Shown here piece after piece: positions 1-40,358 of a stretch of DNA of 40,358 bases. The notes beneath the pieces are model-generated. The model was not told the DNA's origin and ran no database searches. It saw only the letters and a program-made list of their open reading frames with translations. Each line of letters begins with the position of its first letter. The first letter of the stretch is position 1. The position numbers and the translations under genes were made by a program. The DNA comes from Defluviitaleaceae bacterium (lineage in GTDB: Bacteria; Bacillota; Clostridia; Lachnospirales; WRAX01): the NCBI GenBank assembly GCA_009780415.1, contig WRAC01000022.1, positions 1 through 40,358 of the forward strand, read 5' to 3'.

Positions 1-28
1 TATGAATCCTATTTATTAATTCAATTAG

Positions 29-67
29 CAAAACCCCTTTCGTTATGGCTTCTCGGAAGGGGTTTTG
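29..67. terminator. Bidirectional hairpin terminator candidate
   Basis: A perfect 11-bp stem (CAAAACCCCTT at 29-39, AAGGGGTTTTG at 57-67) encloses a 17-nt loop. Each strand ends its stem in a short T run, so it could stop transcription from either side. It lies beyond the end of the ABC permease gene on the - strand. Confidence 0.5.
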
Positions 68-78
68 TCGACAGTCTG

Positions 79-109
79 AGACCTTGGGACTCCTTCCAAG
101 GTCTTTTTT
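79..109 (+). terminator. Rho-independent terminator for an upstream + strand gene
   Basis: A 9-bp stem (AGACCTTGG at 79-87 and CCAAGGTCT at 96-104) is followed at once by TTTTT. The orientation fits a + strand gene lying left of the window. Its T tract runs into the stop codon of the convergent permease gene (108-110). Confidence 0.65.
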
Positions 110-1706
110 AAAGCGCATTAAACAACTGTTGTCCCTTCGAGCGCAAGAAGACCGACAATGTTCCTGACAGAATGGTAATAACCCCCGCCGCCAGATAGGA
201 AAACTCGGTCAGCGAAAGGCCGCTGAAGTAAAAGCCCACGCCGCACAGCGCTGTTATCGCCATGCCCGCCAGCATTGTTATCAGCACACTGGCGCTTTGT
301 TTAACGGCTTGAACGGGGTTTTTCCAATCCAGCTTGGGGAAATAGAGGTTGATTATCAAGCCCAAAACCGCCATTAATACGCAAAAGCTTACCAACGCTA
401 ACGCCATACCTGTGAAAAGCGGCCAGCCAGTATTTGTAAGGATCGCCAGAACCCCCGTGTTTATGACGGTTAACGGCACGGTTACAAGGAGGTTGAACGC
501 TATTTTTGCCTTAGCGATGTCCCAAAACCGCACGGGCAGTGTTTTCAATATCCACAAGCTGTTCCCTTCCATCGAAATTGACGGAGCGGTCACCAGGCAA
601 ATGCCCACGCAAAACATAGCGGCAACAGCCGTTATATTCAGTATCAGATCACCGCCGCCGGGCAGCGCCAGCATTTCCGCCATTGATTCATAACCCATTA
701 CCGCCATGGCTATTATATAAATCGTAAATAACACTATGCCTATCGCGGTGTTCATGACATAAACGGGCGACGAGAAGTATAATTTTGCCTCTTTGCTGAG
801 CAATGCGCCGAAAACGCTGGAAACAGAAACATTTTCAAGCTTAAAATTGTTTCGGGTATACCGTTCGCTCAGGGCGGCGTTTATGCGCATATACGCCCTC
901 GCAAAACCCATTATCGCCAAGCCGGCCAAACCTACGGACAGCGCCGCCAGGAACAGCCAGCTTGAAACGCTGTCCGTTGCCAGTGATTCCGCGTAAAGGC
1001 GCGCGGGCGGATAAAACCGTGTGATTCCGGTTAACGATGTCAACCCGGCTTCCATCTGCTCCGGCGTTTGCGCCGGCAGCGCGTAACTGCCCACTATAAG
1101 CGCGACAAACAAAGCCAGATATAAGATTAACGTCACCGCGTTTGCAAAGCGGAATCTCGCGCTGGCATACATGATTGGGAACGCGATAACCGCGCCGATA
1201 ACCAGCGGAATCAATGGTAAAAGCAAAGTGGCTGTAATACCCGCCGCGTAAAAAACAGGGCCCGCGTTTGATTTTATCCCGTAAACCACCAGTCCGGGTA
1301 GCGTTAACGCAAAGCAGGGTAAAAAGCCCGTCACGTACAACCCCAAAAGCTTGCTGCCCAAGACCGCGCCCGGCTTTACAGGGAGCGCGGCCAGCAAATT
1401 AAAATCTCTGGCGGCGTACAAATAACCCGGCGCTTTATACAGCGCCATAAAAAACGCGGTAAAACTGCCGGCAAGCGCTATCATCGCAAGCATTATATCC
1501 TGCATTTCAGCATCGAAGAGCACACTCGCCATCATCCAATAATACATTGCGATTGTATAAATTATAGCGGCAGCGGCGATTACAATAACCGATGCCAACG
1601 CAACGGTGCGCGCCTGCACCTTGCCGCTTTTTGCGCTGTGCGCGAGTTTGTTTAATCCATAGCTGTTAACAAGGCTCGCCTTTAGCAAAATAAACATTTT
1701 ATTCAT
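108..1706 (-). CDS. ABC-2 type transporter permease
   Basis: A 532-residue polytopic membrane protein with about a dozen hydrophobic segments spread over its whole length. It would form the membrane channel of an exporter whose ATPase is encoded just upstream. The first segments start near residue 36 (a long Val/Ile/Ala stretch), and a soluble stretch between two membrane blocks lies around residues 275-305. The start codon overlaps the ATPase stop as ATGA, so the two are translationally coupled. No motif points to a substrate. Bacterial two-gene ABC exporters of this layout move peptides, drugs or lipids, but nothing here narrows it. Confidence 0.85.
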   Translation of the reverse strand: MNKMFILLKASLVNSYGLNKLAHSAKSGKVQARTVALASVIVIAAAAIIYTIAMYYWMMASVLFDAEMQDIMLAMIALAGSFTAFFMALYKAPGYLYAARDFNLLAALPVKPGAVLGSKLLGLYVTGFLPCFALTLPGLVVYGIKSNAGPVFYAAGITATLLLPLIPLVIGAVIAFPIMYASARFRFANAVTLILYLALFVALIVGSYALPAQTPEQMEAGLTSLTGITRFYPPARLYAESLATDSVSSWLFLAALSVGLAGLAIMGFARAYMRINAALSERYTRNNFKLENVSVSSVFGALLSKEAKLYFSSPVYVMNTAIGIVLFTIYIIAMAVMGYESMAEMLALPGGGDLILNITAVAAMFCVGICLVTAPSISMEGNSLWILKTLPVRFWDIAKAKIAFNLLVTVPLTVINTGVLAILTNTGWPLFTGMALALVSFCVLMAVLGLIINLYFPKLDWKNPVQAVKQSASVLITMLAGMAITALCGVGFYFSGLSLTEFSYLAAGVITILSGTLSVFLRSKGQQLFNAL

Positions 1707-2410
1707 TCCGTCAGCTCCAGGAACAGATTTTCTAGGGACTTGTCACCTGTGACTTTGTTTGTTTCTCCGCTTACAACAAGTTTCCCGGCTTTGATTATAG
1801 CTATCTTATCGCATAATTTTTCGGCTACATCCAAAATATGTGTTGAGAAGAAAACGGCGCCGCCCCTGCCGCATATGGCCTTGAGCTGCTCTTTAAGCGT
1901 AAATGCGGCTTTCGGGTCAAGGCCGACGAATGGTTCGTCGAGGATCAGCAGCTCCGGTTCGCGCATAAGGGCCGAAATAAGCGCCAGTTTCTGCTTCATG
2001 CCATGGGAGTAGGACGACACCAAATCCCCCAGGCTGTTTGTAAGCTCCAGAACACCGGCATACTTGCGGATTCCGTTCTCCCGCTTCTCCTTGTCCAGCC
2101 CGCATACATCAGCGATAAACTTTAAATATTTAATTCCGGTCATATTAACATACAAATCCGGGCTGTCCGGTATATAAGCTATGCTGTGTTTGCTTTCCAG
2201 CGGTTCGTCCTTTACGGACTTGCCTTTCATATATATTTCGCCCGTCTCGTACTCCAATATCCCGGTCACGCATTTCATGGCGGTGGTTTTTCCCGCTCCG
2301 TTATGGCCTATAAAACCGTAGATTTCCCCTGCCCTTACCGTAAGCGACAGCGAATCCACCGCTTTCTTGCCGTTTTTGTACGTCTTTGTCAGATTTTTGA
2401 TTTCGAGCAT
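1703..2410 (-). CDS. ABC transporter ATP-binding protein
   Basis: A 235-residue ATPase that powers the coupled permease. Walker A reads GHNGAGKTT and Walker B LLILDEPFVGLD. The signature region is SYSHGMKQKLAL, a variant of LSGGQ common in ABC-2 exporters, and the H-loop is in FFSTHIL. The ATG at 2410 is chosen over an upstream alternative at 2446 because AAGGAGAG sits about six bases in front of it. A TTGACA/TATAAT promoter lies at 2438-2466. The C-terminus is the usual short exporter form with no extra domain. Confidence 0.9.
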   Translation of the reverse strand: MLEIKNLTKTYKNGKKAVDSLSLTVRAGEIYGFIGHNGAGKTTAMKCVTGILEYETGEIYMKGKSVKDEPLESKHSIAYIPDSPDLYVNMTGIKYLKFIADVCGLDKEKRENGIRKYAGVLELTNSLGDLVSSYSHGMKQKLALISALMREPELLILDEPFVGLDPKAAFTLKEQLKAICGRGGAVFFSTHILDVAEKLCDKIAIIKAGKLVVSGETNKVTGDKSLENLFLELTE

Positions 2411-2437
2411 ACATTCTCTCCTTATTTTTATAACAAA

Positions 2438-2466
2438 ATTATACAACTAATTCTTATCTATGTCAA
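2438..2466 (-). promoter_or_regulatory. SigmaA-type promoter of the ABC exporter operon
   Basis: On the - strand there is a perfect TTGACA (2461-2466), a 17-base spacer and a perfect TATAAT (2438-2443), 28 bases upstream of the ATPase start codon. Both hexamers match the consensus, so expression without a repressor should be strong. Confidence 0.8.
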
Positions 2467-2483
2467 TATAATTTACGATAAAT

Positions 2484-2498
2484 GTAACTATTAGTTAC
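2484..2498. promoter_or_regulatory. Palindromic operator candidate upstream of the ABC exporter promoter
   Basis: GTAACTA and TAGTTAC form a perfect 7-bp inverted repeat around a single central base. The site sits 18 bases upstream of the -35 hexamer (2461-2466). The word TACGAT occurs on both sides of it. The regulator is not encoded next to it. Confidence 0.45.
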
Positions 2499-2515
2499 GA
2501 TTAGGTAAAAAATAC

Positions 2516-2534
2516 GGGCGGCATTTCGCCGCCC
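2516..2534 (-). terminator. Rho-independent terminator of the histidine kinase operon
   Basis: A perfect 7-bp GC stem (GGGCGGC and GCCGCCC) with a 5-nt loop is followed on the - strand by GTATTTTTTACC. The last base of the kinase stop codon is part of the stem. Confidence 0.7.
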
Positions 2535-3205
2535 TACAATGGAAATGATATTTCAACCGTGCAACCCTCGCCCGGCTTGCCCGTAATGTGTATCCCACCG
2601 CCTAACTGCACTGCCAGGGCACCGGCGGCAAAAAGCCCTATGCCGGAGCCGTTTTCCTTTGTAGTAAAGCGCGGTTCAAAGGCTTTTGCGGCTTCGGCTT
2701 TGTCAATGCCTTTACCGTTATCGCTGATTACGACAAGCGCCCTGCCCCTTTCCTCCGTTAACGTTATCTGTACTTTGCCCCGGCCTTTCGGCGGCCCGTC
2801 CCGTGACTTTATCGCCTCAACCGCGTTTTTAATAATATTATTAAAAATAAGGCGCAGGCGGCATGGAGGAGCTTGAATGGTTATCTTTTGCCCGGCTTTA
2901 ACATGAAACGCAATGTCACCGCCGTATGTCGCCGCGAAGGGCGCGGTTATGTCCTCCAATAAAGCCCTAAGCTCCGTGCGCCCCGCCGTTTCAGGGGCAA
3001 TAGCCAGCTCCGCCAGCCCCGTCATCAACTCGTTTACCTTACCCAATTCCCGTTTTATTATTTCATAACGTCCCCTGTCCTCATCGGCGCTGTTTAATTC
3101 AAGAAGATTCAAATTTACAAGCGCCAGCGCCAGCGGATTCCTAACCTCATGGGCCAGGGTTGCCGCCATTTCGTTTAGGGACAAAGTAAAATCGTCCTTA
3201 CTCAT
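2534..3205 (-). CDS. Soluble sensor histidine kinase (HisKA plus HATPase)
   Basis: A 223-residue kinase core with no membrane segment and no recognisable sensor domain. The H-box (LAHEVRNPLALAL, His19 as phosphoacceptor), N-box (NNIIKNAVEAI), G1 (DNGKGID) and G2 (GSGIGLFAAG) are all present, so it should be catalytically competent. It resembles the catalytic half of sporulation-type kinases. Its ATG overlaps the stop of the upstream LysM gene as ATGA, which implies coupled translation and probably a shared job. No response regulator is adjacent. A terminator follows at once. Confidence 0.85.
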   Translation of the reverse strand: MSKDDFTLSLNEMAATLAHEVRNPLALALVNLNLLELNSADEDRGRYEIIKRELGKVNELMTGLAELAIAPETAGRTELRALLEDITAPFAATYGGDIAFHVKAGQKITIQAPPCRLRLIFNNIIKNAVEAIKSRDGPPKGRGKVQITLTEERGRALVVISDNGKGIDKAEAAKAFEPRFTTKENGSGIGLFAAGALAVQLGGGIHITGKPGEGCTVEISFPL

Positions 3206-4599
3206 TCGTCCATTACAGTCTCAACCCGCGGCATCAGCAACACCCTGCCGAAGAAGATCATATCGGGATGGGTAATACCGTTTACTTCCATGACCTTTTC
3301 AATCATGTCCGTTGTGCCGTAGTATCTGAAGCAAATGCCGCTGAGGGTGTCGCCGCGCTGTACCGTGTAGGTGTCGAACTCCCCGTTTTCCATAAGCGCC
3401 GCCATTGCGTCCTGATGCGTAAGCCCGACATTTGGCGTGGCGGTTGGGTTTACTGCGGGGGGTTCGGAAAGGTTTACCGGTATCTGGTTGGGCGATGGCG
3501 TGGTTTGCGGCTGATGGACGCCCGGCTCGGTAACCGGCTGAGGGGTGGCGGAAATGTTAAGCGGTGATGTTGTGGGCACCGTTTCAGGTTCGGGCGTAGT
3601 GGAGATTGCCGTGTAATCCCGCGGAATGATTGTTACATCCTGTGTTTCGGGTAAGATGTTTACAACTCCCCGGTTTTCGTCGAAATTGCTTGGAGCGCGG
3701 TTTTGATCAGCGGGGGCGAAAACCGGCTCGGATGCCTGCGCCACCATCTGGTTCACCTGGTTCAACACGTAACCGAACGCGCTGTTCAACGCGCTCATAT
3801 CCTTTTCAAGCTGCGTGATCTTTCCGTCGCCCTGTATCAGCCCCGCGCCCATGATAAAGCATATTACAAACAAAACGGCGCTTAAGCTGACCAGCATGTT
3901 TACGACTTTTTTATATTCGGGAGAACCCATGACGCGCTTCTCTGTCCCGCGTGAGCTGTCGCGCGTCCGGTATGAATCGCTCCTGGTGCGGAAATCCACC
4001 GTTTTGCCGGCTTTTTCACCGGCCTTTCCGCGCGAAAAACCCCTTACACTTGAAAGCCTGTGGTCAAGTATGTATTCCTGCATCCCCCGGTTGCGGTCAT
4101 AAAATATAAAATACCCCTTGGCCTCAACCATTTCGCTCATGTTTTTTTCCCATAAATAAAAGCTTTCCAGTTTTTCAACGGGGTCAATGACCAGCAGGGA
4201 ATGATAGGGTTTTATGAAATTATTCATATGATAATCGGCGCAAACCGGGTTCAGGCCCGTTCCGTAGCCCGGCTGGGACTGCATCCATCCTACGATTTCA
4301 TATCCCTCGAAATACTTATCCAGGCAAGATTGCGCGTACTCGAAGCTCTCGTCCGTAAATGTTTCCGCGCCGTCGTCCCGCGCCGTGTATTTGCCTTGAA
4401 CGGCGCCGCACACAAACAAATACCCCTGGCTGTCTATCACCATGTATTTGCCGATAAGGAAGGCCAGCCTTTCGTTATCCCCGCCGGATTCGGCAAAGCG
4501 TTTCAAATAGCTTATCGCGTAATCCTCAACATAGATGCGCAGGCGGTCGTCCACCCCGCCAATCTGCCGTATATTCGTCGGCAGCTCAAATTCATTCAT
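3202..4599 (-). CDS. Membrane-anchored LysM protein with degenerate JAMM/MPN-like N-terminal domain
   Basis: A 465-residue protein. Residues about 25-170 look like a JAMM/MPN fold: the segment WMQSQPGYGTGLNPVCAD (105-122) lines up with the family's WxHSHPGFG...S..D metal motif. Both zinc-binding histidines are replaced by Gln, so it is probably not a protease. A basic Arg/Ser/Lys-rich linker follows (185-230), then one membrane segment (232-254), a short coiled stretch, a Pro/Thr-rich external linker (about 305-390) and a C-terminal LysM (YTVQRGDTLSGICFRYYG). The topology would place the pseudo-JAMM domain in the cytoplasm and LysM on peptidoglycan. The ATG at 4599 has GGAGG seven bases upstream, so it is preferred to a TTG at 4605. 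The JAMM reading is motif-based and tentative. Confidence 0.7.
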   Translation of the reverse strand: MNEFELPTNIRQIGGVDDRLRIYVEDYAISYLKRFAESGGDNERLAFLIGKYMVIDSQGYLFVCGAVQGKYTARDDGAETFTDESFEYAQSCLDKYFEGYEIVGWMQSQPGYGTGLNPVCADYHMNNFIKPYHSLLVIDPVEKLESFYLWEKNMSEMVEAKGYFIFYDRNRGMQEYILDHRLSSVRGFSRGKAGEKAGKTVDFRTRSDSYRTRDSSRGTEKRVMGSPEYKKVVNMLVSLSAVLFVICFIMGAGLIQGDGKITQLEKDMSALNSAFGYVLNQVNQMVAQASEPVFAPADQNRAPSNFDENRGVVNILPETQDVTIIPRDYTAISTTPEPETVPTTSPLNISATPQPVTEPGVHQPQTTPSPNQIPVNLSEPPAVNPTATPNVGLTHQDAMAALMENGEFDTYTVQRGDTLSGICFRYYGTTDMIEKVMEVNGITHPDMIFFGRVLLMPRVETVMDE

Positions 4600-4739
4600 A
4601 TGCAAACCTCCATAACATTGCGGTTGTTATAGAAGAATAGCATACTTGTCTTACAAATTTTGGTAAATTATGGTATGTGTACTAATTATTTACATTAATC
4701 TTTCGACATGAAAATAATGAATTGGATAATAATAGGGAC

Positions 4740-5363
4740 ATGGAGAATGGAAAACATAGACCCGGATATATTAGTGTGGCGGATAAAATGGCGGCGCAGA
4801 AATTGGGGCTTGAAGTTTATAAGCTTGGGCGGCTTACCGGTTTTCGCGGTGTCGATTTGCTGTGCATAGGGACGGACAGGGCGACGGGCGACAGCCTCGG
4901 GCCGCTTGTGGGGGAGCGTCTGCGGCGGAAGCTGGATTCCGCAAGCGGCTTGGTCAGGCTGTTCGGAACGCTTGAGAAGCCTGTCCACGCCACTAATCTG
5001 ACCGAAACAATCCTGCATATAAGCAAAAAAGCGGGTCGTTTACTAATCGCCGTGGACGCGTCCTTGGGTAAAGCCGGGCATGTGGGAACCATAACGGTGG
5101 GGCGCGGGAGCATTCTGCCCGGAGCTTGCCTTTCGAAAGATTTGCCCGCCGTCGGAGATATCTTTATCACGGGTGTTGTTAACACCCATTCATCACATGC
5201 GGGCGCTACGCTTCAAAGCACGAGGCTGGCGGTTGTAATGCGCATGGCGCGGGCTATTGCGCGGGGGCTTTTGTTTGGGGTGGGTATGCTGTGTTATGAG
5301 GGGGAGATTACGGCTTGCCATACTTCGCCAGATTATTATTCGCGTAACGATGGTCGTCCGTGA
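4740..5363 (+). CDS. yyaC: Sporulation protein YyaC (spore protease-like, DUF1256)
   Basis: A 207-residue protein matching the YyaC family, found in spore formers and distantly related to the germination protease/hydrogenase maturation peptidase fold. Recognisable blocks are LLCIGTDRATGDSLGPLVG, HATNLTETI, IAVDASLG and a C-terminal VNTHSSHAGATLQSTRL. An Asp-rich front motif (GTDRATGD) and a second Asp (VDASLG) fit a metal or catalytic role. No start has a good ribosome site; an in-frame TTG at 4722 is the alternative to this ATG. The last 56 bases overlap the convergent CYTH gene, so roughly 18 C-terminal codons may be a gene-specific extension. Confidence 0.85.
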   Translation: MENGKHRPGYISVADKMAAQKLGLEVYKLGRLTGFRGVDLLCIGTDRATGDSLGPLVGERLRRKLDSASGLVRLFGTLEKPVHATNLTETILHISKKAGRLLIAVDASLGKAGHVGTITVGRGSILPGACLSKDLPAVGDIFITGVVNTHSSHAGATLQSTRLAVVMRMARAIARGLLFGVGMLCYEGEITACHTSPDYYSRNDGRP

Positions 5364-5778
5364 CCTCTTTGCCGAACCACCACGGCGGGATGAAGGATTG
5401 CGCTTCCTTTACCGTGGGAAATTCAACCTCAACAGTAATAAGGCCTTGCAAATCCCCGTAATAAATGTCCAGTTCCGCCGTAAGGCCGGCGTCTAAAGGG
5501 ATTTTATAACGCGTCTTGGATATGGTCCCCGGTTCGGTTTTCAACCACAGGAAATCGAACTGGCCTTTTGACAGGGGTATTTCATATTCGCCGCGTATTA
5601 TGGTTCCGCGGGTTTTTACTGTCAGGTAATGTTCATCCCCCATGCCGCGAAGGCGGATAGCCGGTTCGAAGGATATATAACCCTGTGTTATTTCTACGCG
5701 GGGATAAACGTTAAGGTCAAAATCCGGATAATCCGGCAAGAATCTGCGTTCTATTTCAATATTTGCGGAATTTGCCAT
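5308..5778 (-). CDS. CYTH domain protein (triphosphate tunnel metalloenzyme family)
   Basis: A 156-residue single-domain protein. It starts with the family's EIERRF (the ExExK/R triphosphate-binding motif) and continues with alternating charged strands (IRLRGM, YLTVKTRG, RGEYEIPL, AELDIYYG, VEVEFPT) typical of the eight-strand tunnel. CYTH enzymes act on tripolyphosphate, thiamine triphosphate or ATP; the substrate cannot be told here. The start has AAGGAG eight bases upstream. The 3' end overlaps yyaC convergently. Its 5' side shares an intergenic palindrome with the exonuclease gene. Confidence 0.85.
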   Translation of the reverse strand: MANSANIEIERRFLPDYPDFDLNVYPRVEITQGYISFEPAIRLRGMGDEHYLTVKTRGTIIRGEYEIPLSKGQFDFLWLKTEPGTISKTRYKIPLDAGLTAELDIYYGDLQGLITVEVEFPTVKEAQSFIPPWWFGKEVTDDHRYANNNLAKYGKP

Positions 5779-5799
5779 AATATTGCTCCTTATATGTAA

Positions 5800-5826
5800 T
5801 ATATGGTATATTTATTATACCATATA
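5800..5826. promoter_or_regulatory. Perfect 27-bp palindrome between divergent genes
   Basis: TATATGGTATA (5800-5810) and TATACCATATA (5816-5826) are perfect 11-bp inverted repeats around TTTAT. The palindrome sits in the 65-base gap between the divergent CYTH and exonuclease genes, where the promoters must be. This suggests an operator acting on both. The sequence is also -10-like on either strand. Confidence 0.5.
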
Positions 5827-5843
5827 AGCAAAAGAGGGATACG

Positions 5844-7658
5844 ATGAAAAAGGTTAAAGCAAAAAATCCCAAAAAGACAGATGCAAATAATATAAAGCCG
5901 GACGGCGAGATACGTTCCGGCGTTTTTGCGCGGGAATTGGGACGGTATATTGTGCGGCTTTCCGGCGGCAGGCAGAGTACTGTTTACATACGGGAGGATA
6001 AAACCCTCGGCGCCCAGCCCGGTCAGGCAGTGCTTGTACGCATGCCGAACCAAGGCAAAAGCCGTAAGCTTTATAATGGGGAGGTTCTGCGGATAATCGG
6101 GAATGAACGCGACCCCGGAGTTGATATACAGTCCATCGTTATAGCGCAGGGTATGCCGTTTGAATTTACGCCGGATGCGCTTGACGAAGCCGCTCAGACA
6201 CCGGTAAATGTTATCCTTGATGATATAACGGGGCGGGTTGATTATCGGCTGCAATACGCGATAACGATGGACGGGGCGGACGCGAAGGACTTGGACGACG
6301 CCGTTTATCTGGAGAATAATGACGGGCGCTGGAAATTATATGTGCATATTGCGGACGTGGCGCATTATGTGCATTTTGGCGGAGCGATGGATAAAAACGC
6401 CTACACGCGGGGGACAAGCGCGTATCTGGCCGATAGGGTTATACCCATGCTTCCCGTGGAGCTTTCGAACGGGATTTGCTCGCTGAATGCCGGGGAGGAC
6501 AGGCTGGCGGTGAGCTGCGTTATGGAGATTGGCGCGGACGGGGCGGTTTTGGGCAGCGAGATATGTGAGAGCGTTATAAATGTCAAGGAACGAATGACTT
6601 ACGGCGCGGTGCTTGATATCCTTGAATCCGGCGAAGGCTTGCCTATGTTGTTTGAGATGAAAAAGCTTGCCGGGGTTTTGAAGGAGAACCGAAAAACGCG
6701 CGGGGCTATTGAGCTTGTGTCGTCCGAATGCCGTTTTACGCTGGACGATAGCGGTCATCCCATTGATGTGGCGCGGGCCAGTGCTACGGTAGCAACGTCA
6801 ATTATTGAGGAATTTATGATCATTTGCAATGAGACCGTGGCGCGGACGATGAGGAAAAACCAGATGCCGCTGCTTTACCGCGTACATGACAGTTCGTCGC
6901 CTGATAAGCTGGATAAGCTTTATAATTTGGCGCATGTGCTGGGGCTCCGGAAGAGAAAATTTTCAACCACAAAAAACGCAAAAAAACACAAAAAAGGGCA
7001 AAAACCTAAAACGGATTCCGTGCTTTATTCCTCAAAGGCTGTGCAGGCCCTTATTAAGCTTGCGAATGGCACGCAGTATGAGGAAATCATCAACCGCGCG
7101 GCGTTGGGCTGTATGCAGCAGGCTGTTTATTCCGCGCGGAATACCGGGCATTATGGGCTGGCTTCGCAATGTTACTGTCATTTTACTGCGCCTATACGCA
7201 GGTATCCCGATTTGTTCTGCCACCGCATGGTGAAGGCCTATCTACGCGGCGGCTTTGACAAAGATGAGAAAACTCAGATAAAGCAGGGGCTTGCCGAAAC
7301 GGCGCGGCATCTGTCCGCTATGGAGCGCCGCGCGGTTGAGGCGGAACGCGAGGTTGAAAACTTGAAAAAGGCGCAGTATATGGCGGATAAATTGGGGCAG
7401 GTTTTTACCGGGCGCATAACGGGCATACAGCGCTGGGGGATGTATGTTGAGCTGCCCAACACCGTTGAGGGACTGGTGGGCTACAGGCATATGAATGATG
7501 ATTTTTATATCGTTGACGAGGAAAACTACCGGGTTTACGGCCAGCGGACGCGAAAAACATTCAGGCTGGGCGATAATGTGCGCGTCTGCGTTGTTGAGGC
7601 CGATATAGAGCGCAGAAATTTAGATATGGTAATTGTAGACAAAAACATGAAAATATGA
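5844..7658 (+). CDS. rnr: RNase R/RNase II family 3'-5' exoribonuclease
   Basis: A 604-residue processive exoribonuclease. After a Lys-rich leader come cold-shock/OB-like sequence (about 20-110), the RNB catalytic domain with DGADAKDLDDA (143-153) carrying the magnesium-binding Asp cluster, ARNTGHYGLA and CHFTAPIRRYPDL, and a C-terminal S1 domain (about 518-595). It is shorter than typical RNase R (over 700 residues) because the N-terminal helix-turn-helix/first cold-shock region is missing. Residues 373-391 (about KFSTTKNAKKHKKGQKPK) are a Lys-rich insert with repeat-like DNA. The start has AGAGGG about six bases upstream. Confidence 0.9.
   Translation: MKKVKAKNPKKTDANNIKPDGEIRSGVFARELGRYIVRLSGGRQSTVYIREDKTLGAQPGQAVLVRMPNQGKSRKLYNGEVLRIIGNERDPGVDIQSIVIAQGMPFEFTPDALDEAAQTPVNVILDDITGRVDYRLQYAITMDGADAKDLDDAVYLENNDGRWKLYVHIADVAHYVHFGGAMDKNAYTRGTSAYLADRVIPMLPVELSNGICSLNAGEDRLAVSCVMEIGADGAVLGSEICESVINVKERMTYGAVLDILESGEGLPMLFEMKKLAGVLKENRKTRGAIELVSSECRFTLDDSGHPIDVARASATVATSIIEEFMIICNETVARTMRKNQMPLLYRVHDSSSPDKLDKLYNLAHVLGLRKRKFSTTKNAKKHKKGQKPKTDSVLYSSKAVQALIKLANGTQYEEIINRAALGCMQQAVYSARNTGHYGLASQCYCHFTAPIRRYPDLFCHRMVKAYLRGGFDKDEKTQIKQGLAETARHLSAMERRAVEAEREVENLKKAQYMADKLGQVFTGRITGIQRWGMYVELPNTVEGLVGYRHMNDDFYIVDEENYRVYGQRTRKTFRLGDNVRVCVVEADIERRNLDMVIVDKNMKI
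6960..7015 (+). repeat. A-rich repeat-like insertion inside the exoribonuclease gene
   Basis: An A/C-rich stretch of about 55 bases, with reiterated CAAAAAA-type units, is unlike the GC-rich codons on either side. In one unused frame it reads NHKKRKKTQK, the style of the short HK-rich repeat elements seen scattered in many anaerobe genomes. It keeps the reading frame open and adds about 19 residues. Confidence 0.5.
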
Positions 7659-7664
7659 TATAAT
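7636..7664 (+). promoter_or_regulatory. Promoter of the serC operon
   Basis: TAGACA (7636-7641), a 17-base spacer and TATAAT (7659-7664) straddle the end of the exoribonuclease gene, 27 bases before the serC start. This allows the serine operon to be transcribed separately from the gene before it. Confidence 0.6.
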
Positions 7665-7690
7665 AGAAAAAATTTTGTAGGAGGATTTAT

Positions 7691-8770
7691 ATGCAAAGAG
7701 TGTACAATTTTTCCGCGGGCCCGTCTGTCCTGCCGCTCCCGGTGCTGGAGAAAGCGCAGAAGGAGCTTGTAAATTACGGCTCCGCCGGCATGTCAGTTAT
7801 GGAGATGAGTCACCGCTCCAAGGCCTTTATTGAAATAGCGGCAGGCATGGAAGCACTGCTGCGCGAACTGATGAACATACCCGCAAATTATAAGGTGCTG
7901 TATCTTCAAGGCGGCGCGTCCACACAATTCGCCATGATCCCCCTGAACCTGATGGTGAATAAAAAAGCAGATTATCTTGACACCGGCGAATTTGCCAACA
8001 AAGCAATCGGCGAAGCGAAAAAATTTGGCGAAATAAAGGTTGTGGCGTCCTCAAAGGCTGAGAAATATACCTATATCCCGGATCTTGACCCGGCAACATT
8101 TACAAAAGACGCAGACTACTTCCATATGACTTCCAATAACACTATCTTCGGCACACGCCACACAACTCTGCCGGAAACCGGCAATGTACCACTTGTTACA
8201 GATATGTCATCCTGCATCCTCAGCGAAGTTATAGATGTTTCCAAATACGGCCTCATTTACGCCGGGGCGCAAAAAAATATGGCACCCGCGGGCGTTACCT
8301 TTGTCATTATCCGCGAAGACCTTCTTGAGCGTTCCGGCGACAACCTCCCATACATGGCGAGTTACAAAACCCTTGCCGCCCAGGATTCCATGGTCAATAC
8401 CCCGCCCTGCTACTCCATGTACATCGCAAAGCTGGTTTTCGAGTGGCTTAAAGATTTAGGCGGCATTCCGGCCATCCAGAAGATCAACGAGGAGAAAGCC
8501 CGGCTCCTGTACGACGCTGTTGACGGATCGGCGCTCTTCAAGAACCCCGTCGTTAAAAAAGACCGTTCCATTATGAACGTACCGTTTGTGACGGGCAACG
8601 AAGAGCTTGACAACAAATTTATTAAAGAAGCCGAAAAAGCCGGGTTTGTCAACCTTAAAGGCCATCGCATCGTGGGCGGTATGCGGGCCAGTATCTACAA
8701 TGCCATGCCTGTCGAAGGCATCAAAGCGCTTGTTGAGTTCATGAAGAAATTTGAGACTGAGAATAAATAA
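7691..8770 (+). CDS. serC: Phosphoserine aminotransferase
   Basis: A 359-residue PLP enzyme that converts 3-phosphohydroxypyruvate and glutamate to phosphoserine, the second step of serine synthesis. The N-terminus YNFSAGPSVLPLPVL is the family's hallmark. GGASTQF binds the phosphate. The PLP lysine is in YAGAQKNMAPAG, and the C-terminal RASIYNAMP is conserved. Length equals that of typical SerC. AGGAGG lies seven bases upstream of the start. It is the first gene of an operon with serA (12-base gap), a DUF1015 gene and a phosphofructokinase. Confidence 0.97.
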   Translation: MQRVYNFSAGPSVLPLPVLEKAQKELVNYGSAGMSVMEMSHRSKAFIEIAAGMEALLRELMNIPANYKVLYLQGGASTQFAMIPLNLMVNKKADYLDTGEFANKAIGEAKKFGEIKVVASSKAEKYTYIPDLDPATFTKDADYFHMTSNNTIFGTRHTTLPETGNVPLVTDMSSCILSEVIDVSKYGLIYAGAQKNMAPAGVTFVIIREDLLERSGDNLPYMASYKTLAAQDSMVNTPPCYSMYIAKLVFEWLKDLGGIPAIQKINEEKARLLYDAVDGSALFKNPVVKKDRSIMNVPFVTGNEELDNKFIKEAEKAGFVNLKGHRIVGGMRASIYNAMPVEGIKALVEFMKKFETENK

Positions 8771-8782
8771 GGGGAGAAAAGA

Positions 8783-9946
8783 ATGTTTAAAATACAAACT
8801 TTGAATAAAATATCTGCGACGGGTTTGGCCCAACTGGGCGAGGGTTTTACAATCTCCGACAACGAAGCCAACCCCGACGCTATAATCCTCCGAAGCTTTA
8901 AAATGCACGATATGGAGCTTCCCGGCGGCCTGCTCGCCGTTGCGCGCGCCGGTGCCGGCGTAAATAACATTCCGATTGACAAATGTTCCGAAAAAGGCAT
9001 CGTGGTGTTTAACACCCCCGGGGCGAACGCGAACGCCGTTAAGGAATTGGTTATTTGCGGGCTTATGCTTTCATCCCGCAAGGTGTGGCAGGGCATTAAT
9101 TGGGCGCAAACCCTTAAAGGTAAGGAAGATGTGCCGGCTCTTGTTGAAAAGGGCAAGGGCGATTTCGGCGGCGTTGAGATACTGGGCAAAACCATGGGTA
9201 TCATCGGTGTGGGCGGCGCCATCGGCGTGCTGACGGCTAACGCCTGTAACGCGCTGGGTATGAAGGTTATAGGCTCCGACCCGTATCTTTCGGACAAGGC
9301 AAAAGCCGCACTTGACCCGGCCGTTACCGTTTGTAATTTGGACGAAGTGCTTGCGAAGAGCGATTACATTTCCATCAACGTCCCCTACTCCGCCGCCACA
9401 AAACATATGATTAACGCTGAAGCCCTTAAAAAATGCAAGAAAGGCGTTGTCGTCCTTAACTTTGCCCGAGCCGAGCTTGTTGATGACGCGGCGCTTAAAG
9501 CGGCTTTGGCCGAAGGCTCCGTCTCCGTTTACGTTACCGACTTCCCCAATAGCGAGCATCTGGACGTGGAGAACATAATCGCCATCCCGCACCTTGGCGC
9601 TTCTTCCGAGGAGGCCGAGGAAAACTGCGCGCTTATGGCGGCGGCTCAGACCAGGGACTTTTTACAGAAGGGCAACATCGTAAACTCAGTGAACTTCCCC
9701 GCTCTGTCCAGCGATACGCCGGGAAAACTGCGCTCCGGTATTGTTTACAAGGCCGATGCTGAAAACGCGGTCGGCGCGCGTATTAAAGCGGAGTTTGCGG
9801 CTAAAAACGATAAGTTTGAATTCAATAACGCCGTACGCGGTAATTATGGTTACGCGCTGGTCGTCTTCGAGGGCGACAGCTGCAACGGCGCTTGCGACGT
9901 AATCCGCGCCATGCCCGAGGTCATAATGGCGAGATCCATAAGATAA
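8783..9946 (+). CDS. serA: D-3-phosphoglycerate dehydrogenase
   Basis: A 387-residue NAD-dependent dehydrogenase for the first committed step of serine synthesis. The substrate loop is ARAGAGVNNIPID. The Rossmann fold follows NTPGANANAVKEL, and the catalytic Arg (NFARAELVD), an acidic residue and His (IPHLGASSEEAEENC) are all present. The last 70 or so residues form a short ACT-like domain (GNYGYALVVFEGDS), which suggests serine feedback. The glycine loop reads GVGGAIG (142-148), one glycine more than the usual GxGAIG. It ends 14 bases before the DUF1015 start. Confidence 0.95.
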   Translation: MFKIQTLNKISATGLAQLGEGFTISDNEANPDAIILRSFKMHDMELPGGLLAVARAGAGVNNIPIDKCSEKGIVVFNTPGANANAVKELVICGLMLSSRKVWQGINWAQTLKGKEDVPALVEKGKGDFGGVEILGKTMGIIGVGGAIGVLTANACNALGMKVIGSDPYLSDKAKAALDPAVTVCNLDEVLAKSDYISINVPYSAATKHMINAEALKKCKKGVVVLNFARAELVDDAALKAALAEGSVSVYVTDFPNSEHLDVENIIAIPHLGASSEEAEENCALMAAAQTRDFLQKGNIVNSVNFPALSSDTPGKLRSGIVYKADAENAVGARIKAEFAAKNDKFEFNNAVRGNYGYALVVFEGDSCNGACDVIRAMPEVIMARSIR

Positions 9947-9960
9947 ATCAGGAGGTATAT

Positions 9961-11208
9961 ATGTCCGATGTGAGACCATTTGCGGCTTTGCGCCCTACGG
10001 CGGAGTTTGCCGCGAAAGTAGCCGCTTTGCCCTATGACGTTATGTCCAGCGATGAGGCGCGGAAGATGGCTGAAGGCAACCCGTATTGCTTTTTACATGT
10101 AACCAAGGCGGAGATAGACCTTGATCCCTCAGTTGACCATTACGCCCCGATTGTTTACGAGACAGCCGCTAAAAATCTGGCGAAGCTGGAGTCGGACGGC
10201 GTTTTAGTCCGTGACCCAAAGCCCTGTTATTATATTTATTCCCAAACCATGAACGGGCGCACCCAGACGGGCGTCGCCGCCGGTTCTTCCGTTGACGAAT
10301 ATCTCGACGGGCGTATTAAGAAGCATGAACTTACCCGCGAGGAAAAGGAGCAGGACCGCATCCGCCACGTCGCCACGACAAACGCCAACACCGGCCCCGT
10401 GTTTATGACGCACAAACCCTGTCCCGCAATCACGGCTTTCATTAAAAACTGGACAGCCAAGCACGAGCCTGAATATTCATTTACGCCGGATGACGGTATA
10501 ACGCATACGGTTTGGGTAGTTGACTGTGACGACGCGATAAATGAGCTGCGTACGCTTTTCGCGGGCCTCGACGCGCTGTACATCGCCGACGGGCATCACC
10601 GCAACGCTTCCACCGCCAAGGTCGCGCTGAGAAAACGCGCCGAAAACCCCGGCTACTGCCCGGACGCGCCGTTTAATTATTATCTGTCAGTGCTGTTCAG
10701 CAGCGACGAGCTTATGATTATGGATTACAACCGCGTTGTAAAAAACCTGAACGGTTTGAGCGAGGAAGCGTATCTTGAGGCCGTAAAGAAGAATTTTGAA
10801 GTAACTCCCGCAACCGCGCCCGGCCCGGTAAAGCCTGCGGCACGCCACAGTTTCGGCATGTATCTGAATAAAACCTGGTACAATCTTACAGCCAAGCCCG
10901 GGCTCATTGACGAAAGCGACCCCGTTGAATGCCTTGACTACTCGATTTTGCAAAAGCATCTGCTTGCGCCGGTTTTGGGCATTTCCGATCCGCGTACGCA
11001 CCCGGACATTGATTTTGTCGGCGGATTGCGCGGCGTACAGGCACTTGCCGATCATGTTGATAAAGACGGCGGCGTGGCGTTTTCCATGTATCCCGCGTCA
11101 ATGGAGGAACTTATCGCCATAGCCGACGCAGGGCAGATAATGCCGCCCAAATCGACGTGGTTTGAGCCGAAGCTGCGGTCCGGGCTGTTTGTGCATACTT
11201 TAGGATAA
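9961..11208 (+). CDS. DUF1015 family protein in the serine operon
   Basis: A 415-residue cytoplasmic protein of the DUF1015 family, with no established reaction that I can cite. Seen here: the N-terminal RPFAALRP and VAALPYDVMSSDEAR blocks, and ADGHHRNAS in the middle, which recalls the DGxHR signature of the ParB/sulfiredoxin superfamily. That superfamily includes serine kinases such as SerK and SbnI. AGGAGG lies six bases upstream of this ATG; an in-frame start further up inside serA is not needed. Placement directly after serC-serA, with no recognisable phosphoserine phosphatase nearby, suggests a role in the serine pathway. That role is an inference. Confidence 0.85.
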   Translation: MSDVRPFAALRPTAEFAAKVAALPYDVMSSDEARKMAEGNPYCFLHVTKAEIDLDPSVDHYAPIVYETAAKNLAKLESDGVLVRDPKPCYYIYSQTMNGRTQTGVAAGSSVDEYLDGRIKKHELTREEKEQDRIRHVATTNANTGPVFMTHKPCPAITAFIKNWTAKHEPEYSFTPDDGITHTVWVVDCDDAINELRTLFAGLDALYIADGHHRNASTAKVALRKRAENPGYCPDAPFNYYLSVLFSSDELMIMDYNRVVKNLNGLSEEAYLEAVKKNFEVTPATAPGPVKPAARHSFGMYLNKTWYNLTAKPGLIDESDPVECLDYSILQKHLLAPVLGISDPRTHPDIDFVGGLRGVQALADHVDKDGGVAFSMYPASMEELIAIADAGQIMPPKSTWFEPKLRSGLFVHTLG

Positions 11209-11218
11209 GGTGGTAACT

Positions 11219-12451
11219 ATGAGCATAGGTAATATTATGGTAGGCCAGTCAGGCGGCCCCACATCGGTAATCAACGCTAGCCTGGCGGGCGTTTTCAAGG
11301 CCGCGAGGGATTTAGGGGCGAAGCATGTATACGGGATGCGTAACGGCGTCGAGGGGCTTCTCGAGGGCCGCTGCGTCGATATGCTGGAACATGTCAAAAC
11401 GGATGCCGATATTGAAATCCTGAAGCGCACGCCCGCGTCGTATCTAGGTACATGCCGGTTTAAGCTGGGTGATCCCGCCGAAAAAGAGGCGGACTACGCC
11501 AAGATTTTCGCGCAGTTGAAAAAGCTGGACGTAAAATCGTATTTTTATATCGGCGGTAACGATTCCATGGATTCGATAAATAAAATGTCGGGTTACGCGG
11601 CGGCAAACGGTGTGGATATGCGTTTTATGGGCATTCCTAAAACAATAGACAACGACCTCGTAATCACCGACCACACCCCCGGCTTCGGCAGCGCGTCAAA
11701 GTACATCGCCAGCACATTCAAGGAGCTGATCCGCGACGCGGCGGCCTTTAACGAAAAAACCGTCCTTGTCGTGGAAATTATGGGGCGCAACGCGGGGTGG
11801 CTTACCGCCGCGTCAATACTTGCCGCGGGTGAGGACAACGAAGGCCCCGATATGATCCTGCTCCCCGAAACCCCGCTGTGCGAAGCTTCCTTCATCAAGG
11901 CCGTCGGCGAAAAGCTGAAGGAAAAGAACACGCTGTTTATAGCCGTTTCCGAGGGCGTAAAATGCCTTGACGGCGAATACCTGAGCAGTAGGGGCGGCGC
12001 TAGCGTAACGCGGGACGCTTTCGGGCATGTGGCGCTCTCCGGTGCGGGGCATAACCTGAAAGAGCTGATTAAACGCGAGCTAGGCATCAAGCGCATCCGT
12101 TCCATCGAATTTTCCGCCATCCAGCGCTGTGCCGCGCATATCTCGTCGCGTACGGACGTTGAGGAAGCGTTCCTTGCCGGACAGCACGGCGCGCGCTGCG
12201 CGGCGGACGGAATGACGTCGAAAATGGTGGTTTTCAAGCGCTTGGCGGACGAACCCTACGCCATGGCCCTGGACACTGCGCCTGTTTCCGAAATCGCCAA
12301 CGCTGAGAAGGTTGTGCCGGCGGAATGGATAGACGCCGCGAATTATTTCGTGCGCAAGGAATTTGTCACATACGCGCTGCCGCTCATCCAAGGCGAACTG
12401 CCGCCGTTAATGATAAACGGGGTGCCCAGGCATTTGGTTTTGAAAAAATAA
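11219..12451 (+). CDS. pfp: 6-phosphofructokinase, pyrophosphate-type residues
   Basis: A 410-residue phosphofructokinase. GQSGGPTSV starts the nucleotide/PPi site. Residues GGNDS (112-116) and PKTIDND (140-146) carry Asp115 and Lys141, at the two positions (104 and 124 in E. coli PfkA) where ATP enzymes have Gly. That pattern predicts pyrophosphate as phosphate donor and a reversible reaction. MGRNAGWL and an Arg/Glu-rich C-terminal half complete the fold. The ATG at 11219, with AAGGTGG upstream, is preferred to a GTG at 11210. It is the last gene of the serine operon and is followed by a terminator. Confidence 0.9.
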   Translation: MSIGNIMVGQSGGPTSVINASLAGVFKAARDLGAKHVYGMRNGVEGLLEGRCVDMLEHVKTDADIEILKRTPASYLGTCRFKLGDPAEKEADYAKIFAQLKKLDVKSYFYIGGNDSMDSINKMSGYAAANGVDMRFMGIPKTIDNDLVITDHTPGFGSASKYIASTFKELIRDAAAFNEKTVLVVEIMGRNAGWLTAASILAAGEDNEGPDMILLPETPLCEASFIKAVGEKLKEKNTLFIAVSEGVKCLDGEYLSSRGGASVTRDAFGHVALSGAGHNLKELIKRELGIKRIRSIEFSAIQRCAAHISSRTDVEEAFLAGQHGARCAADGMTSKMVVFKRLADEPYAMALDTAPVSEIANAEKVVPAEWIDAANYFVRKEFVTYALPLIQGELPPLMINGVPRHLVLKK

Positions 12452-12470
12452 TCAAATTTAAAATTATAAT

Positions 12471-12495
12471 GGGGGCAGACCTTGTGTCTGCCCCC
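12471..12495. terminator. Strong bidirectional terminator
   Basis: A perfect 10-bp stem, GGGGGCAGAC and GTCTGCCCCC, with loop CTTGT lies between the converging phosphofructokinase and HAD genes. It is flanked by T-rich sequence on the + strand side and by ATTATAATTTT on the - strand side. Confidence 0.75.
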
Positions 12496-12502
12496 TTCCT
12501 TA

Positions 12503-13228
12503 TTAATTGATGTCCGGTAAAGCCACTAAATATTCTTCCAGTTCCGCAAGCGTACCGCGCCGAAACGCTGTAATGTCCGCATTCGTTTCATTTTCCAAAC
12601 AATCCGTCACCAAAAAGGTTTCGGCTCCCAAAGCGCCCGCGCTCATATCCTCAACCGGATTGTTGCCCGCCATTAAACACTTTTCTGGAACACTCCCGGT
12701 TTTTTTAAATACCTCACGGTAATAGCCTGGGTTTGGCTTGCAAAACGTGCTGTTCGTGTAATGGGTGACAAGGATGAAATCCCGCGATTCAAGCCCGATC
12801 CAGTTAAGCCGGGTCTCTACCGCACAGGCCGGAAACAAAGGGTTTGTCGCCAAAACGAGCTTATAACCCTTTACCGCCAGCGCGTGTACAAGCCGCTTCG
12901 GAACATCGTTCGGAATCATCATTGATTTTACTTTATTAAATTCGTTCACATAAAACGCGTCACACGCGGCTTCAACGGCTTTTAGCCTATTTTCCGCAAG
13001 CCCCGTATATTCCGCGAAATCCGCCCAAAAGCGCTCGGAGTTTGAACGGCTTCCGTCGTTTTTAATCATTGCTTTTGTACCGGCCCAAACCGCTTTAACA
13101 GACGGCCCGGCATCCATACCCAATCCAACGAACACCTTTCCCAATTCGGTGAAATAGGCGTTAATAAAATCGTCCTGTGAAAAATGAAGTAATGTACCGT
13201 CAAGGTCAAAAAGTATTGTGTCGATCAT
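12503..13228 (-). CDS. HAD-superfamily hydrolase
   Basis: A 241-residue phosphatase-type HAD protein. Motif I is DLDGTLL (nucleophile Asp9 and general acid Asp11). Motif II is in LVLATNP. The motif III lysine is in CKPNPGYY, and motif IV is the acidic MAGNNPVEDMSAG. An alpha-helical cap lies at about residues 20-95. The substrate is unknown; the family covers sugar phosphates, nucleotides and phosphoglycolate. The start overlaps the stop of the upstream DegV gene as ATGA, so the two form an operon. Being convergent to the serine operon, it is not a likely SerB. Confidence 0.85.
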   Translation of the reverse strand: MIDTILFDLDGTLLHFSQDDFINAYFTELGKVFVGLGMDAGPSVKAVWAGTKAMIKNDGSRSNSERFWADFAEYTGLAENRLKAVEAACDAFYVNEFNKVKSMMIPNDVPKRLVHALAVKGYKLVLATNPLFPACAVETRLNWIGLESRDFILVTHYTNSTFCKPNPGYYREVFKKTGSVPEKCLMAGNNPVEDMSAGALGAETFLVTDCLENETNADITAFRRGTLAELEEYLVALPDIN

Positions 13229-14439
13229 TTTTTCCCCGCCGCGTGATTCGCTTCAAACTCGGAGCGCGTGATAGACGCTTCAAAAATCAATGTAACCGTA
13301 CCGGGGCCGACATGAGCGCCTATGACCGGGCACATCAGTATAACAACCACCCGGCGCACGTTGACGGCGGCTTTTACCATTTCGGCAAGCTTTTGCGCGT
13401 CGTCCCCGCAATCGGTATGTGTAATAAAAACGGTGTCAAGCTCTCTATCGGAACTGACACTTTGTTTCAGCTGGTTAACCATCAGCTTAAACGCCGCTGT
13501 GCGTCCGCGTACTTTATCCTTCAACGCAAGGGTTCCGTCAGGCTGCATGTTTAATACGGGTTTAATCCCAAGCAGCGAGCCGCCGATAGCCGATAATTTA
13601 CTGAGACGGCCGCCTCTGTGCAGATACATCAAATCGTCTACCGTAAAAAGCCCGAAGATGCTATGTCTTTTCTCCTCCAGCAAAGCGGCGGTTTCCTCCG
13701 CTGAATACCCCTCTTCCCGTTTTTGCACGGCTATCATTGCCAGCAGCCCGTTCAAAGCGGTTGCGCACATGCCGTCAACCGGATATATGTTACAATCGGG
13801 ATATGAATCCCTGACCTCGTTAAGCGCGATCATCGAGCTCTGATATGTGCCGGACAAGCCGCCGCTTAACAGAATAAACAGCGCGTCCCTGCCCTGCTTT
13901 GCGTATTCCGTGAAAGAGCCGATAAAGGCGTCCGGGTTGATCTGTGTAGTTTTTGCTATACCGCCGTTTCGCAAGGCATTATAGAAATCCTTGCCGGATA
14001 TTTCCTGCCAGCCGCCCGAATTATGCTGAACATCGTCCAGCGTGAAGGGTATGGGTATTACCTCAATTCCATGCTCTTTGAGATAATCGGGAGGCAAATC
14101 ACAGCTTGTATCGACTACAATGCTAAACGGTTTCATCATGTTTTTTCTCCTTTGGTCTTTTATGTTTGGTTTCACATTCCGCGCGGCCCTTGCCTTGTCC
14201 TTTGAGGTCAGCAGCCGGAGCAGCCCCGCGGCATACAACCCGCCTTTTTCGCAGATTGAGTAGTATGTCCATTTTCCTGCCTTGCGCGCGGTTACTATTC
14301 CGCTCTCCACAAGAATTTTCATATGATGCGACAGTGTGGATTGCCCGATGACGATCTGTTCCTGCAAAACGGTGGCGCTCTTTTCGCCGTTTTGCAAAAG
14401 TTCCAGTACCCTCAACCGTGTCACATCGCAAAACGCCAT
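13225..14439 (-). CDS. ArsR-type HTH fused to DegV fatty-acid-binding domain
   Basis: A 404-residue fusion. Residues 1-90 are an ArsR winged helix (TRLRVLELLQNG, STLSHHMKILVESGIVTARKAGKWTYY). Residues 101-404 are a full DegV protein (IVVDTSCDLPPDY, TTQINP, SGGLSGTYQSS, HRGGRLSKLSA, GAHVGPG), a family that binds fatty acids and in some bacteria presents them to fatty acid kinase. At the junction, AAAGGAG lies seven bases before ATGATG (14134-14139), so free DegV could also be made. The reading frame upstream of 14439 still resembles ArsR (NAKVF) but has no ATG, GTG or TTG after its in-frame stop. AAGG precedes the chosen ATG. The HAD gene follows in the same operon. Confidence 0.8.
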   Translation of the reverse strand: MAFCDVTRLRVLELLQNGEKSATVLQEQIVIGQSTLSHHMKILVESGIVTARKAGKWTYYSICEKGGLYAAGLLRLLTSKDKARAARNVKPNIKDQRRKNMMKPFSIVVDTSCDLPPDYLKEHGIEVIPIPFTLDDVQHNSGGWQEISGKDFYNALRNGGIAKTTQINPDAFIGSFTEYAKQGRDALFILLSGGLSGTYQSSMIALNEVRDSYPDCNIYPVDGMCATALNGLLAMIAVQKREEGYSAEETAALLEEKRHSIFGLFTVDDLMYLHRGGRLSKLSAIGGSLLGIKPVLNMQPDGTLALKDKVRGRTAAFKLMVNQLKQSVSSDRELDTVFITHTDCGDDAQKLAEMVKAAVNVRRVVVILMCPVIGAHVGPGTVTLIFEASITRSEFEANHAAGKK

Positions 14440-14491
14440 GAAAACCTTGGCATTATCATGATATCTGATAAGCTCACCTTCTTCGCTCGCC

Positions 14492-14515
14492 TCATATCGA
14501 AATTTCTTGATATGA
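14492..14515. promoter_or_regulatory. Operator-like palindrome upstream of arsR-degV
   Basis: A 24-bp imperfect palindrome has perfect outer arms TCATATC and GATATGA and an A/T-rich centre. It lies immediately downstream of the predicted -10, where ArsR-family repressors usually bind, so it may be the autoregulatory site of the fusion protein. Confidence 0.45.
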
Positions 14516-14543
14516 AGTTATCACATGTCCTGTTTAATGTCAA
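14515..14543 (-). promoter_or_regulatory. Promoter candidate of the arsR-degV-HAD operon
   Basis: On the - strand there is a perfect TTGACA (14538-14543), a 17-base spacer and a weak TAACTT -10 (14515-14520). The -10 abuts the ArsR-style palindrome. A weak -10 beside an operator fits a regulated promoter. Confidence 0.45.
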
Positions 14544-14598
14544 GAAAAATGTTACGGTTTTTCCAGCCCGCGAAATGATTCCAATCCGCTTCTTTCTG

Positions 14599-14607
14599 TG
14601 TTATAAT
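14599..14607 (+). promoter_or_regulatory. Extended -10 promoter of the spermidine-synthase-like gene
   Basis: TGTTATAAT gives a TG-extended perfect -10 (14602-14607), 35 bases before the start codon at 14643. The -35 position holds only a weak TTCCAA. AAGGAAAGG follows as the ribosome site. Confidence 0.45.
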
Positions 14608-14642
14608 GTCAAAAATTCGGTATTAAGGAAAGGGATGCGGCA

Positions 14643-16952
14643 ATGCGTAATAAACGTCCGGAAATAAGCATCATCATATTACTAAGCATATTTGTTGTTT
14701 CGCTTTCTCTTTTTATATATCAGGTAACCTTAACCCGGCTGTATTCAGCTGTTTTATCCTACCATTATGTATTTTTAACCACATCTTTCGCCATCCTGGG
14801 CCTTGGGATCGGAAGCGTTTGGGCATACAGGGACAGGGCGCGGCTGGACAGGATTCTTGGGGAAACGGTAAAACAGCCTAAAGATATGATGAAACAGATT
14901 AACAAATGGCTGCTGGTTTTATCATGCGGTTTTATTATTGTTTATTTGTTGATTTATTTCCAACCCTTTGTCAACACCTTAGCGGTTTACATTATTTTGG
15001 GTATTATCCCATTTGTTATCGGCGGATATTTCTACTCGATACTGTTCAAGGCATGGCCGGAGTTCAGCCGGAAATTATATTTTTCGGACCTTGCGGGAGC
15101 CGGAACGGGCAGTATTATAATCGTTGTATTGCTTGATAATACGGGAATGTTTAAAACCGCGGCGGCAGTTTGCCTCTTGCCTCTGCTTATAACACTGAGC
15201 TTACCGGCGGCAAACAATAAGTTAAAAATCACTGAATACGCCATACCCGTTCTGCTGGCCGTCTGTTTATTTTTGCCGGCACGGGCGGCAAGCGCCGTGG
15301 AAGTGAATTTTTACGGGCTGTTAAACAGCGCGGGCAAGCAATTCGGTGTTATGCAAAGCGCCGGGTTGTCACCGGAGATTGTATTCTCAAAATGGGATTC
15401 CTTTGCGCGCACGGATTTAATAAAACTGGGCAACCACCCCGACAGGATGATTATAACCATTGACGGCGGCGCCAACGCCCCCATGTTCCAATTTGACGGA
15501 AACGCGGACAGCCTTGGGAAATTCAAGGAGGACAACGGTTTCATCCCCTTTGCCGTGGGCGGGAATGACAATGTGCTGCTGATCGGCATCGGCGGCGGAC
15601 TTGATGTTTTATATGCCCTTGCCGGCGAAAGTAAAAATATCGCCGCGGTGGAAATTAACGAAGCCAGCATTGATGCCGTCAGGCTGTTCGGAGATTTTAA
15701 CGGTCATATCCTCGATTTACCGGAGGTTAGGACATACGTTCAGGACGGAAGGAATTTTGTTAGGAATACAACCGAGCGGTTTGACTTGATTTTTATGTCT
15801 CTGGTTGTCACAAATACAACCCAAGGGGTTGGGTTCGCCCTTTCCGAGAATTATATATATACGACGGAGGCGATGGGAGAATATTTGGACCGTTTGAGTG
15901 AAAACGGCAGGATCGCGTTCGTTGCCCATGACATGATAACCATTAATAAACTGGTTACAACCGCTATGAAGGCTTTGGTTAACAGGGGCGTGCCATTTGA
16001 GGAAACGCCCGATTACATCGCGCTATTTTACAGTCTGACGCAAATAGATAACGCGGTTCAGATATTTGAGCCGGTAATAATAATTAAGGATACGCCGTTT
16101 ACAGGAGATGAGGCCAGCATTCTTGAAACAGAGATTTTAGCCAGAAAAGCGCTGCCCGCCTATTTGCCATATGTTCACGAACATGGGATTATATCCCAAG
16201 TTAAGGATGGCAGCGTAACTTCCCTGCGCCATTTCATAGACAGCTTCAACATGAACGTGAAACCGGCAACGGACGATAATCCCTATTTCTACAATTTTGA
16301 CAGGGGCATAAATACCGGATTACTCCAGATCTTGGCGTTTGGCGTACTTGCCAGCCTGCTTTTATTCACTCCGTATGCCGTTAAAAAAAGGAACCGCGGG
16401 CCCTCTATTTATTTCGGGCTGTTGGGAATGGGCTTTATGATGATCCAGATTCCATTAATCCAAAGGTTTATATTATACCTCGGCCACCCAACCCCAGCCT
16501 TTTCCTACATCCTTGCCGCAATGCTTGCCGGATGCGGTATAGGGGGATTTTTAAACAATTCCAAGGCTTTTAATAAATCCTTCCATAAAATATATATGCC
16601 GCCAATACTGGCGGCAATAATCAATATTATCTTTTTACTGTCTCTAAGCACAATTTTTCAACAAACCGCCGGGTTCAGCATCGCGGGAAAAATAGTGACC
16701 GCTTCTATAGCCGCGGCTGCCACAGGCTTTTTCATGGGTATGCCTTTCCCGAGAGGATTATCTCTTCTCGGTGTAAACAACAGAAAAGACTTAATCCCTG
16801 TAATGCTTGGGATAAACGGAACCCTGTCCGTCGTCGGTTCCGTCACATCCATTATCCTCTCCATGGCCTTCGGATTTACCGCCGCTCTGACAGCGGGCGC
16901 GGTAGTTTATATTATAGTTGGGTTATGTGACGGTATTTTTTACCCCAAATAA
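14643..16952 (+). CDS. Polytopic membrane protein with spermidine-synthase-like domain
   Basis: A 769-residue protein. About six membrane segments fill residues 10-220, a soluble Rossmann methyltransferase/spermidine-synthase-like domain follows (about 245-540), and about six more segments end the protein (about 555-765). The AdoMet-type loop is IGIGGGLD (around 315), with VEINEASID and YVQDGRNF behind it. Where aminopropyltransferases have a catalytic DSTDP-type motif, this protein reads FDLIFMSLVVTNT, so polyamine synthesis is doubtful. Such membrane fusions are common but mostly uncharacterised. The 3' end overlaps livF convergently by 13 bases. Confidence 0.8.
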   Translation: MRNKRPEISIIILLSIFVVSLSLFIYQVTLTRLYSAVLSYHYVFLTTSFAILGLGIGSVWAYRDRARLDRILGETVKQPKDMMKQINKWLLVLSCGFIIVYLLIYFQPFVNTLAVYIILGIIPFVIGGYFYSILFKAWPEFSRKLYFSDLAGAGTGSIIIVVLLDNTGMFKTAAAVCLLPLLITLSLPAANNKLKITEYAIPVLLAVCLFLPARAASAVEVNFYGLLNSAGKQFGVMQSAGLSPEIVFSKWDSFARTDLIKLGNHPDRMIITIDGGANAPMFQFDGNADSLGKFKEDNGFIPFAVGGNDNVLLIGIGGGLDVLYALAGESKNIAAVEINEASIDAVRLFGDFNGHILDLPEVRTYVQDGRNFVRNTTERFDLIFMSLVVTNTTQGVGFALSENYIYTTEAMGEYLDRLSENGRIAFVAHDMITINKLVTTAMKALVNRGVPFEETPDYIALFYSLTQIDNAVQIFEPVIIIKDTPFTGDEASILETEILARKALPAYLPYVHEHGIISQVKDGSVTSLRHFIDSFNMNVKPATDDNPYFYNFDRGINTGLLQILAFGVLASLLLFTPYAVKKRNRGPSIYFGLLGMGFMMIQIPLIQRFILYLGHPTPAFSYILAAMLAGCGIGGFLNNSKAFNKSFHKIYMPPILAAIINIIFLLSLSTIFQQTAGFSIAGKIVTASIAAAATGFFMGMPFPRGLSLLGVNNRKDLIPVMLGINGTLSVVGSVTSIILSMAFGFTAALTAGAVVYIIVGLCDGIFYPK

Positions 16953-17635
16953 GCCTTTCGTATCCCCTCATCATTTAAAAGCTCCAGCCCGGGGCCTTTC
17001 ATGGTTATCCGCCCTGTTTCCAGTACGTAAGCGGTGTTTGCCGTTTGCAAGGCCATGTTCGCGTTTTGTTCGATAAGAAGGATAGTCACGCCCTTGCGGT
17101 TGATTTCTTTTATGATATCAAATATGTCTTTTACTATTTTAGGGGCAAGGCCGAGCGACGGTTCATCCATCATCATAAGTTTTGGACGGCTCATAAGCGC
17201 GCGCCCGACGGCGACCATTTGCTGTTCGCCGCCCGACAACGTTCCCGCCGGCTGCCAGGAACGTTCCTTCAGCCTTGGAAACAGCTCGTAAACCCATCGG
17301 ATATCCTTATCCAAGTTGTCTTTGCGTAAATACGCTCCGACTTTCAGGTTCTCCAGTACGGTAAGATCAGGGAAAACACGCCGCCCTTCCGGCACAAGGG
17401 TTATACCCTTTGCGACAATGCGATCCGGCGTCAGCGTAGTCAGCTCGTCGTTGTTGAATGTAATACTTCCGCCGGCGGACTTAACGATCCCCGCGATTGT
17501 CCTTAAAGTGGTTGATTTACCCGCGCCGTTCGCGCCGATCAGCGTAACGATCTCGCCTTCGGGAACCTCAAAGGTAATACCCTTGACGGCTTTGATACCG
17601 CCGTAACTCACCATTAAGTCATTAATCTTCAGCAT
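16940..17635 (-). CDS. livF: Branched-chain amino acid ABC transporter ATPase LivF
   Basis: A 231-residue ATPase and second nucleotide-binding subunit of the importer. Walker A is GANGAGKSTT, the signature is LSGGEQQMVAVGRAL, Walker B is LMMMDEPSLGLAP and the H-loop is in ILLIEQNA. The EGRRVFPDLTVLENL block is typical of LivF. The start at 17635 has a G-rich GGGGGTGG upstream; a TTG six bases further up is the alternative. It overlaps livG by 14 bases and is the last gene of the operon. Confidence 0.93.
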   Translation of the reverse strand: MLKINDLMVSYGGIKAVKGITFEVPEGEIVTLIGANGAGKSTTLRTIAGIVKSAGGSITFNNDELTTLTPDRIVAKGITLVPEGRRVFPDLTVLENLKVGAYLRKDNLDKDIRWVYELFPRLKERSWQPAGTLSGGEQQMVAVGRALMSRPKLMMMDEPSLGLAPKIVKDIFDIIKEINRKGVTILLIEQNANMALQTANTAYVLETGRITMKGPGLELLNDEGIRKAYLG

Positions 17636-18470
17636 CTTCAACCACCCCCAAATAAGCGTCTATTACCTTCTGATCGTTTTGAACCTCATCGGGAGTGCCG
17701 CTTGAAATAAGCTTCCCGAAATCAAGGACATAAACCCTCTCGGAAATCTGCATTACCAAATCCATATGATGCTCAATCAACAGGATCGTAATGCGGTACT
17801 GCTCCCTTATCTGCTTGATAAAATCCGCTAGCTCCTGCGTTTCCTGGGGGTTCATGCCGGCGGCGGGTTCGTCCAGAAGAAGAAGCGACGGCTCCGTCGC
17901 AAGGGCCCTGGCAATCTCCAGCCGCCTTTGCAGCCCGTAGGGAAGACTTGAGGCTATATGGTCTTTGTAAAGGTCAAGGTTCTGCTCCTTTAAAAGAACC
18001 ATGGTTTCCTCCTGCATACGTTTTTCTTCCTTGGCGTTCAGGCGGAAGGTAGCCGTGAAAATGTTCTGCTTGGCACGCATATGCTTCGCTATCATAACAT
18101 TGTCAAACACGGTAAGGGCCTTAAACAGGCGGATATTCTGAAACGTACGCGCAATACCGCGCCGCGTTATCCTGTCCGGGGTAAATTTCACAACCTTTGT
18201 ATACTTGCCCTTATTCTCTCCTTTGTAAAGGTCCTTCATTTTTCCCTGCGGATGGTTCTCCGCTATAACCTCGTTATTAAGCAGGATACGCCCGTTGGTA
18301 GGCTCATAAACGCTTGTAATGCAGTTGAAAGCGGTTGTTTTGCCCGCGCCGTTCGGCCCTATAAGAGCCACTATCTCATTTTTGTTTACTTCCATTGAAA
18401 AACCATTAACGGCCACAACGCCGCCAAACTGCATGGTTACATCCTCAAGGCGCAGTACATTCTCAGCCAT
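17622..18470 (-). CDS. livG: Branched-chain amino acid ABC transporter ATPase LivG
   Basis: A 282-residue ATPase, first nucleotide-binding subunit of the Liv importer. Walker A is GPNGAGKTTAFN; GIARTFQNIRLF is the LivG Q-loop hallmark; Walker B is LLLLDEPAAGMNP; the H-loop is in ILLIEHHMDLVM. The signature reads LPYGLQRRLEIARAL, the family variant. An insert of about 20 charged residues (KDLYKGENKGKYTK) precedes FTPDRI. The ATG at 18470 overlaps livM by 8 bases; a GTG at 18479 is possible but less well placed. Confidence 0.93.
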   Translation of the reverse strand: MAENVLRLEDVTMQFGGVVAVNGFSMEVNKNEIVALIGPNGAGKTTAFNCITSVYEPTNGRILLNNEVIAENHPQGKMKDLYKGENKGKYTKVVKFTPDRITRRGIARTFQNIRLFKALTVFDNVMIAKHMRAKQNIFTATFRLNAKEEKRMQEETMVLLKEQNLDLYKDHIASSLPYGLQRRLEIARALATEPSLLLLDEPAAGMNPQETQELADFIKQIREQYRITILLIEHHMDLVMQISERVYVLDFGKLISSGTPDEVQNDQKVIDAYLGVVEDAED

Positions 18471-19647
18471 TAGACTCACCCGCCTTTGGTTTGCGCGCCA
18501 TTATCCTTGATTTAAGCTTATTCCAGTAATAAGGCAGCTCTTTATCCCCCATAAGCCCTCGGCGGAAGAACAGCACGACGCACATGATGATTACGGAGAA
18601 TACTACAAGACGGAAGCCGCTTCTGAAAATGGTGTTCGGCAGGATATACCTTGTGCCAAACAGTGTGATGATGCCGGAATCAAGCCATCTCAGCCACCAT
18701 TGCGAAGCAAAGACGAACAGCATCGCGCCGACAACGCTCCCCGAAATCGAGCCGATCCCCCCCAGGACAATGATGAGCAGGAACTCATACGTCATCGCCG
18801 CCATAAAATTCGAAGCCATAACGGTTCCCATGAATATGGCAAGCAGCGCGCCGCCTACGCCCGTAAAGAAGGAGCTGATGCAAAACGAGAGCTGTTTATG
18901 TTTATACAGGTTTATACCCATTGCTTCCGCGGCAATCTCATCCTCGCGGATCGCTTTAAAGACCCTGCCATAGGACGAGTTAACCAGCAGGATGATAACG
19001 AATATACACGCCGCCGCTATAATCATTATCGTGGTTGTGCCAAGGGTCAGCGTGGTATTGCCGACGTCCATCGTGAAATCGCTGGTTCTTGTAAACCTGC
19101 GCAGGGGGTTTGACCCGTTCGTTACGGGCCCAAGCCTGCCCCACAGGAACACGGCGCGTATAATCTCAGCAAACCCAAGCGTGGCAATAGCCAGATAATC
19201 GCTCCTGAGCCTAAGCACGGGAAGCCCTATAAGAAAAGCCGCCATGGCGGTTATTATTCCCGCAAGTATTATTGATACCAGAACGCCGGTTATCATCCCG
19301 AAACCCCCGAAAACATTGCCCAAAACCTCCGGGAACGAAATTTTAACCGAATAGTCGTAAAACGTATATACACTGTCCTTTAAATCCAAGGGGATGGAAA
19401 AAATGGCGTATGTATAAGCCCCAATCAACATAAATCCGGCCTGCCCCAATGAAAAAAGCCCCGTAAACCCGTTCAGAAGGTTCATCGAAACCGCCACCAG
19501 AGCGTATACCGACCCCATCCTTAGGCAGCTTAGAAGCATCGCCCATTCGTCCGTAGGCCTTATAACCTGTTCTAAAAAAATGACTAGCCCGAAGAGCAGA
19601 ATCAGCAGGACGGCGGCTGTTATCTTTGATGAATTGTTTTTATTCAT
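18463..19647 (-). CDS. livM: Branched-chain amino acid ABC transporter permease LivM
   Basis: A 394-residue permease with about ten membrane segments. The blocks NLLNGFTGLFSLGQAGFM and the EAA-like AIREDEIAAEAMGIN are diagnostic of LivM, as is the GGIGSISGSVVGA near the end. It pairs with LivH to form the channel. A G-rich ribosome site precedes the start, 14 bases after the livH stop. Confidence 0.93.
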   Translation of the reverse strand: MNKNNSSKITAAVLLILLFGLVIFLEQVIRPTDEWAMLLSCLRMGSVYALVAVSMNLLNGFTGLFSLGQAGFMLIGAYTYAIFSIPLDLKDSVYTFYDYSVKISFPEVLGNVFGGFGMITGVLVSIILAGIITAMAAFLIGLPVLRLRSDYLAIATLGFAEIIRAVFLWGRLGPVTNGSNPLRRFTRTSDFTMDVGNTTLTLGTTTIMIIAAACIFVIILLVNSSYGRVFKAIREDEIAAEAMGINLYKHKQLSFCISSFFTGVGGALLAIFMGTVMASNFMAAMTYEFLLIIVLGGIGSISGSVVGAMLFVFASQWWLRWLDSGIITLFGTRYILPNTIFRSGFRLVVFSVIIMCVVLFFRRGLMGDKELPYYWNKLKSRIMARKPKAGESNG

Positions 19648-19661
19648 TGTCCATGCCCCCC

Positions 19662-20594
19662 CTATACCTTTTCCGTCGGCTTATCGCCGAACAATCCCGT
19701 AGGCTTAAATATCAGAACTATAACAAGCAGAACAAAAGTAAACGCGTCCGAGAAAGTAGCCAGTTCCATCGGAGTACGGATAATTCCGAAGCCCGCCGGC
19801 CCCAAAATAATGTCGGCACCCTTGATAAGGCTCTCGAAAACGCCTATCAGCAGCCCGCCCAGTACAGCGCCCGGTATCGAGCCGATCCCGCCGAAAACAG
19901 CCGCCACAAATGCCTTCAAACCCGGCATCGCGCCCGCAGCGGGAAAAACAGAGGGGAAGTTTGAGAAGAACAAAAATGAACCGGCCACCGCTAGAAACGT
20001 GCCGATTGCGAACGTCGACGAAATAACCGAGTTTATCTTTATACCCATAAGCTGGCTTGTCTCAAAATCCTTTGCAACCGCCCTCATGGCAATGCCGGTC
20101 TTTGTATGGTTTATCAGCCAAACAAGCACAACGACCATCGCGACAACTAAAAATGGGGTGATTACCGTCACCCGTCTGGTTGTAATGCCTATAAAAACAA
20201 TGGAGTCGGATATCCACGGAATGGTGGGGTACCTTCTGGCAAGGCCGCCCGTAAGGTACAGCGCCAGGTTTTGCAACAAGTAGCTTACGCCGATTGCCGA
20301 AATCATTACGGACATACGCGGCGCATTCCTTAGCGGTTTATACGCGACCCGTTCGATTGTAAACCCTATAACCATTATTATCGCGATAACAATCGGTATG
20401 GAAATATACAGCGGCACCTCGGCGGCTACGTATATCATAACAAGCCCCGAAATCATAAACACATCGCCATGCGCGAAATTTATAAGCCGCAGTATGCCGT
20501 AAACCATCGTATATCCTATAGCAATAAGGGCATATTGCCCCCCGACAGAAAGTCCGGCAATAATATAGGGCATTATAATATCAAATAGGTTCAT
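19662..20594 (-). CDS. livH: Branched-chain amino acid ABC transporter permease LivH
   Basis: A 310-residue permease with about eight membrane segments. GLSVGGQYALIAIGYTMVYGILRLINFAHGD is split over the first two helices and is typical of LivH. AVAKDFETSQLMGIK is the ATPase-contact loop and GGIGSIPGAVLGG closes the conserved core. The start has GAGGGGG about seven bases upstream. A long hairpin separates it from the binding-protein gene. Confidence 0.94.
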   Translation of the reverse strand: MNLFDIIMPYIIAGLSVGGQYALIAIGYTMVYGILRLINFAHGDVFMISGLVMIYVAAEVPLYISIPIVIAIIMVIGFTIERVAYKPLRNAPRMSVMISAIGVSYLLQNLALYLTGGLARRYPTIPWISDSIVFIGITTRRVTVITPFLVVAMVVVLVWLINHTKTGIAMRAVAKDFETSQLMGIKINSVISSTFAIGTFLAVAGSFLFFSNFPSVFPAAGAMPGLKAFVAAVFGGIGSIPGAVLGGLLIGVFESLIKGADIILGPAGFGIIRTPMELATFSDAFTFVLLVIVLIFKPTGLFGDKPTEKV

Positions 20595-20610
20595 GCTATA
20601 CCCCCTCTAA

Positions 20611-20691
20611 AGACCTTGGGGCCCTGTCCCAACCCCCCGCTGCTTTTGAAAAAGCGGCGGGGGGGTTGGGAAGCAGCGCCCACAAGGTTTT
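20611..20691 (-). other. Long GC-rich hairpin between livK and livH
   Basis: An inner stem of about 19 bp (arms beginning CCCAACCCCCCGC at 20628 and ending GGGGGGTTGGG at 20670) is enclosed by an imperfect outer stem (ACCTTGGGGC with GCCCACAAGGT). No T run follows on the - strand. It therefore looks like an mRNA-stabilising or attenuating element, of the kind that lets binding protein be made in excess of permease. Confidence 0.55.
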
Positions 20692-20697
20692 ATGCTT

Positions 20698-21882
20698 TTA
20701 CAGACCCTGTCTCGCGAAGAACTCCCATTCGCCTGTTTCGGTGTTTACGACCTTGACGAACGCGGTATCGCGCGCGGCGTCGCCGTTTTCGTCAAATTCG
20801 ATGAGCCCGGTGACGGGGCCCATAAACGACGTGGCCCAGGTCGCCGCCCTGATTGCCGCCTGGTCTGTGACGGAGCCCGCCCTCTGCAGGATATCAAGGC
20901 CTACAAAGTAGACGTCATAACCCATTGCGGTAACGCCGGCGACCCTGTCGTTGCCGCCGTTGTTCGCGAGATGGATCGGGTTCGCGTTCATCCATGCCTG
21001 GATTCCGCTGTCGAACTCGGGCGCGCCGCCTTCCTGATAGAAGGTGGTGACATAGATGCGCACGTCTTTGCCTTGAGCGGCGCCTGTAACAACGTTAGAG
21101 TCCCAGGTGTCGCCGGCAAGGATCGGCATGCCGATATCCTGGGCGCCCGCCGCGTCGATAATCAAAGCAGCCGCTTCCGTGGATGTTGGGGAGAACCAAA
21201 TATCCGCGTTGGAAGCCTTTGCGTTCAAGACATAAGTGCTGAAGTCAGATGTTCCCGCGGGGAAGGTTTCATATATAACTTCGCCGCCGTAAGCCGTGAA
21301 GGACTCCATAAAGAAGTTCGCGAGGCCGACGGAGTAGTCGTCGCCCTGAAGGGCAAGGACGTAGGCTGTCTGAGCCTCAAAATGGTTTTTCGCAAGGCTT
21401 GCGAGGATTTGTCCCTGGAAGGGGTCAAGGAAGCAAATACGGAAATAGTGGTCGTTGCCGCGGGTAACGCCGGGGTTCGTGCAGGATGCGCCGATAGCGG
21501 TAAGGCCCGCGTCCCTGAATATGTCGGATGCCGCCATTGCCGCGGCGGAGCCGTATGTACCGAGTACTATCGCAACGTCCTGCGCCACAAGGTTCTGGGC
21601 CGCCGCGGGCGATGTTGCGGGGGTTGTCTGGTTATCAACAATGACGAGTTCCACCTGATACTCCACACCGCCGACTACAACCGTGGGCTGCTGATAATGG
21701 GCAAACTGTGTGCCGAGGGTCTCTTGCCTTCCGCCCGCGCCGTTAGGCCCTGTCGCCGGCTGGAACACGCCGACTCTTAATACCGGAAGGTCGCTTCCGG
21801 CAGTACCGCCGGTTTCCGCGCAGCCCGCGAACAAGCAGACGGCAAGCAATACACTGAGTACTGTTGGGATGATCCTTTTCAT
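20698..21882 (-). CDS. livK: Amino-acid ABC transporter substrate-binding lipoprotein LivK-like
   Basis: A 394-residue periplasmic-binding-type protein, first gene of livKHMGF. The signal peptide (MKRIIPTVLSVLLAVCLF) ends in the lipobox LFAGC, with Cys21 as the lipidated residue. The mature part begins with a Gly/Thr linker and has family features such as VLRVGVFQPATGPNG, LVAQDVAIVLGTYGSAAA and a Tyr/Asp-rich cleft. The ligand could be branched-chain amino acids, amides or urea; sequence alone does not tell. GGAGG precedes the start. Confidence 0.92.
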   Translation of the reverse strand: MKRIIPTVLSVLLAVCLFAGCAETGGTAGSDLPVLRVGVFQPATGPNGAGGRQETLGTQFAHYQQPTVVVGGVEYQVELVIVDNQTTPATSPAAAQNLVAQDVAIVLGTYGSAAAMAASDIFRDAGLTAIGASCTNPGVTRGNDHYFRICFLDPFQGQILASLAKNHFEAQTAYVLALQGDDYSVGLANFFMESFTAYGGEVIYETFPAGTSDFSTYVLNAKASNADIWFSPTSTEAAALIIDAAGAQDIGMPILAGDTWDSNVVTGAAQGKDVRIYVTTFYQEGGAPEFDSGIQAWMNANPIHLANNGGNDRVAGVTAMGYDVYFVGLDILQRAGSVTDQAAIRAATWATSFMGPVTGLIEFDENGDAARDTAFVKVVNTETGEWEFFARQGL

Positions 21883-21918
21883 TAAAATCCTCCTTCTTAA
21901 TTTGTAATCGTAGCTAAA

Positions 21919-21946
21919 AGTATAACATATCCCTAAAAAAATGCAA
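21919..21946 (-). promoter_or_regulatory. Promoter of the liv operon
   Basis: On the - strand there is TTGCAT (21941-21946), a 16-base spacer and TATACT (21919-21924), preceded by TG in the extended -10 position. It lies 37 bases upstream of the livK start. Confidence 0.6.
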
Positions 21947-21990
21947 CGGTTTTTTTATCCATGTAATGACAATCAATCATTCTGCCTTTA

Positions 21991-22971
21991 CTAAAAAATT
22001 ACAATTTTATTCTCCCTGTCGGAAATATAGGCGGCTTCGATCATTTTTGTCATGATCAGCGCGTCCTCCAATCCGAGGTGCTCGGGCGTGCCTGTGCCGT
22101 TAATGCAGGCGTCAACAAACTGAATAAGCGGCGACGGTTTTTCCGGCGGAAGGTCTGACGGCTTCACCAGGCAGGCGCCGGTATTGGCGCGTGCCGCCAG
22201 CTTTACTTCATCGCCCCAGATAAATAACGAACCTTCGGTGCCGTATACCTCTAATATATCCGGTACCCCGTATGTAACGAAGGCCGTTTCGCAGGAGGCG
22301 ATTACACCGCCTTGAAATTCGGCTAAGGCAACCGCGTTTTCGTCCGACGAAGTGCCGTAGGGGTTGGACATCAGCCCGGATATTCTTACAGGCGCCCCAA
22401 AGAGAAAAGACATCAAATATACGGGATGCGCGCCTAAATCCATCATTGCGCCGCCGCCTGTTTGGGAAACGTCAAACCAACGCTCCGGCAGCCACTTATC
22501 ACTGACGCCGCTGTGGCTTCTGCGCATCCTGCCGCCGGTTACCCGCCCCAACGCACCGGAATCGGCCAGTTTTTTCGCGTAAAGCATTTTTGAATTCGTT
22601 CTAAGCGGCAGGGAGATTGTAAAGGTTACCCCACTTTTTCTAATCGCTTCACAGATTTGCTCGCATTCAAGTGTGTTGGTGGCAAGCAGCTTTTCCGTGA
22701 AAATATGTTTCCCGGCAACTGCCGCCTTTATCAGAAGCCCGGGATGCATGGTGGTGGGAGAGTTGCATACCACGGCGGCAATGTCGCCCCTTGAGATAAA
22801 CTCGTCATAGTCCGGGATAAATTCCGCGCCATACGCGGCGGCAAATTCCGCTCCGCGTTTTTCATCCCCGTCCCAAACGGCGGCGACGCGTGCCTTGCCG
22901 CTTGCTTTAAGCTCGTTCGCATAATCCTCCGCGTGAACGTGCCAGGCGCTGATCATTCCGATATTAATCAT
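21991..22971 (-). CDS. Gfo/Idh/MocA family oxidoreductase
   Basis: A 326-residue NAD(P)-dependent sugar or cyclitol dehydrogenase-like protein. The N-terminal Rossmann strand is INIGMISAWHVHAEDY, which has a variant nucleotide loop. FTEKLLATN holds the catalytic-type Lys of the EKP motif, with Leu in place of Pro. GGGAMMDLGAHPVYL carries the conserved Asp/His. GGAGG lies about eight bases before the start. It is monocistronic and unconnected in function to its neighbours as far as can be seen. Confidence 0.88.
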   Translation of the reverse strand: MINIGMISAWHVHAEDYANELKASGKARVAAVWDGDEKRGAEFAAAYGAEFIPDYDEFISRGDIAAVVCNSPTTMHPGLLIKAAVAGKHIFTEKLLATNTLECEQICEAIRKSGVTFTISLPLRTNSKMLYAKKLADSGALGRVTGGRMRRSHSGVSDKWLPERWFDVSQTGGGAMMDLGAHPVYLMSFLFGAPVRISGLMSNPYGTSSDENAVALAEFQGGVIASCETAFVTYGVPDILEVYGTEGSLFIWGDEVKLAARANTGACLVKPSDLPPEKPSPLIQFVDACINGTGTPEHLGLEDALIMTKMIEAAYISDRENKIVIF

Positions 22972-23104
22972 TCAATAACCTCCGTTTAATGAATCAGATA
23001 GCAAAAGTTTAGCATATGAGAAATAAAAATGCAAATTACTCATTTCAATTCGACTTGTCCTGTTGTATAATTAATAATAAGAATTACAGATCGGAGATAT
23101 GGCG

Positions 23105-24472
23105 ATGATAACCACAGCCGAGGAACTGCTTGAAGCCCTGACCCTCGAACCCTGGCGTAATCTTGAAATATTATCGCGAAGCATGGCGGCTGCTACCGGT
23201 TCATCCGGCTGCTTCATCGTTTCCGGGGATGAGGTTATCATGTCCGCGGACGGTTCGGGGGAGCTTCCCTCAAGCGGCCTTGTTCAGATTCCTGTCGCAT
23301 CGCGGTCTTACGTCTATTTACGGCGGGATTCTTCGGGGGATGGCTGGCAGCCTCCCGCGACGGATATATACAGTTGCCTGCTTTCGCTGATTCATAATAA
23401 TATAGAGTCTTACCGGATAATTATTTCGGCAAGCACGGATAAGCTTACCGGGGTATTGAACCGGAAATATTTGGACACCGCAATAGACAGGGCTTTTACC
23501 AAGGCCAAAAAAACGGGCGATACCCTCTCCATAATCATCTGCGACCTTGATTTTTTCAAGCATGTAAACGATACATACGGCCATCTCACGGGGGACGAAG
23601 TTTTACGCGGCGTTGCCCGTGTTATACGCGCCAGTATCCGCTGCAACAATGTTCTAAGAAATATCATTAATAATGGCGGGAGCCAAACCGATCAGGATAC
23701 CCTTGGGCGTTACGGCGGCGAGGAATTTGTGGTGCTGCTGGAAGGCGCGGATACCGGGGAAGCCTGTGCCGTTGCCGAACGTATCCGTTTGGATGTCCAA
23801 AATTCAAGGCTACTTGGCGATAAACGCGACGTGACTTTAAGCCTGGGCGTAGCCACTTTCCCCACGCACGCGAATACACGGAAAACCCTTATGGAAAAAG
23901 CCGATAAAGCCCTGTTCGCGGCGAAAAAAAGCGGACGAAACAGATATATGGCCTGGGATGAGAGCTTCAGCGGAGAGAATGTCACAAGAAACATCGTCCG
24001 CGAGATTATAACCGGCGATGCTGTTAAGGATTCCGCAAAGATGACGGTTCTTTTCGGCATACTGGATATATCGGGCCGCGACCTTCCCCTGAGGGAAAAA
24101 CTTGATTTGGCCTTTGCTAAAATACTTGATACGGCGGGGGCCGGGAATATCGCGCTGTTCCTGTTTGACGGAGACAAGCCGTTGGAATCATTCAAAACCC
24201 CGGGTAAGGGAAGTGAAGCGGAGTACAACAACAATATAATCGCTGCCGTACGCCAAACGGGAACCCCCGTATTCGCGGTGGATTGGGACAATGAAATCCG
24301 CGACGGCTCCGGCATGGCGGATTGGCAGTCTCTTGGAGCCGTCCCGGTTATAAAGGACGGTATCTTAAAAGGCGTGCTTTATCTGTCCGTATCCGCTAAG
24401 GTAAAGGAATTTTCTGCCGATGAAGCTGGTTTTATATGCAACGCCGGAATGCTGCTTGCTGCTTATTTATAA
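23105..24472 (+). CDS. GGDEF diguanylate cyclase with C-terminal GAF-like domain
   Basis: A 455-residue protein. A short N-terminal sensor-like region (1-100) is followed by a GGDEF domain from DKLTGVLNRKYL (about 111) with DLDFFKHVNDTYGHLTGD and an intact GGEEF (204-208), so it should make cyclic di-GMP. About 17 extra residues (NIINNGGSQTDQDTLG) sit just before RYGGEEF, where the inhibitory RxxD site normally lies; no clean RxxD is seen. A linker with IITGDAVKD leads to a GAF-like C-terminus. The second ATG (23105) is better spaced from GGAG than the first (23099). The downstream giant gene carries a paralogous GGDEF-GAF module. Confidence 0.85.
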   Translation: MITTAEELLEALTLEPWRNLEILSRSMAAATGSSGCFIVSGDEVIMSADGSGELPSSGLVQIPVASRSYVYLRRDSSGDGWQPPATDIYSCLLSLIHNNIESYRIIISASTDKLTGVLNRKYLDTAIDRAFTKAKKTGDTLSIIICDLDFFKHVNDTYGHLTGDEVLRGVARVIRASIRCNNVLRNIINNGGSQTDQDTLGRYGGEEFVVLLEGADTGEACAVAERIRLDVQNSRLLGDKRDVTLSLGVATFPTHANTRKTLMEKADKALFAAKKSGRNRYMAWDESFSGENVTRNIVREIITGDAVKDSAKMTVLFGILDISGRDLPLREKLDLAFAKILDTAGAGNIALFLFDGDKPLESFKTPGKGSEAEYNNNIIAAVRQTGTPVFAVDWDNEIRDGSGMADWQSLGAVPVIKDGILKGVLYLSVSAKVKEFSADEAGFICNAGMLLAAYL

Positions 24473-24545
24473 ATAAGGGGTTTGCCCGATTAATACCTCT
24501 TGTGTAAAATATGTAACTAAATGTGTAAAATTGGGCAATCGGACT

Positions 24546-24572
24546 ATGGATATTTACTAATATAATATCCAT
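24546..24572. promoter_or_regulatory. Palindrome upstream of the giant signalling gene
   Basis: ATGGATATT (24546-24554) and AATATCCAT (24564-24572) are perfect 9-bp arms around TACTAATAT, 43 bases before the GTG start. Upstream, TGTGTAAAAT occurs twice within 35 bases. The rest of the 142-base gap shows no gene. The palindrome may be an operator. Confidence 0.4.
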
Positions 24573-24614
24573 TAGGATGATTGCTCATTTTATTTCGCGG
24601 CGGGTGGTGATGTT

Positions 24615-27600
24615 GTGGAGCTTTTGAATAACAGGTACAGGGTACTGCGTGAGTTTGACAGCATGACCTTTCTTGTGCGCGATTTGGTTGACCACAAACA
24701 TAAAATCGCCTCTATAATTGATAACGAGCATATAGACAGGCACCTGCTGGATTTCTACGCCCGCGCTTACGGCGTTTACGGGAATATGCGCTGCGTTCAG
24801 ATAGCGAAAAGCCTTCGTTTCGGCATAGTGAAAAAAATCGACGGCAAGAAGAACAGCCTGCCCCAATTCTACATGATTGCCGAATATACGGGCGGCGGCG
24901 TTTTTAACGAAAACACGGCGAACGACCTGAATGAATCTGATATATTAAATCTTTTCGCGGACGCGTGCAGGGGCGCTTTTTACATGCACGCAAAGGATAT
25001 GATACACGGCTCGATATGCTTCGATACGATCCTCATCATTAAAAACGACTGGGAATATAACCTTAAATACAAGGACCCGGCGGCGGTGGAGCTTTGGCGG
25101 AGAAGCTTTGGCGGCGGTGATGTATACTTCAGCGCGCCTGAAGTTGTTTCGGAGGGGAAAACAGGGGTTTTAGCGGATGTTTACGCCCTGGGCGTACTGC
25201 TTTTCTGTTTGCTTTCGAAAACCGTTAAAAGCGGCAGGAACTTCAAACACGATTACAACGCATATAAGAAAAAAACCAACAGCGAATTCGCACAGAAATT
25301 AATGAAGCTCATCGGCAATATGACATGCGACGCCGGAAAGAGATATAAAACGGTACCGGAAGCCTTAAACGCCGTAAACGATGCATTCGGCACGGATTAC
25401 GCGGCTTTCTCACGCACAGAGCTGGCACATCTTAGCTGGAATGTCCCCCTTGTTGGAAGGACGGAGGAATACGAGCTTATCTCCAATATATTCGATAAAA
25501 TCATCGCGGGCCGCGCTGAGGAGCGCTGCGTGCGCGTGCACGGTGTGCAGGGGGCCGGAAAAACCGCGCTGCTGCGTGAATTAAACAACTCCATGCAACT
25601 GAGGGGTATGAGCGCATACGCTGCTTTTGGCGGGGACGGGTCTATAAAGGAATTGGTGCGGCAGCTTCTGGACGACTATGAGGGCAGCCACAAGGACAGT
25701 TCCAATTTCATTAAGCAAATAAACGCCTTTGCCGGCAGGATAGTAAGCGGGAACAGCGCGGAAATCAATTCCCTGAGCAAGAATTCCCTGCTGAAATTCA
25801 TATATGACTGCATAAAGGATAAGCCGGTTGTTTTCTTTATCGACGCCATGGAGCTTGCCGGAGCGGATGTATTCGACACGCTGGAAAAGCTTATGCAGGT
25901 AAATAAAAAATTGATGCTGGTGTTTACCTGCCGTGACGGGGTTGCAAACGCGGCTTTGCAAGCATTCATCGATAAGCTTGGGGATAATGCCGCCGATGTG
26001 AATCTGAGCGGCTTAACAGAGGAAGAGACGGCGCAGTTTATACGGAGTAAGCTGTCGCACAGGAGGACGCCGGTAATTTTCGCCCATCATGTTTACCGGA
26101 CGACCATGGGCAATCCCCTGTTTACCGAAGAAATCCTTGGAGCGTTGCAAATGAGCGGCGATATGTTTATTGGTGAAAACGGCGAGTGGGAAGTAGCCTA
26201 TAACACGGATGAATACGGTAATATCCCCATGCCCTCCAACATATATGGCGTGGCTGAGGAACAGGCCAGGCGGCTTGACCCGCACAGCCGTTCCTTGCTT
26301 ACGGCAATGTCCGTATTCAATATACCCGTGTTCGCCTCCGAGCTTGCCGTTTGCCTTGGCATCAGCGTGAAAAGCGTTGCGAAAACCCTTAACACAGTTA
26401 TTTCTATTGGCGCGGTACGGGAAGTGGCGACAAAAAAAGGCACCGGATATTTTTTCGCGAATAAAATGCTGCGCGAGTATATTTACAACACTGTGGAGGA
26501 GGAATCGCGGCAAAACCTTCACTCCTTGGCGGCGGACGCGTTAATCCGCGGCAAGCCCGGCATAACCCCCGACACGCTGATTTGCGGTGAAATCATATAC
26601 CAGCTTGAAAACGCGGGCAGGATAGGCGAAACCCTTCTGGAACACAGGCTCGCCAACGCGCGGATGCTTTCGCGCGCCGCGGATTATGAGAAGTCCGTGG
26701 AAAATTATGAAAAGGTAATGGAGCAATCCGGGGAAACCCCCGAAATATTACTGGAAATCGCCAACACATATATACTTTTCGGCAAAAGGCCCGTCGGCAG
26801 GGAATACTTTAAACGGGCGGCAGCGCTGGCGGCTGCGGGAAACGACCCGAAATATATAGTTAAAATATACGGTGAAATGTTATTTAAACTGTACGACGAC
26901 GTTCTGGACGGCGCAAAGGAAATTTTTGACAAACATCCCAATCTTCAGGAGGAATGCCTTGATTCCTATCTGATTATGCTGAGGGAGCACGCCTATTGCC
27001 TTGAGGGTACTATAGATGACCGTAACGCCGTAATGGAGCGGGCCTGTTCCCTGTGCCCCCCGGAAAGGCACGACCTGATGGCAAGTCTGCTGCTTACATG
27101 GGGGCATATCTGTTACTCCGCGGCTAAGCTGGACGATGCCATGCGTTATTGGCGCGAGGCCCGGCAAAACTACATGATAACCGGGGATCCCTACGGCCTT
27201 GCCGCCTCCGCCAGCAACGTGGGCGAGGTTTACCTAGCCTTGAACGATGTGGAAGCCGCGAAGCTGTTCCTGTCGGAAGGTTTGGAATATACGAACAGGC
27301 ACAGGTTTGTGTTGGTTGAGGAGCATATACGTGAGATATTGCTGAACTGCTGTATTAAGGGCATGGAGTACGAAAACGCCATCCCCCTTGCCCTTGAGAT
27401 AGCCAGCCTTGAGCAGATGTATTCCGCCGCAACTTACAGGCAGGCCTTTATGCCTTATATGTTTATGGATAAATACGCCGAGGCGTATGAACTGGCTAAG
27501 GTTTTGGACAAACATGAAGGGAAGTTCGGGATCAGCGATTTTTCGGAGTTCTTCGGCGCGGAAGCCACATATTGGTCAAACCGCGCCCGTTTCGCCGTTT

Positions 27601-29747
27601 ATATGGGTGATGATGAAGGGGCGCGTACGTTCATCGACCGGGAAGCCAAGGAATGTGAGGGCGGTGAGATTTCGGATTATATCCCGTATCTGTATGTTCC
27701 GTTCTATCAAGCGTCCGCGGCAATGAAAGCACAGGATTATATACAAATACAAGAAAGTTACGGAAAAATAAAAGATATAGCCGATGCCCATCCCGGGCGG
27801 CAGGATATTTTGAATTTGGTTTGCGAGTTCCTTATCCTGCTTCATAACGGCGGAGGGCTGGAATGTATCGGCGAAGCGCTTTCCGCTGAGATTGCCCGGG
27901 GTTCGTCCGGCAAACCCGCGCCTATAGTCAGGGCCAAGCTTGGTTTCTTGCAGAGCCTTACACAGACGGGCGAAGCGCGGCTTAACACGCTGACCGAAGC
28001 CCGCGAGACAGCCCGGTCAAGCGGCCAGCCCCTTACGCTGGCATTGATATGCGGGGCGCTGGGCAGGCATTACGAAAATGAAAACAGCTATTTGTCCATG
28101 TATTATTACATAGAGGCATGCCTGACTGTTCAAAGGTTAGTTAAAAACGTGCCGGAGGAATTCAAGGAATCATTTGTACGCCGCCATAACCTGTTAGCGC
28201 CATTTGAGATGATAATGGGCGGGGAATGCAAAACCGGCGGGACTCTGGGGCAAATATACAGCAAAGACTTATACAACAGGGTATTGGCTGATGAAGGCCT
28301 GATGGCCTCAGCACGAAAAACCCATTTCGAGAGGCTTCCGGCTGATATCATCAACCCCGTGGACGTAATCCGCGGTATGGGCGGCGACGCGGCGGGCAAC
28401 CTTAATCTGCTGGCAAGGTATTTGGCGGCCATTACCTGCGCCGCACGCTGTGAGATGCTGATTGAGGATGAAAATGGCAACAGCGGCGGGTTTGCCGTTA
28501 TCATGTCCGACGACGGCAATATGGACTCACAAGCCGATATACAGATACTTCGCAGGGCAAACGCGCTTGGAGCCGAGATCCTTGTAACCGGGGGCGAGGC
28601 GGTTACGGGAGCGGCTATGTGCCTTCCCGTCGTTCTGGACGGCGCGGCGCGCGGCTTCGTATATCTGTACGCGGACAGCGTAATCCACAACCTTAACAAG
28701 GATTCCCTTAACGAATGCAAGCTTTTTGCGAAGCTCCTTGCCGCGAACATCAACCAGCTTGCGATAAAGACCAGTTCCACCATAGACAAGCTGACGGGGG
28801 CTCTTAACCGTACGGCCTTTGACCTTGAGTTTGACCGCCGTATTGAGAAAGCCGGCAAAGACGGCGGAGTGTTCTCAATAATAATGAGCGATTTGGACAG
28901 ATTTAAAAATATCAACGACACCTACGGGCACCAAATCGGCGACGACGTTTTAAGGGCCGCCGGGCGGCTTATCCGCGCCAACCTTAATAACAACGAGATT
29001 TTCGGGCGTTACGGCGACGGGGTTTTCGGGCGTTACGGCGGCGAAGAGTTCGTAATCATTATTGACGGGGCCGGCCCGGAATCCGCGCTGGAGCTTGCGG
29101 AAAGGCTGCGCGTGGCGATTGACGACGCGAAGCTGCTGGGTTCCAGGCGCCCTGTTACCGCAAGCATGGGTGTGGCGGTCTACGGCACGCATGATATCAC
29201 GAAAGAGGGCTTGATGGATAAAGCCGACAAGGCCCTGTACGTATGCAAGGAACAGGGGCGTAACCAGAGCATGGTATATAACCCGGAACTCATGGGCAAA
29301 GCAAAGAGTGTGAACACGGTAGGCGGCATAATCACGGGCGACACCATCAAGGACGGCAGGCGTATGCGCGCTGTACTGGATATGATAGAGCTTGTGGGGC
29401 AGGGCTTGTCCTTTAGCGCCAAAGCCGAAATAATACTGGCGAAGATCACGGAAATGACGGAGGCGGAGTCGATATGCCTCCTCATGATTGAAAACGGCGT
29501 GTTAACGGGCGAAATAGGGCAACACGGCAAAGGGGGCTACGACAAAAACCTGGCCGCTGCCGCAATCCGGACGGGGGAAAGCCTCTACCAAACCGCCGAA
29601 GGCAATTCCTCGGTTTGCATCCCTATTTACATGGATAACATCATAAAACGCGCCCTGTACCTAAGCACCCCGGCAGCCAAAAAGGAATACAAGCATGCGG
29701 ATATCAGCTTCATCAACTACCTGTGCGGGTTTGTCACGGCTATATAA
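24615..29747 (+). CDS. Giant pseudokinase-ATPase-TPR-GAF-GGDEF signalling protein
   Basis: A 1710-residue cytoplasmic protein. Residues 1-265 resemble a Ser/Thr kinase, but HRD is replaced by HGS (MIHGSICFDTIL), there is no glycine loop, and YFSAPEVV with DVYALGVLLFCLL remains; it is probably inactive. From VPLVGRTEEYE (about 277) a STAND/AAA-type ATPase follows, with Walker A GVQGAGKT (310-317) and Walker B VVFFIDAME (about 403). A long helical TPR-like region covers about 690-1220, then a GAF-like region, GGDEF (DKLTGALNR at about 1391, GGEEF at 1475-1479) and a C-terminal GAF-like domain. The start is GTG with GGTGGTGA upstream. The layout recalls HstK/PknK-type proteins, but the output is cyclic di-GMP synthesis. 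Confidence 0.85.
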   Translation: MELLNNRYRVLREFDSMTFLVRDLVDHKHKIASIIDNEHIDRHLLDFYARAYGVYGNMRCVQIAKSLRFGIVKKIDGKKNSLPQFYMIAEYTGGGVFNENTANDLNESDILNLFADACRGAFYMHAKDMIHGSICFDTILIIKNDWEYNLKYKDPAAVELWRRSFGGGDVYFSAPEVVSEGKTGVLADVYALGVLLFCLLSKTVKSGRNFKHDYNAYKKKTNSEFAQKLMKLIGNMTCDAGKRYKTVPEALNAVNDAFGTDYAAFSRTELAHLSWNVPLVGRTEEYELISNIFDKIIAGRAEERCVRVHGVQGAGKTALLRELNNSMQLRGMSAYAAFGGDGSIKELVRQLLDDYEGSHKDSSNFIKQINAFAGRIVSGNSAEINSLSKNSLLKFIYDCIKDKPVVFFIDAMELAGADVFDTLEKLMQVNKKLMLVFTCRDGVANAALQAFIDKLGDNAADVNLSGLTEEETAQFIRSKLSHRRTPVIFAHHVYRTTMGNPLFTEEILGALQMSGDMFIGENGEWEVAYNTDEYGNIPMPSNIYGVAEEQARRLDPHSRSLLTAMSVFNIPVFASELAVCLGISVKSVAKTLNTVISIGAVREVATKKGTGYFFANKMLREYIYNTVEEESRQNLHSLAADALIRGKPGITPDTLICGEIIYQLENAGRIGETLLEHRLANARMLSRAADYEKSVENYEKVMEQSGETPEILLEIANTYILFGKRPVGREYFKRAAALAAAGNDPKYIVKIYGEMLFKLYDDVLDGAKEIFDKHPNLQEECLDSYLIMLREHAYCLEGTIDDRNAVMERACSLCPPERHDLMASLLLTWGHICYSAAKLDDAMRYWREARQNYMITGDPYGLAASASNVGEVYLALNDVEAAKLFLSEGLEYTNRHRFVLVEEHIREILLNCCIKGMEYENAIPLALEIASLEQMYSAATYRQAFMPYMFMDKYAEAYELAKVLDKHEGKFGISDFSEFFGAEATYWSNRARFAVYMGDDEGARTFIDREAKECEGGEISDYIPYLYVPFYQASAAMKAQDYIQIQESYGKIKDIADAHPGRQDILNLVCEFLILLHNGGGLECIGEALSAEIARGSSGKPAPIVRAKLGFLQSLTQTGEARLNTLTEARETARSSGQPLTLALICGALGRHYENENSYLSMYYYIEACLTVQRLVKNVPEEFKESFVRRHNLLAPFEMIMGGECKTGGTLGQIYSKDLYNRVLADEGLMASARKTHFERLPADIINPVDVIRGMGGDAAGNLNLLARYLAAITCAARCEMLIEDENGNSGGFAVIMSDDGNMDSQADIQILRRANALGAEILVTGGEAVTGAAMCLPVVLDGAARGFVYLYADSVIHNLNKDSLNECKLFAKLLAANINQLAIKTSSTIDKLTGALNRTAFDLEFDRRIEKAGKDGGVFSIIMSDLDRFKNINDTYGHQIGDDVLRAAGRLIRANLNNNEIFGRYGDGVFGRYGGEEFVIIIDGAGPESALELAERLRVAIDDAKLLGSRRPVTASMGVAVYGTHDITKEGLMDKADKALYVCKEQGRNQSMVYNPELMGKAKSVNTVGGIITGDTIKDGRRMRAVLDMIELVGQGLSFSAKAEIILAKITEMTEAESICLLMIENGVLTGEIGQHGKGGYDKNLAAAAIRTGESLYQTAEGNSSVCIPIYMDNIIKRALYLSTPAAKKEYKHADISFINYLCGFVTAI
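28999..29046 (+). repeat. 24-bp tandem duplication inside the GGDEF domain
   Basis: The 18-base word TTTTCGGGCGTTACGGCG occurs at 28999 and again at 29023, exactly 24 bases apart. It doubles eight codons, so the protein reads FGRYGDGV FGRYGGEEF. The frame is kept and the true GGEEF stays intact in the second copy. Confidence 0.85.
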
Positions 29748-29823
29748 CATTCGGTAAATCCCAATTCTTTTATATAACTCAACAGCAGGGAGATTATTAG
29801 CCACAACCTGAAGATATCTAAAT

Positions 29824-31074
29824 TCACTCCTCAACCCCGTCGCTGATATAAGCCGGGTTAAGGATTATCCGGCCGGCTTCCTCCATATAGAACTTAATCA
29901 TGCTGTCAACTACCCCGCCCTCAAAGCGGTTAAGTTCCGTAAGCTGGTCCCACAGCCGCGCCTGACGCTCGTCTAGCATTTTTAGCGTCTTGTCGATAGA
30001 GGCCTTACGGTTTACGGCGTTCTTGTGCATATCGCGCTTTTCATCAAGGTTGAATACCCTGGCGAAGTTGTCCAGAGGCAAGACGGTTACCGGTATTTTC
30101 AGGCGCACAAGGGCTTTGTTCAGCTCGTTCTCCGTCTCGTCGCCCATTTTGCGCAGCGCGTCGTAGCGTCGGGTTAAGTGCCTGTAATGGTCATATTCCT
30201 TCAATCTCTTTTTCAGCATGTCCGAGTTCCTGACCCGGTATTTTTTATACGTAAAATTAAGGAAATTGGTGTAGTGCGCGAAAACAGCGTTTTTTTTGTT
30301 CAGCATCCCAACCGCCTTCTGCTGTTTTTTCAGGTTCAGTTCAAGCTCGTATACGAACCGCCGCCTGAAACCGATAAGCAGCGCGGTTATCGCTATCGCC
30401 AGTATTGTCAGGATAGTAAGCGGCACGGCGACCGCCGATTTATACATCACCGCCGAAAAACCAAAAATCAAAACGCACAGCACAAAAATACCCAAAACCC
30501 AAAACATAAACCGCCGCACGACTTTTTCGCCGCGTATCAGGGATTCGCGCTCATATTCCAAATCGCTCTTCTCACCGCGCAGGGCGTGGATATCATGCCT
30601 GAACATACGCTGGAATTTTTCCGCGTCCTTTATCTCTGGCGCAATGGCTTTCGCCTGCCCCTCCAACGCAGCCATCCTTTCCAGGTTCGGGTCGAACACC
30701 GAAATCTGGCTCTTCAGCTCCGTTTTGTCACGGGTCAGGCCTTTAAGCCTCGCCATCAGCTCTTTCAGGTTGGCCGCGTCCTCGTCCGTAACATCCTCGA
30801 AACAGTTCAACTCCAAAAGCACCTTTTCCGTATCCTTCAACTGCTCTATCAGGGACACGCGCTGGACGGTGATCCCCAGGGACTCGTCGCATATCTCCAC
30901 AGCTTTGACGGCGCCGCGGTACTCGGCGTCCTTTTTATCCATTCCGTCAACGAACTGGGCAAACCTGTTGACCACGAACTCCTTCTTTTCACGCCCAACG
31001 CCGAAGAATGCGCGCAGGCGTTCCCAAAAACCTAATCTTCCGCTTTTATCCGCGTTCTGAGGGACATCATCCAT
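29824..31074 (-). CDS. Membrane protein with coiled coils, unknown function
   Basis: I do not recognise this 416-residue protein. Residues 1-185 are charged and mostly helical, with coiled-coil stretches (about 70-185). Two closely spaced membrane segments (FMFWVLGIFVLCVLIFGF and VAVPLTILTILAIAITALLIG) form a hairpin at about 190-235. A second charged helical region follows to residue 400, then a short acidic tail. Both ends would therefore be cytoplasmic. GGAGG sits seven bases before the start. It is monocistronic, between the giant GGDEF gene (convergent) and gltX (divergent). Confidence 0.75.
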   Translation of the reverse strand: MDDVPQNADKSGRLGFWERLRAFFGVGREKKEFVVNRFAQFVDGMDKKDAEYRGAVKAVEICDESLGITVQRVSLIEQLKDTEKVLLELNCFEDVTDEDAANLKELMARLKGLTRDKTELKSQISVFDPNLERMAALEGQAKAIAPEIKDAEKFQRMFRHDIHALRGEKSDLEYERESLIRGEKVVRRFMFWVLGIFVLCVLIFGFSAVMYKSAVAVPLTILTILAIAITALLIGFRRRFVYELELNLKKQQKAVGMLNKKNAVFAHYTNFLNFTYKKYRVRNSDMLKKRLKEYDHYRHLTRRYDALRKMGDETENELNKALVRLKIPVTVLPLDNFARVFNLDEKRDMHKNAVNRKASIDKTLKMLDERQARLWDQLTELNRFEGGVVDSMIKFYMEEAGRIILNPAYISDGVEE

Positions 31075-31096
31075 ACAGGCGCCTCCTTCCAGTATT

Positions 31097-31124
31097 AGTA
31101 TACCAAATCTGGATTATTTATCAA
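31097..31124 (-). promoter_or_regulatory. Promoter of the coiled-coil membrane protein gene
   Basis: On the - strand there is TTGATA (31119-31124), a 16-base spacer and TATACT (31097-31102) with TGG in front as an extended -10. Confidence 0.55.
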
Positions 31125-31131
31125 TATATAC

Positions 31132-31160
31132 TATACATTTTACCAAAAAAGCTTTATAAT
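31132..31160 (+). promoter_or_regulatory. Promoter candidate of gltX
   Basis: TATACA (31132-31137), a 17-base spacer and a perfect TATAAT (31155-31160) lie 33 bases before the gltX start. It is divergent to the promoter of the neighbouring gene. Confidence 0.5.
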
Positions 31161-31193
31161 AAATTCTATTGTACATGAAAGCGAGTGAAAACC

Positions 31194-32669
31194 ATGCAAA
31201 ATACTGTACGCACACGTTATGCGCCAAGTCCGACGGGGTATATGCATATTGGCAACGCGAAGGCCGCTTTGAACGAATATCTTACGGCGAAATCCCAAGG
31301 CGGCGCGTTTTTGCTCCGTATTGAGGATACGGATCAGAAACGCGAGATAGCCGGCGCGGTGGACGTAATTTACAAGACGCTGGAAATCCTTGGGATAAAG
31401 CATGACGAAGGCCCCGATATCGGCGGCGGCTGCGGGCCGTATGTCCAAAGCGAGCGCAACGCGAAGGGGATATATATAGACGCGGCATTGGAGCTGGTGC
31501 AGAAAGGCAAGGCCTACTATTGTTTTTGCTCAAGGGAGCGGCTGGAAACCCTTGTGCGCGAAGGGACGCAGGACGCTGTATCCTATGACAGGCATTGCCT
31601 TGGGCTGCCGGAGAGGGACATCGATGAAAGGATTGCCGCCGGGGAGCCGTATGTAATCCGACAAATAATCCCCGAAGGCAAAACCACGTTCACCGACGAG
31701 ATTTTTGGCGCTATCACAGTAAATAACTCCGAGCTTGATGACCAGGTTCTGATTAAATCCGATGGGTTCCCCACGTATAATTTTGCGAATGTGGTGGATG
31801 ATAACGCCATGATGATAACCCATGTGGTGCGCGGCACGGAATACCTTTCGTCCACGCCCAAGTACAATCTGCTGTATGAGGCCTTTGACTGGAAAATTCC
31901 CAAATATATACATGTGCCGATGATTCTGAACGAAGAAGGGAAAAAGTATTCCAAAAGAAGCGGCGCGCCGTCCATTGAGGATATGGTGAACGAGGGTTAC
32001 CTGCCCGAAGCGATTATTAACTTTATCGCATTGCTGGGCTGGAGTCCGGCGGACAACAGGGAGTTCTTCACGCTGAAAGAACTGGAGGAGCATTTCAGCA
32101 TATCGGGCCTGAGCAAGTCGCCCTCCGTCGTCGATATGCGGAAGCTGCAGTGGATGAACGCCGAATACTTCAAGCGCATGGATTTCGAGCGTTTTTACGC
32201 AATGTCCGCGCCAATAATTGAAAACGCACTGTCCGGGGCAAAATTATCTTTTGACACGCATAAACTGGCGCAGGCCGTGCAGTCCCGCGTTACGTTCTTA
32301 AATGAGGTTCCTGAAATGCTGGATTTCCTGCCCGCACTTCCGAATTACGATATAACGCTTTACGAAAATAAGAAACAAAAAACCGATGTTTCCATTGCCT
32401 TATCCGCACTGGAAAAGTCAATCCAAGCCTTAACCGGTATTCCCGCCGCGGGCTGGCAAAATGACCGTCTATACGCGGCCTTGCAAAACCTCGCCGCCGA
32501 GAACGGCTTAAAAAACAGCCAAATCCTCTGGCCTGTGCGTATCGCCCTTTCCGGAAAGCTCTCAACCCCCGTCGGCGCGACGGAGCTGCTGGAGCTGCTG
32601 GGCAAGGACGAATCGCTGGTACGTATAACAACCGGGATAGAATCCCTTCGTAAAGGAAATGCCTCATGA
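31194..32669 (+). CDS. gltX: Glutamate--tRNA ligase
   Basis: A 491-residue class I synthetase that charges tRNA-Glu (and possibly tRNA-Gln where GatCAB is used). The HIGH motif is YAPSPTGYMHIGNAKAA, LLRIEDTDQKR follows it, and the KMSKS loop is KYSKRSGAPS. A four-Cys zinc site is not evident: CFCSRE keeps only part of it. The C-terminal half is the helical anticodon-binding region. The ATG at 31194 is taken over a GTG at 31185; the ribosome site is weak. The stop overlaps the next gene as ATGA. Confidence 0.95.
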   Translation: MQNTVRTRYAPSPTGYMHIGNAKAALNEYLTAKSQGGAFLLRIEDTDQKREIAGAVDVIYKTLEILGIKHDEGPDIGGGCGPYVQSERNAKGIYIDAALELVQKGKAYYCFCSRERLETLVREGTQDAVSYDRHCLGLPERDIDERIAAGEPYVIRQIIPEGKTTFTDEIFGAITVNNSELDDQVLIKSDGFPTYNFANVVDDNAMMITHVVRGTEYLSSTPKYNLLYEAFDWKIPKYIHVPMILNEEGKKYSKRSGAPSIEDMVNEGYLPEAIINFIALLGWSPADNREFFTLKELEEHFSISGLSKSPSVVDMRKLQWMNAEYFKRMDFERFYAMSAPIIENALSGAKLSFDTHKLAQAVQSRVTFLNEVPEMLDFLPALPNYDITLYENKKQKTDVSIALSALEKSIQALTGIPAAGWQNDRLYAALQNLAAENGLKNSQILWPVRIALSGKLSTPVGATELLELLGKDESLVRITTGIESLRKGNAS

Positions 32670-33226
32670 GTTACAACCTGAGTTCTGAGGAAGTTTCTGT
32701 TATAAGCGCTCAATTCACCGCCCTGATTGGCGAATGTCTGGAACGCGGAAACGCGTCCGCCGGTCAGATATTTATATTAGGTGCGTCCAGCAGCGAGATA
32801 GCGGGCGAAAGGCTCGGAACGGCTGACGTGTCCGGCATTGCCGGGATTCTGATACAGCTTGCGCGGAAGATGTGCGAAGCCCGCGGCGTGTTTTTGGCTG
32901 TCCAATGCTGCGAACATTTAAACCGCGTGCTGGTTGTTGAGCGGGAGTGCGCCGAGCGGTATTCGTTGACCGTTGTAAACGCCCGGCCGGTTGCGAAGGC
33001 CGGGGGAAGCTTTGGCGCCGCGGCTTATGAACGCTTTACAGCGCCTGTATGTGCGGAGCATATCCAGGCGCATCTGGGCATGGATATCGGGGATACGCTG
33101 ATTGGGATGCATCTGCGTCCCGTAGCTGTGCCGTTGCGCCTTGCGCAGGATAAAATAGGCCGGGCGCATGTAGTATGTGCCTACACGCGCCCAAAATACA
33201 TCGGCGGCCCCAGAGCGGAATATTAA
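32666..33226 (+). CDS. ywlG: YwlG/UPF0340 family protein (TIGR01440)
   Basis: A 186-residue protein of a conserved Bacillota family without a known reaction. Diagnostic blocks are FILGASSSEIAGERLGTA, FLAVQCCEHLNRVLVVE, VVNARPVAKAGGSFG and ACEHIQAHLG-like AEHIQAHLGMDIGDTLIGMHL. Length is typical. It is coupled to gltX by an ATGA overlap. The 48 bases after it show no clear terminator. Confidence 0.9.
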   Translation: MSYNLSSEEVSVISAQFTALIGECLERGNASAGQIFILGASSSEIAGERLGTADVSGIAGILIQLARKMCEARGVFLAVQCCEHLNRVLVVERECAERYSLTVVNARPVAKAGGSFGAAAYERFTAPVCAEHIQAHLGMDIGDTLIGMHLRPVAVPLRLAQDKIGRAHVVCAYTRPKYIGGPRAEY

Positions 33227-33274
33227 TACGTTAATACGTTATCGTGTCGCGCTTGCGGCAGAAGATTTTTTCTT

Positions 33275-34387
33275 TTAATACAGTTCTTTATAAATATCGA
33301 AAACATCTTTTTCGGTAAGCTCTGCGTAATTATTTCCCATCAGCCGTCCCTGCCGTGTCATTACATTTTCGGTAAAGGCTTTCAGATCGTCCCCGGTAAC
33401 GCCGTATTCGCGTAAAGGTTTGCGCAGGATGATACTTCCCAGCAGTTTTTCCATTTCGGCGTACACCTCGCTCTCGCCGCATTCCAGTATATTCGCGATA
33501 AAACGGTTCAAGCGGCTGATTTTACCCGCGGGGTCAATGCTCATGTACTTGTTGAATACGCCTATCAGCATGCAATAGTTGGCTTCCCCGTGCGGTACGT
33601 GATACATGCCGCCCAGAGGATAGCTCATGGCATGGACAGCCGCGCAGCCGGCGTTGCCGAAGGATATCCCGGCGTATGCGCTTGCGATTAGAAAATCCTT
33701 TAACATCGGCATTCTCGCGTCCTGACCGTCGCGGGCAATAACGCGGTACGCCGTTAAAATCATGCGGATGGCCTCGTAACCGAACAACTCGGTAAAAGGC
33801 GTCGCTTTCGGCGAAAGGACGGATTCCAGCGCGTGGATCAGCGCGTCGATGGAGCTTGTGGCGAACACGGCGAAGGGCAGGCCTTTCAACAGCTCGGGTA
33901 TAAGCACCGCGCTGTCCGCGTACAATTCGTCAACCGCAAGCCCAAGTTTGGTTTGCCGGCTTTTAAGCTCCAAAATGGATATATTGGTAACCTCGCTGCC
34001 CGTGCCGCATGTGGTGGGTACAAGAACCAGCTCTTTAGCCTTCTTTATCTCAAGCTTGCGGTCAAATAAATCCTGAACGGGAGAAACGTTTTTCAGCGCG
34101 AACAGCTTTGAAACATCAAGAACCGTACCGCCGCCGATTGCTATAATGCGCTTATAATCCTTTTTTATGCCGGCGTACATGGCTTCCGCCATTTCATCGG
34201 AGGGCTCGCCAAGGCCGTATTTTTCCTGAAGCATAACATCGGCCTTGATATCAAATCCGCCAAAGTGCGGTTTGAAAATATGCTCGTTTGTAATGATCAA
34301 ATCATTTTCGCCAATCTCAAAGGCTTCAATGAAAGCCTTGCATGTATCGTATTGATAAATTACGGGTTTAACAATAAGCTGGCGCAT
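33275..34387 (-). CDS. 4hbD: NAD-dependent 4-hydroxybutyrate dehydrogenase
   Basis: A 370-residue iron-containing (type III) alcohol dehydrogenase. The NAD site is AIGGGTVLDVSK and the TTCGTGSEVT block follows it. Metal ligands lie in SSIDALIHALES and in AVHAMSYPLGGMYHVPHGEANY. In this operon it would reduce succinate semialdehyde to 4-hydroxybutyrate; the assignment over other type III dehydrogenases rests on the four neighbours. GGGGAGGG precedes the start, 11 bases after the CoA-transferase stop. It is the last gene of the operon. Confidence 0.9.
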   Translation of the reverse strand: MRQLIVKPVIYQYDTCKAFIEAFEIGENDLIITNEHIFKPHFGGFDIKADVMLQEKYGLGEPSDEMAEAMYAGIKKDYKRIIAIGGGTVLDVSKLFALKNVSPVQDLFDRKLEIKKAKELVLVPTTCGTGSEVTNISILELKSRQTKLGLAVDELYADSAVLIPELLKGLPFAVFATSSIDALIHALESVLSPKATPFTELFGYEAIRMILTAYRVIARDGQDARMPMLKDFLIASAYAGISFGNAGCAAVHAMSYPLGGMYHVPHGEANYCMLIGVFNKYMSIDPAGKISRLNRFIANILECGESEVYAEMEKLLGSIILRKPLREYGVTGDDLKAFTENVMTRQGRLMGNNYAELTEKDVFDIYKELY

Positions 34388-34398
34388 AATGCCCTCCC

Positions 34399-35700
34399 CT
34401 ATCCCTTATATTTACACTTGAATTTTTTCTCGAAAAACCCAATCAGCTCCGGGCGGAAATCCGGGTGCGCGAGCTTTATCAAAAGTATTGCGCGCTCGCG
34501 GAGGTTTACGCCGGAGAGGTTGGCTATGCCGTATTCCGTTACTATATACTGCACATCGTAGCGGCTGGTTGTCACCGCCGCGCCTTCGTCTATTACGCTT
34601 ACGATTTTGGACACCCTGCCCTTCGCCGTGGACGGCATGGCAATGATGCTTCTGCCCCCTCGGCTGAGCTGCGCGCCGCGCACAAAATCCACCTGCCCGC
34701 CCACGCCGCTTAGCTGGTTATGCCCGACGGAGGCTGAAACCACCTGGCCCATCAAATCCACCTGTACGCAGGAGTTTATGCTTACTAAATTGTCGTTTTG
34801 GGCGATAACCAGCGGGTTATTGACATAATCCGCCGGGTACATCGCAACGCCGGGGTTGTCGTTCACGAAATCGTACAGACGCTGCGTGCCGATAAGGAAA
34901 TTCGCGATCATTTTACCGTTGTGCAGCGTTTTCATTCTGTTCGTGATAACTCCGGCTTCCGCAAGGTCAACCACACCGTCTGAGAACATTTCGCTGTGGA
35001 TACCCAGATCGCGTTTGCCCGTCATAAACGACAGCGCCGCGTCCGGTATCGCGCCGATGCCCAGTTGCAAGCAATCGCCGTCATTTACCAGAGACGCGCA
35101 GTGTTTCCCTATCTCCTTCTCAACATCGGAAATTTTCGGGCGGGCAAGCTCTTTCAACGGCGCGTCATGCTCAACAATACAGCGCATTTCACTCACATGT
35201 ACATAAGAACTGCCATGGGTGCGCGGCATGTGCCTGTTTACCTGGCAAATAACCGTTTCCGCCTGTTTTACCGCTTCCAGCGTATAATCGACGGAAACGC
35301 CCAAGCTGCAATAACCGTGCGCATCCGGAGGGGAGACGGAAACCATCGCGGCATCCGGCCTGCATTTTGTTTGCAGAAGCAGCGGTATCTTATGGAAGAA
35401 TACCGGCACTATATCCGCGCGGCCTTCCGCGCAAGCTTCGCGGGTTGAGCCGCCCAAGAACAGCGCGTTATGCCTGAAATGCCCCTCCATGCCGGGCGCG
35501 CAGTAGGACGATGTTCCCATCGGCAGCATATGCATGATTTCAACGTTTTCATAGGCTTTGGCGTTCTCTGCCATTGCGTCAACCAAATGGGACGGCTCCC
35601 CGGCGGCATGGCCAATAACCACGCGGTTGCCTGATTTTATCAGCTTTACAGCCTCTCCGGCCGTTGTCAGGCGTTTTTTATAGATTTCCTTCCACTCCAT
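34399..35700 (-). CDS. abfT: 4-hydroxybutyrate CoA-transferase
   Basis: A 433-residue family I CoA-transferase of the acetyl-CoA hydrolase/transferase group. The catalytic glutamate is Glu237 in GIHSEMFSDG. GIGAIPDAALSF and the C-terminal GGQVDFVRGA and EYGIANLSG blocks are typical. It would move CoA from acetyl- or butyryl-CoA onto 4-hydroxybutyrate, giving the dehydratase its substrate. AAGGAG lies about ten bases before the ATG. The start lies inside the end of the upstream small gene (23-base overlap). Confidence 0.92.
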   Translation of the reverse strand: MEWKEIYKKRLTTAGEAVKLIKSGNRVVIGHAAGEPSHLVDAMAENAKAYENVEIMHMLPMGTSSYCAPGMEGHFRHNALFLGGSTREACAEGRADIVPVFFHKIPLLLQTKCRPDAAMVSVSPPDAHGYCSLGVSVDYTLEAVKQAETVICQVNRHMPRTHGSSYVHVSEMRCIVEHDAPLKELARPKISDVEKEIGKHCASLVNDGDCLQLGIGAIPDAALSFMTGKRDLGIHSEMFSDGVVDLAEAGVITNRMKTLHNGKMIANFLIGTQRLYDFVNDNPGVAMYPADYVNNPLVIAQNDNLVSINSCVQVDLMGQVVSASVGHNQLSGVGGQVDFVRGAQLSRGGRSIIAMPSTAKGRVSKIVSVIDEGAAVTTSRYDVQYIVTEYGIANLSGVNLRERAILLIKLAHPDFRPELIGFFEKKFKCKYKG

Positions 35701-35956
35701 GTCCGCACTCCTTTTTTATGCGATCCAAAACCTCCGTGTAGCCGGTTTCGTTTGTCACCACAAGCTTCCCCAAGCGGCCCGCGCTATGCCCTATCCCCGT
35801 GCAAGCCCGCGCGCATCCGCAGATAAACAGCGCGAAACCGCCGTCTTTAAGGTTTCCGAATTGAACCTCGGGCATGTCGGTTTTAAGCCGTTCAACCAAT
35901 CCGGAGCGGTCAAAATGCGGGTTACACCCGCCGCAGTATTTTACGCCGACTTTCAT
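35678..35956 (-). CDS. Small cysteine-rich protein in the 4-hydroxybutyrate operon
   Basis: A 92-residue protein with no assigned function. Cysteines are at 8, 11, 46, 48, 52 and 84, in YCGGCNPHFDR and FICGCARACTG, which suggests a metal or Fe-S site or redox chemistry. Its ATG follows the abfD stop with no gap, and its 3' end overlaps the CoA-transferase, so expression is tightly coupled to the pathway. From memory, a small unnamed gene holds the same position between abfD and the CoA-transferase in Clostridioides difficile. It could serve AbfD maturation or protection, but this is inference. Confidence 0.85.
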   Translation of the reverse strand: MKVGVKYCGGCNPHFDRSGLVERLKTDMPEVQFGNLKDGGFALFICGCARACTGIGHSAGRLGKLVVTNETGYTEVLDRIKKECGHGVEGNL

Positions 35957-37405
35957 TTATTCTTCAATATGCGCAATGGCTTTTGCAAGTTTCTTCTTCA
36001 TCTCAATATTACCCTGCCGCGCTATCATAATGCGCTGCGCTTGTGGGGAACCCGCTCCGTGCATGGATTCCGTACGGTACCCAACCGCCGCCGTGCCTAA
36101 CGCGAGGTTTTCGATAAGGCGTAAAATCCTCAAACGGTTTTCCGTTGAAACGCAGTCAACGCCGCGCAGGTATTTGTCTATGTATTTGCCCAGATACGGG
36201 TCGCGCAGGTCTTTCTCGGAGGGCGCGGTCACCATCAGTCCGCCGGCTATATCCTCGGCAAGGCGCACTATCTCATATGGGAAACGCGTAACGTTCTGCT
36301 TGCAAACATTCGCCAGCAGCAGATCTATCATATAACTGCCCGCCGCCGTGGGGCACCCTTCCGCGGATCAGGCAATACCGCATGAATAAAGGGTTTCGTT
36401 AAGATGTGTCATTTCGATAAGCTTATCCTTGATATGCGAAGCCTTTGCCGCCCCGTTATAGTCCGCCGCAACAGCCGCCGCGCCGATAAGCACGTCGCCC
36501 ACACCCACCTTACAGCCTCCGTAGCTCTGGCGGTGGTACCCGGCGAAGCGCTCAACCAGCATACCGGCAAATTCCGTCTCTCCGTTCAGGAAAACACGCT
36601 CATTCGGCACAAATACATCGTCGAAGATCACAAGCGCTTCCACGCCGCCGAATTCGGCGTTGCCCACATCCATGTCGCTTCCCTCGGTTCTGCGCGTATC
36701 GCAGCTTTGGCGGCCTATTATCATAAATACGCCCTCCGCGTCCATCGGCACGGCGAAAGCCACGGCGTAATCCTTGTCGGCTTCCTGCATGGCCTGGGTG
36801 GGCATGACGATCATTTCATGGGAGTTCAGCGCGCCCGTCTGATGCGCCTTTGCGCCGCGCACAACGATGCCGTCCGGCCTGCGCTCAACCACGCGAAGGT
36901 ACATGTCGGGATCCTTCTGGGCTGAGGGGGCAAGGGAGCGGTCGCCTTTCGGGTCGGTCATCGCGCCGTCAACGGTTAAATCGTTGTCCTGGCAGTATCT
37001 AAGGAATTTGTTGAAGTTTTCATGATAGCTGGTCCCGCATTTTTTATCCGTCTCGAAAGTAGTGCTGTAAACGGCGTTAAACGCGTCCATCCCGACGCAG
37101 CGCTGGAAGCATGAAGCCGTCTTTTGCCCCAGCAGCCGCAGCATCTTCACTTTTTTAACCAAGTCGTCCGCGCTGCGGTGGATATGGGTGAAACGGTTGA
37201 TTTTACGCCCGTCGTCTTGTACAACGGTCATTAAGTCCTCATACTCCGGCATATGCGCCAGGTCATACGTCATGCGCACGGAATTAAGGGAGGGCCGCAG
37301 GATTGGGTCGTCTACGGGGGATTCAACCTCTTCCCCGAACATATAGACCTTCATCTTCAGGCTGCGGATGCTTTCTATATATTGCTCGCCCGTCATAAGC
37401 GCCAT
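35957..37405 (-). CDS. abfD: 4-hydroxybutyryl-CoA dehydratase with one in-frame TGA
   Basis: Dehydrates 4-hydroxybutyryl-CoA to crotonyl-CoA using FAD and a [4Fe-4S] cluster. Read through the TGA at 36368-36370 it is 482 residues, equal to the family length (about 484). All four cluster ligands known from Clostridium aminobutyricum are kept: Cys99 and Cys103 in SCFQRC, His291 and Cys298 in YHRQSYGGCK. The TGA is codon 346, in SCGIA-stop-SAEGCPTAAG, and strong similarity continues to the end (NVTRFPYEIVRLAEDIAGG, GYRTESMHGAGSPQAQRIM). The Clostridium enzyme, as I remember it, has Cys there, so selenocysteine is possible; a nonsense mutation or sequencing error is the alternative. AGGAGG precedes the start. 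Without readthrough the product lacks its last 137 residues. Confidence 0.85.
36330..36379 (-). other. In-frame UGA codon with GC-rich hairpin potential
   Basis: The UGA is followed after 12 bases by a possible hairpin, UGCCC and GGGCA around a 9-nt loop containing GG. A competing fold pairs GCCUG, which spans the UGA, with CGGGC downstream and has inner CCGC/GCGG pairs. The 11-12 base spacing resembles that of bacterial SECIS elements, but GC-rich codons can make such stems by chance. The strand is that of abfD. Confidence 0.4.
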
Positions 37406-37419
37406 TGTGCTGTTCCTCC

Positions 37420-38781
37420 TTATTCGCCCCAGATTTCTTCGTCCGTAGGTATTTTAGCGTCTTTGTTGAATAATCCGATTTGTGATATGTTGATTAAATG
37501 CTTGTAATCCAGGTTTTCCGAAATGCTGTTGTTGCCCCAGGAGCCGCAGCCCAGCGTCGTCGTCGGGGCGAAGCCGTTGTACAGGCTGCCGCCCGTGCTG
37601 GTAGAGGATGGCTGGTTTACGGTTAGCCGGCTTATGGGCAGTTTTTCGCCCGCCTTGCGTATGTTGTCCATATTATTGGAATGAATGGAGCAGGAATGGC
37701 CTATACCCTCGACGAGCAGGTTATCGTGGGCGATGCGTATCGCTTCGTCAAATGTGCCGTAGGGAAGCGCTATCATAACGGGGCACATTTTTTCTTTGCA
37801 AAGGATGTCGGCGGTTCCCACGCCCCGCGCTTTCAGCAGTATCATTTTTGTCCGGTCCGGTACGCTTACGCCGGCTAATTCCCCAAGCTTTTGCACGCCT
37901 TGCCCGACGGCGGCGCGGTTGAATGAATCTTCGCTAAACAATGCCTTTGCGAATTTATCCACGTCGGCGGGATCGTCTATGTAGTATGCTCCGCTTGCAC
38001 GGAAGGCTTCGATTGCCCTGTCGTAATCATCGGCGGGTATGATGGCGCACTGCTCGCCCGTGCAGATGATGCCGTTGTCGAATACGCGCCCGGCGATTAC
38101 CTTTTTTGCCGCTTCGTTATAGTCTATGCCCCGGTCAAAGATAACCTGCACATTACCCGGTCCTACGCCCAGCGCGGGTTTTCCGCTTGAATACGCCGCC
38201 TTGACCATGGCGCCGCCGCCGGTTGCGACCACCACATCCGCCAGCCTCATTACCATGTTCGTGTCGTCCATTGTGGGCGATTCCACGGTTTGGATAAGGT
38301 CTCCGGGCAGCCCCAGCGATTCCAGTTCCTTGCGGAAAAGCCCCACCAGATATTTATTGACATTCTTAACCTTAGGATGGGGCGCGATAATGATGGCGTT
38401 TTTACCCTTCAACGCGAACATGGCGTTGCACATGGGGGTTACGATGGGATTGGTTATCGGCGTAACCGCGCCCACAACTCCCATGGGCTTGGCGATTTTT
38501 ATTATGCCTGTCTCTTTGTTTTCCTCAATTATACCATAGGATTTTTTACCTTTCAGACTGTTCCATATTGATTTGGACTTCCCCCTGTTTTTAACAACCT
38601 TATCTTCGTAAACACCGATTCCCGATTCATCCACGGCCATTCTGGCCAATTCCTCGGCTAAATCGTACACAACACGGCCAATCCGGCGCACCGCGGCATC
38701 GGTCAGGGACTGATCGGCCCTCAACTCAAATTCCGCCTGCGCTATGCGCGCCCTTTCAAACATTTCAGAAACGGTTGCCAT
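37420..38781 (-). CDS. sucD: CoA-acylating succinate semialdehyde dehydrogenase
   Basis: A 453-residue CoA-dependent aldehyde dehydrogenase. The catalytic cysteine is Cys240 in FDNGIICTGEQ; GVVGAVTPITNPIVT and GVGPGNVQV are typical of the SucD/PduP/AdhE-N group. In this operon it would reduce succinyl-CoA to succinate semialdehyde, the entry step. The ending LGCGSWGNNSISENL is shared with SucD-type enzymes. It is the first gene of the operon, with AAAGGAG before the start and a near-consensus promoter at 38818-38846. abfD starts 15 bases after it. Confidence 0.92.
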   Translation of the reverse strand: MATVSEMFERARIAQAEFELRADQSLTDAAVRRIGRVVYDLAEELARMAVDESGIGVYEDKVVKNRGKSKSIWNSLKGKKSYGIIEENKETGIIKIAKPMGVVGAVTPITNPIVTPMCNAMFALKGKNAIIIAPHPKVKNVNKYLVGLFRKELESLGLPGDLIQTVESPTMDDTNMVMRLADVVVATGGGAMVKAAYSSGKPALGVGPGNVQVIFDRGIDYNEAAKKVIAGRVFDNGIICTGEQCAIIPADDYDRAIEAFRASGAYYIDDPADVDKFAKALFSEDSFNRAAVGQGVQKLGELAGVSVPDRTKMILLKARGVGTADILCKEKMCPVMIALPYGTFDEAIRIAHDNLLVEGIGHSCSIHSNNMDNIRKAGEKLPISRLTVNQPSSTSTGGSLYNGFAPTTTLGCGSWGNNSISENLDYKHLINISQIGLFNKDAKIPTDEEIWGE

Positions 38782-38817
38782 AGAGACATGCTCTCCTTTA
38801 AAATGTCATTCTACTAT

Positions 38818-38846
38818 ATTATATATGTTTCGGCTAAAATCGTCAA
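38818..38846 (-). promoter_or_regulatory. Promoter of the 4-hydroxybutyrate operon
   Basis: On the - strand there is TTGACG (38841-38846), a 17-base spacer and a perfect TATAAT (38818-38823), 37 bases upstream of the sucD start. No clear operator is seen around it. Confidence 0.75.
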
Positions 38847-38891
38847 CGAATGCACAAGCATATTTTTCAACCTTAAAAATATAAAAAAGTC

Positions 38892-38920
38892 TTGACACAA
38901 GAGAATAAATATATTATAGT
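38892..38920 (+). promoter_or_regulatory. Promoter of the T-box/met transporter operon
   Basis: A perfect TTGACA (38892-38897), a 17-base spacer and TATAGT (38915-38920) lie just before the T-box leader and are divergent to the sucD promoter. Confidence 0.75.
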
Positions 38921-38926
38921 ATATTG

Positions 38927-39287
38927 AAATACATAAAATGAACTGTGAAGAGAATAGTACGCATACAAGGATTCTACAGAGAATTCCCCGTAAACAGGCT
39001 GAGAGGGGATGTTGAATTTTATGCGGAAGATGGCCTTGGAGTTCCCGCACCGATACGTTGTTGTGATTTCGCTGACGCGAAATTTTGATTTGAATTCTTT
39101 TTGGCAGTCCAAAAAGAATTCAAAAAACGTCTAGGCTGCGGCGGGGTTGCCCGTTACAGCAAGGGAGTATAAAGCGGCTTGCCGTCCGTACTCTATAAGG
39201 TTAGAGCCGTGAGGCTTTAACAAAACGCAGGTGGTACCACGTGAGCATGTGCTTTCGTCCTCGGGATTTATTTCGGGGGCTTTTTTA
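38927..39287 (+). ncRNA. T-box leader, predicted methionine specifier
   Basis: The leader fills most of the 520-base gap before metN. The T-box core AGGTGGTACCACG is at 39229-39241. Stem I is recognisable: AACT pairs with AGTT at its base, the S-turn strands AGTA and GAA flank CGCAT/ATGCG, and GAA is followed by G-ATG-G. Compared with the Bacillus glyQS leader (GAA-A-GGC-A), this makes ATG the specifier. UGGU in the core fits a tRNA with discriminator A, as in tRNA-Met. Two extra hairpins lie inside, TTTCGC/GCGAAA (39067-39082) and a 15-bp stem (39090-39123). Uncharged tRNA-Met would open the terminator and switch on the transporter. Confidence 0.88.
39256..39286 (+). terminator. T-box terminator
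   Basis: GTCCTCG pairs with CGGGGGC (two G-U pairs) around a 10-nt loop, followed by TTTTTT. The 5' side overlaps the antiterminator region, as expected for a transcriptional T-box switch. Confidence 0.75.
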
Positions 39288-39311
39288 TTGCCTTAATGAG
39301 GAGTGGTTGCA

Positions 39312-40331
39312 TTGTTGCAAATTAAAGGGCTGAATAAGACTTTTGTCACCAAAAGCTTTAAATTCCAAGCCTTGAAGGATGTCGGGGTTGACATTGTCCA
39401 GGGCGAGATTTTCGGCTTTATCGGGCTTAGCGGCGCGGGGAAAACCTCTCTGGCCCGTTGTGTGTCCATGCTGGAAAAGGCCGACAGCGGCGATATCTTC
39501 CTGAAAGGCGTGAACATTGCGCGGCTTAGGGGCAGGGAATTGCGCGATATGAGGAAAAATATGGGGTTTGTGTTCCAGCATTTCCATCTGTTAATGAACT
39601 CAACGGTTTATGAAAACATCGCTTTTCCGCTAAGGATCGCGAAAAAACCCGGCGAGTTCATAAACCGCCGGGTTACGGAGCTTTTGGAGCTTGTCGGGCT
39701 GACGGAAAAAAGGGATTCGTACCCCTCGAAGCTTAGCGGCGGGCAGAAGCAGCGCGTCGGCATAGCGCGCGCCCTTGCGGTGGAACCGGAGCTTGTTATC
39801 TGCGACGAGGCCACCTCCGCCCTGGACCCGGAAACGACAAAGTCCATACTGGAACTGATCCGCCACATAAACGCGCGGACGGGCGTAACATTCATCATCA
39901 TCACCCATGAGATGGACGTTATAAAGGAGCTGTGCGGTCGTGTGGCGATCATGGAGGACGGGGAGATTAGAGAACTGGGCAGGGTCATCGACGTTCTGAC
40001 CGCGCCCAAGACTGACACGGCGCGGCGGTTCTTCGCCAAAAGCTACCTGGCGGGTATCGGCAAGCTGGCGGGGGGATTGGACGCAAACGAGAAGATCGTA
40101 AAGGCTACATTTGTCGGTGAGAGCGCATTGAAACCCTTTATTTCAGACGTTATCCGCAAGTTCGACGTGGAAATATCCATATTGAGCGGCGGTATAGAGC
40201 CGGTGGGCGGTATACCCGTGGGCGCGCTGATACTTAAAATATCCGGTATAAATGAAGCGCTGGAGTCCTCCATTCAATACATAAGGAATTCCGGCGTAGG
40301 AATCGAGGTGATTACCGATGAGGCTGTTTGA
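39312..40331 (+). CDS. metN: Methionine ABC transporter ATPase MetN
   Basis: A 339-residue ATPase of a MetNIQ-type importer. Walker A is GLSGAGKTS, the Q-loop is FVFQHFHLL, the signature LSGGQKQRVGIARAL, Walker B VICDEATSALDPE and the H-loop IIITHEMDV. The C-terminal 80 or so residues form the NIL domain (IVKATFVGESALKPFISDVIRKF), which binds methionine and inhibits transport. GAGGAG lies eight bases before the TTG at 39312; a GTG at 39303 overlaps the ribosome site and is less likely. Control by the T-box fits the function. Confidence 0.9.
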   Translation: MLQIKGLNKTFVTKSFKFQALKDVGVDIVQGEIFGFIGLSGAGKTSLARCVSMLEKADSGDIFLKGVNIARLRGRELRDMRKNMGFVFQHFHLLMNSTVYENIAFPLRIAKKPGEFINRRVTELLELVGLTEKRDSYPSKLSGGQKQRVGIARALAVEPELVICDEATSALDPETTKSILELIRHINARTGVTFIIITHEMDVIKELCGRVAIMEDGEIRELGRVIDVLTAPKTDTARRFFAKSYLAGIGKLAGGLDANEKIVKATFVGESALKPFISDVIRKFDVEISILSGGIEPVGGIPVGALILKISGINEALESSIQYIRNSGVGIEVITDEAV

Positions 40332-40358
40332 TACGGAAAACCTAAACCAAATCGCCCA
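40318..40358 (+). CDS. metI: MetI permease, start only
   Basis: An ATG at 40318 preceded by GAGGTG opens a new frame (MRLFDTENLNQIA) that overlaps the end of metN by 14 bases and runs off the window. Only 13 codons are visible. The name MetI rests on its position after metN; the visible residues do not identify it. Confidence 0.6.
   Translation, partial: MRLFDTENLNQIA

Follow-up and report, generated by a model that had tools for sequence, protein, structure and literature searches.

The abfD gene of an anaerobic Defluviitaleaceae bacterium, which encodes 4-hydroxybutyryl-CoA dehydratase and lies in a 40,358-nucleotide stretch of DNA (the window), is interrupted at codon 346 by an in-frame TGA, and we consider the most probable reading, at roughly 55%, to be that this UGA is decoded by insertion of selenocysteine (Sec) rather than resulting from a recent nonsense change or a sequence error. 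This reading is favoured by the intact frame, the pairing of the TGA with a Cys in related proteins, a full Sec machinery, the presence of further Sec genes in this genome and the lack of decay beyond the TGA. Counting against it are the occurrence of the TGA in only one sequence, taken from a draft genome, the absence of a strict SECIS element, the replaceability of the Cys position and the U directly 3' of the UGA, UGA followed by U being a strong termination context. In the proposed scheme, a one-base change in the lineage would have converted a TGC or TGT Cys codon to TGA, SelB with Sec-tRNA would read UGA 346 as selenocysteine by way of a short hairpin after the UGA, and the full-length enzyme would be produced.

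The gene runs on the minus strand from 37405 to 35957, and the plus strand of that interval is not open. As the initial annotation had proposed, a single TGA splits an otherwise intact abfD: the read-through frame holds exactly one TGA, in the peptide context NETLYSCGIA-U-SAEGCPTAAG, and gives a protein of 482 residues. The Pfam domains HpaB_N and HpaB cover this protein from end to end, in agreement with the claim that family similarity extends to both sides of the TGA, and the four Fe-S ligands named in that annotation (Cys99, Cys103, His291 and Cys298) are all present and invariant or nearly so among homologues. The read-through protein therefore has both the full-length HpaB fold and the ligand set of AbfD. 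The genome has no second abfD beside this TGA-bearing copy.

Table 1. Features in and around abfD, in positions of the window.
Feature	Position	Strand	Basis or remarks
CoA-acylating aldehyde dehydrogenase, probably succinate-semialdehyde dehydrogenase (by context)	37420..38781	-	intact, directly upstream of abfD
abfD, 4-hydroxybutyryl-CoA dehydratase, 482 codons with read-through	35957..37405	-	frame, solved relatives, Pfam
In-frame TGA, codon 346, aligned with conserved Cys	36368..36370	-	frame and homologue alignment
Weak SECIS-like hairpin, not significant	36334..36358	-	stem UGCCC/GGGCA, loop GGCG, 20 nt after UGA, -7.2 kcal/mol
92-aa Cys-rich protein (CGGCNPHFDR)	35678..35956	-	ATG start abuts abfD stop; conserved at same place in genome G860
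abfT-like 4-hydroxybutyrate CoA-transferase	34399..35700	-	butyryl/acetate CoA-transferase family, below equivalog cut-off
abfH-like iron-containing 4-hydroxybutyrate dehydrogenase	33275..34387	-	family match; partner in G860 operon

The genes surrounding abfD are packed tightly in the order aldehyde dehydrogenase, abfD, Cys-rich protein, CoA-transferase and iron alcohol dehydrogenase, and no gene among them is broken apart from the TGA of abfD, so that the operon is, as had been stated, otherwise complete. From abfD onward, the last four genes occur in identical order in G860, where abfD is 87% identical, the CoA-transferase adjoining it is 73% identical to the abfT-like protein and the counterpart of the abfH-like dehydrogenase is likewise 73% identical. 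By homology and context, the operon would constitute the succinate/4-hydroxybutyrate branch of butyrate formation. The small Cys-rich protein (MKVGVKYCGGCNPHFDRSG...) has no Pfam or NCBIfam match; its G860 counterpart, 42% identical, occupies the same position between abfD and the CoA-transferase gene.

To place codon 346 among related genes, we searched about 1,700 genomes, from collections covered in part, and obtained 93 homologues whose identity is 50% or higher and in which this codon could be read. Cys is encoded in 90 of them (47 TGC, 43 TGT) and Ser in the remaining three, so abfD shows one of the marks used to recognise selenoprotein genes, an in-frame TGA opposite a conserved Cys. 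Distant HpaB-type relatives mostly carry Ala here, and also Ser. The initial annotation had suggested asking whether the TGA recurs in relatives; it does not, as no other AbfD homologue found in the roughly 1,700 genomes has TGA at codon 346. Recurrence in other species supports a Sec assignment but does not strictly define one. A scan of viral contigs also found nothing. When genome contigs were searched with a degenerate DNA pattern built on the sequence around the TGA, the pattern proved too loose, returning chance matches, and among the matches listed no locus examined encodes AbfD. An AbfD-like protein of genome G1322 (38% identity) was rejected as a second case, its TGA lying near the N terminus and the residue aligned with codon 346 being Ala; this paralogue is split by the TGA on contig C35 at about 1534-1556 (L223).

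A quick tree places the TGA form within the Cys forms, its sister group being six Cys-bearing members of family f73 with 86-87% identity. Since these six belong to another order, the tree suggests horizontal transfer of abfD. The frame had been described as continuing unbroken past the TGA, and we see no decay there: protein identity to the nearest relatives is 0.87 before the TGA vs 0.88 after it, and deviations at conserved columns number 0/58 after the TGA and 1/137 before. Coding sequence conserved on both sides of the TGA, a second mark of selenoprotein genes, is thus found in abfD. Therefore, if abfD is dead, its death was recent. A recent nonsense mutation, in which the Cys codon became a real stop that leaves a dead fragment of 345 residues and blocks the 4-hydroxybutyrate pathway in this strain, would account equally well for the lack of decay and also for a TGA confined to one sequence and missing from the other homologues. 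We regard this as a possible but less probable account than Sec insertion, and the intact remainder of the operon speaks against it.

We next considered what residue 346 may do in the protein. The AlphaFold2 model of the read-through AbfD has a pLDDT of 91 and a TM-score of 0.98 to its closest solved relative, the Clostridium aminobutyricum enzyme (PDB 1u8v), with which it shares 72% identity and all four Fe-S ligands. Residue 346 does not bind the Fe-S cluster and occupies the non-ligand Cys position of a CxxxC motif; in the model it is located near where helix 323-348 ends. The reading CGIAC-SAEG that the initial annotation gave for the C. aminobutyricum protein at this point was accurate, as 1u8v has CGIACSAEG, with Cys opposite the TGA, where the present gene has CGIA-TGA-SAEG. 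In contrast, the archaeal 4-hydroxybutyryl-CoA dehydratase of Nitrosopumilus maritimus (PDB 6vjr, whose title calls the enzyme oxygen tolerant), which shares fold and family with the present AbfD, has Ser at position 346 and Ala at that of Cys342 (AAGIASS). Cys346 is thus widely kept yet replaceable, and by comparison of these sequences not essential, which would also suit a nonsense change at this codon. Since Ser stands at this position in 6vjr and in three bacterial homologues, a direct part of residue 346 in the radical flavin/Fe-S mechanism appears doubtful. The proposal of a Sec at a conserved Cys in a radical flavin/Fe-S enzyme is therefore supported as regards the conserved Cys (90/93) and lacks support as regards a role in the radical chemistry. 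A redox-protective or near-neutral swap of Cys for Sec seems likelier than a new catalytic role.

Judged by its genes, the organism uses selenocysteine. All four components that the initial annotation had proposed to look for are present: selA (505 bits, curated cut-off 268) and selB (318 bits, cut-off 242) on the same contig, selD (359 bits, cut-off 125), which carries its own Sec TGA in HCSGGGU-GAKVG, and a tRNA-Sec that scores 64 bits against the Rfam cut-off of 47 and is called by ARAGORN as tRNA-SeC with anticodon tca. A genome devoid of Sec machinery, which that annotation had named first among the findings that would refute its proposal, is thus not what we see. In addition, grdA has a Sec TGA in CFV-TGA-TAAGAMD and matches PF04723/NF040748, while grdB has one in ILTST-TGA-GTCTRCG and matches PF07355/TIGR01917, both genes being complete with Sec. 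Like abfD, these three genes for the known clostridial selenoproteins GrdA, GrdB and SelD have an in-frame TGA in this very genome, in their case at a Sec site; unlike AbfD, they belong to recognised selenoprotein families in which Sec is catalytic or redox-active and many members contain it. The genome also holds an mttB of the pyrrolysine type (L255:691-2169, contig C9), with an in-frame TAG at about 21674 (SYLAGG-TAG-TDSKLGDEQAG) and a TIGR02369 match above cut-off. With grdA, grdB, selD and this TAG-bearing mttB, the genome seems to make use of Sec as well as pyrrolysine.

The UGA might instead be read by other means, through near-cognate decoding by Trp or Cys tRNA or a general reassignment of UGA. 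Bacteria do show some basal UGA read-through, but the genome has a Sec-tRNA for UGA, and TGA ends other genes as an ordinary stop, in line with the earlier statement that the code is not reassigned; we consider these modes of decoding very improbable.

A search for a SECIS element, which had been suggested as a check on Sec insertion, did not help to separate the remaining readings. Under the published bSECIS rules (apical loop of 3-9 nt with a G in the first two, stem of at least 4 bp, 16-37 nt, at most -7.5 kcal/mol; PMC13188914), no hairpin after the abfD UGA passes in the strict form, the near miss listed in Table 1 being all that was found. Of the known Sec genes, selD and grdB have clear elements by these rules and grdA has none. 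Since grdA (L242:615-1085) is a true case by family match, the model fails on some genuine selenoprotein genes. Of 1,500 ordinary Cys codons in this genome, 38% pass a looser SECIS model and 40% reach a score as good as that of abfD; because so many pass, the search is powerless here, and nothing discriminates abfD from ordinary Cys codons, which leaves room for a nonsense change. A first, loose SECIS score that had ranked abfD best of 92 homologues rested on an apical stem of 2 bp beside a bulge of 5 nt and did not survive the published stem rule. RF00031 (SECIS_1) had no match anywhere, controls included, and an Rfam scan of abfD gave a chance match only.

To estimate how often genes of this genome are broken, we scanned 1.66 Mb, with about 1,420 genes of at least 100 aa, for internal stops preceded by about 15 coding codons and followed by 40, limits that make the scan less than exhaustive. 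Each stop that lacked a Shine-Dalgarno start close by was examined individually; grdA had been set aside by the start filter. The internally cut genes were grdB, abfD and mttB (by TAG), plus grdA. Apart from abfD, none of the genes scanned was found to be cut by a lone TAA, nor by TAG or TGA outside known recoding sites, and the remaining stops were ordinary gene junctions, one dipeptidase-like fragment and short low-quality frames. The fragment, on contig C6 at about 35207, comprises 68 residues similar to the C terminus of an amidohydrolase/isoaspartyl dipeptidase; it lies in frame past a TAA behind a peptidase gene and looks like a gene remnant.

Since the scan shows no other gene with a lone stop, the background of nonsense genes is low, bounded by the rule of three at about 0.2% per gene, which argues against a nonsense mutation in abfD. 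The position of the stop does so too: a single base change can create a stop in abfD in 148 ways, of which 11 turn Cys into TGA, seven of these affecting a Cys that most homologues share, and a random nonsense change would strike a conserved Cys as TGA only about 5% of the time. Such coincidences would number at most about 0.2 per genome, which is low, though not negligible across the many genomes read. The same scan bears on a one-base sequencing, assembly or strain-mixture error, with Cys in the true gene. The TGA form comes from one sequence only, in a draft assembly of 85 contigs with 1.05% contamination, and TGA is one base from TGC and TGT, but the base error rate looks low because no other isolated broken gene was seen in 1.66 Mb; we hold an error to be improbable.

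Finally, the statement that no Sec form of this family had been described agrees with the literature we searched. AbfD is not among the 119 prokaryotic selenoprotein families and subfamilies in Table 1 of a 2026 inventory (PMC13188914); the words 'dehydratase' and 'hydroxybutyryl' are absent from the main text of the deep-Sep paper (PMC12013277) and of PMC9312934, PMC1088965 and PMC1794560; and the open-licence papers in which 'selenocysteine' occurs together with '4-hydroxybutyryl-CoA dehydratase' are, to judge by their titles and abstracts, unrelated. AbfD may thus be a previously unlisted selenoprotein. That it is the first Sec-containing 4-hydroxybutyryl-CoA dehydratase, derived by a recent Cys-to-Sec conversion at the non-ligand Cys of the CxxxC motif in a genome that also has a pyrrolysine-type mttB, is a proposition to which we give even odds.

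Taken together, our results make the TGA of abfD a genuine and well-placed Sec candidate, with the machinery, the pairing with Cys and the conservation in place and recurrence lacking. If the change is a nonsense mutation instead, the lesson concerns false positives in Sec predictions from single genomes. If the Sec reading is true, the prokaryotic selenoproteome would gain an enzyme class with radical chemistry, and annotation pipelines would be seen to truncate key fermentation enzymes of Sec-using anaerobes. A Cys-to-Sec conversion would also have been caught at a probably non-catalytic position, providing a test of whether Sec spreads by near-neutral change.
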